Source of the DNA: Bacteroidota bacterium
GTDB taxonomy: Bacteria > Bacteroidota > Bacteroidia > Bacteroidales > FEN-979
Direction of reading: 5' to 3'
DNA: 64,000 nt
NCBI GenBank assembly: GCA_026391735.1
Contig: JAPLDL010000019.1
Span: 62,001 to 126,000 of the forward strand
The stretch's first letter is position 1. The number at the start of each line of letters is the position of its first letter. Both the position numbers and the translations under genes were made by a program. This document shows positions 1 through 64,000 of this stretch, one piece after another. The notes under the pieces are model-generated. The model ran no database searches and was not told the DNA's origin. It worked only from the letters and a program-made list of their open reading frames with translations.

Positions 1-985
1 CGGAGTCTCTGTAGTTATTTGCGCCCATAATGAATATCACAATCTGAAAGTAAACCTTCCGCTTATTCTTGCACAGGACTATCCCGAATTCGAAGTCTTG
101 GTTGTGAACCATGCCTCCGATGATGAGACCTCCTACTTCCTCTCTGATATGCAAAGGGAATATCCGAAACTCGCAAAAATAGAAATCCAGGAAGACCTTA
201 ATTTTTTCACTGGGAAGAAATTCCCTTTGGCTATCGGGATCAAATCGGCAAAATATGAAAAGATACTGCTCACCGATGCCGATTGCAAACCCTCATCACC
301 AAACTGGATCGCTTCAATGCAGTCGGCATACAGCCAGGGGATCAAAGTCGTTCTTGGATATAGTCCATACTCCAGCAGAAAAGGCTTGCTGAACCGGCTC
401 ATCCGTTTCGATACAGCCCATGTCGCTATCCAATATCTCTCCTATGCGCTGGCAGGACTGCCCTATATGGGTGTTGGAAGGAATCTTTCATACCTGAAAT
501 CCTTGTTTTATGATAACAAGGGATTTATACCCCATTACAGGGTCACGTCGGGTGATGATGACCTGTTTATAAACAGGGTGGCTAAAAAATCGAATACCAC
601 CATAGTAGTGAACCCCGACAGTTATACGATCTCTGAGCCAAAGATGACATTCGGGCAGTGGGTAACCCAGAAACGACGCCATCTGACCACTTCGGTTCAT
701 TACCGGTTTATAACCAAGTTCCTGCTCGGGACTTATTCCTATAGCCTGTTTTGTTTTTATATCATGCTTGTCCTGATGCTCGCTCTGAATTACTCCATTT
801 TTGTCGTCCTGGGACTTTTTGTTCTGAGAATGGGAGCGCAATACCTGATCTTCTCATCCTGTTTCAGAAAGCTGAACGAAAAAGACATCATCCTATTCAT
901 TCCATTACTGGAAATTGTACTTTTGTTGCTGAATGCCGGTATTGGCATCTCGAACCTGTTCAGCCGACCCAATAAATGGAAATAG
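1..985 (+). CDS. Glycosyltransferase family 2, 5'-truncated by window edge
   Basis: The reading frame is open from base 2 and enters the window inside the protein, so the true start lies upstream. The first visible residues (GVSVVICAHNE) are the beta-strand 1 motif of GT-A fold family 2 enzymes. A DXD-like metal/nucleotide-sugar site follows (LTDADCK), then SGDDDLF and QKRRH, which resembles the QxxRW acceptor/processivity motif. The last 90 or so residues contain hydrophobic membrane segments, so it is a membrane-bound transferase facing the cytoplasm. Sugar donor and acceptor cannot be told from the sequence. Its last 10 bases overlap the start of the following sigma-factor gene, which suggests translational coupling. 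An ATG at 98 exists but would delete the first GT-A strand, so I reject it as the start. Confidence 0.85.
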   Translation, partial: GVSVVICAHNEYHNLKVNLPLILAQDYPEFEVLVVNHASDDETSYFLSDMQREYPKLAKIEIQEDLNFFTGKKFPLAIGIKSAKYEKILLTDADCKPSSPNWIASMQSAYSQGIKVVLGYSPYSSRKGLLNRLIRFDTAHVAIQYLSYALAGLPYMGVGRNLSYLKSLFYDNKGFIPHYRVTSGDDDLFINRVAKKSNTTIVVNPDSYTISEPKMTFGQWVTQKRRHLTTSVHYRFITKFLLGTYSYSLFCFYIMLVLMLALNYSIFVVLGLFVLRMGAQYLIFSSCFRKLNEKDIILFIPLLEIVLLLLNAGIGISNLFSRPNKWK

Positions 986-1584
986 CAAACCATCTTACCG
1001 ATAAAGGGCAGCGGGATTTTCGCCTGGTTCAGCTTGCGCGGCAGGAGGGAGATCAGAAAGCATATGCTGAACTGCTAAATAATTACAGGGATTCACTATA
1101 TTTTATGATGCTCAAGATGACTGGTAACCCGGTTGATGCAGAGGACCTTACTATCGAGGCATTTGGCAAGGCATTCAGGAACCTGGCTCAATACACTCCC
1201 GATTATGCTTTCAGCACCTGGCTGTTTAAGATTGGCGCCAATAACTGCATTGATTTTCTGAGGAAAAGCAGGAGGATACAGTTTACCGATTTTGAGTGGG
1301 GAGATGAGGAAGATTCTGCTAACCTTTCCTCAAATATCCCTGCCTCCACACCCGATCCGGAAGAGAATATCATAGCCAAGCAAAAGATAAAGCTGATGCA
1401 CGAAGTGGTGGAAAAGCTGAAACCGCATTACCGCCAGCTGATCGAGATGCGTTATTTCAAAGAATGGTCTTATGAAGAGATCGCTTCCTCGCTTGACCTT
1501 CCTCTGGGTACCGTAAAGGCCCAGTTGTTCAGAGCCCGCGAACTTCTTTACGAGATCCTGAAAGATTCGCAAGATAAGATATGA
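976..1584 (+). CDS. ECF-type sigma-70 family RNA polymerase sigma factor
   Basis: This 202-residue protein has the two-domain layout of ECF sigma factors. Region 2 lies at about residues 25-95, with the NPVDAEDLTIEAFGKAF block that contacts core polymerase and melts the -10 element. Region 4 lies at about residues 135-195, with the helix-turn-helix YEEIASSLDLPLGTVKAQL. It would direct RNA polymerase to a small alternative regulon. No anti-sigma gene follows. The upstream neighbour is a membrane glycosyltransferase overlapping by 10 bp, and the downstream gene is hutU. This overlap with a glycosyltransferase suggests a constitutive or housekeeping-type ECF factor rather than a FecI/FecR type, but that is inference. 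Confidence 0.9.
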   Translation: MEIANHLTDKGQRDFRLVQLARQEGDQKAYAELLNNYRDSLYFMMLKMTGNPVDAEDLTIEAFGKAFRNLAQYTPDYAFSTWLFKIGANNCIDFLRKSRRIQFTDFEWGDEEDSANLSSNIPASTPDPEENIIAKQKIKLMHEVVEKLKPHYRQLIEMRYFKEWSYEEIASSLDLPLGTVKAQLFRARELLYEILKDSQDKI

Positions 1585-1612
1585 ACGTGATGAAGAACAT
1601 TTTACCATAACT

Positions 1613-3604
1613 ATGGACTTCAAACAGCAAATACTTCAAGGGATCCCGGCTGAATTACCGGAACCCTTGCCTTATGATCCAAGTGTTAACCATGCCCCTG
1701 TAAGGAAAGACATATTAAACGCGGAGGAGAAGAAACTGGCCGTCAGGAATGCATTGCGATATTTCCCGGCTCATTTTCACAAGATACTTGCCAGGGAATT
1801 TGCCGATGAGTTGCAGAAATATGGCCGCATCTATATGTACCGCTTCCGGCCGGCATATGCCATGCATGCCCGCAATATAAGCGAATATCCCTGTACCTGC
1901 CAGCAAGCTGCAGCAGTGATGCTGATGATCCAGAACAACCTTGACCCTGCTGTTGCTCAACATCCCCACGAACTCATCACTTATGGCGGAAATGGTTCGG
2001 TTTTTCAGAACTGGGCGCAGTACCTGCTTACCATGAAATACCTGGCTTCCATGACATCCGGACAAACCCTGGCCATATACTCAGGTCATCCTATGGGACT
2101 TTTCCCTTCCCATAAAGATGCCCCAAGGGTAGTTGTTACCAATGGTATGATGGTTCCAAATTATAGCAAACCCGATGACTGGGAGAGGTTTAATGCTTTG
2201 GGAGTAACGCAATACGGACAAATGACTGCCGGTTCATATATGTACATCGGCCCCCAGGGGATAGTACACGGTACAACAATCACTGTCCTGAATGCAGCCC
2301 GCCGGCAGGCTTCCGGAGATATCAGGGGAAAGATCTTTGTTACATCAGGACTTGGAGGGATGAGCGGTGCCCAGGCCAAAGCTTCGGTTATTGCCGGGGC
2401 TATCGGCGTTGTGGCTGAGATCAATCCCCGGGCCGTTCAAAAACGCCATTCCCAGGGATGGGTCGACGAAGTGTATACCGACCTGGATCAGCTGATCCAA
2501 AGAATGCTGGAAGCAAGGCAGCGTAAAGAAGCTGTCTCCATGGCATACCAGGGTAATATCGTTGACCTCTGGGAGAAGCTGGTTGAGAAAAAGGTCCGTA
2601 TTGAAATGGGTTCCGACCAAACTTCCCTGCATAACCCCTGGGCAGGTGGCTATTACCCGGCAGGACTTACTATGGAAGAATCCAATGTGCTTATGGTCAA
2701 AGATCCTCCCATGTTCAGGGAAGAAGTTCAGAAATCCCTCCGCCGACAGGTTGCAGCGATAAACAGTATGACAGTGAACGGGATGTATTTCTGGGATTAT
2801 GGCAACGCCTTCCTTCTGGAAGCCGGCAGGGCAGGGGCCGACGTGATGAAAGCCGACGGCACATTCATTTACCCTTCATATGTCCAGGATATCATGGGCC
2901 CCTTGTTTTTCGATTACGGGTTCGGACCTTTCCGATGGGTTTGCACTTCAGGAAACCCGGCCGACCTTGAGATCACCGACAGAATTGCCGGTGATGTCAT
3001 GGAAAAGATCGAAGGCACTTCTCCAGAAGAAATTCGATTGCAGATGAAGGATAATATTCACTGGATCCGTGAAGCCGGGAAAAACAGGATGGTCGTGGGT
3101 TCCCAGGCCAGGATATTGTATGCCGATTGCGAAGGGCGAACTAAAATAGCAGCTGCATTCAATGAAGCCATCAGGCTTGGAAAAATATCAGCACCTGTTG
3201 TTCTTGGAAGAGACCATCATGATGTTTCGGGTACCGACTCCCCGTACCGTGAAACTTCCAATATCTATGACGGTTCTGCGTTTACTGCGGATATGGCGGT
3301 ACAGAATGTGATAGGCGACAGTTTCAGGGGAGCAACCTGGGTTTCGCTGCATAATGGCGGAGGAGTGGGCTGGGGAGAGGTCATCAACGGGGGGTTTGGC
3401 ATGTTGCTTGATGGTTCCGACGATGCTGACCGCCGTCTGCGCTCCATGCTTTACTGGGACGTGAATAACGGAATCTCGAGAAGGGCGTGGGCCCGCAATG
3501 ATGAAGCCGTTTTTGCCATTAAACGGGCGATGGATGAAAATCCCGAATTACAGGTTACTCTGCCCAACAAAGTCCAGGATTCATTGCTCATCAACCTGTT
3601 CTGA
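1613..3604 (+). CDS. hutU: Urocanate hydratase (urocanase), long form
   Basis: The enzyme converts urocanate to imidazolone propionate, the second step of histidine degradation, in the cytoplasm using tightly bound NAD+. Blocks typical of the family are visible: YGGNGSVFQNWAQYLLTMKY (about residues 123-142), TSGQTLAIYSGHPMGLFP, TNGMMVPNYS, the NAD-binding SGLGGMSGAQAKA, and C-terminal HNGGGVGWGEVINGG. At 663 residues it is the longer variety, like animal and many Bacteroidota urocanases, rather than the roughly 555-residue proteobacterial form. It starts 28 bp after the sigma factor gene. No hutH, hutI or hutG/ftcD lies in the window, so the rest of the pathway must be elsewhere. Confidence 0.96.
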   Translation: MDFKQQILQGIPAELPEPLPYDPSVNHAPVRKDILNAEEKKLAVRNALRYFPAHFHKILAREFADELQKYGRIYMYRFRPAYAMHARNISEYPCTCQQAAAVMLMIQNNLDPAVAQHPHELITYGGNGSVFQNWAQYLLTMKYLASMTSGQTLAIYSGHPMGLFPSHKDAPRVVVTNGMMVPNYSKPDDWERFNALGVTQYGQMTAGSYMYIGPQGIVHGTTITVLNAARRQASGDIRGKIFVTSGLGGMSGAQAKASVIAGAIGVVAEINPRAVQKRHSQGWVDEVYTDLDQLIQRMLEARQRKEAVSMAYQGNIVDLWEKLVEKKVRIEMGSDQTSLHNPWAGGYYPAGLTMEESNVLMVKDPPMFREEVQKSLRRQVAAINSMTVNGMYFWDYGNAFLLEAGRAGADVMKADGTFIYPSYVQDIMGPLFFDYGFGPFRWVCTSGNPADLEITDRIAGDVMEKIEGTSPEEIRLQMKDNIHWIREAGKNRMVVGSQARILYADCEGRTKIAAAFNEAIRLGKISAPVVLGRDHHDVSGTDSPYRETSNIYDGSAFTADMAVQNVIGDSFRGATWVSLHNGGGVGWGEVINGGFGMLLDGSDDADRRLRSMLYWDVNNGISRRAWARNDEAVFAIKRAMDENPELQVTLPNKVQDSLLINLF

Positions 3605-3632
3605 AACAAAGGATTGTTGCCGCCGCATCCGA

Positions 3633-4931
3633 TCATTTTTTCTTTCGCATCAGCCTGGCGATCTCTGCAATTTCCTTTGGGATTCCCTTTGACAGCACTT
3701 CGTGGCCATCGGCAGTCACAAGAATATCATCTTCAATACGGACTCCGAAACCCCTTCCTGCAGCAGGCTGAACAGTGTCGTTGACCGGGATATAAATACC
3801 GGGTTCCACTGTAATGATCATACCCTGGCGAAGGGTGTCACCGGCTGCCACGTCATGAACGATGAGCCCTACAGGATGCGTTACCCCGTGAAGCATATAC
3901 TTGAGGTACCCGGCTTTCCGTGTCAGCTGTGTAGTCATTTTATCCAGGTCGCTCAGGGTTATTCCTGGCCTTATCCTATCGATCACAGATTTCTGAATAT
4001 TGAGAACAGCCTGGTAAATAACCGTCTGTTCCGGAGTGAACTTGCCGGAAACAGGAATTGTCCGGGTGATATCTGCGCAGAATTCCCCGTACCTGGCTCC
4101 AACATCCATCACTACCAGGTCTCCTTTGCTCATACGGCAAACATTTTTATCGTAATGAGGGATCAGGCTGTTCGTCCCCGAACCAATGATTGAAGCAAAC
4201 GCCATGCTTTGGGATCCCTGGCGCTTTGCTTCATACTCAATGATGGCCTGGAGTTCATATTCAAACATACCGGGTTTGCATTGTTTCATCGCAGCGATGA
4301 TCCCATTGCCGGTCATGGAAATAGCTTTTGTAGTAAGTTCAATCTCCCGCTCTGTTTTGATCTGCCTCAGGGCTGTGAATAATTTATTCGCGGGTTTAAG
4401 CTTTACTCCGGGATGAGCCAGCTCGAAAGTTTTTTTAGTCTCGCGCTCAGAGATGACGGTTTTATCGTTAAGCCAGTCGTTGGATAGTTTGGGTAAAGGA
4501 AAATAATACAGTGTTTTGATCCCCCTGGCAATTTCGGCCAATAAAGGCTCAAAGAGTTTTTCGTTGAGAAGCGTATCGGTGGCCGACAGTATAAGCGGCT
4601 CTGGGATCTGTTCGGTGTAGGTGAAGATCAAAACATGCTTAATTCCTGATCCAAAGCTATAACCTTTCGGGGTGAAGATCACCTTGTATCCTGATTCATC
4701 AATACCCGTAAGATTGAAGAAATCCGGGCTTTGGCGGTAAGGGTCTATATCGACATCATAATCAGCATCGGCCGCTTTCATAACGAGAGCTGAAGTGGAA
4801 TCCATCAGGCTCAGCAAACGGGTTCGGCGGGCAAGGATATCGGCCTTACTGCTGCCCGGTCTTTCACAATCCTGACCATAAACAAACAATGTCATCAGCC
4901 AGAAAACAAGAAAAAAACCTCCGAAACGCAT
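3633..4931 (-). CDS. Exported Xaa-Pro aminopeptidase-like protein (peptidase family M24B)
   Basis: The protein removes N-terminal residues preceding proline. It has an N-terminal signal peptide (about residues 1-19, ending VYGQ), an N-terminal aminopeptidase P domain, and a C-terminal pita-bread catalytic domain. All five metal ligands can be seen: the two Asp in MDVGARYGEFCADIT, the His in GVTHPVG, and the Glu in ITVEPGIYIP and GVRIEDD. It is the last gene of a three-gene minus-strand cluster. Its ATG directly abuts the TAA of the gene before it, with no bases between, so coupled translation is likely. With the M28 peptidase upstream it suggests peptide breakdown in the periplasm. Confidence 0.92.
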   Translation of the reverse strand: MRFGGFFLVFWLMTLFVYGQDCERPGSSKADILARRTRLLSLMDSTSALVMKAADADYDVDIDPYRQSPDFFNLTGIDESGYKVIFTPKGYSFGSGIKHVLIFTYTEQIPEPLILSATDTLLNEKLFEPLLAEIARGIKTLYYFPLPKLSNDWLNDKTVISERETKKTFELAHPGVKLKPANKLFTALRQIKTEREIELTTKAISMTGNGIIAAMKQCKPGMFEYELQAIIEYEAKRQGSQSMAFASIIGSGTNSLIPHYDKNVCRMSKGDLVVMDVGARYGEFCADITRTIPVSGKFTPEQTVIYQAVLNIQKSVIDRIRPGITLSDLDKMTTQLTRKAGYLKYMLHGVTHPVGLIVHDVAAGDTLRQGMIITVEPGIYIPVNDTVQPAAGRGFGVRIEDDILVTADGHEVLSKGIPKEIAEIARLMRKKK

Positions 4932-5771
4932 TTATTCTTTGAGACTTTGGGTAGTGGTCATTTTTTGTGTCATCGGGATCGTCATCTGGGTTTGCCCCGT
5001 GATTGCCATGGTCAGATCCATGGTATTCATGTCAAGTTCATCGATCATCAGCCCCAGAGCCGGATCAAACCAAACAGTGCCCGACATATCCCCGCTGCCT
5101 TCCATCGCCAGGTCCATGCCCATTTGCTTCATTTTACCTGTAATTTCCATCGAGCCTTTATATTCTATCTTAACACAGTCGTGAGTCCCTTTTTTCTCCT
5201 TTCCCGTCAAAACATACTCAATATTTTTTTTATACACGATCTGGCCTTCTCCCATGTCGTTGGTATCGGTGGAAACCCTGGACCATTTTTCACCTATCCC
5301 TACTTCATGATCGGGAAGTTTTGTGAAATTCACAGTAGCAAGGGTCCCCATGGAAATTGAAGATTTTCCTGCTTTTGCAGTGTCTTTGGAGGGTTCTTTG
5401 GTAAGCTTTCCGAGGTTTGTCAGCTTGGCCCACACAGGTTTGTTTGCTTTATCCTTCATGTCCATGGTTGTGTCCCTTCCCATTCCTTTCATATGAAAGT
5501 TCACTTCGTCATAGGAATAGACCAGACTCATCGTACCATCTGCCGAAACGCTTTCAATGTCATATTTTAGCATTGAATGTGCGCTGGTATTCATTTTCAT
5601 CTCCTGTCCGCCCATCTCCTGGGTGGTCTCAATGTTATTATCCTGGGAATACCTGTATGTTTTTCCTTTCTCCATTTTGTAACTGAGATTGAATTTCTCC
5701 TGGGCTCTTACCTGAACATTAACCATCACAAGAACAACGGTGACGATCATCATAATTACTTTGGTTTTCAT
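4932..5771 (-). CDS. Exported protein of unknown function (DUF6263-like)
   Basis: The 279-residue product from the ATG at 5771 has a clear signal peptide (MKTKVIMMIVTVVLVMVNVQ, cleaved after VRAQ). The mature part is a lysine- and methionine-rich beta-strand protein containing KGKTYRYSQDNNIETTQEMG and repeated short Met-Gly-Met blocks. It resembles the DUF6263-type periplasmic proteins of Bacteroidota, but I assign this only tentatively. No catalytic motif is visible. The frame is open further upstream, but the ATG at 5771 places the signal peptide correctly. It sits 40 bp after the M28 peptidase and abuts the aminopeptidase gene, so it is probably cotranscribed with both. Confidence 0.75.
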   Translation of the reverse strand: MKTKVIMMIVTVVLVMVNVQVRAQEKFNLSYKMEKGKTYRYSQDNNIETTQEMGGQEMKMNTSAHSMLKYDIESVSADGTMSLVYSYDEVNFHMKGMGRDTTMDMKDKANKPVWAKLTNLGKLTKEPSKDTAKAGKSSISMGTLATVNFTKLPDHEVGIGEKWSRVSTDTNDMGEGQIVYKKNIEYVLTGKEKKGTHDCVKIEYKGSMEITGKMKQMGMDLAMEGSGDMSGTVWFDPALGLMIDELDMNTMDLTMAITGQTQMTIPMTQKMTTTQSLKE

Positions 5772-5811
5772 TTTTTTCAGATTTATGGGATAAAATGTTT
5801 TCTGATTAATT

Positions 5812-7410
5812 TCATTGACCAACGGGAGCATCGCCTTCGACCGGGTTGATGCTATATCGTATATTTTCATTGGAAATTTTTCCGGCAGTATAAAATACCA
5901 GCCTGGATACCCTTGCAGCTTTATTGCAGTCCGATTTGTCGGGATTATCGCTCACCTGGTGGTAATCCTTATGCAGCCCGGTAAAGTAAAATATAAAGGG
6001 GACATTGTGTTTGTAGAAGTAATAGTGGTCGCTGCCGCCCAGAAAATCGCTGTTTTTAACTACCAGTTTGAATTTGGTCTTTTTGTTTTCATTTTTAATG
6101 ATTTCAGTGATGTCGGGACTTTGCTTTGCCCCTTCCAGGTAAAGTGAATCGGGGGAATTCCTGCTTATCATATCAAGGTTCAGCATTGCTACGGTTGAAG
6201 CCAGTGGATGAAGCGGATGAGTTGTGTAATACCGGGATCCGAATAACCCCTTTTCTTCACCGGCAAACAGGATGAACATCATACTGCGTTTCGGTTTTTT
6301 CTTAAGTTGGCTGAAAGCATAAGCGACAGACATTACGCCTGAAGTTCCTGAAGCATTGTCGTCGGCGCCATTGAAAATATAATCTTCATCTGCTTTATGC
6401 TCTTTTTTATATCCAACATGGTCATAATGGGCACCGATTATAACAAGCTGTTTATTTAACACCGGGTCGCTCCCTTCGATAAATCCTACCACATTCTTCG
6501 CATTGAGCACTGTTGTGCGGATGTTCGCATGCATGCTTACCTTGATACCTGGTAATTCGAAGGAAACACAGGAAAGATCTTTTTCAATTCTGGCTTGAAG
6601 ATTTTTAAGGGAATCTATGCTGCCGAAAAGCATCCTTACCATTTCCTCACCGATATGCATAGCCGGGATCAGATCCTCGTTATCCATGCACAAATGCAGG
6701 GGAACGGCATCTTTTGGGATCACTTTGGACAGGGAAGGCCATGGGTAACCGCGGGCTTTGACCGAACTATACTGCAAAGGCCCGTTAACAATGAGCATTC
6801 CGGTTGCTCCATGCGTTATCGCATTTTTCATTTTGTCTTTAAGGGAGATGTATTTTGAATCTTCCTTGCCATTAAATACTGAATTGGAATCATCTTTCTG
6901 GGGTTCATTCCTGAAAATGACCACTATCCTGCCTTTAGCATCAATCCCTTTATAATCATCATAATTGAACTCTGGTGCTGTAATTCCATAACCGGCAAAG
7001 ACTACGGGAGCTGTCACTGAAGCTGCTGAAGAGAAATCATAGGGAACATAATCTGATTTTATTGTCAGTTCAAAACTTGCCCCGTTTTTCACGACAGCCA
7101 GTTCATTGCTGTCGCCAAGCTGATCAACGCATATGGGGACTTCCTGGAAGTAACTTCCATTCCAGGGTTTAATGCCCCAGTCCCTGAAGTTCCCGGCAAT
7201 ATATGAGGCTGCCGAGTCAAGCTGCGGACTGGGTGTATTTCTCCCTTTCATGGAATCTGAAGCAAGGTATTTAATCTGTTTACAGAGAAAATCGGCAGTG
7301 ATGAGTTTATTCCCGTTACTTCGGTTGTACTGGGTGCCGGAACATCCGCAGATGAAACAGGAAAGTATAACAGCGCAAATAAACAAACCGGGGAGGGAGA
7401 TTTTCTTCAT
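5812..7410 (-). CDS. M28 family zinc aminopeptidase lipoprotein with PA domain
   Basis: This is a probable outer-envelope metallopeptidase. The start at 7410 gives a lipoprotein signal peptide with lipobox-like residues (LSCFICGCSG). A protease-associated (PA) insert lies in the first half. The catalytic domain carries the di-zinc ligands in GAHYDHVG, NGADDNASGT, AGEEKGLFGS, NLDMISRN and the late His in KDYHQVSDNP. These are the marks of co-catalytic M28 aminopeptidases, which strip N-terminal residues from peptides. It is the first gene of the minus-strand cluster with the unknown exported protein and aminopeptidase P. A well-formed promoter lies about 50 bp upstream of this start. Upstream in-frame codons to 7476 lie between that promoter and the signal peptide and are rejected. 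Confidence 0.92.
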   Translation of the reverse strand: MKKISLPGLFICAVILSCFICGCSGTQYNRSNGNKLITADFLCKQIKYLASDSMKGRNTPSPQLDSAASYIAGNFRDWGIKPWNGSYFQEVPICVDQLGDSNELAVVKNGASFELTIKSDYVPYDFSSAASVTAPVVFAGYGITAPEFNYDDYKGIDAKGRIVVIFRNEPQKDDSNSVFNGKEDSKYISLKDKMKNAITHGATGMLIVNGPLQYSSVKARGYPWPSLSKVIPKDAVPLHLCMDNEDLIPAMHIGEEMVRMLFGSIDSLKNLQARIEKDLSCVSFELPGIKVSMHANIRTTVLNAKNVVGFIEGSDPVLNKQLVIIGAHYDHVGYKKEHKADEDYIFNGADDNASGTSGVMSVAYAFSQLKKKPKRSMMFILFAGEEKGLFGSRYYTTHPLHPLASTVAMLNLDMISRNSPDSLYLEGAKQSPDITEIIKNENKKTKFKLVVKNSDFLGGSDHYYFYKHNVPFIFYFTGLHKDYHQVSDNPDKSDCNKAARVSRLVFYTAGKISNENIRYSINPVEGDAPVGQ

Positions 7411-7462
7411 CGGGAAAATGTTTTGAAACAATAATCGGAGATAATTCAAAAGTTTGAAGTTA

Positions 7463-7494
7463 CAAACGTACTGCAAATAAGTAAATTGGACAAA
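7463..7494 (-). promoter_or_regulatory. Bacteroidota-type promoter of the M28/unknown/aminopeptidase cluster
   Basis: Read on the minus strand, TTTG (7491-7494) is followed after exactly 20 bases by TACGTTTG (7463-7470). This is a full match to the known -33 TTTG and -7 TAnnTTTG consensus. Transcription would begin near 7456, leaving a leader of about 45 bases before the ATG at 7410. Confidence 0.75.
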
Positions 7495-7571
7495 TTTCTT
7501 ACGAAAATCAACTGCATAGTTGATTTTACCCTGAAATTATCCTAACTTTACTGCCATAAAAAAAACGTATC

Positions 7572-9683
7572 ATGAAACGCTTTTCCCTATTCGTGCTTAC
7601 CTGTATGATCATACTATGTTATTCATGCAAACACGAAATCAAAGTGAAATATCCGGTAGCCAGGAAAGTAGATTCTGCTGATAATTATTTTGGGACAAGA
7701 GTCCCTGATCCTTATCGCTGGCTTGAAAACGATACTTCAACTGAAACAGCTGAATGGGTTAAAGCCGAAAACGTAGTAACCTCAGGATACCTGGCACAGA
7801 TACCTTTCAGGGAAAAGATCCGCGAGAAGCTTACCAAAATGTGGAATTATCCCCGGTATGGAGTACCGTTCAGGCAGGGTCCGTATTATTTCTATTTTAA
7901 GAACGATGGCCTGCAAAATCAGTCGGTTATGTATTACAAAACCGGTATTGACGGAGAACCCCGGGTATTGTTAGACCCCAACAAACTCTCAGCTGATGGT
8001 ACAATTGCTTTGGCAGGTACTTCGGTTTCCCATGACGGCAAATACATTGCGTACAGTCTTGCCGGCAGCGGATCGGATTGGAATGAAATACAGGTTTTAG
8101 AAATTGCCAGCGGGAAGAAGTTGATGGATACGCTTAAATGGGTGAAATTCTCGGGAATGTCGTGGCAGGGCAACGGATTTTATTATAGTCGTTATGATGA
8201 ACCCAGGAAGGGGATGGAACTGTCGAAAAAGAATGAAAACCATAAAGTGTTTTATCACAAAGTCGGAACTTCTCAGAAGGATGACAGGCTTATATATCAG
8301 AACCCTAAATATCCCCTGAGAAATTACGGGGCTTCGACCACCGAAGATGAGAAATTCCTGATCCTGTACGAATCCGAATCAACCAGTGGAACAGCAATGT
8401 ATTACAGGGATCTGACTAAAAAAGAAGCTCCCTTTAAACTCCTGGCCGAAGGATTTGAATATGAATATGGAGTCGTGGATAATATTGAAAATAAGCTCCT
8501 TGTAGTTACGAATTATAAATCGCCCAAGAAAAAGCTGATCCTGATGGATCCGGAAAAACCTTCGCCTGATAACTGGAAAACGATTATCCCTGAGCGGGAG
8601 GATGTTCTGGAGTCGGTTGACCTTTGCGGTCAGGTGTTGTTGTCGACATACATGCAGAATGCAGTTTCCAAAGCTTATATCTATAACATGGAAGGAAAAT
8701 TCCTTCATGAGATGAGCTTGCCGGGCCTTGGCACTCTTGCCGGATTTAACAGTAAAAAGGGAGATAGTATCGCTTTCTTTGGTTATACATCATTTACATT
8801 TCCTCTGACGGTATATAAATTTAATGTCACAAAGAATACTTCCGAGGTGTATACGCGGCCTGAAACAGGGATCAACCCCGATGATTTTGAAGTAAAGCAG
8901 GTGTCGTTCCTCAGTAAGGACAAGACCCCTGTGCGAATGTTCATCGTTCATAGGAAGGATATAGTATTGAATGGGAAAAACCCGACCCTGCTATATGGTT
9001 ACGGTGGGTTCAATGTAAGTTTGACCCCAAGTTTCAGTATAAGCCGCCTGTTATTCATGCAAAGCGGGGGCGTTTATGCTGTGCCCAATATCCGCGGGGG
9101 AGGAGAATACGGTGAGGAGTGGCATAAGGCTGGTATAAAAGAAAAGAAGCAAAACGTATTTGATGACTTCATTGCTGCTGCAGAATATCTTTTTAAGGAA
9201 AAATATACAAGTCCGGAGAAACTGGCTATCATGGGCGGTTCTAACGGAGGACTGCTGATTGGTGCAGTAATGACACAAAGACCTGATCTTATGAAAGTAG
9301 CAATACCGCAGGTCGGAGTGATGGATATGCTGAGATACCACAGGTTTACCATCGGATGGGCGTGGGCCAGCGATTACGGAACCAGCGAGACAAAAGAGGG
9401 TTTCAGCTATCTGTTTAAATATTCCCCACTCCAAAATATTAAAGATGGGGTTAATTACCCGGCAACACTTGCATTTACTGCAGACCACGACGACCGGGTC
9501 GTTCCCGCCCATACATTCAAGTTTATGGCTACATTGCAGGAAAAAAACAGAGGTCAGAACCCAATCCTCGTGAGGATTGACTCAAAAGCCGGGCACGGTG
9601 CCGGAAAGCCTTTGTCAAAGTCTATTGATGAAGCAACAGACCTCTGGTCCTTTGTTTTCTACCAGCTTGAAATGAAGCCCTGA
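7572..9683 (+). CDS. Prolyl oligopeptidase family serine peptidase (S9A), lipoprotein
   Basis: The product cleaves short peptides after proline. It begins with a lipoprotein signal (cysteine in LCYSCKHE), so it is likely anchored in the periplasm or outer membrane. Next comes DPYRWLEND, the N-terminal signature of S9A enzymes, a beta-propeller region (about residues 90-440), and an alpha/beta hydrolase domain. The catalytic triad is visible: Ser557 in GGSNGG, Asp640/641 in ADHDDRVVP and His675 in AGHGAGKP. The length of 703 residues matches the family. It is transcribed divergently from the M28 peptidase cluster. Together these genes supply exo- and endo-peptidases for peptide use. Confidence 0.95.
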   Translation: MKRFSLFVLTCMIILCYSCKHEIKVKYPVARKVDSADNYFGTRVPDPYRWLENDTSTETAEWVKAENVVTSGYLAQIPFREKIREKLTKMWNYPRYGVPFRQGPYYFYFKNDGLQNQSVMYYKTGIDGEPRVLLDPNKLSADGTIALAGTSVSHDGKYIAYSLAGSGSDWNEIQVLEIASGKKLMDTLKWVKFSGMSWQGNGFYYSRYDEPRKGMELSKKNENHKVFYHKVGTSQKDDRLIYQNPKYPLRNYGASTTEDEKFLILYESESTSGTAMYYRDLTKKEAPFKLLAEGFEYEYGVVDNIENKLLVVTNYKSPKKKLILMDPEKPSPDNWKTIIPEREDVLESVDLCGQVLLSTYMQNAVSKAYIYNMEGKFLHEMSLPGLGTLAGFNSKKGDSIAFFGYTSFTFPLTVYKFNVTKNTSEVYTRPETGINPDDFEVKQVSFLSKDKTPVRMFIVHRKDIVLNGKNPTLLYGYGGFNVSLTPSFSISRLLFMQSGGVYAVPNIRGGGEYGEEWHKAGIKEKKQNVFDDFIAAAEYLFKEKYTSPEKLAIMGGSNGGLLIGAVMTQRPDLMKVAIPQVGVMDMLRYHRFTIGWAWASDYGTSETKEGFSYLFKYSPLQNIKDGVNYPATLAFTADHDDRVVPAHTFKFMATLQEKNRGQNPILVRIDSKAGHGAGKPLSKSIDEATDLWSFVFYQLEMKP

Positions 9684-9851
9684 TCATCGGAATTTTTTTT
9701 CTGATTTTTTTTTTCTTCACGCAACTGTTCCTGATTTAGTCCTGTCATTCCTATGACAACAGGCGACCTGGCCTAAGCCTGTGTAAAAAAAATCTTTAAA
9801 AACATATCACTTTTTCATTTTCCCCGGATTAAGAGGGGTAGCTCATAAGTT
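9684..9851. other. Intergenic leader before the ECF/CHAT module
   Basis: This 168-bp gap starts with two long T-runs just after the S9 peptidase gene, possibly an imperfect terminator. It then holds a short inverted repeat (GTCAT/ATGAC, 9744-9755) and CAGGC/GCCTG around 9759-9780. I see no TAnnTTTG box, which would fit a promoter read by an alternative sigma factor, but this is only suggestive. Confidence 0.35.
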
Positions 9852-10433
9852 ATGATACTACTGTATACAAACGAAAAGCTGGTTAGGGGCTTTATGGAAG
9901 GCAGGGAACCCTGCGTTAAATATATCTACCGGGAATATTTCCCAATGGTAAGATCAATTGTAAGTGCCAGGAACGGGAACCTCGAAGATGCTGAGGATAT
10001 TTTCCATGACGGCTTGATCATTGTACATAATCGGCTGAAAAACAATAAGTTTACACTGAACAGTACTTTGAAGACTTACCTGTACTCGGTTTGCAAGAAC
10101 CTTTGGAAAAGACGGCTTGAAAGGAAATACAGGCTGCTGTATGCCGCAGATACATACATCAGTGAAACAGACATCTGTGACACCGAAGAAAGCCAGGAAG
10201 AAGAAAGTTCAGAAAAGTTTCGATTGTATAAAAAGAACTTCGCCCAGATGCCGGAATTCTGCAGGGAACTTCTAACCCATTATATTTTAAAAACACCACT
10301 GGAAGAGATTGCTAGAATAATGAACTATAAGGACGCTGAATATGTCAAGGCGCGTAAATATTATTGTAAAAACCTGCTCCGGAAAAAAATTCTCAATGAC
10401 CCGGAGTGCAAGCAATTTATGAACTATGAATGA
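9852..10433 (+). CDS. ECF-type RNA polymerase sigma factor of the CHAT module
   Basis: This 193-residue protein has sigma region 2 at about residues 20-95 (YIYREYFPMVRSIV, NLEDAEDIFHDGLIIVHNRL, TYLYSVCKNLWKRRL). An acidic linker follows (EESQEEESSEK), then a weak region 4 (about residues 130-180) ending in a basic helix. The region 2 block is the part that binds core polymerase and the -10 element. Its stop overlaps the start of the next gene by 8 bp, and a CHAT-domain gene follows 5 bp beyond that, so the three are one translationally coupled unit. It differs strongly from the sigma factor at 976, which argues for a separate regulon. Confidence 0.87.
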   Translation: MILLYTNEKLVRGFMEGREPCVKYIYREYFPMVRSIVSARNGNLEDAEDIFHDGLIIVHNRLKNNKFTLNSTLKTYLYSVCKNLWKRRLERKYRLLYAADTYISETDICDTEESQEEESSEKFRLYKKNFAQMPEFCRELLTHYILKTPLEEIARIMNYKDAEYVKARKYYCKNLLRKKILNDPECKQFMNYE

Positions 10434-11202
10434 TTTTTTATCTTACAGCCACTGGATAGGAAAATTTACCGATAAGGAACTGACTGCCGAGGAGGAAAAC
10501 AGTCTTATTTTTCAGGCTTCGTATAACCCGTTGCTCCGGAACGAACTCAGGCTTGATAATGATCTGAACGAGTTGTTTTCCGATCCTGAAGTGTTCCTGT
10601 TATCGGAAACTATCCGGAAAACCATAATACATGAAAGAAACAAAGTTAGGACACCGGTATACCTGAAGATCGCAGCTTCAGTAATTATTCTGATAACCCT
10701 GGCCGGTCTTGCAGGGTTCGTCATTAATTATTCAAATCACGGGTACAGGCATGCCTTACTTGCTCACGAGGCAATTCTTAAATCGAAGGACTTTTTCGGT
10801 TTAATCCCGGGCAGCGATAATCGTGTAGGGGCTTTAACACCAGTGCAACGAAGGGCTATTATTCAATACGGTCAAAAACCTGACTCCTATACACCAAGGC
10901 CGGAATTCGAATTTCTGGTTGGAACTGTGACAAGGGATGTTTCAGTATTCGTAATCTCGCCAATGCCACGCGTTAAAAGCAGGGTCGACAGTACCATTTA
11001 TTTCAGCTGGAGATGGCTGGCCGGACCCATGCCATTGAACCTTGAAATTACTGATAATCTAGGACATGTCGTTTTGAATTATATGCAGCTCACAGACCTT
11101 GGTTACGCGCTTAATACCAAACACTGGGCCAGGGGTTTGTATTATTATAAAATTACTACCGGAGATGAAATTATTACTATTGGAAGTATTTCAATATATT
11201 AA
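10426..11202 (+). CDS. Single-pass membrane protein, candidate anti-sigma factor
   Basis: I do not recognise a family. The 258-residue protein has a cytoplasmic N-terminal part of about 75 residues with acidic and polar helices, one membrane span at about residues 80-101 (KIAASVIILITLAGLAGFVI), and a periplasmic part of about 155 residues that looks beta-rich. That topology is the usual one of anti-sigma factors, and its gene overlaps the sigma-factor gene by 8 bp. The zinc-binding HxxxCxxC motif of ZAS anti-sigmas is absent. The C-terminal part (IYFSWRWLAGPMPLNLEI and later) may be an immunoglobulin-like or sensor domain. The anti-sigma role is inferred from topology and position only. Confidence 0.7.
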   Translation: MNDFLSYSHWIGKFTDKELTAEEENSLIFQASYNPLLRNELRLDNDLNELFSDPEVFLLSETIRKTIIHERNKVRTPVYLKIAASVIILITLAGLAGFVINYSNHGYRHALLAHEAILKSKDFFGLIPGSDNRVGALTPVQRRAIIQYGQKPDSYTPRPEFEFLVGTVTRDVSVFVISPMPRVKSRVDSTIYFSWRWLAGPMPLNLEITDNLGHVVLNYMQLTDLGYALNTKHWARGLYYYKITTGDEIITIGSISIY

Positions 11203-11207
11203 ATCCT

Positions 11208-12569
11208 ATGGACCCCAGAATCGCTGTTTATATAATGTTTTTTCTCCTGGTGATACCCCGGTTTTTCACAATTGCCATGGCCCAGGTTCAGGAAATAGAA
11301 GGTTTATTGTCGGAGATAGGTTCACCCCATAGAAATATCAACCTGGGCTTTTCACCTTTACACCTCGCTGGTAGTGATTTGGCAATAAATGAGAAGTGCC
11401 GGAAACCCGATATACCCGATTCCTCATTCAAAGACCCTTTCTTTACATCAAACGGCATCCCTGTTTATAACCCTTCCATGCTCATTATGATCCAGGGCCT
11501 GCTTTCAAGGCAGGAAGTAATCCTGGAGTATTTCCCTTCTGACACGATGATTTTTACAATTGCAATAACCAGAGAGTTCACAAGTATCTTCACATTGAAA
11601 ATAAACTCTGCGTTCTGGAAGGACATAACAGTATTTAAAAGAAAAATACGGCTGGCCGATACCAGAAACTGTAAAAATCAATCAGAAGCGCTCAGTGAGA
11701 TATTGCTTGGAACGGTTTCATCTTCGCTGAAGGGCAAGACAAAAGCAATCATCATCCCTCATACGGCCCTGTATGGATTCCCTTTCGAGGCACTTGTTTA
11801 CCCTGTATCCCGGATGGGACAAACCGTAAACAATTCAAAATATCTCATCGAGGGGAAAGAAATAGTGTATAATAATTCTATTGCCCAATGGCTGAGTTCA
11901 AGGATCCGTGGTAAAATATGTAATATGAGTACGGCTGAAAACAATCTTGTTTTTGCAGGTTTTTCTTCCGATTTTGAATTTCATGAATGTATTCAGGAGC
12001 TCCGGGAAACTGATCATGAGATCAGCACCATAGGACGTATGTTCAGTGAAAAGGGTAAGACTCCTGTTGTTTTATTTAACGAGAATTCAAATGAATACAA
12101 TTTCAAAGCCATTGCCGGTTTCTGCCAGATCATCCATATTGCCACTCATACCATAATCAATGAGGACTTCCCGGAAATGAACGGTCTGTTGTTCCATGAA
12201 TACGGATCAGATCAGATCACCGATCAGGATGATGGATTGCTTGCAATACATGAAATATGCGAATTGCAGATTCCGGCCGACCTGATTGTGTTGAATGCGT
12301 GCGCATCGGCAAATATCAGAAGTCCCATAGGCCTTGACTGGTATTCCTGTGCAGATTGTTTTATGAAAGCGGGGGCGAGAAATGTTTTATGCACTCTTTG
12401 GAATGTGTCAGATCGTCTGGCTGACCGCTTTATGGTGGATTTTTACCGTTACTATCTTGCAGGAATGTCATACAGTAAGGCATTGCAGCAGGTAAAAATA
12501 GAAATGATCTCCGAGCCTTCCACTTCATTGCCTGTGAACTGGGCAGCCTATGTTTTAATGGGGCAGTGA
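11208..12569 (+). CDS. Exported CHAT-domain (caspase-like peptidase) protein
   Basis: CHAT domains belong to the caspase-like clan of cysteine peptidases. The predicted dyad is present: His314 in HIATHT and Cys365 in VLNACAS. Other family blocks are IIIPHTALYGFPFEALV (about residues 181-197), TLWNVSD and the terminal WAAYVLMGQ. An N-terminal hydrophobic segment ending AMAQ (about residues 6-25) looks like a cleavable signal peptide, so the protein is probably periplasmic or surface-exposed. The region of about residues 30-150 resembles the leader often seen before CHAT domains, but the usual TPR repeats are missing. It follows the candidate anti-sigma by 5 bp. A plausible but unproven role is cleavage of a signalling partner. 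Confidence 0.88.
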   Translation: MDPRIAVYIMFFLLVIPRFFTIAMAQVQEIEGLLSEIGSPHRNINLGFSPLHLAGSDLAINEKCRKPDIPDSSFKDPFFTSNGIPVYNPSMLIMIQGLLSRQEVILEYFPSDTMIFTIAITREFTSIFTLKINSAFWKDITVFKRKIRLADTRNCKNQSEALSEILLGTVSSSLKGKTKAIIIPHTALYGFPFEALVYPVSRMGQTVNNSKYLIEGKEIVYNNSIAQWLSSRIRGKICNMSTAENNLVFAGFSSDFEFHECIQELRETDHEISTIGRMFSEKGKTPVVLFNENSNEYNFKAIAGFCQIIHIATHTIINEDFPEMNGLLFHEYGSDQITDQDDGLLAIHEICELQIPADLIVLNACASANIRSPIGLDWYSCADCFMKAGARNVLCTLWNVSDRLADRFMVDFYRYYLAGMSYSKALQQVKIEMISEPSTSLPVNWAAYVLMGQ

Positions 12570-12575
12570 AAAGGT

Positions 12576-12953
12576 TTAATGGCAGGCAATGGTTTCTATC
12601 TCAATGAGAGATCCCATCGGGAGTCCGGCAACCGCATATGCAGCACGTGCCGGTGGGTTTTCAGGGAAGAAGGATCCGTAAATTGAATTAACAATGGCGT
12701 AATTAGCCATATTGCTCAGAAGGCAGGTTGTTTTAACCACATCTTTGTATTCGAATCCTGCTGCCTCAAGGATAGCCCCGATGTTCTTCATAACCTGCCG
12801 GGTCTGATCTTCTATACCTTCTCCAACCAGTTTGCCTGTATTGGGATCAATAGCAATCTGCCCTGAAATAAATAACATTCCATTTGCTTCTACAGCCTGG
12901 CTGTATGTTGCAATAGCTTTAGGTGCATCAGGGGTTGAGATGATTCGTTTCAT
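12576..12953 (-). CDS. ridA: RidA family reactive intermediate/imine deaminase
   Basis: The 125-residue protein is the size of RidA/YjgF/UK114 proteins, which hydrolyse reactive enamine and imine intermediates released by PLP enzymes. Family features include PKAIATYSQAVEANGMLFIS near the N-terminus, GQIAIDPNTGKLV, and the C-terminal PARAAYAVAGLPMGSLIEIE block that holds the conserved active-site arginine. It converges on the CHAT gene with only 6 bp between the two stops. It precedes the lptD-like gene on the same strand orientation but no shared promoter is evident. Confidence 0.93.
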   Translation of the reverse strand: MKRIISTPDAPKAIATYSQAVEANGMLFISGQIAIDPNTGKLVGEGIEDQTRQVMKNIGAILEAAGFEYKDVVKTTCLLSNMANYAIVNSIYGSFFPENPPARAAYAVAGLPMGSLIEIETIACH

Positions 12954-13007
12954 AAGGTTTTTTTAAGTTACTTGTCATTTTGTTTTCGCAGCTTCGCTTC
13001 TCGCTAC

Positions 13008-15800
13008 TTAGTTCGTATAATCCCTGTAATCTTTCTTTTTATTAAGTTTCATATCCTGTAACATGGAAGCTTTGATGTTGATCGAAAAGTTCCAGTTTTG
13101 CTGCCCCCCCTTCGGAACCCACCCAAACCTCATTTCCCAGCAATGAAGATCCCTATAAACATCGATTGAAGTGTAGGATAACTGACCATGGGTGAAATCC
13201 CAGCCTGTTGTTAACGAGATCTTCCATTTGGGGGTTATATTGAGCTGACCGCTTAATCCAAGTGTTTGGGTGACCTGGTCAGTATTATGCTTGACTGTTG
13301 AATTATACTGATTGATATAACTAAAGTTGTAAGAAACACTGAATTGCCAGGGAATGTCGAAATCCACATAATAGTCATAGTCAGGCATAGTTTCCATTTT
13401 TTCCTGGGTGCTCATAGTCGCAGGGGTCACCCCGGTGGCAGGTGCTCCTGCCGCTGCGGGTTTCTTTTTCTTTAGTTTATCTGAAGAAAGACTGTAATTA
13501 AATCCAACGGTAACGCTTGAATTATCAAATTTTAGCAGTTTGTTATAAGCTTTCAGGGTCGTTTCATTTATTCGCCTGTTCAGTGAATCATGAGCATACA
13601 TGTCCCACTGTGCATTATACTGGACTGTAAGCCCTTTCACAATAGTACTCCTTGCACCAAGCTGCAGCGGTGACCAGTTCAGGGAATCTTTTGCCAGGTC
13701 GTAGGAGATGCGTATTGTTAAATCATCGATCAGTGGAATTTTCTTTGTTCCAGTGACCGTGTCTTTTCTGTTCCGTACTTTCATCTCAAGGTTATTGCTA
13801 ATACCAAAACTCACAACACCCGCCTTATACTGGTTCGGGGAACCATATATACCCTGTTCGAAAATAGAGTACTTCTGAGGATTTTTCGTGTTTGTGTCAT
13901 TTTCGATATACCGGTAATATCCCAGTTTGGCCCCTGAAAAATCGGGAGAGTATGAAAACCCGATAGTCGGCGTAACCATATGTCGGATAGCTATCAGAGC
14001 TCCCTTTTTAAACTGGTACATCCCATATATTCTTGTGTTGATCGATGATGAAAAGTTTGCATCAAAGGCATTAGCAAATCCGCTGACCTGCTCTGTTTTG
14101 TAGCCAGGTTTTATCGTATCCCCAGGGGCAACAACAATCGTATCCTTCTGGTAGTACTTCCTGATGGTCTTAAAATACATCCGGTCGACCATATTGATGG
14201 AGTTCGTCCATGTAAAAAACTTCAGTACACGTATTGAGGCGCTTATCGGGATAGTGTGCCTTATGCCGTTCTGGAGGCTGTCGATCCAGTTCCCCTTGAA
14301 TAACAGAGTATCTTTGGTATTATACCTGTTTTCAATATCCAGATTATATTTCATGCTGATATTTTCATACCATTTGATGTTGCCGACCGGGTTTTTACGT
14401 CGAAGCGGATAAAACTGGTTCACTGATAAGGCAATCTGCGGCAGAGTAAGGTTAATCGTTTTCGAAAGAGTGTTCTGGTTATGGTTCAGGTTCAGGTTCA
14501 AAAAAACCTTGCCTCCGAAATTCGTGGAATAGTTAACGCTTGATGTAAATGTATTGGAAAGATAGTTCTGTGGGCTTGCACTAAGGTTATACTGGTTGTA
14601 TGTATTACTGACGATATTTACATTGGCTGTGAAAGTGGATTTTGGGCGGGCTTTCGGATCCTGGCTATGGGACCAGTGAAATTCAAAATCTTTCTTTATC
14701 TGAAAATTCGGATCATTTTCCGATCCGATCCGGTTATAGGCATAACCAAACCTGACGTTACCGTTATATTTGTAACGTTTTGAATAACGGGCGGATGGCC
14801 TGATTGCCCAGCTCCCGTGAGTGTATATATCTCCTACAACAGTAAGGTCCATGTACTGACTTATTGCAAAATAATAACCCAGGTTCTGAAAATAAAAACC
14901 ACGTGTATCCGATTCTCCGTACGTGGGCAGAATCAATCCTGAATGCCTGCCCGATTTGCTTGGGAAATAACCGAAAGGGACAAGAATGGGTGTTGACACC
15001 CCGGCTATTTCCATAAATGCGGGGCCTGTGATTACCCTCTTGCCTGGAATGACCTTGGCTTTCCCAAACCGAAAAGCATAGTGGGGATCTTCAGGGCGGT
15101 CGCAGGTAGTGTAAGCCCCGCTTTTGACATAGGTCACGTCATTTTCCATCTTTTTAACCACGGTTCCATGCAGGTATCCTTCATCCTGCTTTGTAAATAC
15201 GGTTTTTATATATCCCCGTTTTGAATTGTAATTATACCTCATCTGTTTAGACTTGAAGGATAATGCTCCCTGCGAAAATTCAGGAATACCCTGATCTTTC
15301 CCGGTTGAATCGGGCACCCCTTCGGCAAAGACCTCGTTTTTAGGGAAATCGATTTCCAGGTAAGCCGATTTAATGCCGATGTCTTCATACTTGACATCTG
15401 CATCCTTGAACATGTATACTTTTTGCTTGTCAATCTCAAATCGCAGCGAATCGGTTGCTTTGAAATCCACTTTTGATTTTAATGCTACGGTGGGTTTTTT
15501 CTTCTTTGAAAGGCTGTCGGGTTTGAGTGTATCCTGCTTTTGCATGGCAGAATCCCTTTCTGCAATTAAACCTGTTTTCAATGAATCCAGGGCCGGACTT
15601 ATTGCCTGTTGTCTCCGCAGAGTATCGCCGGAAAAAGCACTGTCGGCCGACAGTTCCCTGATATAATCCCTGATCAGCAGGGTATCAGCCGGTTTTTTTT
15701 TCAGAGTATCCTGGTCGTATGGAGAAAATGCATGCAGATTAAACCCCGCAAAAATGAAAAGGAGTAAGAAGGTAGTCTTTGTTAATAATTTGGTTAACAA
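13008..15800 (-). CDS. lptD: LptD-like outer-membrane LPS assembly protein
   Basis: This large protein has an N-terminal export signal (hydrophobic FLLLFIFAGFNLHAFS), an OstA/LptA-like jelly-roll region (about residues 130-280 with DVKYEDIGIKSAYLEIDF and VVKKMENDVTYVKSGAYTTC), and a long C-terminal beta-barrel of alternating aromatic strands. The gene would place LPS in the outer membrane. I chose the TTG at 15800, which gives 930 residues and a normal signal peptide. The next start candidate, TTG at 15902, lies upstream of a likely -7 box at 15890-15897, so it would not be on the transcript. Clustered with the amidase, MlaD and OstA-like genes, an arrangement I know from other Bacteroidota. 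Cysteines are few, unlike proteobacterial LptD. Confidence 0.85.
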   Translation of the reverse strand: MLTKLLTKTTFLLLFIFAGFNLHAFSPYDQDTLKKKPADTLLIRDYIRELSADSAFSGDTLRRQQAISPALDSLKTGLIAERDSAMQKQDTLKPDSLSKKKKPTVALKSKVDFKATDSLRFEIDKQKVYMFKDADVKYEDIGIKSAYLEIDFPKNEVFAEGVPDSTGKDQGIPEFSQGALSFKSKQMRYNYNSKRGYIKTVFTKQDEGYLHGTVVKKMENDVTYVKSGAYTTCDRPEDPHYAFRFGKAKVIPGKRVITGPAFMEIAGVSTPILVPFGYFPSKSGRHSGLILPTYGESDTRGFYFQNLGYYFAISQYMDLTVVGDIYTHGSWAIRPSARYSKRYKYNGNVRFGYAYNRIGSENDPNFQIKKDFEFHWSHSQDPKARPKSTFTANVNIVSNTYNQYNLSASPQNYLSNTFTSSVNYSTNFGGKVFLNLNLNHNQNTLSKTINLTLPQIALSVNQFYPLRRKNPVGNIKWYENISMKYNLDIENRYNTKDTLLFKGNWIDSLQNGIRHTIPISASIRVLKFFTWTNSINMVDRMYFKTIRKYYQKDTIVVAPGDTIKPGYKTEQVSGFANAFDANFSSSINTRIYGMYQFKKGALIAIRHMVTPTIGFSYSPDFSGAKLGYYRYIENDTNTKNPQKYSIFEQGIYGSPNQYKAGVVSFGISNNLEMKVRNRKDTVTGTKKIPLIDDLTIRISYDLAKDSLNWSPLQLGARSTIVKGLTVQYNAQWDMYAHDSLNRRINETTLKAYNKLLKFDNSSVTVGFNYSLSSDKLKKKKPAAAGAPATGVTPATMSTQEKMETMPDYDYYVDFDIPWQFSVSYNFSYINQYNSTVKHNTDQVTQTLGLSGQLNITPKWKISLTTGWDFTHGQLSYTSIDVYRDLHCWEMRFGWVPKGGQQNWNFSINIKASMLQDMKLNKKKDYRDYTN

Positions 15801-15889
15801 CTTCTCTTCCGGATTCTGAGGTTTATAATATATCTTTGTTTTGAAAACAGACTGGATTAATGACTTGAAAATCCTTGTTTTTCGAAGTT

Positions 15890-15897
15890 CAAAACTA
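15890..15897 (-). promoter_or_regulatory. -7 box for the lptD-like gene
   Basis: TAGTTTTG on the minus strand fits TAnnTTTG. No clear TTTG lies 19-21 bases upstream. Its position argues for a translation start downstream of 15890, which favours the TTG at 15800. Confidence 0.4.
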
Positions 15898-15995
15898 ATC
15901 AAAATAGTTAGATTTATTGAACTTTTTATGAATCTTTAACAATAAAACAAAGGCTTTCAGGCGTTTACTTAATTCGTGCTGAGTTCTGCCCCAAC

Positions 15996-17222
15996 ATGAA
16001 AAAAATAAAAATCCTTTTACCTGCCTGCTTGCTTTTTACCTGTCTCTTTAGTTTAAACCTTTCTGTTCAGGTTGCGGCTCAGAAAAAAGTTGCCATCAAC
16101 AGGGTGGTTATTGACGCCGGTCATGGCGGCCAGGATCCGGGGACCATTGGCCGTCGTGCCAAGGAAAAAAATGTCGCGCTTGCTATTGCCCTGAAACTGG
16201 GGTATATGATCCAGAAGAATTTTAAGGATGTTAAAGTGATCTTTACACGCGACCGAGATGTTTTCGTAGAACTTAATCGCAGGGCCCAGTTTGCAAATGA
16301 TTTGAAAGCCGATCTGTTTATTTCCATCCACTGTAATGCAAATACCAACCATTCACTGAAGGGAGCCGAAACATATGTCATGGGGCTTCACAAGACCCAG
16401 GCAAATCTTGAAATAGCTAAAACTGAAAATGCATCCATTCTGATGGAGTCGGATTATGCCAACCATTATAACGGATTTAACCCGAATTCTGATGAATCCT
16501 ACATTACCTTTTCAATGTTCCAGGATGCCTATCTTGAACAAAGTATGGAATTCGCTGCTGAAGTCCAGAAACAGTTTGAAGAACATACAGGAATGAATGA
16601 CCGCGGTGTAAGGCAGGCCGGTTTCCTTGTGCTTTATAAAACCACTATGCCCAGCGTACTCGTCGAAACCGGGTACCTGAGCAATCCGCAGGAAGAAACA
16701 TTTATGGTTACCGATAAAGGACAGGAATATATCTCATCAGCCATTTTCAGGGCTTTCAAAACATTTAAACAAAATGTCGAACACCCTGAACAGTTGGTCA
16801 ACCAGCAATATCCTAAATCATACCTGCCTAAGCCCGAAACAGCTCAAATCAGGAAACCTGCCCCGGATTCATCTCCTCAAAAGCAATATGGCAAACCTGT
16901 AAAAAACGGGAACACACAACCTCCTGTAAAGGATCCCGTTGCAAAATCTTCATTCCCGGGTGGGGTTTCAATCAGGGTCCAAATCGCATCCATGTCGAAG
17001 GAGGTTGAAACTTCTGCTCCGGTATTTGCAGGCCTTTCAGGGGTGAGGATATACAAGCATAACGGAATGTACAAATATACCGTCGGAGATGAAACGAGCA
17101 TGGAAGCAGCTGAACAGTTGCTGGCCCAGGTTAAGGCCAAAGGATTTAAAGATGCTTTTATTGTTTTCTTCAAAAACGATATGCGGATAACAAAAGAGGA
17201 AGCTTTGCCGGCTAACCGGTAA
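15996..17222 (+). CDS. N-acetylmuramoyl-L-alanine amidase (Amidase_3) with C-terminal SPOR-like domain
   Basis: The enzyme cuts the amide bond between muramic acid and the peptide stem of peptidoglycan. It has an N-terminal signal peptide (about residues 1-29). The Amidase_3 domain covers about residues 35-250, with zinc ligands in VIDAGHGGQDPG (His43), SIHCNAN and the catalytic Glu in VLVETGYLSN. A proline- and glutamine-rich linker follows, then a C-terminal segment beginning VSIRVQIASMSKEV that looks like a SPOR peptidoglycan-binding domain. It is read divergently from the lptD-like gene and is followed 41 bp later by mlaD. A TATCTTTG box at 15831-15838 could be its promoter, with a long leader of about 150 bases. 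Confidence 0.93.
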   Translation: MKKIKILLPACLLFTCLFSLNLSVQVAAQKKVAINRVVIDAGHGGQDPGTIGRRAKEKNVALAIALKLGYMIQKNFKDVKVIFTRDRDVFVELNRRAQFANDLKADLFISIHCNANTNHSLKGAETYVMGLHKTQANLEIAKTENASILMESDYANHYNGFNPNSDESYITFSMFQDAYLEQSMEFAAEVQKQFEEHTGMNDRGVRQAGFLVLYKTTMPSVLVETGYLSNPQEETFMVTDKGQEYISSAIFRAFKTFKQNVEHPEQLVNQQYPKSYLPKPETAQIRKPAPDSSPQKQYGKPVKNGNTQPPVKDPVAKSSFPGGVSIRVQIASMSKEVETSAPVFAGLSGVRIYKHNGMYKYTVGDETSMEAAEQLLAQVKAKGFKDAFIVFFKNDMRITKEEALPANR

Positions 17223-17246
17223 AATAATTTCTTCGTATTTTAGTTT

Positions 17247-17254
17247 TATCTTTG
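17247..17254 (+). promoter_or_regulatory. -7 box for mlaD
   Basis: TATCTTTG matches TAnnTTTG and lies 10 bases before the ATG at 17264, so the leader would be only a few bases. No clear -33 element is seen. Confidence 0.45.
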
Positions 17255-17263
17255 TAAGAAATT

Positions 17264-18217
17264 ATGACTATAAAATATCAACGGGAGATCAAGATCGGTG
17301 CAGTCTTTATCATTGCGACACTGGTATTGATATGGGGGCTGATGTACCTTAAAGGACTGGAGTTGCTGACTTCCAGCAGGACATTCTATGCCGTCTATGA
17401 AAATGTTGATGGTCTTGTGGTTTCCAATCCGGTTACATTAAACGGACTTCAGATTGGCCAGGTCAATGTCCTTCAATTTGATCCCCGAAATAACGGCAAG
17501 ATAATTTGCGAATTATATATTAAAGGGGATTTCCCTTTCCCAAAAAATTCTATTGCAAGGATCCGGAGTTCGAGCCTGCTTGGCTCAAAGGAAGTAGCGA
17601 TAATTCTTGGGAATGCAAATTCTCCTGCAAAAAGCGGCGATACTCTGCAGACCGAAATCGAAGCATCCCTGGGTTCAGAAGTGAATAAACAGCTGCTGCC
17701 GCTTAAGCGAAAAGCCGAAAATCTTATCAGTTCAATAGATTCGGTTGTAACGATTGTACAATTGGTGCTGAACAGGAATACCAGGGAAAACCTGGTTCAG
17801 GCTATTGATCATGTCAAGGACGCATTGTCTAATATCGCACATGCAACTTTTGACCTGGATACGCTGATAACGTCCCAGAGAAAGAACCTTGCAGGGATAA
17901 TCATTAATGTTGAGTCTATAAGTAAAAACCTGAAACAAAACAACGAAAAGATCACCAATATCATCAATAATCTTTCGAATGTAAGCGATTCCCTTGCAAA
18001 GGCTCGTATCCCCTCGACCATTATGCAGGTAAACCTTGCAGTTAAAAGCCTCAATACCACTCTTGAAAAAATAAATAATGGGGATGGTTCATTGGGAATG
18101 CTGGTCAACGACCAGAAGCTTTATATTGACCTTGAAAATGCTGCAAGAAACCTGAACCTGCTCATCGAGGACCTGAAAGCCAATCCCAAGAAATACCTGA
18201 AGATTTCGGTATTCTGA
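17264..18217 (+). CDS. mlaD: MlaD family (MCE domain) lipid-transport protein
   Basis: This is an inner-membrane-anchored periplasmic protein that forms lipid-conducting rings with an ABC transporter in Mla systems. A membrane span occupies about residues 11-30. The MCE domain spans about residues 38-116, with VYENVDGLVVSNPVTLNGLQ and the GSKEVAIILG strand. The rest is a long helical segment with a heptad-like pattern, finishing in a short region near KYLKISVF. The ABC partners mlaE and mlaF are not in this window. It sits among envelope genes (amidase, OstA-like, lptD-like). A short repeat (18219-18235) separates its stop from the convergent OstA-like gene. Confidence 0.9.
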   Translation: MTIKYQREIKIGAVFIIATLVLIWGLMYLKGLELLTSSRTFYAVYENVDGLVVSNPVTLNGLQIGQVNVLQFDPRNNGKIICELYIKGDFPFPKNSIARIRSSSLLGSKEVAIILGNANSPAKSGDTLQTEIEASLGSEVNKQLLPLKRKAENLISSIDSVVTIVQLVLNRNTRENLVQAIDHVKDALSNIAHATFDLDTLITSQRKNLAGIIINVESISKNLKQNNEKITNIINNLSNVSDSLAKARIPSTIMQVNLAVKSLNTTLEKINNGDGSLGMLVNDQKLYIDLENAARNLNLLIEDLKANPKKYLKISVF

Positions 18218-18236
18218 TATCAGATGTCAGATGTCA
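18215..18236. repeat. Short tandem repeat between mlaD and OstA-like gene
   Basis: TGATATCAGATGTCAGATGTCA contains the unit AGATGTC repeated, beginning at the palindrome TGATATCA in the mlaD stop codon. It is one of several small repeats in gaps of this window. Confidence 0.6.
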
Positions 18237-19757
18237 CCACTTAAAAATATCCTCCCTCTTTCTCGGCCGCCTGTCTTCAACCCATCTGAAATTCTTTAGA
18301 ATCAGGTCATACGGACTGACATCTTTCTGAGGGAAAATTGTGCCGGTTGTAATCCCGATATAGGTAATGCTCTTAATCTGGTTATTGGTGATAAAGATCA
18401 GCATGTCACTTGAAATCGCCTTTTGGATGCCAATGAGTGTTTTATCTTCCTCCCTCGCCCAATAGACGGTTTCGGCGTTCCCAAGGACTTTGATTTTATA
18501 TAACTCATTCTTCTTAAAATACCCCGCCATGTCCCTGCCTTTGATCTGGTTATACTTATTCGTATCATCCTGTGAGATCAGGAAAGCCGAGTTGTATAAT
18601 GCCATGGTGTCGATCACCCCGTTCTTCATGACCAGCCTGATAGAGTCGGCAGTAAGCTGGTTTTTGACCGACCAGATCACCGGATCATGGTACATTACCA
18701 TGGAAGAATCTTTGCTGTGCCATGCCAGTGAGTCGCACATTCCCTGAAGGTCGGGTCTGAAGAATTTCACTTTATAATATGCATATACACTGCGGATGTT
18801 CTGGTTGGTGTCAAAATAGGCTTTCACCGAATCCCCATGCATAAACAGCGATGTTTTTTTATCGATCATGATGCCCACAGCACTATCTGTCATAAAAGCA
18901 TAACCCGTTTTCCTGTGCATCTCGCCATAATTCCCGGTAAGCATCATATTCTGGACAGAATCGAATAAAACAGCATGGCGGATTGCCTGTCCGAACCCGA
19001 TCTTCCGCTCGTAATACAGGCTGTCACCGGTAAGATACTGGGCCTCATGAAAAATCCTGGCACGTTCCTTGAAGCTGGCAATATCTTTATGTGTATTGTA
19101 CCACCCGTTCTCAGTATAAATTGAATCTATTTTGTCTTTGCTTACGATATGGGAGGGACCGAAAAAATATGCTACCGAAGTGACTGTATTATACATCAAA
19201 GTATCTGACCTCATGGTATAATCGGGATTCAGCAGTAAAACCTTCTCTTTGAAAAAGAATTCCTTTTTATCAGTATAATAATAACCATGTTTGCTGATCA
19301 GTATATTCTTGTCGTTCACAATCTTACCCCAGTAATCATACCTGGCTATCTGGGTTCTGCGGTCATAGATCAGGGTGTCGGTAGTAAGGGTGGTCTGGTT
19401 ATCGATAAGTTTTACATTGCTCCAGACCCTGGCCTCCTTGGTATTCCCATCGTACTTCAGCGAATCCCCAAAGAGGTTCAGTGTATCGCTGAGGTGTATG
19501 TGAACATTTCCATATGAAAAAACGGTGTTTGCAGCTTCATTCAGGTAGGCGCTGTCACAATACATAAGGGCTGAGTCATGGCGCAGGATTACATTCCCTA
19601 TAATGCGCTGGGCATCAGGCCTTATCTCTTTATTGTAATCCCAGCGGTCACCCTTCTCAAGAAGAATTTTAGTGGTGTCCTGGGAGTGCAAAACACCTGG
19701 CGCAAATAAAATAGAGCAAGCTAAAAGGAGCCGAAGGACTGTTAAGGGATTATACAT
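18234..19757 (-). CDS. OstA-like (LptA-related) periplasmic protein
   Basis: The 507-residue product from the ATG at 19757 has a signal peptide (about residues 1-26, with LLLACSILFAPGVLHS). Several OstA/LptA-type beta-jelly-roll repeats follow (GNVILRHDSALMYCDSA, GNVHIHLSDTLNLFGDS, and similar near residues 280-400). Family members carry or bridge LPS through the periplasm. The C-terminal part ends in basic residues (RRPRKREDIF). Together with the lptD-like, amidase and MlaD genes it makes a compact envelope block. A -7 box at 19773-19780 lies 16 bases before the start. A TTG at 19775 would overlap that box and is rejected. Confidence 0.88.
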   Translation of the reverse strand: MYNPLTVLRLLLACSILFAPGVLHSQDTTKILLEKGDRWDYNKEIRPDAQRIIGNVILRHDSALMYCDSAYLNEAANTVFSYGNVHIHLSDTLNLFGDSLKYDGNTKEARVWSNVKLIDNQTTLTTDTLIYDRRTQIARYDYWGKIVNDKNILISKHGYYYTDKKEFFFKEKVLLLNPDYTMRSDTLMYNTVTSVAYFFGPSHIVSKDKIDSIYTENGWYNTHKDIASFKERARIFHEAQYLTGDSLYYERKIGFGQAIRHAVLFDSVQNMMLTGNYGEMHRKTGYAFMTDSAVGIMIDKKTSLFMHGDSVKAYFDTNQNIRSVYAYYKVKFFRPDLQGMCDSLAWHSKDSSMVMYHDPVIWSVKNQLTADSIRLVMKNGVIDTMALYNSAFLISQDDTNKYNQIKGRDMAGYFKKNELYKIKVLGNAETVYWAREEDKTLIGIQKAISSDMLIFITNNQIKSITYIGITTGTIFPQKDVSPYDLILKNFRWVEDRRPRKREDIFKW

Positions 19758-19772
19758 TGACCTGACTTTCTG

Positions 19773-19780
19773 CAAAGATA
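19773..19780 (-). promoter_or_regulatory. -7 box for the OstA-like gene
   Basis: TATCTTTG on the minus strand fits the consensus. It lies just beyond the stop of the small regulator gene and leaves a leader of only a few bases before the ATG at 19757. No clear -33 element. Confidence 0.4.
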
Positions 19781-19782
19781 TT

Positions 19783-20070
19783 TCATTTCTTCTGAAGATA
19801 GCTATTCAGGTCCTCCACATATTTCTCAAAAGCTGTAACACCTTCAGGGGTTATCCGGCAGGTAGTCCTGGGCATTTTCCCTTTGAACGATTTCTCGACA
19901 CTGATATACCCGGCATCGCGAAGTTTATCAATTTGTACACTCAGGTTGCCTGCCGTAGAATTTGTCTTCTCCCTGATAAAGACAAAATCGGCCTCAACGG
20001 CACTGATCAGAATGGACATAACCCCCAGCCGGAGCTGGGAATGAAGCAGGGGGTCAAGATCCTTAAACAT
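19783..20070 (-). CDS. Small winged-helix transcriptional regulator
   Basis: This 95-residue protein is a compact winged helix DNA-binding domain. Residues 10-60 form the recognition region (SILISAVEADFVFIREKTNST and GNLSVQIDKLRDAGYISVEK), and KMPRTTCRITPEGVTAF is the wing. Its size and pattern match ArsR/MarR/PadR-like single-domain regulators of the HTH_34 kind. It overlaps the upstream membrane-protein gene by 8 bp, so the two are cotranslated. That pairing suggests the regulator controls, or is controlled by, the membrane partner. Its DNA target is not known. Confidence 0.85.
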   Translation of the reverse strand: MFKDLDPLLHSQLRLGVMSILISAVEADFVFIREKTNSTAGNLSVQIDKLRDAGYISVEKSFKGKMPRTTCRITPEGVTAFEKYVEDLNSYLQKK

Positions 20071-20728
20071 CTTTCCGCTCCTTCCTGTTCAGCATATGAC
20101 CCGGGATCACAAATCCGGCGACAGCCGAAACACATAATACCAACTGCTGAAAATACACAACCCCTGTTTTATGTATGCTGAAAAGCAGGAGAAACGATCC
20201 GATAAAGCAGACAATCCCTCCAATCACAAGAGGTTTGAATCCATATGCTTTGCCTGAAACAAAGAGCGCAAAACCATAAAGGCAAAGCATGATAGGAGTC
20301 AGAAGGAGCCATTGAAACCAGTAGACGAAATTATCCCCTTTCGCATCACTGACAAAATATGAAAGAATAACCGTATCAAGCAGCATTCCAACAACAACGA
20401 CCAGGATGGAAATTGTAAAACCAATCCATACCCATCTCATGAGTTTCTCAATATAAGTCATCACCAGCCTTTCATGCTCACGTTTTTTAAGAAGCCAGAA
20501 ATGAACGGGCATGCCCAGAAACATAAGGAACCATAGAAGGTAAGCATGATAAGCGGTTTCTTTCGGCAGAATCATAGACAGGACAACGGTCCCAAAACTG
20601 ATCCCCGCAACCAGGTACCCCCATAAAAGGAAAATCTTTCCTGTACCCTTTTGAAGGTTGTTTTTCGCTGTACTGATCATTTGCCCTATCAGTTCAAGGC
20701 TTTCTTTTTCATTTAATAAATTTTCCAT
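20063..20728 (-). CDS. Multi-pass membrane protein of unknown function
   Basis: I do not recognise this family. The 221-residue protein starts with a cytoplasmic helix (ESLELIGQMISTAKNNL) and has about six hydrophobic segments separated by short loops: roughly residues 32-52, 63-80, 97-117, 135-157, 167-184 and 190-208. No catalytic motif is visible. The C-terminus is basic (HMLNRKERKDV). The gene overlaps the small winged-helix regulator downstream by 8 bp. A -7 box at 20816-20823 lies about 90 bp upstream. A regulated transporter-like or sensor role is possible but not shown. Confidence 0.8.
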   Translation of the reverse strand: MENLLNEKESLELIGQMISTAKNNLQKGTGKIFLLWGYLVAGISFGTVVLSMILPKETAYHAYLLWFLMFLGMPVHFWLLKKREHERLVMTYIEKLMRWVWIGFTISILVVVVGMLLDTVILSYFVSDAKGDNFVYWFQWLLLTPIMLCLYGFALFVSGKAYGFKPLVIGGIVCFIGSFLLLFSIHKTGVVYFQQLVLCVSAVAGFVIPGHMLNRKERKDV

Positions 20729-20815
20729 ATATTTTTTTTAAGGTTCACCGCCTGTTTTTTAAGCTGTGATGAACCCTCGCGGCAGGAGTCCGCAGCTTAT
20801 GATTAAATTTCGTTG

Positions 20816-20823
20816 CAAATATA
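20816..20823 (-). promoter_or_regulatory. -7 box for the membrane protein/regulator pair
   Basis: TATATTTG on the minus strand fits TAnnTTTG, 88 bases upstream of the ATG at 20728. The -33 element is not clear. Confidence 0.4.
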
Positions 20824-21001
20824 AACCAGTTTATAATATAAACCTAATATTTTAACATTTATTATTATTTTTAACCCGGATTTTCATCTTTTTCATCTCA
20901 ATCGGGCCCAGAAAAGCCTGTCAGACAGTTCATAAACCATTCCATTCCTTTAAGTTTTTCACAATAATTAACACTGCGGCTTCTAGTCCGGCAGAAATAT
21001 C

Positions 21002-21009
21002 TAATTTTG
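21002..21009 (+). promoter_or_regulatory. -7 box for gatE-gatD
   Basis: TAATTTTG fits TAnnTTTG and lies 32 bases upstream of the gatE ATG at 21041. The -33 region is weak. Confidence 0.5.
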
Positions 21010-21040
21010 CGGCTTCTTTGGAATCTATCCCTGCCAACAC

Positions 21041-23005
21041 ATGAAACAACAATTTAACCCTAAGCGCAACTATGAAGAAACCCGTAAAGCAGTCGGGTAT
21101 GTCGGGCGCAAAGATGCAACCCAGGCCGATTATGACCGTATTGGATTCATGTCGGGACTGGAAGTCCACCAGCAACTGAACACCAAGCAAAAACTATTTT
21201 GCCGCTGTCCGGCTGGTATTTTTCAAAAACCCGATGAATACAATGCTGAACTCATCCGCCATATGAGACCAACGCTCAGTGAACTTGGAGAATATGACGG
21301 TACTGCCCTGATGGAATTCAAGACAAGGAAAGAGATCATTTACAGGATATCCAATAAAACTGCCTGTACTTATGACGTTGATGACACTCCTCCGTTCCCT
21401 TTAAACCGGGAAGCCCTGAATATCGCAATCGGGATCTCGGTGCTTTCAAAACTAAAGATCGTAGGTGAGGTGCATATCACTAGAAAACAATACCTTGACG
21501 GAAGTATACCAACTGGTTTTCAGAGGACTGCGATCATCGGGGTGGAAGGCGAGATTCAGCTTAAGAATAAAAAAGTAAGGCTGATCCAGCTCAGTCTTGA
21601 AGAAGATTCATGCCGGGAGGTGTCTGATATAGGGCATGTTAGGATTTACCGTACCGACCGCCTTGGCATGCCGTTGATCGAAACTGTGACCTATCCTGAT
21701 TTTACAAATCCTGATGAAGTTAAAGAAGGAGCCGATTACATCCGCTTCCTGAACAGGAGCACCGGTAAAGTGAGGCAAGGGATAGGTTCTACCAGGGCCG
21801 ATGTTAACGTAAGTTGCAAGGGGGGAACCAGGGTTGAGATAAAAGGCGTTGCACATACCTCCTGGATGCCTGAACTCACACATAATGAGGCCTTCAGGCA
21901 ATGGGCTCTCTTACAGATCAAAGATCTGCTGCTCAGATTGATCAAAGATCCGGCCACCTGGAAACCTGTTGCAAGGGAAGTCAGCCTTAAAGAAATAAGG
22001 ATAGAATTACCGTCTGTTCATAAAGAAAATAAGTCGGTCAAGGTATATATTGTTAACCTTCCCGGGTTCAGGGGGATACTTTCACATTTTACCCAGCCCG
22101 GCAAAATGTTTGCTGATGAGATCAGCGAACGTCTGAAAGTCATTGCTTGTATCGAATTGCCGAATATGATACATTCAGAGATGCTGGAAGACATGGCCCG
22201 GGATAAGGTCTGGGTAAAAGTGAAAAGCCTTTTGGGGAGCAGGGAAGAAGATGCACAGATCATTTTCTGGGGACCCGAAGCGGATATTAAAACGGCCCTG
22301 GAGACCATCGAAGAACGCTGTAAAATGGCTTTGACTGGAGTGCCCAATGAAACCCGCAAATCATTTGAAGACGGGACAACCATTTTCGAAAGAGTGCTGC
22401 CAGGCGCCGACCGTATGTACCCCGACACGGACTCAGCTCCTATTCCCTTAGAAGATGAGGTCATTGAAACACTCAGGAAAGACCTGCCCCCGGATATTTG
22501 TGAACGTTACAGCCAGCTCGCAGCCTGGGGAGTTCCAAAGGATACATTTACTTTCCTGTTAAAGTACAACCTTATTCCTCTCATTGAGAAAATCAACAAA
22601 GAACTGGATATAGCCCCTAAGTTCTGCGCCACGCTCCTGGGGCATACCCTGAAGCACCTTCACGGCAAATTTGAAGCCCTGCTGTTATTCCGGAACGATA
22701 TGGTTTTTGAACTGCTGAAATTCATCAGGAAACGTGGGCTTGACCTTGGCATTGCAGGAAAAATGCTCAGGGTATTGTATGAACATCCGAAAATGGATTT
22801 TGAGTCAATCCTGGTTACTCTAAATTATAAAGAAGTCCCTAGGGAAGAGATCCTTGGGAAGTTGCCCTTCCTGATAAAAAAATACAAGGAAACCAGGTTG
22901 TCGGATGACAATTCGGCCGGCCACCGCTGGATTATGGGAAACCTGCATAAGATTGCCCTCGGCAACATCTCACTAAAGGAACTTAACGATCATATTTCAC
23001 TTTAA
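21041..23005 (+). CDS. gatE: Archaeal-type Glu-tRNA(Gln) amidotransferase subunit E
   Basis: GatE binds Glu-tRNA(Gln), activates the glutamyl group with ATP and accepts ammonia from GatD to make Gln-tRNA(Gln). The GatB/GatE catalytic core is clear: GLEVHQQLNTKQKLFCRCP (about residues 39-57), DVDDTPPFPLN, LSLEEDSCREV, GMPLIE, STRADVNVSC and RVEIKGVAHTS. A GAD-type insert, shared with bacterial AspRS and found in GatE but not GatB, follows at about residues 390-470 (GPEADIKTALETIEERC, GADRMYPDTDSAPIPL). A helical tail domain ends it. Its 654 residues fit GatE rather than the roughly 480 of GatB. gatD follows 24 bp downstream. GatDE is classically archaeal, so its presence here is unusual. Confidence 0.93.
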   Translation: MKQQFNPKRNYEETRKAVGYVGRKDATQADYDRIGFMSGLEVHQQLNTKQKLFCRCPAGIFQKPDEYNAELIRHMRPTLSELGEYDGTALMEFKTRKEIIYRISNKTACTYDVDDTPPFPLNREALNIAIGISVLSKLKIVGEVHITRKQYLDGSIPTGFQRTAIIGVEGEIQLKNKKVRLIQLSLEEDSCREVSDIGHVRIYRTDRLGMPLIETVTYPDFTNPDEVKEGADYIRFLNRSTGKVRQGIGSTRADVNVSCKGGTRVEIKGVAHTSWMPELTHNEAFRQWALLQIKDLLLRLIKDPATWKPVAREVSLKEIRIELPSVHKENKSVKVYIVNLPGFRGILSHFTQPGKMFADEISERLKVIACIELPNMIHSEMLEDMARDKVWVKVKSLLGSREEDAQIIFWGPEADIKTALETIEERCKMALTGVPNETRKSFEDGTTIFERVLPGADRMYPDTDSAPIPLEDEVIETLRKDLPPDICERYSQLAAWGVPKDTFTFLLKYNLIPLIEKINKELDIAPKFCATLLGHTLKHLHGKFEALLLFRNDMVFELLKFIRKRGLDLGIAGKMLRVLYEHPKMDFESILVTLNYKEVPREEILGKLPFLIKKYKETRLSDDNSAGHRWIMGNLHKIALGNISLKELNDHISL

Positions 23006-23029
23006 TTCACTACCTGATCTTTTATTATT

Positions 23030-24415
23030 ATGAGCGAAGATATTTTCCAGGGTTATAAAGGACGTGCATTGGAAGTAATGCAGAAATTCAATGCCCGGGT
23101 CTGGGCTAAGGTGAAAGTCGATACTACCAGGGGCGTTTTTGAAGGCAGCATCCTCCCCAGGGCCGAAAATACAGACGACAAACACCTTGTTATGAAGTTC
23201 TTTACAGGATATAACATAGGAATTGATATTGACACAATTACAAATATAACCGAACTGGGATATAAGAAAGCTGTCTACAAGATACCCGAGAAAGAGTTCC
23301 CTTATTCAAAGGGATTGCCGAGCGTCAAGTTGCTCGGCACAGGAGGTACTATTGCATCAAGGCTTGATTACCGCACCGGAGCAGTTATTCCCGCATTTTC
23401 CCCTGGTGAATTATACGGGGCAGTGCCTGAATTAGCCGATATCTGCAATCTGACCACAGAAAAGATCTTTGCAGTGTTCAGCGAGAACATGGGGCCCGAG
23501 CAATACAGGAAACTGGCTATCGCCATTGGCGAAGAGATAGAAAAAGGCATACAGGGCATCATTATTGGACATGGGACCGATACCATGCATTATACTTCCG
23601 CTGCGCTTACATTCATGGTACAGAATTCACCAATCCCCATTGTACTTGTAGGCTCCCAGCGTTCCAGTGACCGTCCGAGCTCGGATGCCGCTTTGAACCT
23701 GATGCATGCAGCAACGGCTGCAGGCCATGGCGATATTGCCGAAGTAATGGTTTGTATGTTTGGACCTACTTCGGATGAGTACGGGTTTTTACACCGTGGG
23801 ACAAGGGTTCGCAAGATGCACTCGTCTTACAGGTCTACTTTCCGGACAATAGGAGATACCCCTATTGCTACAGTAAGCCGCAAGGGCGTTGTTCCTATCA
23901 AGGATGATTATAACAGACGCCGTAACGATCGTAATGTAAAGATCACACCGGTGTTTGAGGAAAAGGTTGCCATGATCTATTATTATACGAACATGCAGCC
24001 CGATATGATCGATTCACTGGTTGAAAACGGGTATAAAGGGATAATTATAATAGGCACCGGCCTCGGTCATGTTAACAAACCACTCTATCCGGCCATTGAA
24101 AGAGCACGTGACAAAGGTGTCGCAGTGTATATGACAGTCCAAACCCTTTGGGGATATGTCGGGATGTTTGTTTATGATACAGGACGCGATTTAATGGCAA
24201 AAGGTGTGATCCCACTCGAAAATATGCTTCCCGAAGTCGCCTATATCAAACTGGGTTGGGCGCTTGGTCAGACCTCCGACCTGGAAGAGGTTAAAAAAAT
24301 TATGTTAACCCCTATCAACAGCGATATCACCCCCCGGGAACCGTATAACGGTTACCTGATCTACCAGGGCGGTGTGCCTGAGGTGGAGGACTTTATAAGG
24401 AAGTTCCACAAATAG
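23030..24415 (+). CDS. gatD: Archaeal-type Glu-tRNA(Gln) amidotransferase subunit D (asparaginase-like)
   Basis: GatD is the glutaminase half of GatDE, releasing ammonia for GatE. The protein has an N-terminal Tudor-like domain (about residues 8-80) that separates GatD from free L-asparaginases. The asparaginase-type active-site residues follow: Thr107 in LGTGGTIAS, Thr183 and Asp184 in GHGTDTMHY, and Lys262 in VRKMHSS. SQRSSDRPSSDAA is the family block near residue 209. The 461-residue length fits archaeal GatD. Gene order is gatE then gatD with a 24-bp gap, so the two form an operon. It ends next to a large inverted repeat that separates it from the convergent clc gene. Confidence 0.92.
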   Translation: MSEDIFQGYKGRALEVMQKFNARVWAKVKVDTTRGVFEGSILPRAENTDDKHLVMKFFTGYNIGIDIDTITNITELGYKKAVYKIPEKEFPYSKGLPSVKLLGTGGTIASRLDYRTGAVIPAFSPGELYGAVPELADICNLTTEKIFAVFSENMGPEQYRKLAIAIGEEIEKGIQGIIIGHGTDTMHYTSAALTFMVQNSPIPIVLVGSQRSSDRPSSDAALNLMHAATAAGHGDIAEVMVCMFGPTSDEYGFLHRGTRVRKMHSSYRSTFRTIGDTPIATVSRKGVVPIKDDYNRRRNDRNVKITPVFEEKVAMIYYYTNMQPDMIDSLVENGYKGIIIIGTGLGHVNKPLYPAIERARDKGVAVYMTVQTLWGYVGMFVYDTGRDLMAKGVIPLENMLPEVAYIKLGWALGQTSDLEEVKKIMLTPINSDITPREPYNGYLIYQGGVPEVEDFIRKFHK

Positions 24416-24482
24416 TTTACGATTTACGATTTACGATTTACGATTTAAATTCCTTCAATCGTAAATCGTAAATCGTAAATTA
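24416..24482. repeat. Perfect 24-bp inverted repeat built from a 7-bp tandem unit
   Basis: The left arm (24422-24445) is the unit ATTTACG repeated; the right arm (24457-24480) is its exact reverse complement, with an 11-base loop. It lies between the convergent gatD and clc genes and could end transcription from both sides. A related half-copy occurs at 30998-31024 with the same TTCCTTC lead-in, so it is probably a repeat family of this genome. Confidence 0.85.
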
Positions 24483-24486
24483 CTTC

Positions 24487-26259
24487 TTATTCTTCCGAGA
24501 ACTTTTTCAACAGTTTCCTGTACTCCGAAAAGACGGTAGCCCGGCTCATAAACCCAAGATATTTTCCGTCTTTTAATACAGGAATATTAAAGCGGTCGTT
24601 CTTTTGGAAAAGGTTCACGATCTTTTCCATATCGTCGTCGGGGGTGATGTAATTCTGGGGCGTGAACATCAGATCCCTGACGAACTTCTGGTCGTACATT
24701 TCACGGTCGAACATGATGCTGCGGATATGGTCCAGAGATACAATCCCGTAAAACGTACCTGTATCGTCCACCACGGGAAAACTGTTCCTCACTGAGGCTG
24801 AAATGATCTTTACCAGGTCGCCAAGCGTGGCGTCGGGGTTGACTTTGATAAAATTGGTCTCGATCAGTAACGAAGGGTCCATCATGGTGAGGATGGCATT
24901 GTCTTTATGATGAGTTATAAGTTCTTTACGGGTTGCAAGCTGCCTTGCATAAATGGAATGGGGCTCGAAATAATATACGGTGAGATACGAAACGGTCGAG
25001 GAAATAATGAGAGGTGTTAATAGTTCATATCCTCCTGTAATTTCAGCTATAAGAAAGATAGCTGTCAGGGGTGCATGCATGACTCCTGTCATGATTCCCG
25101 CCATACCAACCAGGGCAAAATTGCTCTCGGGGAGATGAGAATTGAGACCAAGGTTAATACCTCTGGAAAGAAAAAGCCCGCTGATCCCGCCGACGAATAG
25201 GGCAGGCGCGAAGGTCCCTCCAATCCCCCCGCTGCCCTGGGTCACCGACATGGCAATGACTTTTGAGATGATCAATCCGAAGATGATCAGCAGGAATAAA
25301 TAAGGGCTGGCTTTCATCCATCCGAAGAATTCTGGATTGCCGATAGCCTCAGCTTTTCCGTTAAGTACTGATTTAAGTATGGTATATCCTTCACCGAACA
25401 GGGAAGGATAAATAAAGATTAATGAAGCCAGCACTGCTCCGGCCAGGGGAAGACGGGCGGTTGCAGGGATCTTTCCCAGCATTCGTTCGATCCATGCACT
25501 TCCCCGCATAAAATAAACCGAAACAAGCCCAGTAAAAATTCCCAGGAGGATATAAAACCCGGTTTCATGAAAATGAAATGGGGACAGGAGTACAAATGAA
25601 AACGCTACGTCTTTCCCCATCAGAAGGGTTGAAACGAGGGAACCGGTTACAGCCGAGATCAGAAGAGGAATAATATTTGTCATTGTCATGTCCATGAGCA
25701 GCACTTCGATCACGAACACTACCCCTGCAATGGGAGCGGAGAAGAGGCTTGCCAAGGCTCCGGCTGCACCGCAACCCAGCAACAAAGTAGTATTTTTATA
25801 ATCCTGCCTGAACAATTTTGCCAGGTTGGATCCTATAGCCGAACCAGTCAAAACCCCGGGAGCCTCCGGCCCGACTGATCCTCCAAAACCCAGGGTCAGC
25901 GTACAGGCAACCAGTGAACTCCAGGTGTTGTGGGGTTTGATCTGGCTCTGGTTTTTTGATATCCCATAGAGGACTTTGCTGATCCCATGATTAATGTTGT
26001 CTTTTACGAAATATTTTACAAAGAACCATGTAAGGATAAGCCCGAAAAAAGGATAAAGCAGGTATAAGAAATTGATGGCTTTAAACGTAAACCCATTGGT
26101 CAGGAAAAAGTTTGTGAAATACAGTGTGTTTTTCAGTACAACTCCTGCAAGCCCGCTTAGTATCCCAACAACCAGGCTAAGTATCAGCACGAACTGCCGG
26201 GGCTTTAAGGTTTTATATTGGTACAGATAGATCCTGTCCAGTAGCGAATGTCGTGACAT
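24487..26259 (-). CDS. ClC-type chloride channel/antiporter with two CBS domains
   Basis: This integral membrane protein moves chloride or exchanges it for protons. The start at 26259 gives 590 residues. About eleven membrane helices hold the ClC signature blocks: GGSVGPEAPG near residue 130, where family members more often read GREGP, and GSGGIGGTFAPALFVGG in the second half. The gating glutamate appears kept, in the GPEAP block. Two CBS domains, which bind adenosyl ligands, make up the C-terminal part from about residue 455 (NAILTMMDPSLLIETNFIKV, SFPVVDDTGTFYGIVSLD, FNIPVLKDGKYLGFMSR). The frame is open to a TTG at 26304, but a -7 box and the downstream ATG favour 26259. Divergent from exonuclease III. 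Confidence 0.92.
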   Translation of the reverse strand: MSRHSLLDRIYLYQYKTLKPRQFVLILSLVVGILSGLAGVVLKNTLYFTNFFLTNGFTFKAINFLYLLYPFFGLILTWFFVKYFVKDNINHGISKVLYGISKNQSQIKPHNTWSSLVACTLTLGFGGSVGPEAPGVLTGSAIGSNLAKLFRQDYKNTTLLLGCGAAGALASLFSAPIAGVVFVIEVLLMDMTMTNIIPLLISAVTGSLVSTLLMGKDVAFSFVLLSPFHFHETGFYILLGIFTGLVSVYFMRGSAWIERMLGKIPATARLPLAGAVLASLIFIYPSLFGEGYTILKSVLNGKAEAIGNPEFFGWMKASPYLFLLIIFGLIISKVIAMSVTQGSGGIGGTFAPALFVGGISGLFLSRGINLGLNSHLPESNFALVGMAGIMTGVMHAPLTAIFLIAEITGGYELLTPLIISSTVSYLTVYYFEPHSIYARQLATRKELITHHKDNAILTMMDPSLLIETNFIKVNPDATLGDLVKIISASVRNSFPVVDDTGTFYGIVSLDHIRSIMFDREMYDQKFVRDLMFTPQNYITPDDDMEKIVNLFQKNDRFNIPVLKDGKYLGFMSRATVFSEYRKLLKKFSEE

Positions 26260-26266
26260 GATAATG

Positions 26267-26274
26267 CAAATGTA
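26267..26274 (-). promoter_or_regulatory. -7 box for the clc gene
   Basis: TACATTTG on the minus strand, just 8 bases upstream of the clc ATG at 26259; a TTTG (26298-26301) sits 23 bases further upstream. The leader would be very short. Confidence 0.45.
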
Positions 26275-26286
26275 ATAGTATATTCT

Positions 26287-26294
26287 TACTTTTG
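26287..26294 (+). promoter_or_regulatory. xth: -7 box for exonuclease III
   Basis: TACTTTTG fits TAnnTTTG, 17 bases before the ATG at 26311. It lies within 13 bases of the opposite-strand box for clc, so the two promoters overlap. Confidence 0.45.
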
Positions 26295-26310
26295 GAACAA
26301 ACAACCGAAC

Positions 26311-27078
26311 ATGAAAAGGATAATATCATATAATCTCAACGGGATCAGATCGGCCGTGAGCAAAGGTCTTGCCGACTGGCTAGGTGCTGCAAATCCTGAT
26401 ATAGCCTGCTTCCAGGAAACTAAGGCCCAGCCTGACCAGATCCCTGTTGAACTTTTTGAGGCACTTGGTTACCATCATTACTGGTTCTCAGCAGTCAAAA
26501 AAGGGTATAGCGGGGTAGGGATTCTCTCAAAGGTAAAGCCCGATCATGTGGACTTCGGAATGAACATACAGAAGTATGATGATGAAGGAAGGACAATCAT
26601 GGCCCACTACGGGGATACTACTGTAATGAGCGTTTACCATCCTTCAGGGACGACCGGTGAAGAGCGGCAGGGTTTTAAGATGATCTGGCTGGAAGATTTT
26701 CTCAGGTATGCCAATGAACTCCGCAAAACCAGGCCAAACCTGATCATCTGCGGGGATTTCAATATCTGCCATAAAGCTATTGACATCCATGACCCGGTAA
26801 GAAATGCTAATAGCAGCGGATTCCTGCCTGAGGAAAGGGAATGGCTTACGAGATTCTTCGACAACGGGTATATCGATACTTTCCGCGTTTTCAACCAGAA
26901 TCCTCATCATTATACTTGGTGGAGTTTCAGAGCCGGGGCCCGTTCTCGGAACCTGGGATGGCGTATCGACTACCAGATCGTAACACCCCCGCTTGAGAAA
27001 AAACTGCTCAGAGCAGCCATCCTGCCCGATGCAAAGCATTCTGACCATTGTCCGACTTTGCTGGAAGTGGATTTCTGA
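26311..27078 (+). CDS. xth: Exodeoxyribonuclease III (AP endonuclease)
   Basis: The enzyme cuts DNA at abasic sites and trims 3' ends in base excision repair. The 255-residue protein has the whole endonuclease/exonuclease/phosphatase fold: ISYNLNGIRSAVSKGLADWL at the start, ACFQETKAQP with the metal-binding Glu, SGVGILSK, VYHPSG, ICGDFNICHKAIDI and YTWWSFRAGARSRNLGWRID. The active-site His is in KHSDHCPTLLEVDF. Its TGA is joined to the stop of the convergent gene downstream in a shared TGATCA palindrome at 27076-27081. Confidence 0.95.
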   Translation: MKRIISYNLNGIRSAVSKGLADWLGAANPDIACFQETKAQPDQIPVELFEALGYHHYWFSAVKKGYSGVGILSKVKPDHVDFGMNIQKYDDEGRTIMAHYGDTTVMSVYHPSGTTGEERQGFKMIWLEDFLRYANELRKTRPNLIICGDFNICHKAIDIHDPVRNANSSGFLPEEREWLTRFFDNGYIDTFRVFNQNPHHYTWWSFRAGARSRNLGWRIDYQIVTPPLEKKLLRAAILPDAKHSDHCPTLLEVDF

Positions 27079-30015
27079 TCAGAGGCTCACCGAGTAAATA
27101 AACTGGAACCCCCAGGTATTGTCGGTTGGAAAATACATTGGCCGGACGCCTAATTCAAAAGGATAAATAAACCTCCCGATATGAAGTTCGGAAGTCAGCT
27201 CTGAACCTACGGTCTGGTATAGGTTTGGCAGGTTCCAGTCGATCGCGGCCGCATCGTCACCCATCGCCTGGTCGTAAAAAAGATTCAACTTGAATCGTTT
27301 GAAATAAACTACTCCCCCAACACTCCAATCGGGACAGAACATAGGGAATTTATAATTTGCCGAGAAGCTGAAAACATGGTTGTCATACCCATTATAATAT
27401 CCTCTGGGATATGAAATAAGGCCAGAATAACTGTATCCGTAAACAAGCTTTTCATTTCTCTGCTGGTAGCCGCCGTAAAGCCAGATCCCGTGATGCCTTA
27501 AAATCCCCGGAAAATACAGGTTCGTCTGAACGGCCCAGATCGATCCCAGGTCATTCACAGCGAACGGACTGTTGGTAAGGCTGAACTGAATATCCTGTCC
27601 CCATCTGTAATACATATCCTGGTAATTAGAACGCCTGTACTGGTAATAACTCAAGCTATAGGTCAAGGTGTTGATCCATCCTGAAGTGAACTGTTCAGGT
27701 GTAGAATTGTCGTGTAACACATCGATAACCGATGCGCCAATTGCAGGAGTCAGCCCCCTGAACCATTTACCATGGGTGAAATTTAAAGGTACTGAAACCG
27801 TCAGGCTCATTTTAAGTTCATTCCATGTAAATCTTGTCCTGGGAGATGTGCTGCTGGTAATATAATATCCCGCCCTCTTTCCATATGAAGTTTTCAGGTC
27901 AAAAACGGGGAAAAGACCCTGGTAGCTCAGGTTCAGGAAGAATTGTCCCAGGCGTTCATTATAATCCCAGTCATAACCTGCACTTGCAAAAGTAGAACTA
28001 AGTACATTCTGCGATAATGCCATGATCCCGGGATGTATGCTCATGTTGGATACGCTGAATGAAACCGGCGCCCAGGAGTGAATATTGAAGAGATGGGTAA
28101 TCTTTGAATATTTTTTTGAGGTAAACTGCGGATGGCATAACCCCGCTGAATCCGGAGATTGCCCTTCGTCAAGAAGCATCCTGAAAAGACCTTCGTTCGC
28201 CAGGGTATCCTGAAGGTTAACCCCTTCCTGACAGGCCAGGAAATCGTAAAGTTTGAACGAATGATCCTCAACTGAAGATAAAGGAACCCATGTTGAGGAA
28301 TCCAGGTTCGCTTCAGATACCATCAGCCCGTCACTGCAGTAATCGGAATACAGCAGCTTTGACTTGTCGGAGGTGAAATCAGGATCAAAGGCAGAAAACG
28401 GGACCGAAGTGACCTGGAATATGTTATCCGAAACCGTATCTACCGCATACAGGTTCTCTATCCCACTGTAATCAGAAGAGAAAATGATATAATTGCCAAG
28501 CAAATGAGACGGGCCATCAATGCCTGTGAATGTGAAGGGAATATGATATTTCGTTACCCGGGATGCAATATTGCAGGTTGCGATCGTCTTGCCTTTTTCA
28601 TTCATGTAGAGGTAAACCAGCTGCCTGTCGTCATCTGTGAAATCGGGGGATTGGAACGTGGCGGCGCCCTCAGCTTGTTTAGAAAAAAGCACCTTCCCGT
28701 CGACCGTGCTCAGAACCTCCAGGAATGATTCACCGTTTGTGGAGATCCTTACAGCTACGATCATCCTGCCGTCATGGGAAAGAACCGGTGCAAAATACCT
28801 TGATCTCCGCGTAAGATTGCGTATCCTGCCGGTCTTCATATCAACTATCCTGATGCAGGAGTAATCCCTGTTCCCCCAGCGGATGTCGGGCTCATGTTCG
28901 GCCCAGGCAATCAGATTCCCTGATATGGAATTACTGCCGTCTTCGAAAGCTCCTATCTGAAACAGCTTTTTCTCTTTCCCTCCCGGCAGGATCTTTACAA
29001 AGCAATCCACATCTTCATTGCTGCTCCTTTCGGCAATAACAGTGCTGTCGTTAAAGTACAATGGGTGTGTGAATGTTTTATAATTTTTCGGATCACGCCT
29101 GCTTAACATTCTTGATCCGGTCTTTGGTATGGCCTGGTCTTGTCTCTTCCAGATACTGTCCAACTCGGAGAGGGATTTTTTATACCATTTGACCTTAGTA
29201 AGCCCGGTTGTACGTTTAATGCCGTCGGCAAAAGGAATAATCATGAACGGATATTTTGCAACATGATCGAGGCTGTAATCCCATAATCCCGGTCCATAGT
29301 CCTTCCTGCCCATCCCTACAAGATAATATCCGAGTTCATAGGCATCTGGAATGAAAGTTTTATAAGAGCCCAGGGTCGCTTTATTGAAATTATACCTTCC
29401 TTTTTCAAGAAGCTGGGCGCGCAAAACTGCTTCAAACCAGCTCACCCGGCCCCGCCCTGTTCTCGTCAGGGCAGTTTCGGTCACGGTTGCATCCCCTTCC
29501 AGGAACCAGGTTGGAACAAAAGCGCCAAGGATGCCACCTGTTGCCTGTTCCCCCAGGATATAGTATAATGCCCGGGTAAACCCTTTGTTCATTTTATTTA
29601 TCTGAAGAACATGACGGTATTCATGGATCGCGAGCTGTTCAAGCCATTCTTCGGCATAGGCATCCGGATCGGGGGTCGGATAAAATTCAATCCGCTTTGG
29701 CGCCCATACGGTAACCCCATTGGCAAGGCTTGATTGGGTATGCATGATGATGGGGATCCTGGGAGGTTTTGCTGTCAGGGTTTTTATCTCATATTTCCAC
29801 ACCTTGTCCATGATCCTGGCCACATATTGTGCATGAGTTTCATAAGACGAGGGATATATGATCCTGTATTTATCTGTTTTTATCTGTCTCCAACTCAACG
29901 ACGCAGGATCCTGACCTGTCGAGAAATACTGTGCACGGGCATCAGGTGATAGAAAACAAATACAGAATAGAAAGAGGAAAAGTGAAAATGAATGCCTTGA
30001 CCAACGGATCTTCAT
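27079..30015 (-). CDS. Large exported protein: HEYRH metallopeptidase-like N-terminus, propeller, barrel-like C-terminus
   Basis: The 978-residue product from the ATG at 30015 has a signal peptide (about residues 1-28, with ARAQ). An N-terminal domain (about residues 40-190) carries HEYRH at 131-135, the HExxH zinc-peptidase motif, and a possible third ligand, Glu173, in TWFLEGDATVTE. That is the gluzincin-type layout. A long middle part (about residues 310-560) looks like a TolB-like six-bladed propeller with repeated SPDFTDDD and SDYSGIENLYAVD segments. The C-terminal 350 residues have alternating aromatic strands (PRGYYNGYDNHVFSF, VSL end), suggesting an outer-membrane beta-barrel. Function unknown. 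It follows hldD by 1 bp. The frame extends to a TTG at 30075, inside hldD, which is rejected. Confidence 0.82.
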   Translation of the reverse strand: MKIRWSRHSFSLFLFLFCICFLSPDARAQYFSTGQDPASLSWRQIKTDKYRIIYPSSYETHAQYVARIMDKVWKYEIKTLTAKPPRIPIIMHTQSSLANGVTVWAPKRIEFYPTPDPDAYAEEWLEQLAIHEYRHVLQINKMNKGFTRALYYILGEQATGGILGAFVPTWFLEGDATVTETALTRTGRGRVSWFEAVLRAQLLEKGRYNFNKATLGSYKTFIPDAYELGYYLVGMGRKDYGPGLWDYSLDHVAKYPFMIIPFADGIKRTTGLTKVKWYKKSLSELDSIWKRQDQAIPKTGSRMLSRRDPKNYKTFTHPLYFNDSTVIAERSSNEDVDCFVKILPGGKEKKLFQIGAFEDGSNSISGNLIAWAEHEPDIRWGNRDYSCIRIVDMKTGRIRNLTRRSRYFAPVLSHDGRMIVAVRISTNGESFLEVLSTVDGKVLFSKQAEGAATFQSPDFTDDDRQLVYLYMNEKGKTIATCNIASRVTKYHIPFTFTGIDGPSHLLGNYIIFSSDYSGIENLYAVDTVSDNIFQVTSVPFSAFDPDFTSDKSKLLYSDYCSDGLMVSEANLDSSTWVPLSSVEDHSFKLYDFLACQEGVNLQDTLANEGLFRMLLDEGQSPDSAGLCHPQFTSKKYSKITHLFNIHSWAPVSFSVSNMSIHPGIMALSQNVLSSTFASAGYDWDYNERLGQFFLNLSYQGLFPVFDLKTSYGKRAGYYITSSTSPRTRFTWNELKMSLTVSVPLNFTHGKWFRGLTPAIGASVIDVLHDNSTPEQFTSGWINTLTYSLSYYQYRRSNYQDMYYRWGQDIQFSLTNSPFAVNDLGSIWAVQTNLYFPGILRHHGIWLYGGYQQRNEKLVYGYSYSGLISYPRGYYNGYDNHVFSFSANYKFPMFCPDWSVGGVVYFKRFKLNLFYDQAMGDDAAAIDWNLPNLYQTVGSELTSELHIGRFIYPFELGVRPMYFPTDNTWGFQFIYSVSL

Positions 30016-30016
30016 T

Positions 30017-30982
30017 TCAGAAATATCTTGTCGACTGCAGGTAAGCCTGTACATATTCGGTGATGCCGTCTTCAAGACTGCGAAAAGGCCTTGAATAGCC
30101 TGATTGTATCAGTTTGCCCATCTTTGCTTCCGTGAAATACTGGTATTTGTCACGGATATCGGCTGGCGTATCGATAAATTCAATTGCCGGTTCCAGATCG
30201 AGAGCATGGAATACCGAACTCACAAGATCCAGGAAAGTGCGGGCCTGCCCGGTCCCGAGATTGTATATCCCGGGATTACCGCGGTGTTCATATAAATAAA
30301 ACAATACATCCACCACATCTTTTACATAAATGAAATCGCGGAGCTGTTTCCCGTCCTGGTAATCGGCACGGTGGGAGCGAAACAGCTTCACTTTGCCATT
30401 TGCCTTGATCTGGTTAAAGGCATGAAAAACCACGGATGCCATCCGCCCTTTATGATATTCGTTCGGGCCGTAAACGTTGAAGAATTTGAGGCCAAACCAG
30501 GCAGAGGGGGCCGAAGGTTGCTTCAAAACCCATTTATCAAACTCATTTTTCGAAACCCCGTAAGGATTCAGAGGCTGAAGGAGGGAGACGAGATCATGCC
30601 TGTCGTCATACCCGAGGGAGCCATCCCCATAGGTGGCAGCAGAGGACGCATAAACAAGGGGTATGTCATGTTCACTGCAGAAGGCCCATACCTTTTTGCT
30701 GTACGAAAGATTCAGCTCGTCGAAAATGCTCGTGTTAAATTCAGAAGTGTCGGTACGCGCACCGATATGGAAAACGAACTCAATTTCCTTTGCATGCGAT
30801 GGAAGCCAGTTGAACAGGTCATTCCGCTCAACTTTGCCGAGGTACACCTTATGAGAATAGTTATTGATCTTTTCAGCCCTGGAGAAATCATCAACGATAA
30901 CAATTTCCTTGAATCCTTTGTTATTCAGTTTGCCCACAAGGCAACTTCCAATAAACCCGGCAGCTCCTGTTACTAGTATCAT
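30017..30982 (-). CDS. hldD: ADP-glyceromanno-heptose 6-epimerase
   Basis: The enzyme inverts C6 of ADP-D-glycero-D-manno-heptose to make the L,D form used in the LPS inner core. This short-chain dehydrogenase/reductase begins with the Rossmann motif VTGAAGFIGSCLVGKL. FHIGARTDT, VYASSAATYGDG and PYGVSKNEFD follow, the last with the YxxxK catalytic pair. NVYGPNEYHKGRMASVVFH and FIYVKDVVDVLFYL are further HldD blocks. Its 321 residues are normal. It is downstream of mqnB-mqnD and the PLP decarboxylase on the same strand, across a 54-bp gap that contains repeat DNA. Confidence 0.94.
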   Translation of the reverse strand: MILVTGAAGFIGSCLVGKLNNKGFKEIVIVDDFSRAEKINNYSHKVYLGKVERNDLFNWLPSHAKEIEFVFHIGARTDTSEFNTSIFDELNLSYSKKVWAFCSEHDIPLVYASSAATYGDGSLGYDDRHDLVSLLQPLNPYGVSKNEFDKWVLKQPSAPSAWFGLKFFNVYGPNEYHKGRMASVVFHAFNQIKANGKVKLFRSHRADYQDGKQLRDFIYVKDVVDVLFYLYEHRGNPGIYNLGTGQARTFLDLVSSVFHALDLEPAIEFIDTPADIRDKYQYFTEAKMGKLIQSGYSRPFRSLEDGITEYVQAYLQSTRYF

Positions 30983-30997
30983 GTCCTGCTAATTTTC

Positions 30998-31024
30998 ATT
31001 CCTTCGTAAATCGTAAATCGTAAA
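30998..31024. repeat. Half-copy of the GTAAATC tandem repeat
   Basis: ATTCCTTC is followed by three GTAAATC-type units, as in the right arm at 24449-24480. No second arm is present here, so it cannot form the same hairpin. Confidence 0.7.
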
Positions 31025-31036
31025 TAATCCAAAGTA

Positions 31037-32431
31037 TCATGTCCAGAATCTGATAATGTCTTCCATTCCTTCCCGTTCTTTCAGTACAACAAACGATTCG
31101 CCTTCATTAAAATATCCCAGGATCCTGGGTGCAAACCTGCTGTTGTACCTCGACCACATTGAAAATGTGTACCCCCCAGTATCATGGATCACGATATGGT
31201 CTCCTTCCTGCACTTCAGGTAAAGATACGCCTTTTGCCAGAATGTCTCCCGAAAAGCAGAGGGGGCCTGCAAGGTTCCACAGGTTTGCAGAGGCGCCTGT
31301 CCTGAGGTTGCCCCGGCTGTCGAGAAGGCTGTACTCGTGAAGCCAGTCGCGGGTGTTCAGGCATTCGCGAACGAAAAGGTCGGCTCCCACATGGATCATG
31401 GCAGTATTGATGCCTGGATCATGTTTGACATATTCAACCCGGCTGACTGTAAAACCGGGATTGGTGTATATCCAGCGGCCAAATTCAGTGACGAGTCTTA
31501 TCTTGCTGCTGGTTTCATTCCCTCTTCCCGAAAACAGGGTCGGAGCCCTGTGAATGAGCGCTTTGACATAGTCCTGCATCTCAACGGGTTTCTTACTGCT
31601 GAAATACGAAACCGGCAATCCTCCGCCGATATCAAACGTGGTGATCTGCTCAACTCCTTTGTTGGCCAGGGTCATACTGTTTATCTCCAGCATCAGGTCA
31701 TACAGCCTGCCGGTACCTTCGGCAAGCATTTCCAGGGAACAACCCTGGGATCCGACGTGAAGATGCATCCCAGCCAGAAAATCATTTTCCATGAATGCAT
31801 TTATCAATTCCTGCTTTTTAAACCTGAGAGGTACGCCAAACTTTGAATATTCCCCTGCAACACTTGACTCCTGGATGGACCCTTCACCAATCTGAGGATT
31901 GATCCTGATACCTATACTTGATTTATTCGCTCTAATTGCTGAGTTCAATGGTATGTTCATTTCAGCTTGACCGAGCGCTCTTTCGATCTTCCGCTTTTCC
32001 GCTCTTTCGCTCTTCCGCTGTTTCGCTATTTCATTTTTTACCCTTTCTAACTCGGAGAAATTATCCAGGTTCAGCCGGATCCCTTGATGTAAAGCAAATT
32101 CCAGCTCTTCTATGGTTTTTGCCGGGGAATCATACACTATCATCTCCGGTTTAAAACCCAGGTGAAGGGCAAGTTTAACTTCACCCATGGAAGCTGCTTC
32201 CACTCCGAATCCAAGTTCTTTTGTCAGTTTCATTACTGAGGCAAGCGGACAAGCCTTCACAGCCAGTCCGTGTAAAGTGCCTGACGGGAAACAAGACTTG
32301 AGGTAAGAAAGCCTTTCTGTCAGAAACGTGAGGTCATAGAAAATAACGGCGCTGTCTTCCTTACGTACCAGTCCTTTTTCTAATGCTTTAATGAAGGCGG
32401 ATGAGATTTTACCGGGTGACAGATTTTCCAT
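31037..32431 (-). CDS. PLP-dependent decarboxylase, diaminopimelate decarboxylase-like
   Basis: It is a fold-type III PLP enzyme (alanine racemase-type barrel). The PLP lysine is Lys59 in GLAVKACPL. Further blocks are GVEAASMGEV, HVGSQG, DIGGGLPVS, TEFGRWI, GPLCFSGDIL with the conserved Cys, and HDTGGYTFSMWSRYN. These resemble LysA-group enzymes, but the exact substrate (diaminopimelate, or a polyamine or arginine-type amine) is not settled. At 464 residues it is long, because residues about 134-171 hold a Lys/Arg/Glu-rich insert absent from normal family members. The insert is encoded by an imperfect TTTCG/CTCTTCCGC repeat. It starts 12 bp after mqnD and probably belongs to the same operon. 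Confidence 0.85.
   Translation of the reverse strand: MENLSPGKISSAFIKALEKGLVRKEDSAVIFYDLTFLTERLSYLKSCFPSGTLHGLAVKACPLASVMKLTKELGFGVEAASMGEVKLALHLGFKPEMIVYDSPAKTIEELEFALHQGIRLNLDNFSELERVKNEIAKQRKSERAEKRKIERALGQAEMNIPLNSAIRANKSSIGIRINPQIGEGSIQESSVAGEYSKFGVPLRFKKQELINAFMENDFLAGMHLHVGSQGCSLEMLAEGTGRLYDLMLEINSMTLANKGVEQITTFDIGGGLPVSYFSSKKPVEMQDYVKALIHRAPTLFSGRGNETSSKIRLVTEFGRWIYTNPGFTVSRVEYVKHDPGINTAMIHVGADLFVRECLNTRDWLHEYSLLDSRGNLRTGASANLWNLAGPLCFSGDILAKGVSLPEVQEGDHIVIHDTGGYTFSMWSRYNSRFAPRILGYFNEGESFVVLKEREGMEDIIRFWT
31973..32035 (-). repeat. Imperfect tandem repeat inside the decarboxylase gene
   Basis: On the plus strand, units of 7-9 bases such as CGCTCTTTCG, ATCTTCCGC, TTTTCCGC, CTCTTCCGC and TGTTTCGC repeat about seven times. 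On the coding strand they give a basic, charged stretch. The same TTTCGC-type unit recurs in the gap at 52849-52875. Confidence 0.75.
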
Positions 32432-32443
32432 AAAGCAAGATGT

Positions 32444-33244
32444 TTAGGAAATTAACTTTTTCTCCTTCGCTTTTTCCAGGAGTTTTGATACGGCTTCTTT
32501 ACCTTCATCCCCAAGCTGAAGAGTAAAATTGTTTACATACAGTCCGATATGTTTCATCATCACCTTTTCATCCATCTCCTGTGCGTTGGCGCGAACAAAG
32601 GGCATGGCTTCGGGTCCGTTGACCATGGCATATTCCACACTCCGGTGCATTATCCTGTTGAGTTTGTTGATGACTTCATAACCCAGGCTCCTTTTGGCTA
32701 CAATTCCTCCGAGGGGTATTGGGGCATGGGTAAGGCTTTCCCAGAATTCTCCAAGATCAGCTATTTTTTTAAGCCCTTTCTCCTGGTATGTGAACCTGTT
32801 TTCATGAATGATCACCCCGGCATCCACCCTGTTATTCAATACAGCCTCTTCGACCTGATTGAAGACCATGAACCTCCTGAGCAACGCATCGGGAAAAGCA
32901 AGGCGGAAAAGCAGGTGGGCCGTAGTATATTCACCTGGTATTGCGATTGTAAGTAAGGGGATTTCCTCATGCGAAAGATCTTTTTTAGCGATCAGGAGAG
33001 GACCGTTGCCGCGGCCCAGGGCGCTACCGCTTTGAAGCAGCACAAACGATGGCTGCAAATACAGGTATGCGTGGTAACTTACTTTTATCATGTCGGCCTG
33101 GCCTTTCAAAGCCAACAGGTTCAGGGTTTCAACGTCTTCCATGCGGAAATCAAAATCCAGGCCTTCCAGGTCGATCTTTCCATGAACAAGGGCATCGAAA
33201 ATGAAGGTATCGTTTGGGCAAGGGGAAAATGCAAGACGTATCAT
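32444..33244 (-). CDS. mqnD: 1,4-dihydroxy-6-naphthoate synthase (futalosine pathway)
   Basis: MqnD converts cyclic de-hypoxanthine futalosine to 1,4-dihydroxy-6-naphthoate, in the non-classical menaquinone route. It resembles the periplasmic-binding fold proteins of the MqnA/MqnD family: LAFSPCPNDTFIFDALVHGK at the start, KVSYHAYLYL, LQSGSALGRGNGPLLIAKKD, TTAHLLFRLAFP and the VDAGVIIHENRF block. The SPCPNDT start and length of 266 point to MqnD rather than MqnA. The ATG at 33244 overlaps the TGA of mqnB (TGATG), so the genes are coupled. A GTG at 33247 is an alternative start. Confidence 0.9.
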   Translation of the reverse strand: MIRLAFSPCPNDTFIFDALVHGKIDLEGLDFDFRMEDVETLNLLALKGQADMIKVSYHAYLYLQPSFVLLQSGSALGRGNGPLLIAKKDLSHEEIPLLTIAIPGEYTTAHLLFRLAFPDALLRRFMVFNQVEEAVLNNRVDAGVIIHENRFTYQEKGLKKIADLGEFWESLTHAPIPLGGIVAKRSLGYEVINKLNRIMHRSVEYAMVNGPEAMPFVRANAQEMDEKVMMKHIGLYVNNFTLQLGDEGKEAVSKLLEKAKEKKLIS

Positions 33245-33945
33245 CACAGATTGATTTTAACCTGGGCAAGTTCCCTTAACAGCCGGTCCAGAGTGTTGTC
33301 AAGATTCTGAATGGCCAGGGGGACATTCCAATGTGACTTATCCCGTTCAGCAACATAATTTGACACAGAACGGATCTCCACAAAAGGTGTTTTTCCGATC
33401 AGGCAGGCATAAAAAAATGCCGCGCCTTCCATGCTTTCCAGGTCGGCCTGGTATATGCGTTTAAGGGTTTCAATGGTGTCGGTATGCGTGTAAATCATGT
33501 TGACCGTAACTCCCTTTGCTGCCGGGAGTTTCTTTAAAATTGCCGAATCGGGCGGTTCATTGTTAACCAGCCATCCGCCTTCATATGGAAAAGAATCAGG
33601 ATCGAGCAATCCGAGGTCGAACAGAGACAGATAATTTTCTTCATCTTCTATTCCCATCAGGCCGAAGATCTCGGCATTCACCTGGTAAACGGTTCCGATT
33701 CGTGTGTTGCGGGAATAAGCCCCTGCAATGCCCACATTCATGGCCAGGTCGTAATGCTGTTTATTCAGCTGCCTCCCAAGGTGAAATGCGGTATGGGTCA
33801 AGCCGATTCCTGTGACCAGGAGGTCAATTGAGTGTTTCTGAAAAGAGTATTGCTGAAGGTATTCTCCCTCAGAACCGGTGAAGGTAAGCCTCTGTAACAG
33901 AGGCCTTATTTCGGCTATGGTTGCTGATACGATAAGTATTCTCAT
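33244..33945 (-). CDS. mqnB: Futalosine hydrolase
   Basis: MqnB cleaves futalosine to dehypoxanthine futalosine and hypoxanthine, just before the MqnC and MqnD steps. It has the nucleoside phosphorylase/hydrolase fold: MRILIVSATIAEIRPLL, VTGIGLTHTAFHL, NVGIAGAYS, a late acidic/SMEGAAFFYACL block that holds the purine-site Glu, and FVEIRSVSNYVAERDKSHW. Its length of 233 residues matches MqnB rather than MTA/SAH nucleosidase. It is the first gene of the apparent mqnB-mqnD-decarboxylase-hldD group. mqnE is 5 kb away at 39.1 kb. Confidence 0.92.
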   Translation of the reverse strand: MRILIVSATIAEIRPLLQRLTFTGSEGEYLQQYSFQKHSIDLLVTGIGLTHTAFHLGRQLNKQHYDLAMNVGIAGAYSRNTRIGTVYQVNAEIFGLMGIEDEENYLSLFDLGLLDPDSFPYEGGWLVNNEPPDSAILKKLPAAKGVTVNMIYTHTDTIETLKRIYQADLESMEGAAFFYACLIGKTPFVEIRSVSNYVAERDKSHWNVPLAIQNLDNTLDRLLRELAQVKINL

Positions 33946-33989
33946 GACAGAACAGGATTCAACAATACCTTGTGAATCGGGTAAAATGT

Positions 33990-35432
33990 TTATTCAGGTC
34001 TTTTATTGAAGTTCGTTCCATACTCCAGCCCGTATTTGTGGGGTCCTGTCTCGTTCCTTCTCAGAAGAAATGCAAACAGAAGTCCAAAGAATCCAAGGGT
34101 ACTGAAGATCCACATACCCATATGATAGCCCTGAGGATGTTCGGCACTGGCTTTGGAAACATCATTGGCCCATCCGATAATGATATTGAAACCAAATAAG
34201 CCGATATTCTGTATCATGGTCATCAGTCCGTATGCAGTGCCAAGCTTCGAAGCCGGAGTTACCAGCGACACCGAGGGCCACATTACGGCAGGGACCAGTG
34301 AAAATGCCAGGCCCATTATACTCATCGGGATGGCCAGGCTGATATCGGTGTACCCCATCATGACATAAACAGGAATGATCAGTAATGAGCCCAGCATCAT
34401 AAGCAGGGACCGTTTACCTATAAAATCGGAAAGCAATCCGAACAGAGGTGTGAATATCATGGATGAAAGGGTGAGGATGCTTGAAAGGAATCCGGCATAT
34501 TCAGGGGTCACATGGTGAGCTTCCTGGAAGAATTTGATGGCGAAAGTCTGAAAAGGGAACATGGCCGAATAGAATGTTATGCAAAGCATGACGATAAACC
34601 AGTATGATTTGCTGAAGGCCCTGAAATTCAAGAAGGAGAAAACGACGATCAGAACATAGATCACGATCTGAAGCATTATTTCAATCTCTGCATGTAGAAT
34701 GTAATTGATGGTGACGAAAACAGCGGCCAGAAGAATGGCACAGGTGATAATGCGGTTTCTCAGAAACGAAAAGACATCCGAAAGGATCACTTTGTCCTGT
34801 TCCCCTGCATGAGCTAAAGAGTAGTTTTTATTTGCATAACTGTCTATAAAGTAAAATATGCCCAGGGTCAGCACGCTGATGACGCCTGCGCCTACCGAGA
34901 CCCAGAGTGGATTCTGCCAGTGGTTGTAAAGGCTATGTCCCCAGGTCTGAGAGTTCAGCGCAAGGAATGAACCCAGTCGTGCAACGGTAAGGTTGAGCCC
35001 GAATGCGAACGATAACTGTTTCCCTTTGAACCATTGTGCAACGACAGTAGTGATGGCGACGATCATGCTTTCGGCTCCAAGTCCGAAAATAAGCCTGCCG
35101 GTTGCCATCAATACGATATCTCCTTTAAGGACTGTGATAAAGGCTCCCAGGAATACTAACAGCGAGAAGATAAGGGCGGCTTTTTTTGTACCTATCCGGT
35201 CGATGATAAGGCCCCCGATAAGGACCATGATGATGTTAGGAAAGCTGTAGATCCCTTGAAGCAAACCCAGGTCGCTGTCGGAAAAGTTTAGCTGGGTTTT
35301 AAGGGCAACGGCAAGGGGACTTATGCTGTCGTAGATATAATAGTTCCCGAACATCGCCAGGCTGATAAAAATCAATACGATCCAGCGCAATGCGGCAGGT
35401 GGGGGCCTTTTAGTCAATACTGTTTGCGTCAT
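33990..35432 (-). CDS. Major facilitator superfamily transporter
   Basis: A 480-residue polytopic inner-membrane carrier with about 12 membrane helices in two halves. The family motif between helices 2 and 3 is visible as GGLIIDRIGTKKAA, and a similar DFIGKRSLL occurs in the second half. The sequence is nearest in pattern to MFSD1-like and peptide/organic-anion carriers of Bacteroidota. The substrate cannot be told. A long hydrophilic-to-hydrophobic region at about residues 200-290 may hold two extra helices. It lies 44 bp upstream of mqnB in the same direction, and a TACTTTTG box (minus strand, 35513-35520) lies about 80 bp before its start. Confidence 0.87.
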   Translation of the reverse strand: MTQTVLTKRPPPAALRWIVLIFISLAMFGNYYIYDSISPLAVALKTQLNFSDSDLGLLQGIYSFPNIIMVLIGGLIIDRIGTKKAALIFSLLVFLGAFITVLKGDIVLMATGRLIFGLGAESMIVAITTVVAQWFKGKQLSFAFGLNLTVARLGSFLALNSQTWGHSLYNHWQNPLWVSVGAGVISVLTLGIFYFIDSYANKNYSLAHAGEQDKVILSDVFSFLRNRIITCAILLAAVFVTINYILHAEIEIMLQIVIYVLIVVFSFLNFRAFSKSYWFIVMLCITFYSAMFPFQTFAIKFFQEAHHVTPEYAGFLSSILTLSSMIFTPLFGLLSDFIGKRSLLMMLGSLLIIPVYVMMGYTDISLAIPMSIMGLAFSLVPAVMWPSVSLVTPASKLGTAYGLMTMIQNIGLFGFNIIIGWANDVSKASAEHPQGYHMGMWIFSTLGFFGLLFAFLLRRNETGPHKYGLEYGTNFNKRPE

Positions 35433-35645
35433 GATTGGATTTATATGTTATTCTTTTCATAAGCCGCGTAACCCCGGCTTTTCAGGTGAAATTCTCCGCT
35501 GCCAAAAGTAATACAATTAAGAATATGATCAGTAGACCTGCATATTTCCCATCCATGGTATTAGACAGGAATCCTTCATGGAAACCACTGCCATTTATGG
35601 TTTCTGTGAATTCCTTTGCCTCCGGAAGCCAAACAAAAAAATCCA

Positions 35646-35653
35646 TACCTTTG
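35646..35653 (+). promoter_or_regulatory. -7 box for the choice-of-anchor/PKD cargo gene
   Basis: TACCTTTG fits TAnnTTTG and lies 20 bases before the ATG at 35674. A TTTG (35615-35618) is 27 bases upstream, further than usual. Confidence 0.45.
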
Positions 35654-35673
35654 TATTTGCAAATTAAAACACA

Positions 35674-37407
35674 ATGAAAAACGGGACTTTGATATTGTGC
35701 GCTCTTTTGATATTTATTCTTCCCTTGAAATCTATGGCCGGAACGAACCTGACCTCGGATTCCTCCGATACTCTCAGGCTGAATTTCGAATCGATTCCCG
35801 ATTTTTCACTTGTGATTCCTTCGTGGCAAAACATTGACCTGGATCATCATTCTACCTACGGGATACAGAACCACAGTTTCCCGAATGACACCGTTGCAAA
35901 AGCATTTATGTGTTTTACCCCCTCGGCAGTTACTCCCCCTATGACCGATCAGGGAATACAGCCGCACAGTGGATTGAAATTCGGAGCCTGTTTTTCTTCT
36001 ACACCTCCTTCCAACAATGATTGGCTTATCTCCCCAAAAGTTCATCTTGGCAATTATGCTGAATTTCTGTTCTGGGTTAAATCCTATACCGATGCTTATC
36101 AGCTTGAAGAGTATAAGGTACTTATCTCTGTCACCGATTCGGCTCCTTCAAGTTTCACCTTTATTTCAGGGACATTGCCCCTGAGGGCTCCGATAACCTG
36201 GACACAGCAATCATTCGACCTTTCTTCGTATAATAACAAAGATGTTTATCTGGCTATCCAATGTGTCTCAAATGATCATTTTATCCTGATGGTGGACGAC
36301 ATTGAGATTATTCTGAACTCCCAGGGAACTGTTAAAGCTGATTTTACAGCCGATAACACCCAGGTAGCTGTTGGTGGAACAGTGAATTTCCAGGATCTTT
36401 CCGGCGGTTTTCCCACAACCTGGCAATGGACCTTTCAGGGCGGGAATCCCTCTTCGTCTTCAGTGAAAAATCCTTCGGGTATAATCTATAACACCCCCGG
36501 TAATTATGATGTAACACTAACCGTTGGAAATGGGTCTTCTAACGATACTAAAACCATCACGGGGTACATCCATGCTGGTGGTTACCCTTCAGCTGCCTCA
36601 CTTGATTTTGAGGGCCTGGCTGATTTTTCACTGGATCTCTCACCCTGGTCTACTGTTGATGTCAAAGGAGGAGCGACCTGGCCGATCAATGGAATAGATT
36701 TTCCTCACAGCGGACAAGCTATGTCTTATATTTGTTTTAATCCTGCTAAAACAACTCCAGCTGAGCAGTATATGAAACCGCATTCGGGGAATAAACTGGG
36801 CTGTTGTTTTTCATCCATTGCGCCAAATAATCCGAACGATAAATGGCTGATCTCTCCCCGTCTTTCGCTTGGGACAAATTCTGTAATTGATCTCTGGGTA
36901 ATGACATATAACAAGAACTATGGTCTGGAACGCTACAATATTGCGGTGTCCACCACAGATAATAACCCTTCAAGCTTTATTCCACTGACATCAGTCTATG
37001 AAACAGCCCCTGAAGTATGGACCCATCGTTCGTATGATCTGAATGCATACAATAACCAAACAGTATATATTGCCATTCAGTGTGTTTCGGATAACCAGTT
37101 TATTTTCATGTTGGATGATATTCATATTAATTCAATTGCCGGGATAGGTGAGGATCAGCAAGGCATAAGCATAACGGTTTATCCTAATCCTGCTCATGAT
37201 TTCATCAGCATCAATTGCGGCAATATGCCGGGAACCATGATCACAGCTTCTCTTGTGAACATGCTTGGGAAAAACCAACGTTCAGTGGAATTCGAAAGCA
37301 GCAATGGCTCTGTATTGATGGATGTTCAGGACCTCAGCCCCGGCGTTTATTCACTGGTAATTTCTGCTGGCAACCGCAGGCTGGTTCAAAAATTAGTTAT
37401 TCAATAA
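35674..37407 (+). CDS. T9SS cargo protein with two choice-of-anchor J-like domains and a PKD domain
   Basis: This secreted 577-residue protein has a signal peptide (about residues 1-22). Two similar beta-sandwich domains of about 170 residues share the repeated pattern SGLKFGACFSS/SGNKLGCCFSS, NNDWLISPKVHLG/NDKWLISPRLSLG and YLAIQCVSND(HF/NQF)I. They resemble choice-of-anchor J or MAM-like adhesion domains. A PKD domain lies between them (about residues 225-305, with PSGIIYNTPGNYDVTLTVGN). The last 75 residues form a type A T9SS sorting domain starting VYPNPAHD and ending KLVIQ. No catalytic motif is seen, so it is probably a surface adhesin or binding protein. The protease gene follows after 10 bp. 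Confidence 0.9.
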   Translation: MKNGTLILCALLIFILPLKSMAGTNLTSDSSDTLRLNFESIPDFSLVIPSWQNIDLDHHSTYGIQNHSFPNDTVAKAFMCFTPSAVTPPMTDQGIQPHSGLKFGACFSSTPPSNNDWLISPKVHLGNYAEFLFWVKSYTDAYQLEEYKVLISVTDSAPSSFTFISGTLPLRAPITWTQQSFDLSSYNNKDVYLAIQCVSNDHFILMVDDIEIILNSQGTVKADFTADNTQVAVGGTVNFQDLSGGFPTTWQWTFQGGNPSSSSVKNPSGIIYNTPGNYDVTLTVGNGSSNDTKTITGYIHAGGYPSAASLDFEGLADFSLDLSPWSTVDVKGGATWPINGIDFPHSGQAMSYICFNPAKTTPAEQYMKPHSGNKLGCCFSSIAPNNPNDKWLISPRLSLGTNSVIDLWVMTYNKNYGLERYNIAVSTTDNNPSSFIPLTSVYETAPEVWTHRSYDLNAYNNQTVYIAIQCVSDNQFIFMLDDIHINSIAGIGEDQQGISITVYPNPAHDFISINCGNMPGTMITASLVNMLGKNQRSVEFESSNGSVLMDVQDLSPGVYSLVISAGNRRLVQKLVIQ

Positions 37408-37417
37408 ATTCCGGCCC

Positions 37418-39085
37418 ATGAAGACCTTTTCACTCAGTTTCAGGCTGTTAATATCCTGTACTCTCTTTGCTGTTGCTGCTCCTTTGTTGGTTTCAGGCCA
37501 GTACCAGGCTGGTGGGGTCCCTCTAAGCTTTGGCCGGGCCCTTGATCCCCTGAAGGTCATCACAGCCGAAATTTCAGGTCCGTCGCAAAGCCGGATCAGT
37601 GAGATTGAAGCCACATCCTCCCTTGCTTATAAATTCGCCCTGAATCTCCCCATTGATATAACGATGTCGAAATCAGGAACTACTGAGATTCTCAATGACG
37701 GTCAGCGGGTATGGAGACTTTCATTGCACTCAGCTGGCGCTAAAGCTCTCATCCTGTATTTCGACAGCTTCGGAATTCCGGAAGGAGGGAAGCTCTTCGT
37801 TTACAATCCTTCAAGGACTTTGCTTTACGGGGCTTATACCCCGGCAAATATGAATTCATTCAATACATTTGCTTCTCCCTTAATCCCCGGTGAAACCCTT
37901 GTGCTGGAATACAATGCTCCCGCCGGAATCGTTTTACCAGACCTGCATATTTCAGAACTTTCTTATGCATTCAGGGGAGTTTCTGACTATGAGCTTAGTG
38001 ACCCTATTCCATCTGCAGGCAGTTGCGAGGTCAACGTAAATTGTTCGGAGGGAGATAACTGGCAGAAGCAGAAAAGAGGAGTGGTAAAAATTATTGTCAA
38101 GGACAGTAACGGCTTTTCAAGGAAATGCTCGGGATCCTTGGTAAATAATACCAGCAATGACGGAATCCCTTACGTTCTCACTGCCGATCATTGCGGCAGG
38201 TTTTCAAGGCCTGTAGACCTCAGCCAGTGGTTGTTTTATTTCAATTATGAGATGCCGGGATGTCCGGCAACAACGCCTCTTACTCCTGCCTCCATGCTTG
38301 GGGCTGTGTTTAAAGCCCATGGAGGGACGGAGACAACCGGCTCGGATTTTTATCTGGTCAGGCTCACCGAAAAAATACCCGATTCCCTTCATGTCTATTT
38401 TAATGGCTGGAGCCGCGAAGATGTTGCCAGCCCGAACGGAACCGGCATCCACCATCCGACAGGAGATGTAAAAAAGATTTCCACTTATAATTCACCTCTG
38501 GTTCCTGCTAACTGGCCCGGGAATCCTTACACATGCCACTGGCGGGTCTATTGGAACTATACTACCCACGGGCATGGTGTGACGGAAGGAGGTTCTTCCG
38601 GTTCGCCGATATTTAACTCATCCGGACAGATTGTAGGCACACTCACCGGTGGCGATTCAGGTTGCGATACAAGCTGGCTGAATTCGCCTGATTATTATGG
38701 TCAGTTCTCATGGCACTGGGATAAAAACGGAAGCGATTCGGCGCATATGCTGAAATACTGGCTTGATCCGAACAATACAGGCGTTACAAATATGGGCGGA
38801 TGGTCCCTTGGGATTAATGACCAGGTATACCAGACAGGCCTCAGGTTATATCCAAATCCTGTACATGAAAAAGCCTTCCTGGACCTTGAAGGTGGATTAC
38901 AGGCCGGCGGAGCAATACATGTTTCCATCACTGGCATGCTTGGAAATCCTGTTACGTCTCCTGTTGTTACAGAGATATCCCCGGGGCATTACATCGTTGA
39001 TTTACACTCCCTTCCTTCAGGGATATATATTATTATTGTCACAGGGCAAAATTACCCTGGCTACCTTAAACTGGTAAAGATCTGA
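37418..39085 (+). CDS. T9SS-secreted lysyl-endopeptidase-like serine protease
   Basis: The 555-residue secreted protein has a signal peptide (about residues 1-27), a long prodomain, and a trypsin-like catalytic domain. The triad is visible: His258 in LTADHCG, Asp310 in GSDFYLVRL and Ser394 in GGSSGSPIF. Paired cysteines (SCEVNVNC, KCSGSL, GCPATT, YTCHW) match the disulfides of lysyl endopeptidase (Achromobacter protease I type), which cuts after lysine. A C-terminal type A sorting domain begins LYPNPVHE and ends KLVKI. It lies 10 bp after the adhesion-like cargo gene and its TGA overlaps the mqnE start (TGATG). Confidence 0.92.
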   Translation: MKTFSLSFRLLISCTLFAVAAPLLVSGQYQAGGVPLSFGRALDPLKVITAEISGPSQSRISEIEATSSLAYKFALNLPIDITMSKSGTTEILNDGQRVWRLSLHSAGAKALILYFDSFGIPEGGKLFVYNPSRTLLYGAYTPANMNSFNTFASPLIPGETLVLEYNAPAGIVLPDLHISELSYAFRGVSDYELSDPIPSAGSCEVNVNCSEGDNWQKQKRGVVKIIVKDSNGFSRKCSGSLVNNTSNDGIPYVLTADHCGRFSRPVDLSQWLFYFNYEMPGCPATTPLTPASMLGAVFKAHGGTETTGSDFYLVRLTEKIPDSLHVYFNGWSREDVASPNGTGIHHPTGDVKKISTYNSPLVPANWPGNPYTCHWRVYWNYTTHGHGVTEGGSSGSPIFNSSGQIVGTLTGGDSGCDTSWLNSPDYYGQFSWHWDKNGSDSAHMLKYWLDPNNTGVTNMGGWSLGINDQVYQTGLRLYPNPVHEKAFLDLEGGLQAGGAIHVSITGMLGNPVTSPVVTEISPGHYIVDLHSLPSGIYIIIVTGQNYPGYLKLVKI

Positions 39086-40206
39086 TGCAACGGCAGGAAC
39101 AAGCAGATACCCTTAAGATTCTTCAGAAGTCCCTTTCAAAGGAGCTTTTTGTCATCTCGGAGAAAGTAAAAACAGGCATCCCGCTGAGCACTTCCGACGG
39201 GATCCTTTTATTCGAAAAAGGAGAACTGGGTTTTCTCGGGATCCTGGCTGATGTGGTGAGAAAGAGGAAAAACGGCGATAAGGCCTGGTTCATCAGAAAT
39301 TTTCATATAGAACCTACAAACATTTGTGTTAACCGCTGCAACTTCTGCTCTTTCTCCCACCATTTCAGTGCATCAAAATGGGAGCTTTCGGTGGATGAGA
39401 TCCTCGCAAAAGTTGACAGTCAGGATGAAAGCGTGAGAGAGATACATATAACGGGAGCTGTTCATCCGAAGCGGGATATTGTTTATTACGGAGAACTTAT
39501 TAAAAAGATAAAAGCCAGAAGGCCGAAACTGCATGTGAAAGCATATTCAGCCGTCGAGCTCGACTATATGATCAAAAAGGCCGGATTGGATTTCATCACA
39601 GGGTTACAGTACCTGAAGGACTGCGGACTGGATTCAGTTCCTGGCGGTGGTGCCGAGATATTCGACGAGACCATCAGGGAAAAAATATGCGGGATGAAAA
39701 CATGTTCAGCCGACTGGCTTGCCATCCACCGTGCTGCACATATTCTGGGCCTGCCTTCAAATGCGACTATGCTTTATGGTCATTTGGAAACTTTTTCTCA
39801 TCGCGTAGACCACCTGGAAAGGCTGAGGCAGCTGCAGAATGAAACCGGGGGGTTTAATGCCTTCATCCCTCTGAAATTCCACAGGTATAACAATGAGATG
39901 AAAGATGTCCTCGAAGTACCGGTGATCGAGGATATGAGGATGTATGCGATTTCACGGGTCTATCTTGATAATTTTCCCCATATGAAAGCCTACTGGCCTG
40001 CATTGGGCAGAAAAATGGCCCAGGTCTCACTTTCGTTCGGAGTTGACGATATGGACGGGACAATCAATGATTCAACCCGTATTTACTCCCTTGCAGGAGC
40101 TGAGGAACAAAGCCCTGTGATGACCGTATCGGGAATGAAACAACTTATTGAGGAAGCAGGCCGGATACCCGTTGAAAGAGACTCATACTACAGGCCTGTT
40201 CTCTGA
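39085..40206 (+). CDS. mqnE: Aminofutalosine synthase, radical SAM (futalosine pathway)
   Basis: MqnE adds the adenosyl radical to a chorismate-derived substrate made by MqnA, forming aminofutalosine, the committed step of menaquinone synthesis by this route. The radical SAM cluster is C81, C85 and C88 in CVNRCNFC. HITGAVHPKR, KAYSAVELDYM, PGGGAEIFDE and LYGHLETFSHR follow. The 373-residue length agrees. It overlaps the upstream protease gene by one base, though the functions differ, so the two probably share a transcript only by position. The 3' end overlaps the convergent acyltransferase gene by 24 bp. Confidence 0.95.
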   Translation: MQRQEQADTLKILQKSLSKELFVISEKVKTGIPLSTSDGILLFEKGELGFLGILADVVRKRKNGDKAWFIRNFHIEPTNICVNRCNFCSFSHHFSASKWELSVDEILAKVDSQDESVREIHITGAVHPKRDIVYYGELIKKIKARRPKLHVKAYSAVELDYMIKKAGLDFITGLQYLKDCGLDSVPGGGAEIFDETIREKICGMKTCSADWLAIHRAAHILGLPSNATMLYGHLETFSHRVDHLERLRQLQNETGGFNAFIPLKFHRYNNEMKDVLEVPVIEDMRMYAISRVYLDNFPHMKAYWPALGRKMAQVSLSFGVDDMDGTINDSTRIYSLAGAEEQSPVMTVSGMKQLIEEAGRIPVERDSYYRPVL

Positions 40207-40929
40207 TTCTTTCTGCATCATCTCGTGAACCATCTGGGTTACGTTCTTTGGGTCCATGCCCTGTATGCTGGAATAAGGTATCGGAGTAAGTACTTTAGCC
40301 TGGATGTGATGATTCTTGTTTACAAGGAAACCGCCTTTCCTGATAGCCATGGAGGTACCTGAGATCACAATGGGCAAAATAGGTTTCCCGGTCTGCAGAG
40401 CCAGGTGAAATGCCCCTGTTTTAAATGCCTGCAGCTTGCCGTCCTTCGATCGGGTCCCTTCTGGAAAAATCATGACGGAACTGCCCGATTTTAATGTCTT
40501 TGATGCATCTTCCATCATTTTAACCATGCTGCTCTTCTTCCCTCTGTCGATGACGATATACCGGTTCAACCACATATTCCAGCCAATAAACGGAAAGGAA
40601 TAAAGGGATTTTTTCGCGACCCATTTATAATTGTTCCATAACAGGAAAAGAACAATGATATCTGCTCCCGACTGGTGGTTGGAGACAATGACATAGGTTT
40701 CATGTTTATCAATTTTTTCTCTCCCGACCACCCTGATCCTCCACATAAAATTGGCTTTCAATACGATAAATGACCAGGCGCAGGTAAATTGGTGAAGCAG
40801 GACCAGTTTCCTGTCAAAAAGAAAAGTGAGTATAAAAATCGCTAAAGAAACAGGAAAAAGCAGAGCCGATATGAAAAAGAGCTCAAACCAGAAATAGCAG
40901 GAAGAAAGGAATCGAAGTATTTTATTCAT
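40183..40929 (-). CDS. plsC: 1-acyl-sn-glycerol-3-phosphate acyltransferase
   Basis: The enzyme adds the second acyl chain to make phosphatidic acid, at the inner membrane. The start at 40929 gives 248 residues with an N-terminal hydrophobic helix (about residues 12-36). The acyltransferase HX4D motif is NHQSGAD (His85, Asp90), and the glycerol-phosphate-binding block is FPEGTRSKDG. GAFHLALQTGKPILPIVISG is the third family block. Its 3' end overlaps mqnE by 24 bp on the other strand, and it lies 12 bp after the rluD-like gene. A TTG at 40935 is a weaker start. Confidence 0.93.
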   Translation of the reverse strand: MNKILRFLSSCYFWFELFFISALLFPVSLAIFILTFLFDRKLVLLHQFTCAWSFIVLKANFMWRIRVVGREKIDKHETYVIVSNHQSGADIIVLFLLWNNYKWVAKKSLYSFPFIGWNMWLNRYIVIDRGKKSSMVKMMEDASKTLKSGSSVMIFPEGTRSKDGKLQAFKTGAFHLALQTGKPILPIVISGTSMAIRKGGFLVNKNHHIQAKVLTPIPYSSIQGMDPKNVTQMVHEMMQKESENRPVV

Positions 40930-40941
40930 AATCAATACTTT

Positions 40942-41976
40942 CTATGTATAATTACTTTGATTCTGGCTGTAACTTCTCCATTTTTCAATGACCGTTGCCA
41001 GGTCTGAAGGATATTCAGAGTCGAAGTGCATTGGCCGGCTGTCGGCCGGGTGAATGAATCCAAGCGATTTAGCATGAAGGGCCTGCCGGGGCATGATGCT
41101 GAAGCAATTTTGAACGAATTGCTTATATTTCGTAAACGTAGTGCCTTTCAGGATCTCACTGCCTCCGTAAGCCGAGTCATTGAACAAGGGGTGGCCGATA
41201 TGCTTTAAATGAACCCTAATCTGGTGTGTGCGTCCCGTTTCGAGCCTGCACTCCACAAGACAAACGTAGCCGAAGCGTTCAATTACCTTGTAATGGGTGA
41301 TCGCTTCCCGACCCTTATCCTCATCCGCATACACGGTAAATACAAGGCGGTTTCTGACATCCCTGCCAATGTTTCCGGTAATGGTCCCTTCATCTTCACG
41401 GAGGTTGCCCCATACCAGGGCAATATAGGTTCGGTCGACTGTATGATAGAAGAACTGACGTGCCAGGATGCTTTGTGCAAGCTCATTTTTAGCCACCAGC
41501 AGGATGCCGGAGGTGTCTTTATCGATACGGTGGACCAGGAAAGGCCTTGTCACTCCTGAAGGATCGGATTTCTGCAGGTGGAAAAGCAGAGCGTTCTGGA
41601 GTGTGCCAGTAAAATTACCGTGCCCGGGATGTACAACCATTCCGGCTGCTTTATTTACTACTATGATATCCTTGTCTTCATAGACAATATCCACCGGGAT
41701 ATCCTCCGGATAGACCTCTGTATCCCTTGGAGGATGAGCGAGAACGATAGTGATAACATCCAGGGGCTTGACCTTATAGTTTGGTTTTACCGCGAAGCCG
41801 TTAACCAGGATATTCCCGGCATTTGCCGAATTCTGTACCCTGCTTCTGGAAATATTCTCCATTTTGGCAAAAAGATATTTGTCGATCCTAAGCTGCCCTT
41901 GTCCTTTATCTGCGACGAACCTGAAATGCTCGTATAATTCACTCGCATCTTCCTGAATATCCGGCATCTCATTCAT
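40942..41976 (-). CDS. rluD: Ribosomal large-subunit pseudouridine synthase, RluD-like
   Basis: The enzyme isomerises uridines in 23S rRNA. It has an N-terminal S4 RNA-binding domain (about residues 25-75: LRIDKYLFAKM, VQNSANAGNILVNG), then the RluA-type catalytic domain with the nucleophile Asp152 in VHRIDKDTSG. Other blocks are VVNKAAGMVVHPGHG, RQFFYHTVDRTY and CRLETGRTHQIRVHLKHIGHPL. Its 344 residues fit. In Bacteroidota this gene often sits beside PASTA and ddl genes, as here (a T9SS cargo gene lies between). Specific site choice within RluA/RluC/RluD is not determined by sequence alone. Confidence 0.93.
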   Translation of the reverse strand: MNEMPDIQEDASELYEHFRFVADKGQGQLRIDKYLFAKMENISRSRVQNSANAGNILVNGFAVKPNYKVKPLDVITIVLAHPPRDTEVYPEDIPVDIVYEDKDIIVVNKAAGMVVHPGHGNFTGTLQNALLFHLQKSDPSGVTRPFLVHRIDKDTSGILLVAKNELAQSILARQFFYHTVDRTYIALVWGNLREDEGTITGNIGRDVRNRLVFTVYADEDKGREAITHYKVIERFGYVCLVECRLETGRTHQIRVHLKHIGHPLFNDSAYGGSEILKGTTFTKYKQFVQNCFSIMPRQALHAKSLGFIHPADSRPMHFDSEYPSDLATVIEKWRSYSQNQSNYT

Positions 41977-41996
41977 ACGACAGGAGGTTGAAAACG

Positions 41997-43928
41997 TCAG
42001 GGAGTGATAATGATTTTCCGCATAGCAGTTTTGCTGCCATTTCGGTCGGTGAGATAAAGGATGTAGATTCCCTGCCTGAGTGAACTCACATCAAGGCTTT
42101 CGGCATATTTCACATTCAGCATCGTCTGTCCCAGCAGGTTAGTAACGGTTAATGTATACCTGTCGGCGGATGAGGTTCCGTTGCTGTTCAAACTGAGGTG
42201 TAAAATACCGTCACGGCAGGGATTGGGATAGACCTCAAGTTGAGGAGCAGAAGTTCCGGGTTCTTCCATGCCTAAAGGGATTGGCTTACCCACGATGGGT
42301 CTGATCATCAGGGAGCCTGAAAATGCGCTGGGATACCATTTCCCCGTGGTATTGTAGAAGATCTGGTCAGAATGATCATTGTACGCGTCGAATCCAAGGC
42401 TGAGGTTATCGGCCGTTGTCTGTATCCACCCAATATAGATGATCCCGCTGACGGGAAGAGCAGGCATATGATATGTGACGAATTTATTCAGCTGATCTGC
42501 ATATCTCGGCAATCTGAGCCTGCAGTAAATCGTATCGCCCGGTGTTCCTACGTCATCATTCCAAACACATAAATAAAAATAAGGGGGGCTGGTATTATTC
42601 ATGACCCGGTTAAAGAACATCTGAATCGCCCTCAGGGTGTCGGGTTTGTTCAGGCTGAAGCGATAAGCGAGCATGGAACCTGCAGGGGTCAGTCCGTAGG
42701 ACGCTTCAGGTGTCCCGTCATCATAAGCGAAATAGTTGAACAGGTTCTGGTTCCGGTTTATGGTATCACCAAGGGTGGACCCGCCGGCATTGTCTTTAAT
42801 GATGTGCTGCATTTTGAATGTAGCGCTGTCGGCCTGAGTAATCGGGTAAAACCATGGAACTGCAGGATGCTCAGTGAAAGGTCCCGTTGTATATACAGGG
42901 GGCAGATTAAAATTAGGGCTGGTATAAGTTTTGGTGAATGAACCTTCAGCATTTGTGACTTTATAGGAATAACGGCAATTACGTATAGCAACATCCCTGT
43001 TGCTGAAGATCACGGTGACCGAATCGGCCATTTCCTGTTCGGGGGCAGCGGTGTATTGCGGATAAGGCATGGATTCATAATTCCGGAGCATGCTCGGGGC
43101 CCTGTCAATGAAACGGATTTCGGAGCGTACAGTATCATTCATGTTTCTCCCAATATTAAGATAAACATTATCGATATTCCATTGGTCACAGTTACTTTGC
43201 CAGGAATATTCAGGAGGACCGGCGAAATTTACATAATTATAGAACTGGAACCGGAATGTTTTCTTGAAGAAAAGCAGGGTATCGGTAATGGGGATCATTA
43301 CCTGGACGAAATATTTTTCATTATTGTAATACCTGAACGTGTCGAGAGACATGCCTTTGCTGAACCATACCTTTTTCCAGATATCTGGTACGCTGTCGTG
43401 AGCAGGGGAGATCAGAAAGCGGAGCAGGAGGGAATCCTGTTTCAAGGGGAAGTCCCTTGACCGGCCCTGTGGCTGGTAATAAAAACTGAGGTACACCGAA
43501 TCGCCGGCAGTAAGCTTGCGGGGGCTGGGTGAGAATACCGAATCAAGCCTGATAAACCGTGATGTCAGATGATCGGCAATAAAAGGTGTAGGGCCCTGTT
43601 CGGCATTAGTGTACATCAATCCTTTTTCATCGATAGCATCCAGGGTGACGGCTCCACGGTTGGGCGGATAAAGAGGGATATCGGTATTGACAAAAGTATA
43701 ATTGTCAATCCACAAGCTGCTGGCAGGGTAGATGCTGTCGTATGAAAAATCATCAAAAAAGGGCAATATTGCAGGAATGGTATCACTTCCCTTGCTGAAA
43801 TGGCCCCTCATCTGGTTTTCAAGGTACTTCTCTCCGACCAGAGGATTTGTCTGCATGCCGGTAAGGACCTCCTGTGCCCATCCGCCGAAAGAAAAAAATA
43901 AAAAAAATACTGTAAGTAATCTATTCAT
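41997..43928 (-). CDS. Secreted protein with T9SS type A sorting domain, unknown function
   Basis: The 643-residue product has a signal peptide (MNRLLTVFFLFFSFGGWAQ). The large middle part is beta-rich with many aromatic residues and no catalytic motif that I recognise. It contains a long N-terminal region with SLWIDNYTFVNTDIPLYPPN and a later segment FAYDDGTPEASYGL. The last 75 residues are a T9SS type A domain starting VYPNPCRDG and ending KIIITP. It would be exported through SecA/Sec and then the T9SS. A TTG at 43931 precedes the ATG by one codon. It lies 20 bp upstream of the RluD-like gene. Confidence 0.85.
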   Translation of the reverse strand: MNRLLTVFFLFFSFGGWAQEVLTGMQTNPLVGEKYLENQMRGHFSKGSDTIPAILPFFDDFSYDSIYPASSLWIDNYTFVNTDIPLYPPNRGAVTLDAIDEKGLMYTNAEQGPTPFIADHLTSRFIRLDSVFSPSPRKLTAGDSVYLSFYYQPQGRSRDFPLKQDSLLLRFLISPAHDSVPDIWKKVWFSKGMSLDTFRYYNNEKYFVQVMIPITDTLLFFKKTFRFQFYNYVNFAGPPEYSWQSNCDQWNIDNVYLNIGRNMNDTVRSEIRFIDRAPSMLRNYESMPYPQYTAAPEQEMADSVTVIFSNRDVAIRNCRYSYKVTNAEGSFTKTYTSPNFNLPPVYTTGPFTEHPAVPWFYPITQADSATFKMQHIIKDNAGGSTLGDTINRNQNLFNYFAYDDGTPEASYGLTPAGSMLAYRFSLNKPDTLRAIQMFFNRVMNNTSPPYFYLCVWNDDVGTPGDTIYCRLRLPRYADQLNKFVTYHMPALPVSGIIYIGWIQTTADNLSLGFDAYNDHSDQIFYNTTGKWYPSAFSGSLMIRPIVGKPIPLGMEEPGTSAPQLEVYPNPCRDGILHLSLNSNGTSSADRYTLTVTNLLGQTMLNVKYAESLDVSSLRQGIYILYLTDRNGSKTAMRKIIITP

Positions 43929-43950
43929 CAAATTTTTATTTCTATAACTA

Positions 43951-43999
43951 ATTATCCAGCTATCCAGTTATCCAGCTATCCAGTTATCCAGTTATTTCG
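43951..43999. repeat. Tandem repeat of an 8-bp TATCCAGT/C unit
   Basis: TTATCCAG and CTATCCAG alternate about five and a half times just upstream of the cargo gene, running into the TAA stop codon of the PASTA gene (43992-43994). It is another of the short repeat tracts in gaps of this window. Confidence 0.75.
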
Positions 44000-44591
44000 T
44001 CAACAAGCTATCCATTTGGTTTGTATCTTTCTTCATCTGACTTGCTTTTGCACCCATACCTACCTGGAGATCAATAACGGACCCTTTCTCCAGTTTAGTT
44101 CCTGGGGCGATCACTTTATTATCCAATAGCTGGTTTTGTACAGCATCTTCATCAAAGGATTTGATAAAAATAAGTTTTCCAAGTTTAAGCCCGGAACTCT
44201 CAAGCATTGACTGTGCTTGTCTCAACGTCAGATCCTTCAGGTCGGGCATTGCAGTCTTTTCAGGAATAATCGAAACGATGGTCAGATATACCATGCGATT
44301 ATGTTTAACCCTTGAACCAGGATAAGGATCCTGTGAAAGTATGGAGCCTTTTGGCTTGTCGGGATCGAAAATACTATCGTTTATGGCGAATTTGAAATCG
44401 CCTGATCTGTCGGCATGCATGATATCCGATATGTTTTGTCCGCGGAAATCAGGAACGACAATATAATCACTGTGTTTAGTATACCATGAGAGAGAATAAA
44501 AAGTGACCCAGAGCAGAAAAGCAGTAATTCCTATTGAAATAAGAAAATGCTTGAGAAATCGTTTAGAAAATAGAAAACGGACAAATTCCAT
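43992..44591 (-). CDS. PASTA domain-containing membrane-anchored protein
   Basis: The 199-residue protein has a short cytoplasmic N-terminus, a membrane helix (about residues 13-33), and two to three PASTA domains. They are seen as IVVPDFRGQNISDIM, PGSRVKHNRMVYLTIV, AMPDLKDLTLRQAQSML and APGTKLEKGSVIDLQVGMG. PASTA domains bind peptidoglycan fragments. There is no kinase domain, so it is not a PknB-type kinase. It lies near ddl and the RluD-like gene, an arrangement also common in other Bacteroidota. Its promoter (TTTG-N19-TAAGTTTG) overlaps the ddl promoter region. Confidence 0.9.
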   Translation of the reverse strand: MEFVRFLFSKRFLKHFLISIGITAFLLWVTFYSLSWYTKHSDYIVVPDFRGQNISDIMHADRSGDFKFAINDSIFDPDKPKGSILSQDPYPGSRVKHNRMVYLTIVSIIPEKTAMPDLKDLTLRQAQSMLESSGLKLGKLIFIKSFDEDAVQNQLLDNKVIAPGTKLEKGSVIDLQVGMGAKASQMKKDTNQMDSLLTK

Positions 44592-44650
44592 TCCTTCGTT
44601 TACCTTATTAACCTGAATTAGATGATTTTATTGTACCTGTAATAGCCGGA

Positions 44651-44681
44651 CAAACTTACGAAAAAATGCCTTTGCGGCAAA
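44651..44681 (-). promoter_or_regulatory. Bacteroidota-type promoter of the PASTA gene
   Basis: Minus strand: TTTG (44678-44681), 19 bases, then TAAGTTTG (44651-44658). It lies about 60 bases upstream of the ATG at 44591 and interleaves with the plus-strand ddl promoter. Confidence 0.65.
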
Positions 44682-44706
44682 ATACCATGATTTTGTGCTA
44701 ATTTTG
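44671..44706 (+). promoter_or_regulatory. ddl: Promoter region of ddl
   Basis: TTTG at 44671-44674 and TAATTTTG at 44699-44706, separated by 24 bases, which is longer than the usual 19-21. The -7 box is the stronger half. The ATG at 44725 follows 18 bases later. Divergent overlap with the PASTA promoter. Confidence 0.5.
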
Positions 44707-44724
44707 CTTATTTAATGTAGTCAT

Positions 44725-45693
44725 ATGTACAATATTGCAATAGTTGCAGGCGGGGACTCCGGGGAATATGGGATTTCCATGAAGAGCGGAAAGCAAGTGG
44801 AACTGAATATGGACCTGGGGAAATTCAGACCATTTCTTATTGAGATCAGGGGGGCGAAATGGAACTATAAGATAGGAACAAAGTCTTTCCCTATTGATAA
44901 AAATGATTTTTCACTGACTATTGGTAAACGAAAGATAAGGTTCGACGCGGTATTCGTTGCAATTCACGGGACACCCGGGGAGGATGGAAGGCTGCAGGGT
45001 TATTTCGATATGCTTGGAATTAAATATACTTCCTGCGGACTGACAACTTCTGCCCTTTCATTTAACAAGAGTTTCTGCAAAGATGTGGTTGCCGGTTACG
45101 GGGTTGATGTGGCCCGCTCGGTTCATTTTTATATTGGCGACAAAGAAGCTTTGGGTACTGTCACAAAAAAGTTGAAGCTGCCTGTATTCGTTAAGCCAAA
45201 CTGCGGAGGGTCCAGCGTAGGGATGTCGAAAGTTAACCATAAAAAGGACCTGAAGAAGGCACTGGAATTAGCCTTTAAGGAGGATAATGAGATCATCGTT
45301 GAGGAATTCATCAAAGGCAGGGAGCTGACCTGCGGGGTTATCAGGTCACAAGGTAAGATCATACCGTTTCCGGTCACCGAGATTATTTCTAAAAAGGAAT
45401 TTTTCGATTTCGAAGCCAAGTACCAACGAGGAATGGCCGAGGAAGTTGTTCCTGCAGAAGTGCCTTTGAATGTCTCTGATAAATGCAGGGAAATTTCCCT
45501 GAATCTTTTCAGGAAGCTCAATTGTCGAGGAATAGTGCGTTTTGATTATATTTTTACAGGAAAAAAATTCTATTTCCTAGAAGTCAATACGGTCCCGGGG
45601 ATTACCTCGGCCAGTATTGTTCCTAAAATGGCAAAAGCATATGGCTGGACCTACACGGAAATGATCACTAATTTATTGAATGAGATAATTTGA
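44725..45693 (+). CDS. ddl: D-alanine--D-alanine ligase
   Basis: The enzyme joins two D-alanines for the peptidoglycan stem. The ATP-grasp fold is clear: IAVIVAGGDSGEYGIS-like start, FVAIHGTPGEDGRLQGYFDM, YTSCGLTTSALSFNKSFCKD, VFVKPNCGGSSVGMSKV, VEEFIKGRELTCGV, FDYIFTGKKFYFLEVNTVPG and a terminal MITNLL. The Lys and Glu ATP ligands are in these blocks. The length of 322 residues fits. It is expressed divergently from PASTA with interleaved promoters, and the purine NTPase gene begins 16 bp later. Confidence 0.95.
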   Translation: MYNIAIVAGGDSGEYGISMKSGKQVELNMDLGKFRPFLIEIRGAKWNYKIGTKSFPIDKNDFSLTIGKRKIRFDAVFVAIHGTPGEDGRLQGYFDMLGIKYTSCGLTTSALSFNKSFCKDVVAGYGVDVARSVHFYIGDKEALGTVTKKLKLPVFVKPNCGGSSVGMSKVNHKKDLKKALELAFKEDNEIIVEEFIKGRELTCGVIRSQGKIIPFPVTEIISKKEFFDFEAKYQRGMAEEVVPAEVPLNVSDKCREISLNLFRKLNCRGIVRFDYIFTGKKFYFLEVNTVPGITSASIVPKMAKAYGWTYTEMITNLLNEII

Positions 45694-45709
45694 ATTACAA
45701 TATTTTGTT

Positions 45710-46291
45710 ATGATCTCACTGATCTTTGCTACAAATAACCTGCACAAATTAAGAGAGTTGCAGGAAATTACAGGAAATACTCTCACTGTCAAAAGTTTAG
45801 CCGACATCGGATTTGATTCTGAGATCCCCGAGACACAACCTACGATTGAAGGGAATGCAAGGCAAAAAGCAAGGTTTATCTATGAAAAAACGGGAATGGA
45901 TTGTTTTGCCGACGATACCGGGCTTGAGATTTCAGCTCTTGAAGGGCGTCCCGGAGTTTATTCGGCCCGGTATGCAGGTGAGGGATGTTCGTTTGCTGAT
46001 AATGTGAACAAAGTCCTTAAGGAAATGCAGGGTTTGGACGACCGAAGAGCCTGTTTCCGCTGTGTAATTTGCCTGATTTACAAGGGTAATGAATTTGTTT
46101 TCGAAGGGCGAATTGATGGTGAGATAACCCTTGATCCGTCGGGTGAGGATGGTTTCGGATATGATCCGGTGTTTATTCCTGAAGGACAATCCCAAACTTT
46201 TGCCGGGATGCCGGCTTACCTGAAGAACGGTCTGAGCCACCGGGGAAGAGCGGTTCATAAAATGCTTCAGTTTCTAAGCAGGCTTGAATAA
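45710..46291 (+). CDS. rdgB: XTP/dITP diphosphatase (RdgB/HAM1 family)
   Basis: This enzyme removes non-canonical purine nucleoside triphosphates such as ITP and XTP to prevent their use in DNA and RNA. The 193-residue protein has the HAM1 motifs: FATNNLHKLRELQEI, DCFADDTGLEISALEGRPGV YSARYAG split across residues 63-90, GEDGFGYDPVFIPEG and the late SHRGRAVHKML. It follows ddl closely and ends in a strong hairpin terminator shared with the convergent SGNH gene. Confidence 0.95.
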   Translation: MISLIFATNNLHKLRELQEITGNTLTVKSLADIGFDSEIPETQPTIEGNARQKARFIYEKTGMDCFADDTGLEISALEGRPGVYSARYAGEGCSFADNVNKVLKEMQGLDDRRACFRCVICLIYKGNEFVFEGRIDGEITLDPSGEDGFGYDPVFIPEGQSQTFAGMPAYLKNGLSHRGRAVHKMLQFLSRLE

Positions 46292-46323
46292 AAAAATCCC
46301 GGTGGTTGGCCGGGATTTTTTTT
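46289..46323. terminator. Bidirectional terminator between rdgB and the SGNH hydrolase gene
   Basis: A perfect 12-bp stem, AAAAAATCCCGG (46291-46302) with CCGGGATTTTTT (46310-46321), surrounds a 7-base loop. It has an A-run before it and a T-run after it, so it can act in both directions. Confidence 0.9.
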
Positions 46324-46336
46324 GAGTGTATTCTTT

Positions 46337-47665
46337 TTACGGGAAAACCACACCTTTATATTTGGTTACATCAACATAGGGGATTTTGCTCCCGAAACGC
46401 TGATTTATTACCTCAATAAAGAAATTGGCGGAAAGTGCATTTCCTCTTGGGGTGAGATGTATCCCGTCAAGTGAGAAAGCGCCGCCTGTTACGAAATCAG
46501 TATTGAGATGAACTCCGTCCCAAACGATTCCAGACTGTGAATTCAGCTGTTTCAGCTTGGAATTCATGTCGACCAGGCCCACGTGATGATTGGAAGCCAT
46601 AGTGTCCATGATAGCATTAAAGATATTGGTGGCGGCATGGATCTCTGCAACTTCAGAAGTGGTCAGCACATACTGGTCAGGAATGGGATAGGGAGCATGG
46701 GTAGCAACATTGATTATTCCCATTCCCCTGCATTTCATTGAGTCCTGGGGTACCGTCATCAGAACATATTCACCAGGTACCATCTGCCTGACTTTAAAAT
46801 ACGGATGAGGAGAAGTAGGATCCTTTATAAGAAAAGGATTCTGTCCAACTACATAATGGAATGGTAACTGGTAGAGGCTCATTGCATAATTAACCGAATC
46901 GACAAGGCTTTGCCGGGTCAACACAAGCCCGTTATAAGGTATGGTAGTAAAAAACGGGATACTGGTAATGTCGGGAATATTGGCCATGACGCCTTGTGCT
47001 CCGGTTGCAAGAAGGGATCCTAAAACTGTTTTCATTGCAAAATAGAACAGCTGGGGGTTTGTGATTGAATCATACGAACCTCCGGCAAGTGCGTAGGCTA
47101 AAACGTCATTATCACCAAGTTGCATTGTGAAGAATGTAGGATGAACATTGTTGAACTCCTGTACGACTGCGCCTGTGAGGCTGGTAGCAAATCGTGCATA
47201 GTAAGGGTTCATTTGAGCATAACCTGGCGCAATAAGGTGGAATGACTTGGCGCCGGGGATACCGAAATTATTCACTGCATAACCTACGTTTGCAAAAGGA
47301 TCCATTGCGCCTTCGGTCCTTAAAGGACCAAGACCGACAACACCCTGGCAGTCGACTGTGTATCCAAGTACAAGTTTAGGTTGAACACCGGGGTATACTG
47401 CTACTCCGAAGTTACTGGTAACCATAGGCTGCACAAATGCACCGCCGCCGGCAAGTTGCAACTGGCCTGCGATCAGGTTCGGACAGGAATATACTTGTCC
47501 GTCATGGTATAAGGCGCCATCGGCATATCCGGCAACAAGTGAGTTCCCGACAGATATATAGGTGGTGAAGTTGGCTGTCCCTTTATCAGCGGCATATTCG
47601 CTGATTTTACGTTCACAAGAGGTGAAAAGTGCAAGGGATAATATTATGAATAGTAGTTTTTTCAT
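46337..47665 (-). CDS. SGNH/GDSL-type hydrolase lipoprotein
   Basis: The 442-residue lipoprotein has a signal peptide with cysteine in LFTSCERK. The SGNH hydrolase fold is seen as ISVGNSLVAGYADGAL (block I, with the nucleophile Ser), TMQLGDNDVLAYAL (block III), and DGIHLTPRGNALSANFFIE (block V with the catalytic Asp-x-x-His). These enzymes cut ester bonds of lipids or acetylated sugars. The substrate is unknown. The block I Ser lies in GNSL rather than the GDSL form. It follows the FadL-like porin gene by 18 bp, which suggests the pair handles a hydrophobic ester, but this is inference. Confidence 0.9.
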   Translation of the reverse strand: MKKLLFIILSLALFTSCERKISEYAADKGTANFTTYISVGNSLVAGYADGALYHDGQVYSCPNLIAGQLQLAGGGAFVQPMVTSNFGVAVYPGVQPKLVLGYTVDCQGVVGLGPLRTEGAMDPFANVGYAVNNFGIPGAKSFHLIAPGYAQMNPYYARFATSLTGAVVQEFNNVHPTFFTMQLGDNDVLAYALAGGSYDSITNPQLFYFAMKTVLGSLLATGAQGVMANIPDITSIPFFTTIPYNGLVLTRQSLVDSVNYAMSLYQLPFHYVVGQNPFLIKDPTSPHPYFKVRQMVPGEYVLMTVPQDSMKCRGMGIINVATHAPYPIPDQYVLTTSEVAEIHAATNIFNAIMDTMASNHHVGLVDMNSKLKQLNSQSGIVWDGVHLNTDFVTGGAFSLDGIHLTPRGNALSANFFIEVINQRFGSKIPYVDVTKYKGVVFP

Positions 47666-47683
47666 TTCGTTCTGTTTTTAAGG

Positions 47684-48907
47684 TTAGAAACTATATGATA
47701 AACCGATGGCCGGGATGTAAAAAGCCGAATAGTATGTGCCGGCAAAATTCTCCGGGCTGTATGTCCCATCGCGTTTCGTACCCATCAGGTAAAGGAATGC
47801 CGCATCAATACTGAACCCTTTGAAAGGAAATACCGATAAACCTGCAGTAAGTCCGATCTCATTTGAACTGGGTGTTTGAGGATTAAGGTAATCAGATGGT
47901 ACGGGAGAAGGATCGTAATAGGCACCAAGCCTTACGGTCACAGTAGGATTGATTTTGTATTGAGCCCCTAGTCTGGGGATCAGCTTGTTCTGGTATAATG
48001 CAGGCTGGGCGGTTCTGCCAAGGGATGCTGTTTGAGTTTTGAAGTTGAATACCAGGGAATCATATTGTTTCCAGAATACATAGCAAAGGTTGATCCCGAT
48101 CATTAATTTCTCGTTGATATCGTATGATAAACCTAAGTCAAGGTTTGCTGGCAGGGGAAGTGAAACTTCAACCTTAGTGTCGGGGAACTGCGAACGAACT
48201 GCAGCTGGGACAGTGAATGTGGCATTGGCGTTCTGAACGTCCATATTGATTTTCGAACGGTAATCGATCCCGATATTAAGTCCTTTTACGGGATGGATGA
48301 GTATACCGGCGTTGAACCCAAAACCGATTGTATTGCCTTTGATATTTAGCTGGCCTTCACCTCCGGAATAGTCAATAGGTAAAGCCTTATTCAGGTTAAC
48401 CCCTCCGTAAGCCCAGACAAGGCCCACACCGATCCCGATTATATCTTTAAATTTATAAGAAATAGTAGGCTGAACGGTAATGGCCTGGAATTTCAGGTTC
48501 TGAATCAGATAACGTCCCTGCCAATTGTCGCCCCAGGAAAGCCCATTTCCGTAAGGTGTGTTAACTGCGAGCCCGATGCTCAGGTTGTCAGTCGCTTTAT
48601 AGGAAGCATAAAAATAAAACGGGGTGTTCAGTTGATGTTCAAGGTGTGTTTGGTAATTTTCGTCTTTGCCCTGGAAGGTAACCCTTGCCATGATCAGGCT
48701 TATGCCGCCCGAGAAACTCCATTTGTCCTTGATAAATGATACGCCGCCAGGATTGTAAAAAATACTGCTTGCATCATATGTCAGCGAAGTCCCGATCAAA
48801 CCCATTCCGGTATTTCGCGTACTGTGCAAACCAACCTGGTAGCCTCCTCCGATGGAGGTCATTGCTGCAAAACAAAATAGCAGCAAAAGGAAAGTAATTC
48901 TCCTCAT
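47684..48907 (-). CDS. FadL/OmpP1-type outer-membrane channel for hydrophobic compounds
   Basis: The 407-residue protein has a signal peptide (about residues 1-22) and a beta-barrel of alternating strands, with the FadL-family N-terminal NTGMGLIGTSLTYDASSIFYNPGG. Other family blocks are LSIGLAVNTPYGNGL, GLNIGIDYRSKIN, YDINEKLMIGINLCYVFWKQ and the terminal aromatic F. FadL proteins take up long-chain fatty acids or hydrocarbons. It precedes the SGNH hydrolase gene by 18 bp, and the two probably make one transcript. Confidence 0.93.
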   Translation of the reverse strand: MRRITFLLLLFCFAAMTSIGGGYQVGLHSTRNTGMGLIGTSLTYDASSIFYNPGGVSFIKDKWSFSGGISLIMARVTFQGKDENYQTHLEHQLNTPFYFYASYKATDNLSIGLAVNTPYGNGLSWGDNWQGRYLIQNLKFQAITVQPTISYKFKDIIGIGVGLVWAYGGVNLNKALPIDYSGGEGQLNIKGNTIGFGFNAGILIHPVKGLNIGIDYRSKINMDVQNANATFTVPAAVRSQFPDTKVEVSLPLPANLDLGLSYDINEKLMIGINLCYVFWKQYDSLVFNFKTQTASLGRTAQPALYQNKLIPRLGAQYKINPTVTVRLGAYYDPSPVPSDYLNPQTPSSNEIGLTAGLSVFPFKGFSIDAAFLYLMGTKRDGTYSPENFAGTYYSAFYIPAIGLSYSF

Positions 48908-48985
48908 GATACAGTTTTTTTGGTTAATACTGGGCGCAAGGTACTAAAAAAAAGAAACATGAAAAAAAATGATAGATAATGTTCA

Positions 48986-49016
48986 TCTGAGTTGTTAGGT
49001 TAATTCCGTATCTTTG
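48986..49016 (+). promoter_or_regulatory. Promoter of the small T9SS protein gene
   Basis: TCTG (48986-48989), 19 bases, then TATCTTTG (49009-49016), a good fit to the Bacteroidota consensus. The ATG at 49044 follows 27 bases later. Confidence 0.6.
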
Positions 49017-49043
49017 CAGCAGCAAAATCCAATAATCACTCCT

Positions 49044-49787
49044 ATGAAAAAGATCTATACCTTTTTACTTATCCTAACAATTGTAGGCACCAGCCTGTTT
49101 GCTCAAACCCTTCAACTGCAAACACTTTCAGGCACAGTTATCCCCAATGGAGGAACTGTCGGACTCAAATGGCCCATGGCTGGTGATACCACCACGGATG
49201 TTTTTCTCGAGTTGAAACAAAAAAATATCTCAACCGGGACGCAGAATTACAAAGTAATGAAGGTCGTCAAGAGCCTTGCTGATTCACAGAAAGCATATTT
49301 TTGCTTTGCCGGGGGGTGTTTCAGTGACACAACGATTATTTCTCCAACTACATTGATGCTAACAGCCGGCCAGGAGGATAATAATTTCAGCGGGCACATT
49401 ACGCCGAATAAGCACAGAGGTTCTTCTGTAGTATATTACAAATTTTACAATACAAGGGATGCAAACGACACTGTCGGGATTTATATCCAAACTGAAATAT
49501 GGGGTTTAGGGGTGAGCGACCTGTCAAACACAAAGCCTGAGCTTGGCCTTGCATTTCCGAATCCCGCTAATGAGAAGGCAACAGTTGATTACAGCCTGAA
49601 TACTGAAGGATCTGCCCGGCTGGTTTTACAGAATGTTCTCGGGACTCCAGTCAGGGAAGAAACAGTTTCAGGAGGTTCCGGTCAAGTGAAATTTAATGTT
49701 TCCGCCCTTCCCGAAGGTGTCTACGTCTATTCACTGATAGTAAATGGTAAAATTGTGTCTTCGCGAAAGTTACTGGTGAAGCATTAA
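49044..49787 (+). CDS. Small secreted T9SS protein, unknown function
   Basis: The 247-residue product from the ATG at 49044 has a signal peptide (MKKIYTFLLILTIVGTSLFA). The middle part is beta-rich with two nearby cysteines (FCFAGGCFSDTT) that may form a disulfide, and ends in a T9SS type A domain starting AFPNPANEKA and ending KLLVKH. No catalytic motif is visible. The alternative TTG at 49014 lies inside the -7 box and is rejected. The gene stands alone and is closed by a strong terminator shared with the CYTH gene. Confidence 0.88.
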   Translation: MKKIYTFLLILTIVGTSLFAQTLQLQTLSGTVIPNGGTVGLKWPMAGDTTTDVFLELKQKNISTGTQNYKVMKVVKSLADSQKAYFCFAGGCFSDTTIISPTTLMLTAGQEDNNFSGHITPNKHRGSSVVYYKFYNTRDANDTVGIYIQTEIWGLGVSDLSNTKPELGLAFPNPANEKATVDYSLNTEGSARLVLQNVLGTPVREETVSGGSGQVKFNVSALPEGVYVYSLIVNGKIVSSRKLLVKH

Positions 49788-49801
49788 TACTTCTGCAAAT
49801 T

Positions 49802-49846
49802 AATTGCATGAAAAAAGCCCTTTTCCAGGGCTTTTTTCATGCAATT
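49802..49846. terminator. Strong bidirectional terminator between T9SS and CYTH genes
   Basis: A perfect 20-bp stem (49802-49821 with 49827-49846) and 5-base loop, containing GCATGAAAAAAGCCCT and its complement, followed by Ts in both directions. Confidence 0.93.
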
Positions 49847-49852
49847 TTTATT

Positions 49853-50329
49853 TCATTTCTGATCCCATCTGGAAAACGGGTTTGATGCAAGGTAAGAGTT
49901 ATAATATCTTGGATCATCTGTAACCTCCCGGCCAATCCATGAGGGGATCCCGAAACTTTCACCGGCATGGTTTAATTCGATTTCAGCCAGGATAAGACCT
50001 TTGTTCTGCCCTCCAAACACATCAACTTCCCAGATCTTTTGATTAAAAAGTATCCGGTATCTCACTTTTTCAACCTGGTCGGGACAAAACAATCCAAGTA
50101 ATTCGATTGCATCACTCAGGGGAACCTCAAATTCAAACTCTTGCCTGACCGTTTGAACTGAGGGCCCTTTGATAGTGAGAAATCCTTTTTCTCCCGCAAC
50201 TCTAACCCTTATGGTTTTAAAAGGTTCATCACTCAGGTAACCCTGGCGGTATAATGTTCCCGGTGGTTTCGGAAGTTCCGACCATTGGATGGGGTTAACC
50301 AGGAATTTCCTTTCAATCTCAAGAGCCAT
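49853..50329 (-). CDS. CYTH domain protein (inorganic triphosphatase-like)
   Basis: The 158-residue product from the ATG at 50329 begins MALEIERKFLV, the exact CYTH ExExK metal/substrate motif. The rest alternates charged strands lining a tunnel: GYLSDEPFKTIRVRVAGEKG, FLTIKGPS, VRQEFEFEVPL, KVRYRILFNQKIWEVDVFGG and GLILAEIELNH. Bacterial CYTH proteins of this size (ygiF/NeuTTM type) hydrolyse inorganic triphosphate or bind tri- and polyphosphates. The start is chosen so that the EIERK motif is near the N-terminus; a TTG at 50374 would add 15 residues. The gene follows metK at 45 bp and is closed by the terminator at 49802-49846. Confidence 0.9.
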   Translation of the reverse strand: MALEIERKFLVNPIQWSELPKPPGTLYRQGYLSDEPFKTIRVRVAGEKGFLTIKGPSVQTVRQEFEFEVPLSDAIELLGLFCPDQVEKVRYRILFNQKIWEVDVFGGQNKGLILAEIELNHAGESFGIPSWIGREVTDDPRYYNSYLASNPFSRWDQK

Positions 50330-50374
50330 GATATTGCGTATGTGTTTCAATGAAACACGAATAAAGACATCCAA

Positions 50375-51721
50375 TTATTTAATCCCGAACTCCTTCTTTA
50401 TCTTACCAACGTAATCCAGTTTTTCCCATGCGAAAAAATCCACTTTCTTGAGATAAACTTCCTTGCCATTGCTATTGGTACTTTTCGGTTTGGAGCCTTT
50501 CACAGGATAATAAACCTCCACTTCTGCTGAAAACGGATCGCGTCCGAAATGGCCATAAGAGGCAGTCGGGACAAATACCGGATTCTTAAGACCGAAGCGT
50601 TCAACTATCGCATAAGGCCTCATATCGAAAAGTTTGCTGATCTTTCCTGCGATCGCTCCGTCATGGAGCAAGTTGCCTTTTTTGTCGGTCACCTTGGCAG
50701 TATTGTAAGTGTTAACATATAGACCAACAGGTTGTGCGACCCCGATGGCATAGGCTACCTGGATCAGTACCTGGTCTGCAACACCTGCTGCCACCATATT
50801 CTTTGCAATATGCCTTGCAGCATATGCCGCTGAACGGTCCACTTTGGAAGGATCCTTACCCGAGAAAGCGCCGCCTCCGTGTGCACCGTGTCCTCCGTAA
50901 GTGTCAACAATGATCTTTCTTCCGGTCAGTCCTGTATCCCCGTGGGGACCACCAATCACAAACTTTCCGGTAGGGTTTACAAACAGCTTGAAATCTTTTC
51001 CGAAAAGCTTCTGCACCCTTGGAGGCAGGGTCTTCTTGACCTTTGGGATCAATATTTTCAGAACATCTTCACGGATCTTGTCCTGCATCGCCTTCTCAGC
51101 AGCTTTTTCAGCTTTGATGGTTTTGTCTTTTGGCTTTACAAAATCATCATGCTGAGTGCTGACAACAATTGCATCGATTCGCACAGGTTGGCCATTATCA
51201 TCATATTCCACGGTAACTTGGGATTTACTGTCAGGCCTCAAATACTTCATCTGCTTTCCTTCGTGCCTGATCCCTGCAAGTTCCTGTAAAAGAATATGTG
51301 CCAATTCACTGGATAAAGGCATGAAGTTGTCCATTTCACGGCATGCATAACCAAACATCATCCCCTGATCACCGGCACCCTGGTCTTCCTTCTTCTCGCG
51401 CACCACCCCCTGGTTAATGTCGGCTGACTGTTCATGGATGGTAGAAACCACACCGCAGGAATCACAGTCAAAACGGTATTCAGCTTTAGTATATCCTATA
51501 TTGCGGATTATTTTGCGGGCGGTTTCCTGGACATCCACCCAACCGTTTGTCTTCACCTCGCCTCCGCAGACGACAAGGCCTGTGGTGACGAAAGTTTCGC
51601 ATGCCACCTTCGACTCAGGGTCCCAGCGCATGAATTCATCTAATAATGCATCCGATATCTGATCGGCAACTTTATCCGGATGTCCCTCTGAAACGGACTC
51701 CGATGTAAATAAATATCCCAT
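50375..51721 (-). CDS. metK: S-adenosylmethionine synthetase
   Basis: MetK makes SAM from methionine and ATP. The protein has [15 protein letters not shown] near the start, the ATP-binding [50 protein letters not shown] split across residues, and [22 protein letters not shown] near residue 285. The 448 residues are longer than the roughly 385 of E. coli MetK and normal for Bacteroidota. The 5' leader carries a probable SAM-II riboswitch, so production is likely turned down when SAM is abundant. The CYTH gene follows 45 bp later. Confidence 0.96.
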
Positions 51722-51781
51722 ATTTTGAGTTTTAATAGTTAAACTTTTGTTCTGGTGATTTGAAGATTGAGGAGAGAAGCT

Positions 51782-51834
51782 GTTGTTTTAGCATTTTTTT
51801 CCAGTGGTTGCAATCAGTCAAATCTTTCCACTCC
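51782..51834 (-). ncRNA. SAM-II riboswitch upstream of metK
   Basis: Read on the minus strand, the leader begins GGAGUGGAAAGAUUUGACU, then GAUUGCAACCACU, then GGAAAAAAAUGCUAAAACA. AGUGG pairs with CCACU to form stem P1, and the segments GAUUU-A, AUUGCAA and AAAUG-GCUAAAA match the conserved SAM-II (metA motif) positions that form the pseudoknot. The -7 box at 51840-51847 puts the transcript start at about 51834, the first base of this element. It lies about 60 bases before the metK ATG. A covariance search with the SAM-II model would be decisive. Confidence 0.78.
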
Positions 51835-51839
51835 GGCGG

Positions 51840-51847
51840 CAAAGTTA
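51840..51847 (-). promoter_or_regulatory. -7 box for metK and its riboswitch
   Basis: TAACTTTG on the minus strand fits TAnnTTTG. Its spacing places the transcript start at the first base of the SAM-II element. The -33 element is not clear. Confidence 0.55.
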
Positions 51848-51867
51848 TAAACTTTTTTTCTTCAATG

Positions 51868-52818
51868 TTAATTTTTAGTTAGTTCCTGGAAAACTTCCTC
51901 AAGCTTTTGTTCTTCCTTCTGCATTGAAAGCACGGTTAATCCTTTGCCTACTGCGAAGTTAAACACATCTGCACGTATATCTCTACCGGGTTCCGATTCC
52001 AGAAGCCATAGCGTCGATAACTGGTTTTTCCCTGTTTTCACGACCTGTTCTTCGTTGCCGGGTAAAAGAATGCCCTTCAGACCGGGAATATTATGTAATA
52101 ATTCCGAATTAACGGGGGCCGAAAACTCAACACGGATCAGGTTTTTCGAAACGGTAATCTTCTGGAGGTTTTCCGTTGAATCATCGGCAACAATTTTCCC
52201 TTTATGTATAATGATGGCCCTGCCGCAGATGGCTTCAACTTCCTGCATGATATGTGTCGATAACATCACGGTCTTTTCTTTCCCTATCTCTTTTATAAGA
52301 TGCCTGATTTCCGATAGCTGGTTGGGATCAAGTCCCGAAGTGGGCTCGTCAAGAATAAGTACTTCCGGATCATGTATCAAGGCCTGTGCGAGTCCAACCC
52401 TCTGCCGGTATCCTTTTGAAAGTGCGCCTATCTTCTTGTGCTGTTCATCCTGTAGACCGGTAAGTGAGATCATTTCATCCACCCTGATTCTAACTGATCC
52501 TTTTAATCTATGTGTTCCGGCAATAAATGTCAGGAATTCCTTTACATAGAGGTCAAGGTAAAGAGGATTGTTCTCGGGCAAATAACCTACTTTTTTCCTG
52601 ACCTCAATAGATTGTTCCAGAACGTCAAAACCGCAAACAGATGCTTCCCCGGAAGTAGGAGGCAGGAAGCAGGTGATGATTTTCATCAATGTGCTCTTTC
52701 CTGCCCCATTAGGTCCAAGCAGACCAACAATCTCTCCGGGATGGATATTGATTGATACCGAATCAAGGGCTTTCTGGGTTCCGTAAACTTTGGAGATGCT
52801 ATTAACTGATATGGACAT
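51868..52818 (-). CDS. gldA: ABC transporter ATP-binding protein, GldA-like (gliding motility)
   Basis: The 316-residue product from the ATG at 52818 is a typical single-NBD ABC ATPase: Walker A GPNGAGKST, Q-loop YLPENNPLY, signature LSKGYRQRVGLAQAL and Walker B VLILDEPTSGLDP, then STHIMQEVEAIC. The C-terminal 90 residues are an extension of the kind found in GldA. In gliding Bacteroidota, GldA acts with the membrane subunits GldF and GldG. Neither gene is in the window, so the role is assigned from the ATPase alone. The frame continues to 52890 but the ATG at 52818 fits the family start. Confidence 0.85.
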   Translation of the reverse strand: MSISVNSISKVYGTQKALDSVSINIHPGEIVGLLGPNGAGKSTLMKIITCFLPPTSGEASVCGFDVLEQSIEVRKKVGYLPENNPLYLDLYVKEFLTFIAGTHRLKGSVRIRVDEMISLTGLQDEQHKKIGALSKGYRQRVGLAQALIHDPEVLILDEPTSGLDPNQLSEIRHLIKEIGKEKTVMLSTHIMQEVEAICGRAIIIHKGKIVADDSTENLQKITVSKNLIRVEFSAPVNSELLHNIPGLKGILLPGNEEQVVKTGKNQLSTLWLLESEPGRDIRADVFNFAVGKGLTVLSMQKEEQKLEEVFQELTKN

Positions 52819-52848
52819 GATTGAAAATGTACGATTTACAATGTGTTT

Positions 52849-52875
52849 TCGAGATTTCGCAATTTCGCTATTTGT
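52849..52875. repeat. ATTTCGC-type repeat upstream of gldA
   Basis: TTTCGAGATTTCGCAATTTC followed by GCTATTT contains two to three ATTTCGC units in the gap before gldA. It matches the TTTCGC motif of the repeat inside the decarboxylase gene (31973-32035). Confidence 0.5.
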
Positions 52876-52949
52876 TGTGCAAAAGTACAAAAAACCCGGA
52901 ATCGGTTCCGGAACAGAAAGGAAGGCTTGATTATTTACTTCAGGTCAGC

Positions 52950-53195
52950 TTAATCAGCTTTATATAACTTCCACACAGCTACGAGGATCGATAGGGAAGC
53001 AACAACAAAAATAATTCTCAGGATAAGTTCAGGAACTGCAAGTGTCCATAATTTGCAAGCATCATATACCATATATAAAAGAAAGGTGAGAAAGATAAAA
53101 GCCCCATATGATTTTTTCTTCTGAAGCCAGATAAGCAATCCAAGAATTGTCACCGCCAGTTCCATTAATATTGAAACGTTTTGAATAGCGTTCAT
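52950..53195 (-). CDS. Small membrane protein of unknown function
   Basis: The 81-residue product from the ATG at 53195 has two or three hydrophobic segments (about residues 8-24, 30-50 and 54-76), joined by a basic loop (WLQKKKS). No family is recognised. The start at 53237 would be a less likely upstream codon. It is a plausible small integral membrane protein between gldA and the AAA ATPase gene, but it has no functional clue. Confidence 0.6.
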   Translation of the reverse strand: MNAIQNVSILMELAVTILGLLIWLQKKKSYGAFIFLTFLLYMVYDACKLWTLAVPELILRIIFVVASLSILVAVWKLYKAD

Positions 53196-53261
53196 TGAAT
53201 GAATTTTGGATAAATATAATAAAAAGGGCAAGGGCAAAGCAAATATTTACTGAAAAATTTT

Positions 53262-54605
53262 TCAGCTTTCAACATATCTGATAAATCCTTTAAGGTGTTC
53301 GGGAATGCGGTAAGCCAGGAAATAAGGCAATGACAGAAGGTAATACGGTTTGCCTTTTAAGGTTTCCGCTTTGCGTATGCTTACATTGCCTGCATGTAAA
53401 CGGATGGCAAATGAATGAGGGGCTTCATCAATAAACTGATGCAGCGATCTGAGCCTGCCGGGTTCTCCCGATTTGACAACAACAGGTATCAGGAGGTTTT
53501 CAAATGGGATCACATAATCAAGTTCGGCAGAGGATTGTGCTTTACTCCTTACCCAATAATCCAAACTGGAAGGCCCTTCGGTTTTTCCACTCAACAATTC
53601 CTGCCCCACGACATGCCTCAGTACCTGTCCCTCAAATAATGCATTGAGGTCCATGGCCAGGATCATCTGTTTCTGGATTCCCGAGAAATAGGTCATCAGG
53701 CCTGTATCCAGCATCTGGAGCCTTGGAAATTTATTCATGTCAGGTTCAGGAGGAGGTATGGTTGCGACGGTGGGATAATTCAGGCTGAGCAGCATGGAAT
53801 TCTCCAGGTAGCGGAACGTATTTGACATCTCCCTGCTTCCATAGGGAACATTTCCAAACGCATTGAATTTTATCCTCGTTCCTGCGTACATGAATGCATT
53901 CTGAAGGGTTATGGTCAGAAGGTCTTTTTTATTCTGCCTGAACGAACTGCTCTCTATGTCGTTATAGAATTCCTTAAGGATCCCTTCATAAACAGGTTTG
54001 AGAGAAGACATACTTCTTGATAGAACAAACTTTTTCACTACTGCCGGCATCCCGCCGATCAGGCTGTACTGGTGAAACAATCCAAGCAGTGTGTGAAACC
54101 CACTGACTGGGAAGGGAACCTCACTGAAGGCTTCAATGGCTTCAGAGTTGCCATTGGCTCTCAGAAATTCATTAAAAGATAAAGGTCTGATATACAAAGA
54201 AGTAAACCCTCTGGGTATCTGGGGCAGCTGGATTGCGCAGGAAATGATGACTTTAACGCCTGGCTGCCTGCTGATAATATCTTCGGCAAGATTAATAACC
54301 TGCGGGTCACGGCAAGTGCAATCAAAAAATATCAATGTTTTCTTTGGATTTGTATCTTTCCCTTTAAGCAGGAAAATAGTATTGAGGAAATCTTCGCTTG
54401 AACCGGATTGACGGAAAATCTTCAGATCTCCGGGATCTTTCAGGTCAAGATGGATAAACTGCCTGAACTTTCGAGAGAATTCATCGACCAGGGAGGTTTT
54501 CCCGGTTTGCCTGGCTCCGTAAAGAATAAGTCCCGGTGTTGAGGGATCCTCTCTCCAGTGATTCAACTGGGTTGATGCCGATCTTTCGAAATATATCTCT
54601 GCCAT
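53262..54605 (-). CDS. AAA-type ATPase with DUF4143-like C-terminal domain
   Basis: The 447-residue product from the ATG at 54605 has an N-terminal P-loop ATPase (Walker A LYGARQTGKTSLV, Walker B-like LIFFDC) and a C-terminal DUF4143-type domain (SLDYWVRSKAQSSAELDYVI and following). Proteins of this layout are common in Bacteroidota and archaea, and their cellular role is still unclear. Often they appear in mobile or defence-like settings, though nothing mobile is next to this gene. It stands alone between the small membrane protein gene and the ribosomal operon. The frame continues upstream to 54638. Confidence 0.88.
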   Translation of the reverse strand: MAEIYFERSASTQLNHWREDPSTPGLILYGARQTGKTSLVDEFSRKFRQFIHLDLKDPGDLKIFRQSGSSEDFLNTIFLLKGKDTNPKKTLIFFDCTCRDPQVINLAEDIISRQPGVKVIISCAIQLPQIPRGFTSLYIRPLSFNEFLRANGNSEAIEAFSEVPFPVSGFHTLLGLFHQYSLIGGMPAVVKKFVLSRSMSSLKPVYEGILKEFYNDIESSSFRQNKKDLLTITLQNAFMYAGTRIKFNAFGNVPYGSREMSNTFRYLENSMLLSLNYPTVATIPPPEPDMNKFPRLQMLDTGLMTYFSGIQKQMILAMDLNALFEGQVLRHVVGQELLSGKTEGPSSLDYWVRSKAQSSAELDYVIPFENLLIPVVVKSGEPGRLRSLHQFIDEAPHSFAIRLHAGNVSIRKAETLKGKPYYLLSLPYFLAYRIPEHLKGFIRYVES

Positions 54606-54684
54606 AGAATAGGGTATAAAATTATACAATATTGTCACAAAATATAGGATAAACGCATTTTATTTAAAAATAATCATTAGATTC

Positions 54685-54716
54685 TTTGCCAGGTCAGAAG
54701 AATAACAATACCTTTG
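54685..54716 (+). promoter_or_regulatory. Promoter of the rplM-rpsI-rpsB-tsf operon
   Basis: TTTG (54685-54688), exactly 20 bases, then TACCTTTG (54709-54716). This is a full match to the Bacteroidota consensus, 32 bases upstream of the rplM ATG at 54749. Confidence 0.8.
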
Positions 54717-54748
54717 CACCCCTTTTTGAAAAGAAATCAATTAAGAAT

Positions 54749-55204
54749 ATGGATACGTTAAGTTACAAAACAATCAGCGCCAACAAGGAAACCGTTATAA
54801 AAGAATGGGTGTTGATTGATGCTGAAGGCCAGATAGTTGGCCGTTTGGCCTCCAAGGTCGCAAAACTGCTTCGGGGTAAAATGAAAACCAATTATACCCC
54901 GCATGCCGATTGCGGCGACAATGTGATCATCATCAACGCTGAAAAAGTGTTATTTACCGGGAAAAAGCTGGATGACAAGAACTATGTCCGTCATACCGGT
55001 TATCCCGGAGGTCAGAGGATCAGGACTCCGCGTGAATTATTCGTTAAGAAGCCTACAGAAGTTGTAGAAAAGGCCGTAAAAGGCATGCTTCCGAAGAATC
55101 GGCTTGGAGCTGTTCTCTTCCGCAATTTATACGTGTATGCAGGAACAGAGCATCCGCATCAGGCCCAGCAACCAAAACAGATTCAATTAACCTCAATTAA
55201 GTAA
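54749..55204 (+). CDS. rplM: 50S ribosomal protein L13
   Basis: The 151-residue protein has the L13 layout: MDTLSYKTISANKET at the start, WVLIDAEGQIVGRLASKVAKLL, NYTPHADCGDNVIIINAEKV, KNYVRHTGYPGGQRIRTPRELF, AVKGMLPKNRLG and YVYAGTEHPHQAQQP at the end. It binds 23S rRNA and is an early assembly protein. I chose the ATG at 54749; the frame continues to 54686 but that part overlaps the promoter. rpsI follows after 1 bp, the usual L13-S9 pair. Confidence 0.97.
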   Translation: MDTLSYKTISANKETVIKEWVLIDAEGQIVGRLASKVAKLLRGKMKTNYTPHADCGDNVIIINAEKVLFTGKKLDDKNYVRHTGYPGGQRIRTPRELFVKKPTEVVEKAVKGMLPKNRLGAVLFRNLYVYAGTEHPHQAQQPKQIQLTSIK

Positions 55205-55205
55205 T

Positions 55206-55592
55206 ATGGAAATCATCAACACAATCGGCCGGAGGAAGACTGCTGTTGCAAGAATCTACGTGAAAGAAGGCCAGGGAAAAATCACGGTCAATGACAGGGA
55301 TTACAAGGAATACTTCCCAACACCTATATTGCAGTTCAAGGTTGTTGAACCTTTCGAAGTCACAAATACCATGGGACAATACGACATCCAGGTTAACCTC
55401 GACGGGGGTGGAGTCAGGGGACAGGCAGAAGCTTTAGCCCATGCACTTTCAAGGGCATTGGTTAAGATCAACGAAGAATACAAGCCCCTGCTCAAGGCCA
55501 AAGGATTTATGACACGCGACCCGAGAATGGTTGAGCGCAAGAAATTCGGCCAGAAGAAAGCACGTAAGAGATTCCAGTTCAGTAAACGTTAA
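55206..55592 (+). CDS. rpsI: 30S ribosomal protein S9
   Basis: The 128-residue protein begins IINTIGRRKTAVARIYVKEGQG and ends in the basic tail KARKRFQFSKR, which reaches the decoding site on the ribosome. DYKEYFPTPILQFKVVEP and LDGGGVRGQAEALAHALSRAL are further S9 blocks. The last two residues are KR. It is separated from rplM by one base and from rpsB by 27 bases. Confidence 0.97.
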   Translation: MEIINTIGRRKTAVARIYVKEGQGKITVNDRDYKEYFPTPILQFKVVEPFEVTNTMGQYDIQVNLDGGGVRGQAEALAHALSRALVKINEEYKPLLKAKGFMTRDPRMVERKKFGQKKARKRFQFSKR

Positions 55593-55619
55593 TATTTTAA
55601 GAACTATCAATTATTTATC

Positions 55620-56537
55620 ATGTCCAGAACAAATTTCGATTCATTATTGGAAGCCGGTGTCCATTTCGGTCACTTGAGAAGGAAATGGAACCCGGCAATG
55701 GCTCCTTACATTTTCATGGAAAGGAATGGCATCCATATTATCGACCTTTATAAAACCATTGCCAAGATCGATGAGGCTGCCGCAGCCCTGAAGCAAATTT
55801 CCAAATCAGGCAAGCGCATACTTTTTGTCGCAACCAAAAAGCAGGCTAAGGAAATCGTTGCCGAACAGGTCAAACGGGTGAACATGCCTTACGTTACAGA
55901 ACGCTGGCCTGGTGGTATGCTCACCAACTTCGCCACAATCAGGAAAGCTGTTCGTAAAATGGTTTCCATTGATAAACTGATGACCAGCCCTTCGTATAAT
56001 AATCTTTCCAAAAAGGAACGGTTGACGATCACACGCGAGCGTGCAAAACTTGAGAAAAATCTAGGTTCAATAGCTGACCTTAACCGTTTGCCCGCCGCAA
56101 TCTTTATCGTGGATATCCTTAAGGAACATATCTCCCTGGCCGAAGCAAAGAAGCTTAATATTCCGACCTTTGCCATCGTTGATACCAACTCGGACCCGCG
56201 TAAAGTTGATTTCCCAATCCCTGCGAATGACGACGCTTCCAAATCGATCAGCATCATTATTGAAACAATGGTCAATGCTATTGAGGAAGGACTTGTTGAA
56301 CGCAAACTCGACCGGGACAAAAAAGCTGCCGATGAAGACAGGGGAGAACAGGATGAGGATTTCGATGACAGGATGAAAGAGGATGAAATCGAAGAAGAAG
56401 TTGCCGGAATAAAACTGGCAATCAAGGAACCTGATGCAAAACTTCAGAAGATGAAGACTGGTGTTGTTGGTGAGACTGAAGAAAAGAAATCTCAGAGAAA
56501 GAGAATCAACAAGCCCGCAGGAAGACCTAAAAAGTAA
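55620..56537 (+). CDS. rpsB: 30S ribosomal protein S2 with long acidic/basic C-terminal extension
   Basis: The protein binds the 30S subunit near S1 and the mRNA channel. The core has LLEAGVHFGHLRRKWNPAMAPYIF at the start, HIIDLYKTIAKIDEA, FVATKKQAKEIV, RWPGGMLTNF, LPAAIFIVDILKEHISLAEA and FAIVDTNSDPR. The core ends at about residue 232. The final 70 residues are an added tail: an acidic segment (ADEDRGEQDEDFDDRMKEDE and after) and then a basic one (KKSQRKRINKPAGRPKK). The S2 length of 305 is longer than the usual 240-260. It is followed 28 bp later by tsf. Confidence 0.96.
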   Translation: MSRTNFDSLLEAGVHFGHLRRKWNPAMAPYIFMERNGIHIIDLYKTIAKIDEAAAALKQISKSGKRILFVATKKQAKEIVAEQVKRVNMPYVTERWPGGMLTNFATIRKAVRKMVSIDKLMTSPSYNNLSKKERLTITRERAKLEKNLGSIADLNRLPAAIFIVDILKEHISLAEAKKLNIPTFAIVDTNSDPRKVDFPIPANDDASKSISIIIETMVNAIEEGLVERKLDRDKKAADEDRGEQDEDFDDRMKEDEIEEEVAGIKLAIKEPDAKLQKMKTGVVGETEEKKSQRKRINKPAGRPKK

Positions 56538-56565
56538 ATATTAATATACTAATCGAATTGAATAT

Positions 56566-57399
56566 ATGAATATTACAGCAGCGGATGTAAATAAACTTCG
56601 CCAAATGACTGGTGCCGGAATGATGGATTGCAAAAAAGCACTCCAGGAATCAGAAGGCGATTTTGAGAAAGCAATTGACAATCTGAGGAAAAAAGGACAG
56701 AAAATCGCGGGTAAACGTGCCGATCGGGACGCAAATGAAGGGTTTGTTGTTGCTAAAACCTCAGATGATAAAACCTATGCAGCAGTGGTCATGGTAAATT
56801 GTGAAACTGACTTCGTGGGGAAAACCGAAGAATTCAAACAATTTGCCAAGGATGTCCTCGACGCAGGACTGAACAATAAAGCTCATTCAGTTGCAGAACT
56901 GATGCCCTTGTCAATCGGAACATCCACCGTAGAATCAAAGTTGAATGACCTGCTTGGTAAAACAGGTGAAAAGATGCAGATTGCCCACTTTGAATTGGTC
57001 GAAGCACCTGTTACCGTGGCTTACAATCACTTTGGAAACCGCCTTGCAACAATTCTTGGTATTAGTCCCAAAGACGGAAAAAATGCCGAGGAAGCCGCAT
57101 ACGAACTCGCAAAACAGGTTGCCGCCATGAACCCGGTTGCAATTGATAAAGATGACGTTCCCCAGAATGTGATCGACCGCGAGATTGAGATAGGCAAAGA
57201 ACAGGCACGCCAGGAAGGCAAACCTGAAGACATGCTCGAAAAGATCGCAAACGGGAAACTCAATAAATTCTATAAGGACAACACTCTTCTTAATCAGGAA
57301 TATATCAAGGATAGCAAAAAGACCTGCGCTCAATTCCTTGCAGATCATGACAAGAACCTGAAAGTCACTGGTTTCAGGAGACTTCAGCTGGGTGCTTAA
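56566..57399 (+). CDS. tsf: Elongation factor Ts
   Basis: EF-Ts exchanges GDP for GTP on EF-Tu. The N-terminal UBA-like part is TAADVNKLRQMTGAGMMDCK with KKALQESEGDFEKAIDNLRK. The core has KTYAAVVMVNCETDFVGKTEEF, then the long coiled region and the late AQFLADHDKNLKVTGFRR. The length of 277 residues fits. It is the last gene of the L13-S9-S2-Ts cluster, ending 24 bp before a terminator hairpin. Confidence 0.97.
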   Translation: MNITAADVNKLRQMTGAGMMDCKKALQESEGDFEKAIDNLRKKGQKIAGKRADRDANEGFVVAKTSDDKTYAAVVMVNCETDFVGKTEEFKQFAKDVLDAGLNNKAHSVAELMPLSIGTSTVESKLNDLLGKTGEKMQIAHFELVEAPVTVAYNHFGNRLATILGISPKDGKNAEEAAYELAKQVAAMNPVAIDKDDVPQNVIDREIEIGKEQARQEGKPEDMLEKIANGKLNKFYKDNTLLNQEYIKDSKKTCAQFLADHDKNLKVTGFRRLQLGA

Positions 57400-57422
57400 G
57401 AAAATTACTTTATAACAGAATA

Positions 57423-57457
57423 CGGGATTATCTTTGTTGTAGGATAATCCCGTTTTT
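57423..57457 (+). terminator. Terminator of the ribosomal/tsf operon, overlapping the next promoter
   Basis: A perfect 10-bp stem, CGGGATTATC (57423-57432) with GATAATCCCG (57443-57452), a 10-base loop and five Ts. The stem and loop include TATCTTTG (57429-57436), which fits a -7 box for the downstream ubiE gene. One sequence may end the tsf transcript and start ubiE. Confidence 0.85.
57429..57436 (+). promoter_or_regulatory. -7 box for ubiE/menG inside the terminator
   Basis: TATCTTTG fits TAnnTTTG and lies 27 bases before the ATG at 57464. The -33 region is weak. Confidence 0.45.
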
Positions 57458-57463
57458 ATTATT

Positions 57464-58162
57464 ATGCCACAGAAAGAATCAGTTCAAACAATGTTCGATG
57501 AGATTTCGGGAAATTATGATTTTCTGAATCACTTCCTTTCCTTTGGTATTGACAGGCTTTGGAGGAAACGGCTTGTAAAGGAAATTCTGAAGTCAAATCC
57601 GTCACATGTGCTGGACCTGGCCACGGGCACTGCCGACCTGGCTTTGGAACTTCGCAGAAAGGGAGGCCTCCGGATCACCGGAGTGGATATCTCCGAAAAC
57701 ATGATGGCGATCGGAAGAAAGAAGATCGCAAAAGCAGGACTTTCCGATTTTATCGAATTACAGTGCGGCGATGCCGAAAACCTGCAGTTCCCCGATGAGA
57801 ATTTTGATGCTGCCATGATCGCTTTCGGCGTCAGAAACTTTGAAAACCTTGAAAAGGGTATCGGTGAAATGCATAGGGTCCTAAAAAAAAGCGGAAAGGT
57901 TATGATACTGGAGTTCTCTCATCCGCAGGCATTCCCTTTAAAACAATTCTATGGTTTCTACTCCCGTTTTATTATTCCTCTGATTGGGCGGATGATATCT
58001 TCCCATCCTTCAGCCTACCGTTATCTTCCCGATACTGTTGCAGCTTTCCCTTCAGGAATGGCTTTCCTGGATATAATGATTCGCTGCGGGTTTACAGGCT
58101 GCCGGTATATAAGCCTCTCGGGCGGAATTGCCTCGATTTATAGTGGAACAAGACCAGTTTAA
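57464..58162 (+). CDS. menG: Demethylmenaquinone methyltransferase (UbiE/MenG)
   Basis: The SAM-dependent enzyme makes the last methylation of menaquinone. The 232-residue protein has the UbiE signature: MFDEISGNYDFLNHFLSFGID near the start (two halves separated), WRKRLVKEI, DLATGTADLALEL for SAM binding, VDISENMMAIGRKKI, AMIAFGVRNFENLEKG and YRYLPDTVAAFPSG. Together with mqnB, mqnD and mqnE it completes a menaquinone set in the window. porT follows 84 bp later, a neighbourhood I know from other Bacteroidota. Confidence 0.94.
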   Translation: MPQKESVQTMFDEISGNYDFLNHFLSFGIDRLWRKRLVKEILKSNPSHVLDLATGTADLALELRRKGGLRITGVDISENMMAIGRKKIAKAGLSDFIELQCGDAENLQFPDENFDAAMIAFGVRNFENLEKGIGEMHRVLKKSGKVMILEFSHPQAFPLKQFYGFYSRFIIPLIGRMISSHPSAYRYLPDTVAAFPSGMAFLDIMIRCGFTGCRYISLSGGIASIYSGTRPV

Positions 58163-58246
58163 TTCATCTTCAGCTTGTAATGACGGGTTATTGCAGCAAA
58201 ATAAACAGAAAAGAATTTCGTTAGTTAAGTTTAAGGCCTGCTTCAT

Positions 58247-59029
58247 TTGAAAGACAAAGCAATTTTTACTTTTGCCTTCTTATTAGTTTTTCTCTTTTTC
58301 AGCTTCCCTGCAAAAAGCCAGAAAAGTATTATCATCAATAACCCCAGGTATGATGATGATATTATTCATTTCGGGTTTGTCCTCGGCGGCAACATGAGTT
58401 ATCTTACTATACGACCTGTTTCTGACATGCAACATATCGTTTGGGATTCTACTTATATTCCTGATATTTTACCAATGCCTGTCGGCGCAAGGGTATTGAG
58501 CATCGAATCACGCCCAACCCCTGGCTTTGTCATCAGTATCGTAAGCGATTTGAGGCTTGGACCATTATTCAACCTGAGATTCATCCCTTCGCTTAGTTTT
58601 GGCGACAGGGATCTTATTTATTCAATCCTGGTGTATCGTAAAACTGATACAACCCTGATGACAATTACCAAGAAAGTGCCTTCAACCTATATAAATTTCC
58701 CGCTGGAATTTAAGTATAAAGCGTTGCGATACGATAACTTCCGCCCATATCTCCTGGCCGGGGTACAATATACTATTGACCTAGCTTCCCAGGCAAAGAA
58801 AAGGGAACAGCGCAGCTCCGACCAGAAGATCGTCAAGTTCAACCAGAACGATCTCTATATCGAGGCCGGGATTGGATTTGATTTTTATAATGAATGGTTT
58901 AAACTTGGAGTCGAACTAAAAATGATGTATGGGATACAGGACATCCTCAAACGTGAACATAACATCTATACGGATCCAATTGCTAAGTTGAATTCCAAAA
59001 TTTTCCAGCTGAGCTTTACCTTTGAGTAA
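58247..59029 (+). CDS. porT: PorT-like outer-membrane-associated T9SS protein
   Basis: PorT-like proteins are needed for the type IX secretion system. The 260-residue product has a signal peptide (AIFTFAFLLVFLFFSFPAKSQ). A beta-barrel follows, with strands such as HFGFVLGGNMSYLTIR, GFVISIVSDLRLGPLFNLRFIPSLSFGD (split), PLEFKYKALRYDNFRPYLLAG and LYIEAGIGFDFYNEWFKLGVELKM. The usual start ATG is absent: the frame starts at TTG (58247), with an in-frame stop just upstream at 58232-58234, so TTG is the likely start. It lies directly downstream of menG, as in related genomes. Confidence 0.87.
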   Translation: MKDKAIFTFAFLLVFLFFSFPAKSQKSIIINNPRYDDDIIHFGFVLGGNMSYLTIRPVSDMQHIVWDSTYIPDILPMPVGARVLSIESRPTPGFVISIVSDLRLGPLFNLRFIPSLSFGDRDLIYSILVYRKTDTTLMTITKKVPSTYINFPLEFKYKALRYDNFRPYLLAGVQYTIDLASQAKKREQRSSDQKIVKFNQNDLYIEAGIGFDFYNEWFKLGVELKMMYGIQDILKREHNIYTDPIAKLNSKIFQLSFTFE

Positions 59030-59055
59030 GCCTTTCTGCGGTTTTCTTATCTTTG
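59021..59055 (+). promoter_or_regulatory. coaD: Promoter of coaD
   Basis: TTTG (59021-59024), 23 bases, then TATCTTTG (59048-59055), 18 bases before the ATG at 59074. The spacing is a little long. Confidence 0.5.
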
Positions 59056-59073
59056 CATTTAAATCAATTGATC

Positions 59074-59550
59074 ATGGAACGAATTGCGGTTTTTCCCGGT
59101 TCTTTTGATCCGGTCACCAAAGGACATGAATCCATTATCCGGCGTTCTGTGAACCTTTTCGACAAGCTGATCATCGCCCTGGGGGAGAATTCCGGGAAAC
59201 AATCCTATTTCAGCCTTGAAGAAAGGCTAGGATGGCTCAATGAATTGTTTGCCGGAGAGCAAAAAATTGAGATCGCCCGGTACGACGGCCTTACTGTGGA
59301 ATTTTGCAGGAAGAAAGGAGCAAAGTATATTCTGAGAGGCCTGAGAACCAGCGCCGATTTTGAATTTGAACGCGGCATAGGCCAGATGAATAAAATGATG
59401 GTGCCCGACATTGAAACGGTTTTTCTGCTTTGCGAACCTGAATACGCTTCTCTAAGCTCTTCAATCGTTAGGGATATCCTGCGAAATGGAGGAGATGTAA
59501 ACCGCTTTATCCCTGCAGGAATAACATTAACACGAAAATTTAATCATTAA
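59074..59550 (+). CDS. coaD: Phosphopantetheine adenylyltransferase
   Basis: CoaD makes dephospho-CoA from 4'-phosphopantetheine and ATP. The ATG at 59074 gives a 158-residue protein, the normal size. The nucleotidyltransferase motif is AVFPGSFDPVTKGHESII (with TKGH of the HxGH type), followed by KYILRGLRTSADFEFE, MMVPDIETVFLL and the late ISSS-type block LSSSIVRDIL. A TTG at 59053 lies in the -7 box and is rejected. The TlpA-like gene follows 47 bp later. Confidence 0.95.
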   Translation: MERIAVFPGSFDPVTKGHESIIRRSVNLFDKLIIALGENSGKQSYFSLEERLGWLNELFAGEQKIEIARYDGLTVEFCRKKGAKYILRGLRTSADFEFERGIGQMNKMMVPDIETVFLLCEPEYASLSSSIVRDILRNGGDVNRFIPAGITLTRKFNH

Positions 59551-59597
59551 AATCAGGATAAATAAAGAGAAACAGAGTCTGTAATTCCGAATTAAAT

Positions 59598-61001
59598 ATG
59601 AAACGATTATTCTTTACATTAGTATTTCTTATCAGCAGTTGGACGGTATTTACCCAACCCCTGACTATAACGGGAACTGCACGTGGAGCGGAAGGAAGAA
59701 TGATAACCCTTTCGATTTTTTCAGACCCTTTGACAAATACTGAGCAAATACTGAACAAAACGAAAATTGACTCTGCCGGTAAATTTACACTTTCGGCAAC
59801 TGTTGATCAGGAAAAGGTCGGAAAACTCTCTATCCAGTTTCATAGTGCAGGTATATTTATATCACCAGGTAAAACATACGAAATCAACATCTTACCTTAT
59901 AAATATGATGAGCTGAAAGAACTCAATCCGTTCATAAATTCTACCAATCTCCAGATTGAACTATTAAAACTTCCTGTTGATGATGTCAACTATGTCATCG
60001 GCGCTTTTGATGAAATATATAATACCTTCCTGGTTGATCATTTCAGTGCACTTTACAGGGACCGTAATAAAGCGCTGATTGACACCTTGGAGGGCAAACT
60101 CGCATCTACGATAGGGGAACCCGGGGATCCTTATATAAAGTATTATATGGAATATAAAATGGCAAATCTGGTCCAGTTAACCCAGTCGATGAACCAGGCC
60201 ATGATCGGCCGCACTTATTTTACTTTCCGGCCAGTGCTGTATGATAATGTTGAATACATTGATTTCTTCAACTCATACTTTACAAAGTACATTACTGCTA
60301 CCTCCATGGTACTCAAAAAGAATGACTATCATACCCTTCTATCCGCTCCCGATCCTTATCCTGCATTGATGAAGGCGCTTACAGCAGATTCCATCCTGAG
60401 ACCTGAACAACTCAGGGAACTTGTGCTTTTAAAAAGCCTGATGGAAATGTATAGCTCAATGCCCGACGATCAGAAAAAAATTATTGAGGTTCTGAATAAA
60501 ATTGAACAGCAAAGCAATGCAAACCAAAACCGCGTGATTGCTGCAAACCTGAAACAAACTCTTACACATCTTCAGCCTGGAACTCCGGCTCCAATGTTCC
60601 AGCTCAGGACGAAAGATAACACCGCCTGCGTCAGAATGGATTCTCTTAAAGGAAAAATTGTGGTTATGAATTTCTGGACTTCATATTGTACCGGGTGTAC
60701 CAATGAAATGGAGCTTATAAGGCCCATGGCTGAGAAATTCAAAGATAAGGTGGTTTTTGTCAGTGTTTCCTCTGAATATTACTGGACCAGGATGCTTTTG
60801 TTCCTTAATCAGAAAAAAGACTGGACATGGAATTTCCTTCATATCGGCGACCAAACAGATATGTTGAAGGCCTATGATGTGCGCTCTTTGCCATTGTTTG
60901 TGATCATTGATAAAGATGGCAACATAGTTAAATATCCTGCCGAACTGCCTAGCAGCGGTCTAGAGAACTCAATAGAACAGTTATTACAATCATCGAAATA
61001 G
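59598..61001 (+). CDS. TlpA/ResA-like thioredoxin domain protein
   Basis: The 467-residue protein has a signal peptide (about residues 1-20, ending TQP) and a C-terminal thioredoxin domain (about residues 330-467). The redox motif is Cys364 and Cys367 in WTSYCTGCTNEM, and VRSLPLFVIIDKDG is the conserved cis-proline block. The N-terminal 320 residues are a beta-rich DUF4369-like part (TITGTARGAEGRMITLSI) and a helical part with MANLVQLTQSMNQAM. These proteins reduce disulfides in the periplasm. Such large TlpA-like proteins are common in Bacteroidota. It precedes secA. Confidence 0.92.
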   Translation: MKRLFFTLVFLISSWTVFTQPLTITGTARGAEGRMITLSIFSDPLTNTEQILNKTKIDSAGKFTLSATVDQEKVGKLSIQFHSAGIFISPGKTYEINILPYKYDELKELNPFINSTNLQIELLKLPVDDVNYVIGAFDEIYNTFLVDHFSALYRDRNKALIDTLEGKLASTIGEPGDPYIKYYMEYKMANLVQLTQSMNQAMIGRTYFTFRPVLYDNVEYIDFFNSYFTKYITATSMVLKKNDYHTLLSAPDPYPALMKALTADSILRPEQLRELVLLKSLMEMYSSMPDDQKKIIEVLNKIEQQSNANQNRVIAANLKQTLTHLQPGTPAPMFQLRTKDNTACVRMDSLKGKIVVMNFWTSYCTGCTNEMELIRPMAEKFKDKVVFVSVSSEYYWTRMLLFLNQKKDWTWNFLHIGDQTDMLKAYDVRSLPLFVIIDKDGNIVKYPAELPSSGLENSIEQLLQSSK

Positions 61002-61024
61002 GTTGCCGCTGAAATACCGGCAAC
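61002..61024. other. Inverted repeat between the TlpA-like gene and secA
   Basis: GTTGCCG (61002-61008) pairs with CGGCAAC (61018-61024) around a 9-base loop. There is no T-run after it, so it is not an ordinary terminator. It lies 10 bases before the secA ATG and could affect its translation. Confidence 0.4.
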
Positions 61025-61033
61025 AATAAAATT

Positions 61034-64000
61034 ATGCTTGAAATTTTTAAAAAAATACTGGGAAGTAAATCAGCAAGGGATATTAAAACCATCAATCCTC
61101 AGGTGGATTCTGCCCTGGAATTCGGAGATGCATTCCGTGGCTTGAGCAACGATGAACTCAGGGCTAAGACACTTGAGTTTAAACAGAGGATCATTGAAAA
61201 AATAACAGCAAAGCAACTGGAGATTTCAGAACTTCGTTTAAAGCTCAATTCCGACGATGTCCCTATTGATGCCAAGGAAGATCTTTACCGGGAACTCGAC
61301 AAGCTTGAGAAGGATGAATACGATCTTATCCAGGAAGAACTTAAGGCTATACTTCCCGAAGCTTTTGCGGTCGTAAAGGAGACAGCCAGGAGATTCGTTG
61401 ATAATGAATGGTTGGAAGTCACTGCCACGGAAATGGACCGGGAACTTGCAACACGCCGCAACAGTGTTGAAATTGCAGGAGACATTGCCAGGTACCGGAC
61501 TTCCTGGACAGCCGGAGGCAATATAATACGCTGGGACATGGTTCATTATGATTGCCAGCTCATAGGTGGTGTGGTTCTGCATGAAGGAAAGATTGCCGAA
61601 ATGGCAACCGGTGAAGGGAAAACCCTGGTAGCTACCTTACCTGTTTATCTGAACGCCTTATCTGGGCGGGGTGTTCATCTCGTCACGGTGAATGATTACC
61701 TGGCTAAACGTGACTCGGAATGGATGGGAACCTTGTTTGAGTTCCACGGGCTCAGGGTTGATTGTATAGATAAACATGAACCCAACTCCAATGCCAGGCG
61801 CAATGCTTATAATGCGGATATCACTTACGGGACGAACAATGAGTTCGGCTTTGATTACCTCCGTGATAACATGACAGGCAATCCGGAGGAAATGGTGCAG
61901 CGGCCGCACAACTATGCTATTGTGGATGAGGTTGACTCAGTGCTTATCGATGATGCCCGTACGCCTTTGATAATTTCAGGACCTACTCCAAAAGGGGATG
62001 ACCAATTGTTTGAAGAGCTCAAACCTCAGGTCGTGAAACTCTATAATGCCCAGAGAAACCTGGTGACCAAACTGCTTGCAGAAGCAAAACAACTGACCTC
62101 CGATCCAAACAATTCCGATAATATGAAGAAGGCAGGAGAGCAGATTTTGCGCTGCCATCATGGCCTTCCCAAGAACAAAGCGCTGATCAAGTTCCTCAGC
62201 GAACAGGGAATGAGAGCCCTGATGCAGAAGACAGAGAACTTTTACCTCCAGGAACAGTCAAAAAATATGCATATCGTCGACGATGAGCTCTTTTTTATCA
62301 TCGATGAAAAAAATAATACCATCGAATTGACGGAACAAGGTATTGACCTGCTTACCGAATCATACGAGGATTCCTCCTTCTATATTTTGCCCGATATGGG
62401 AGCTGTAATAGCAGATCTTGAACGCTCCGGATTATCAGATATCGAAAAAGTAGAGAAGAAGGATGCCCTGATGCTTGATTACTCGATCAAGTCTGAAAGG
62501 GTTCACACTGTTAACCAGCTTATTAAAGCCTATGCCCTGTTTGAAAAGGATGTGGAATATGTTGTCATGGACAATAAAATCAAGATTGTCGATGAACAGA
62601 CCGGCCGCATCCTGGAAGGCCGACGTTATTCAGAAGGCTTGCACCAGGCAATCGAAGCAAAGGAAAGTGTCAAAGTGGAAGCCGCCACCCAGACCTATGC
62701 AACGATCACACTTCAGAACTATTTCAGGATGTACAAGAAGCTTGCCGGTATGACAGGTACTGCCGAAACCGAAGCAGGCGAGCTATGGAATATTTATAAA
62801 CTGGATGTGGTCGTGATACCGACAAACCGCAAAGTGATCCGTGACGATAGGGAAGACCTGGTTTATAAAACAAAACGTGAAAAGTTCAACGCGGTAATTC
62901 AGGAGATACAGGATCTCACCCAAAAAGGGAGGCCTGTTCTTGTGGGTACTACCTCAGTAGAAACCTCGGAGCTGCTCAGCAGAATGCTTAAAAGGGTTAA
63001 TATCCCGCATAACGTGCTGAATGCGAAACTGCATGCCAAAGAAGCCGACATTGTTGCCGAAGCCGGTAAATCAGGCACTGTGACCATCGCTACCAATATG
63101 GCAGGTCGTGGTACTGATATCAAGCTTGGACCCGGAGTCAAGGATGCAGGCGGTCTGGCGATCATAGGTACAGAACGGCATGAATCACGCCGTGTAGACC
63201 GTCAGCTGAGAGGCCGTTCAGGGCGGCAGGGTGATCCTGGCAGTTCCCAGTTTTTTGTTTCCCTTGAGGATGACCTCATGCGGATGTTCGGCTCTGATCG
63301 CATTGCAAGGATCATGGACAGCCTGGGGATCAAAGAAGGGGAGGTGATCCAGCATTCGATGATCACCAGGTCGATCGAAAGAGCCCAGAAAAAAGTCGAA
63401 GAGAACAATTTTGGGATTCGTAAACGTTTGCTGGAATATGACGATGTAATGAATATCCAGCGTGAAGCCATTTATAAAAAAAGGCACCATGCACTCTTTG
63501 GGGACCGTCTTGCAGTCGACATTGCCAATATGATGTATGATGTTTGCGAAACCATCGTCCTTGACCACCATGACGGCCGAGATTATGTAGGTTTCAAATT
63601 TGACCTGATTAAGGAATTCGCTGCTGAACCACCTATGAATGAAGATAAATTTCAGCAGGACAATGCCTCCCAAATCTCAGAGACCCTCTTCGCCCATATT
63701 TACAAGCGTTATAAGACCAAGGGAGAACATATCGCCACCAAGACTTTCCCGGTCATCAAGGATGTGCTTGAAAATGAACCCAGGTACGAAAATATCGCAA
63801 TCCCGGTTACCGACGGACTGAAGACTATGCAGGTAGTCACAAACCTGCGCAAAGCCTTTGAAGACAAAGGGAAGGAGGTTGTCGTTTCCATTGAAAAAGG
63901 CGTTGTTCTATCCATGATTGACAACGCGTGGAAAGAACATCTCCGCGAAATGGATGACCTTAAACAAAGTGTTCAGAATGCTGCCTACGAGCAGAAAGAT
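61034..64000 (+). CDS. secA: Preprotein translocase ATPase SecA, 3'-truncated by window edge
   Basis: SecA drives proteins through SecYEG. The frame runs from the ATG at 61034 to the window end without a stop, giving 989 residues; the family's Bacteroidota members are about 1100. The helicase core is complete: Walker [14 protein letters not shown] (about residue 190), [59 protein letters not shown] and [20 protein letters not shown]. The C-terminal helical domains continue off the end. The zinc-binding tail is not visible. It follows the TlpA-like gene by 32 bp. A run of 27 or so residues near 62090 (helical) matches a Bacteroidota insertion. Confidence 0.96.

Follow-up and report, generated by a model that had tools for sequence, protein, structure and literature searches.

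Introduction

Three genes in close succession, for an ECF sigma factor, a membrane protein with a single span and a probably exported CHAT peptidase, raise the question of whether their products act together and, if so, what the CHAT protein does for the sigma factor. The locus lies in the window, the whole stretch of 64,000 nucleotides of DNA from a Bacteroidales-like Bacteroidota bacterium analysed here. The original prediction held that the CHAT protein could cut the membrane protein and thereby release the sigma factor, or could be the main target of the regulon. The results described below lead to the conclusion that the module is a split variant of the known DdvS/DdvA kind and is analogous to CASP-sigma/Csx30/Csx29. 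The CHAT protein is most likely part of the anti-sigma apparatus outside the membrane, because its nearest solved relative is DdvA, a transmembrane anti-sigma factor.

Results

The three genes form a conserved unit

The three ORFs lie on the + strand and encode protein 1 (193 aa, 9852-10433), protein 2 (258 aa, 10426-11202) and protein 3 (453 aa, 11208-12569). Re-derived coordinates reproduced the predicted arrangement, with an 8-bp overlap between the first two genes followed by a 5-bp gap. Of the 43 family genomes examined, 36 have the order sigma factor, protein 2, CHAT, and gene order in relatives is what had been proposed as a check; the trio is thus not a chance assembly and the module behaves as the conserved unit that had been suggested.

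Protein 1 is an ECF sigma factor behind a candidate autoregulatory promoter

Protein 1 matched Sigma70_r2 (PF04542) at 39.1 bits against a cut-off of 24, and the sigma70-ECF model TIGR02937 at 63.5 bits against 42.9, over residues 23-179. Region 4 gave no separate Pfam match. Being a short protein with regions 2 and 4, protein 1 is an ECF sigma factor, as the original prediction had it. Membership in the Craspase (type III-E) group was rejected, as protein 1 scored 18.0 bits against the CASP-sigma model NF041236, for which the cut-off is 100.

Upstream of the module, on the + strand at 9721-9749, lies a candidate ECF promoter composed of GCAAC (9721-9725), an 18-nt spacer and GTCATT (GTC at 9744-9746). 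The pattern CAAC/GAAC-18-GTC was found upstream of 27 of 39 family modules, while each other spacing from 8 to 30 occurred in at most 5 of the 39 upstream regions, and 500 shuffles gave a mean of 0.7 and a maximum of 4. The motif was not found in the remaining 12 modules, including all 6 of g2 and g4. Thus a shared promoter motif, sought as a check on the proposal that the sigma factor reads its own promoter, is indeed found ahead of orthologous modules, and no TAnnTTTG box occurs within 9551-9852, also as claimed. The fixed spacing suggests that the sigma factor autoregulates its operon from CAAC-18-GTC. When the pattern was searched in the window's own genome with up to 2 mismatches, 137 matches were obtained compared with 290 for the reversed control, and the pattern therefore does not allow a regulon to be named. 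The ECF-type promoter had not been mentioned in the original prediction. The module leader is also conserved in the alignment.

Protein 2, the very probable anti-sigma factor

Protein 2 contains one hydrophobic segment (residues 74-92 by hydropathy), the N-terminal flank of which is basic as judged by eye, and the AlphaFold2 model places a helix at 78-111. The membrane span is thus put at about residues 78-100 (10657-10725, + strand), in agreement with the predicted topology of a single span and a cytoplasmic N-terminus. Residues 1-75 (10426-10650, + strand) make up a predicted cytoplasmic anti-sigma domain with four helices at 7-15, 21-33, 35-52 and 54-74. Helices of the sigma-binding type in this region had been set as a check; the four predicted helices come from a model of moderate confidence built on 8 sequences, with block pLDDT values of 48-79 for the N-terminal helices. 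Our predicted structures were of moderate overall confidence (pLDDT 72 and 66). The class I anti-sigma (ASDI) fold is described in PMC7406223 as a three-helix bundle plus a fourth helix.

The link to known anti-sigma domains is transitive. The profile of the protein-2 N-terminus matched that of the TPR-type partners at 98.7%, and the latter profile matched FecR N-termini at 90.6% and zinc-finger anti-sigma domains at 82.5%, while controls reached at most 2.5%. Directly compared, the protein-2 N-terminus matched FecR weakly (16.8%) and the zinc-finger domains not at all (0.9%); FecR and the zinc-finger anti-sigma domains matched each other at 20.4% only. Additionally, one relative (L077) carries an Hx3Cx2C zinc-type motif at the matching place, and in L121 a single ORF joins sigma and protein-2-like parts. 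Together the predicted helices, the transitive profile link, the L077 motif and the L121 ORF make it very probable that protein 2 acts as the anti-sigma factor for protein 1, the role suggested for it from topology.

The window protein 2 matched no curated anti-sigma family in Pfam or NCBIfam, and across 34 protein-2 members the anti-sigma models NF047528, NF010501 and NF052375 hit 3, 3 and 2 members, all with E above 0.008. FecR family membership was rejected, since PF04773 gave no match up to E 1. Against PDB sequences, phmmer with protein 2 alone returned 0 matches, and the protein-2 profile returned 10, at E 0.022 or worse, that covered the span and variable linker. The fold search with protein 2 yielded only beta-sandwich matches and barely probed the N-terminal helices.

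The periplasmic part of protein 2

Beyond the span, a variable linker precedes a conserved stretch, YxPxPEYExLVGxVTR (residues 155-170; 10888-10935, + strand), in which E162, G166 and R170 are nearly invariant among 34 aligned members and which is a candidate cleavage region. R170 is retained in relatives without CHAT, which counts against the switch proposed below. The remainder (residues 171-258; 10936-11199, + strand) is a beta-sandwich, with model strands within 174-257, that resembles a type 9 secretion sorting domain. The match to TIGR04183 is marginal and partial (24.2 bits against a cut-off of 23, positions 21-66 of 72), that to PF18962 falls below its cut-off (18.1 versus 27), and TIGR04183 was detected at E<=0.1 in 17 of the 34 members. 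The sandwich aligned with the NucA sorting domain at Z 8.7, a value common among Ig-like folds. This type-9-secretion-like C-terminal domain was absent from the original prediction. Unlike type A cargo of the type 9 secretion system, protein 2 has no cleavable N-terminal export signal; a predicted soluble helical domain stands before its internal span.

The mean ratio of identity in the periplasmic part to identity in the anti-sigma domain was 0.78 where CHAT has been lost, compared with 0.88 otherwise, which is at most a hint that the periplasmic part changes faster in those relatives.

Protein 3 carries a DdvA-like CHAT domain

Protein 3 matched the CHAT family PF12770 with E 1.6e-49 over residues 159-453, and no TPR repeat was found in it up to E 1. 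His314 (codon 12147-12149, + strand) and Cys365 (codon 12300-12302, + strand), the putative catalytic pair, were conserved in 52 and 53 of 54 aligned CHAT rows, respectively, and the other 2 rows and 1 row have no residue in those columns; the dyad is thus retained wherever alignment columns exist. These features bear out the predicted TPR-less CHAT domain with an intact dyad and suggest that protein 3 is a caspase-like peptidase. TPR-CHAT proteins occur in relatives of the same family and the tree fits one loss; therefore the absence of TPR is probably a derived state.

A probable signal peptide occupies residues 1-25 (11208-11282, + strand), with a hydrophobic run at 5-23 and, by eye, an AMA-Q site resembling that of signal peptidase. 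By a simple threshold, 26 of 37 family CHAT proteins have hydrophobic N-termini. None of 36 family CHAT proteins has a C-terminal hydrophobic segment, and they may therefore be soluble. Outside the family, such a segment was present in all 17 ECF-linked CHAT ORFs compared with 2 of 9 complete unlinked ones, in an unplanned test that counted L114 in and set aside a distant fragment of L235. The N-termini in the family and the C-terminal membrane segments in other families both agree with the earlier placement of CHAT outside the inner membrane, and protein 3 is probably exported.

With protein 3 alone, phmmer found 0 matches among PDB sequences. Ranked by E-value, the Foldseek matches began with Csx29 chains and had DdvA in 17th place; upon structural re-alignment DdvA came first (Z 20.2, 2.6 A over 190 residues), followed by a chain at Z 18.1. 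In sequence, DdvA was the sole match of CHAT profile A6 to PDB sequences at E<=0.001 (3.3e-10), with His and Cys aligned, and Csx29 was not among the matches of CHAT profile A2 at E<=1.

CHAT linkage and loss across relatives

In other families of the order, 10 of 21 P1-like ECFs have a CHAT ORF no more than about 2 kb away; our own calculation from the CHAT counts and the sizes of the genomes predicts about 0.2 such cases. Eight of these CHAT ORFs are convergent, 1 is divergent and 1 runs in the same direction. Elsewhere in the phylum, 5 of 29 P1-like ECFs have CHAT within 2 kb, all divergent. The linkage outlives changes of orientation and so points to more than co-transcription. The main listing of P1-like ECFs is incomplete, having missed the P1-like ORF L114:3887-4660 (9.6e-27).

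Two relatives, G031 (99% complete) and G042 (81%), keep the sigma factor and protein 2, followed immediately by RidA, and their genomes contain no CHAT match. G014 has a sigma gene with one in-frame TGA and a protein-2-like partner, and CHAT is absent from the stretch read. No CHAT match occurred in the examined stretch for 11 of the 21 P1-like ECFs of the order and 23 of the 29 of the phylum, some on short contigs. These three genomes, and many pairs elsewhere with no CHAT nearby, speak against cutting by CHAT being obligatory. Overall, the original interpretation is supported in part, with respect to anti-sigma identity, the conserved unit, its own promoter and a CHAT protein outside the inner membrane, and the cutting of protein 2 by CHAT is a hypothesis.

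Discussion

We propose, tentatively but as a serious possibility, that the module is an envelope-signalling switch in which protein 2 holds the sigma factor and the exported CHAT protein binds or cuts protein 2. With its four-helix N-terminal domain, protein 2 would tether protein 1 to the inner membrane; it would span the membrane once and present its linker, conserved stretch and beta-sandwich to the periplasm. There protein 3 would act together with this exposed portion, as the equivalent, on a separate chain, of the DdvA CHAT domain. Upon an envelope signal CHAT would bind or cut protein 2, and further proteolysis, for which the one RseP-like M50 peptidase encoded in the genome is a candidate, would free the sigma factor, which would then raise expression of its operon through CAAC-18-GTC. 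Of this picture, the gene order, the domains, the dyad, the conservation of the promoter and the kinship of the CHAT domain with DdvA are seen in the sequences, whereas anti-sigma activity, export, cleavage, the signal and autoregulation are inferred.

A somewhat unlikely alternative is that sensing is complete with the sigma factor and protein 2, and that CHAT is an output, an exported peptidase directed at other proteins of the envelope or surface and simply co-expressed. This would account for G031 and G042, for the many sigma/anti-sigma pairs without nearby CHAT and for the position of CHAT as last gene behind an ECF-type promoter. However, CHAT stays linked to the sigma gene in convergent and divergent arrangements too, and the nearest solved CHAT sits within an anti-sigma factor. 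The same precedent lends itself to a less probable explanation, namely that CHAT senses or co-inhibits without cutting, by binding the periplasmic portion of protein 2 as a split DdvA form, and uses its dyad otherwise: the DdvA anti-sigma chain includes CHAT, as judged from the titles of 8rot and 8rw5 and from the sequence match. Against this, the dyad persists across the CHAT alignment, and His and Cys are kept in aligned DdvA as well. That the genes are mere neighbours with no joint mechanism is very improbable, for although CHAT loss is tolerated, the gene order shared by 36 of 43 family genomes, the excess of CHAT linkage in other families and the joining of CHAT and anti-sigma factor in one DdvA chain all speak against it.

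The switch proposed here shares with DdvS/DdvA of Myxococcus xanthus (PDB 8rot, 8rw5) an ECF sigma factor, a membrane anti-sigma factor and a CHAT domain that is nearer to DdvA than to any other compared chain. It differs in that CHAT is not part of a single chain with the anti-sigma domain and span but a separate ORF, and the anti-sigma factor bears a beta-sandwich instead. DdvS is described as controlling a CBASS/CRISPR island (PMC12288465), whereas proteins 1-3, the three proteins searched, gave 0 matches in a defence library at E<=0.01. The DdvA precedent was absent from the original prediction. The type III-E system CASP-sigma/Csx30/Csx29 likewise combines an ECF sigma factor, an inhibitor and a CHAT peptidase, TPR-CHAT in Craspase, and Csx29 matches the CHAT fold at Z 16.4. 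PMC10028731 carries the proposal that Csx29 lifts inhibition by cutting Csx30. In contrast to Csx29, which works with RNA-guided Cas7-11, the CHAT protein here has a signal-like N-terminus and its inhibitor partner has a membrane span.

As in RseA/DegS/RseP, a membrane anti-sigma factor has a (here predicted) cytoplasmic sigma-binding domain and a single M50 peptidase is encoded in the genome. DegS is a serine protease of the PDZ type, whereas the proposed site-1 enzyme here would be a caspase-fold cysteine peptidase. The PorU sortase handles type 9 secreted cargo by cutting at the C-terminal signal domain, and here too a caspase-fold peptidase adjoins a type-9-sorting-like domain; gingipain RgpB matches the CHAT fold at Z 14.6. 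Protein 2, in contrast, is not secreted cargo but sits in the membrane and has a cytoplasmic domain. By analogy, the exported CHAT could recognise the beta-sandwich and clip the conserved stretch near R170 in a PorU-like manner to release the sigma factor, which we regard as a long shot. If true, the module would monitor type 9 secretion or envelope traffic by means of a tethered mock cargo, and CHAT would be a site-1 protease of caspase fold that serves regulated proteolysis in Bacteroidota.

In the survey of PMC7406223, class I anti-sigma domains are given as adjoining just 6% of Bacteroidetes ECF factors. The protein-2 domain, missed by the family models used here, would give one ECF subgroup a partner. 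If CHAT cuts protein 2, the module would represent a caspase-fold path to sigma release outside CRISPR. With split, TPR-bearing, one-chain (DdvA) and CHAT-less forms to compare, what CHAT does can be put to a direct test.

Results

All of the features ascribed to this locus in the original prediction were found again. An ECF sigma factor (protein 1) is encoded at 9852-10433 (PF04542, 39.1 bits; TIGR02937, 63.5 bits), a protein with one membrane span by hydropathy and by its AlphaFold2 model (protein 2) at 10426-11202, and a CHAT protein with H314 and C365 (protein 3; CHAT match E 1.6e-49) at 11208-12569. All three genes lie on the + strand, the first two overlapping by 8 bp and the last two separated by a 5-bp gap, and a Pfam scan gave no TPR match in protein 3. 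Reading by eye places a prolyl-oligopeptidase-like gene at 7572-9683, ending 168 bp before the gene for protein 1, and RidA-like and LptD-like genes on the opposite strand, plus an amidase gene, 3' of the module. The assembly is 80% complete (2.81 Mb, 25 contigs). A second CHAT gene in this genome (L002:1063-2388, G000:C18) is likewise short with a signal-like N-terminus; the 14-kb stretch around it (L119) holds no relative of the three proteins at phmmer E<=0.001, the second CHAT included. Eight matches in the genome collection carry names. One, in Rudaea, is a distant CHAT; the other seven are MAGs with the label uncultured Bacteroidales or Bacteroidetes bacterium, of which two have isolate names pointing to Lac Pavin.

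Conservation was assessed across the family in 43 genomes (G000-G042). Of these, 40 have a match to protein 2 at E<=0.001, and gene order was read in the module stretch of each of the 40. Sigma factor, protein 2 and CHAT follow one another in one direction in 36 of the 40 stretches, hence in 36/43 genomes, and the order is conserved in relatives; the CHAT ORF runs to the contig end in L067 and L068. The module of L077 (G014) is rearranged, and L101 (G041) stops at a contig end, its CHAT match sitting on a different contig. The L091 (G031) and L102 (G042) modules have no CHAT gene, with no match to protein 3 anywhere in either genome, and a convergent RidA gene directly follows protein 2. Since both keep the sigma factor and protein 2, the CHAT gene can be missing where the pair persists. 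Among the three exceptions, G023 retains a CHAT fragment (L122) and no more, G029 shows part of a sigma gene at the edge of a contig, and G024 lacks matches to all three proteins. On another G014 contig, a protein-2-like ORF accompanies a sigma gene that contains a single in-frame TGA, with no CHAT within the 12.8 kb read.

The search for a shared promoter motif at orthologous modules, suggested in the original prediction, yielded CAAC or GAAC, 18 nt and GTC in 27 of 39 family upstream regions, a count inflated by shared ancestry; in the window's genus the CAAC form precedes the module in 7/8. Other spacings from 8 to 30 occur in at most 5/39 regions, and 500 base shuffles averaged 0.7 and reached at most 4. 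By genus, the box is present in g1 (7/8), g3 (15/19), g5 (4/4) and g6 (1/1) and absent from g2 (0/2), g4 (0/4) and g7 (0/1); of the CHAT-less modules, L102 has it and L091 does not. A fixed spacing over genera with differing flanks is the trace expected of an ECF promoter. The upstream region (9551-9852) showed no TAnnTTTG box, in agreement with the earlier claim.

Two other elements were seen in this region. A second conserved block near the start codon of protein 1 (9780-9851) occurs in other genera, in many of their modules, as GTTATTAACAA..TCACCTTTT..CGGATTAA, the window's genus having the second half only; in one g5 member (L088) it is TTATCCACA, which resembles a DnaA box. Right behind the ECF-type box, the leader (9742-9800) contains ACAGGN..CTGGCC..NCCTGT, which could form a hairpin; of eight species of the genus, some show changes that seem to compensate one another and others show breaks.

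The AlphaFold2 model of protein 2 (8 sequences, mean pLDDT 72) places helices at 7-15, 21-33, 35-52 and 54-74, a span helix at 78-111, a linker of low confidence at 107-138 and a beta-sandwich at 174-257. Residues 1-75, where anti-sigma helices had been suspected, thus hold four predicted helices; PMC7406223 describes the class I anti-sigma domain as three helices plus a fourth. In profile comparisons, the N-termini of 34 protein 2 members matched at 98.7% those of six proteins of the TPR type found in other families; four of the six adjoin or are fused to a related ECF gene, and in L117 and L118 the protein is encoded beyond the CHAT gene. The TPR-type set in turn matched the N-termini of FecR proteins (90.6%) and anti-sigma domains of the zinc-finger kind (82.5%), these known sets having been picked by eye (10/19 FecR ORFs, 11/17 ORFs from zinc-finger loci) and the rows left out being mostly truncated or other ORFs, although L138 and L158 look intact. 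Reversed and unrelated controls gave at most 2.5%. The direct match of the protein 2 profile is weak (FecR 16.8%, zinc-finger domains 0.9%), and FecR matched the zinc-finger domains at 20.4%.

Two rearranged loci also support protein 2 as the anti-sigma factor. The ORF at L077:7206-7955, without a match in the Pfam scan, shares its periplasmic domain with protein 2 (E 2.7e-5) but has an Hx3Cx2C motif N-terminally; it is preceded on its own strand by a sigma-70-like gene, whose PF04542 score of 17.1 bits falls short of the cut-off (24), and a TPR-CHAT gene is convergent to it (loci concerned, 7206-8769 and 3809-7219). In L121:3146-4492 a single ORF, possibly an assembly error, joins an ECF sigma factor, a protein-2-like domain, a span and TPR repeats. 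Proteins 1 and 2 are thus very probably a sigma/anti-sigma pair.

The fused L121 ORF is divergent from a type-9-sorting-domain gene and a TPR gene truncated where the contig stops. The gene between TPR and ECF genes there (L121:1613-2851) is by scan carboxypeptidase-regulatory-like, with a type 9 sorting domain at its end; that between the TPR-CHAT and ECF genes of L108 (9894-11129) is carboxypeptidase-regulatory-like by eye.

In an alignment of 54 CHAT rows the His is kept in 52 and the Cys in 53, L068 ending before both columns and L122 lacking the His column. Of 37 family CHAT proteins, 26 have a hydrophobic segment within residues 1-40 that exceeds a simple hydropathy threshold, and the remaining 11 have weaker segments by eye. 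Module CHAT proteins of g2, g4 and g5 are 824-951 aa long, and TPR repeats were found in all four of the ten long proteins that were scanned (L071, L073, L074, L078). In a tree of 42 CHAT domains a single branch sets apart the 25 short ones (91% of 200 bootstrap trees; support 94/80). Because the short proteins lie on one side of this branch and the outgroup rows are all TPR proteins, they probably arose by one loss of the TPR part.

Linkage outside the family was read in 57 genomes, one for each other family of the order sampled, in which a cut-off of E<=1e-17 gave 21 ECF genes resembling that of protein 1. Ten, from eight families, have a CHAT ORF within about 2 kb (G047:C130, G064:C100, G056:C48, G085:C60, G084:C140, G084:C124, G062:C148, G089:C121, G049:C25, G049:C5), where rough arithmetic on CHAT counts and genome sizes predicts about 0.2 by chance; eight pairs are convergent, one divergent and one in the same direction. 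The 11 without CHAT include three on contigs <6 kb (L253, L260, L262) and L121, whose TPR ORF is broken by the contig end. A further convergent case, L114 (G080), lies outside the 21, so the ECF search was incomplete. Across a phylum sample of 198 genomes, the neighbourhoods of all 29 further such ECF genes were read: an anti-sigma-like neighbour was recognised in 16 (E<=0.05; L240 among them is a short ORF with no span called) and a CHAT ORF in six. Five of the six are divergent and lie within 2 kb; the sixth is the L235 fragment. These counts indicate that sigma factor plus membrane anti-sigma factor is the commoner unit, and that CHAT is a recurrent, non-universal partner whose linkage survives changes of orientation.

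Outside the family, all 17 CHAT ORFs near such ECF genes have a C-terminal hydrophobic segment (L104, L108, L109, L114, L117, L118, L239, L246, L249, L250 with two, L252, L259, L263, L264, L266, L267), a count that leaves out the L235 fragment, which has no segment and lies 8 kb from its ECF gene. Among unlinked CHATs read to their end, a non-random draw compared post hoc, 2/9 have one (L105, L113) and L106, L107, L110, L111, L112, L115 and L116 do not; L103 is cut. None was found in 36 family CHAT proteins.

Discussion

Among the chains compared by structure, protein 3 comes closest to DdvA, a transmembrane anti-sigma factor of Myxococcus. On re-alignment of the protein 3 model (pLDDT 66), DdvA (8rot) was the best match (Z 20.2, 2.6 A, 190 residues), followed by SAVED-CHAT (18.1), Csx29 (16.4), separase (15.6) and gingipain RgpB (14.6); in the Foldseek list ranked by E-value, Csx29 chains came first and DdvA 17th. 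With CHAT profile A6, DdvA was the sole PDB sequence at E<=0.001 (3.3e-10), its His and Cys aligned. Profile A2 found DdvA (7.5e-6) and separase (about 1e-3), and profile A5, dominated by TPR repeats, gave DdvA at 5.9e-13, far below TPR proteins. DdvS is described as controlling an antiphage island of Myxococcus (PMC12288465), and the signal inactivating DdvA was given as unknown in 2015 (PMC4374960). Searches for literature on CHAT domains with anti-sigma, ECF sigma or Bacteroidetes sigma factors, in which subscription papers were thinly covered, returned nothing beyond PMC10028731, whose authors' model for type III-E CRISPR has Csx29 cutting Csx30 to relieve inhibition of CASP-sigma; for CHAT domains with periplasmic sigma-factor systems, one Leptospira transcriptome paper was listed.

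In the periplasmic part of protein 2, a conserved stretch (E162, G166, R170) precedes the beta-sandwich. The fold matches of the latter are DUF3244, at Z 9.3, and the type 9 sorting domain of NucA, at Z 8.7, values in a range common among Ig-like folds. Protein 2 matches TIGR04183 at 24.2 bits (cut-off 23), and the Pfam counterpart remains below its cut-off (18.1 vs 27); TIGR04183 is matched at E<=0.1 in 17/34 protein 2 members, and protein 2 is among 90 matches in its own genome at E<=0.001. The adjacency of genes for a caspase-fold peptidase and an anchored type-9-sorting-like domain suggests, by analogy, a reading of low probability in which CHAT would clip the conserved stretch before that domain in a PorU-like manner.

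Whether the CHAT protein acts on the anti-sigma factor at all is, in our judgement, an even question, and actual cutting of the anti-sigma factor is the less probable of the two. On the best reading, the module combines an ECF sigma factor with its anti-sigma factor in the membrane and a CHAT partner in the periplasm, which would make it a split relative of the DdvS/DdvA design.
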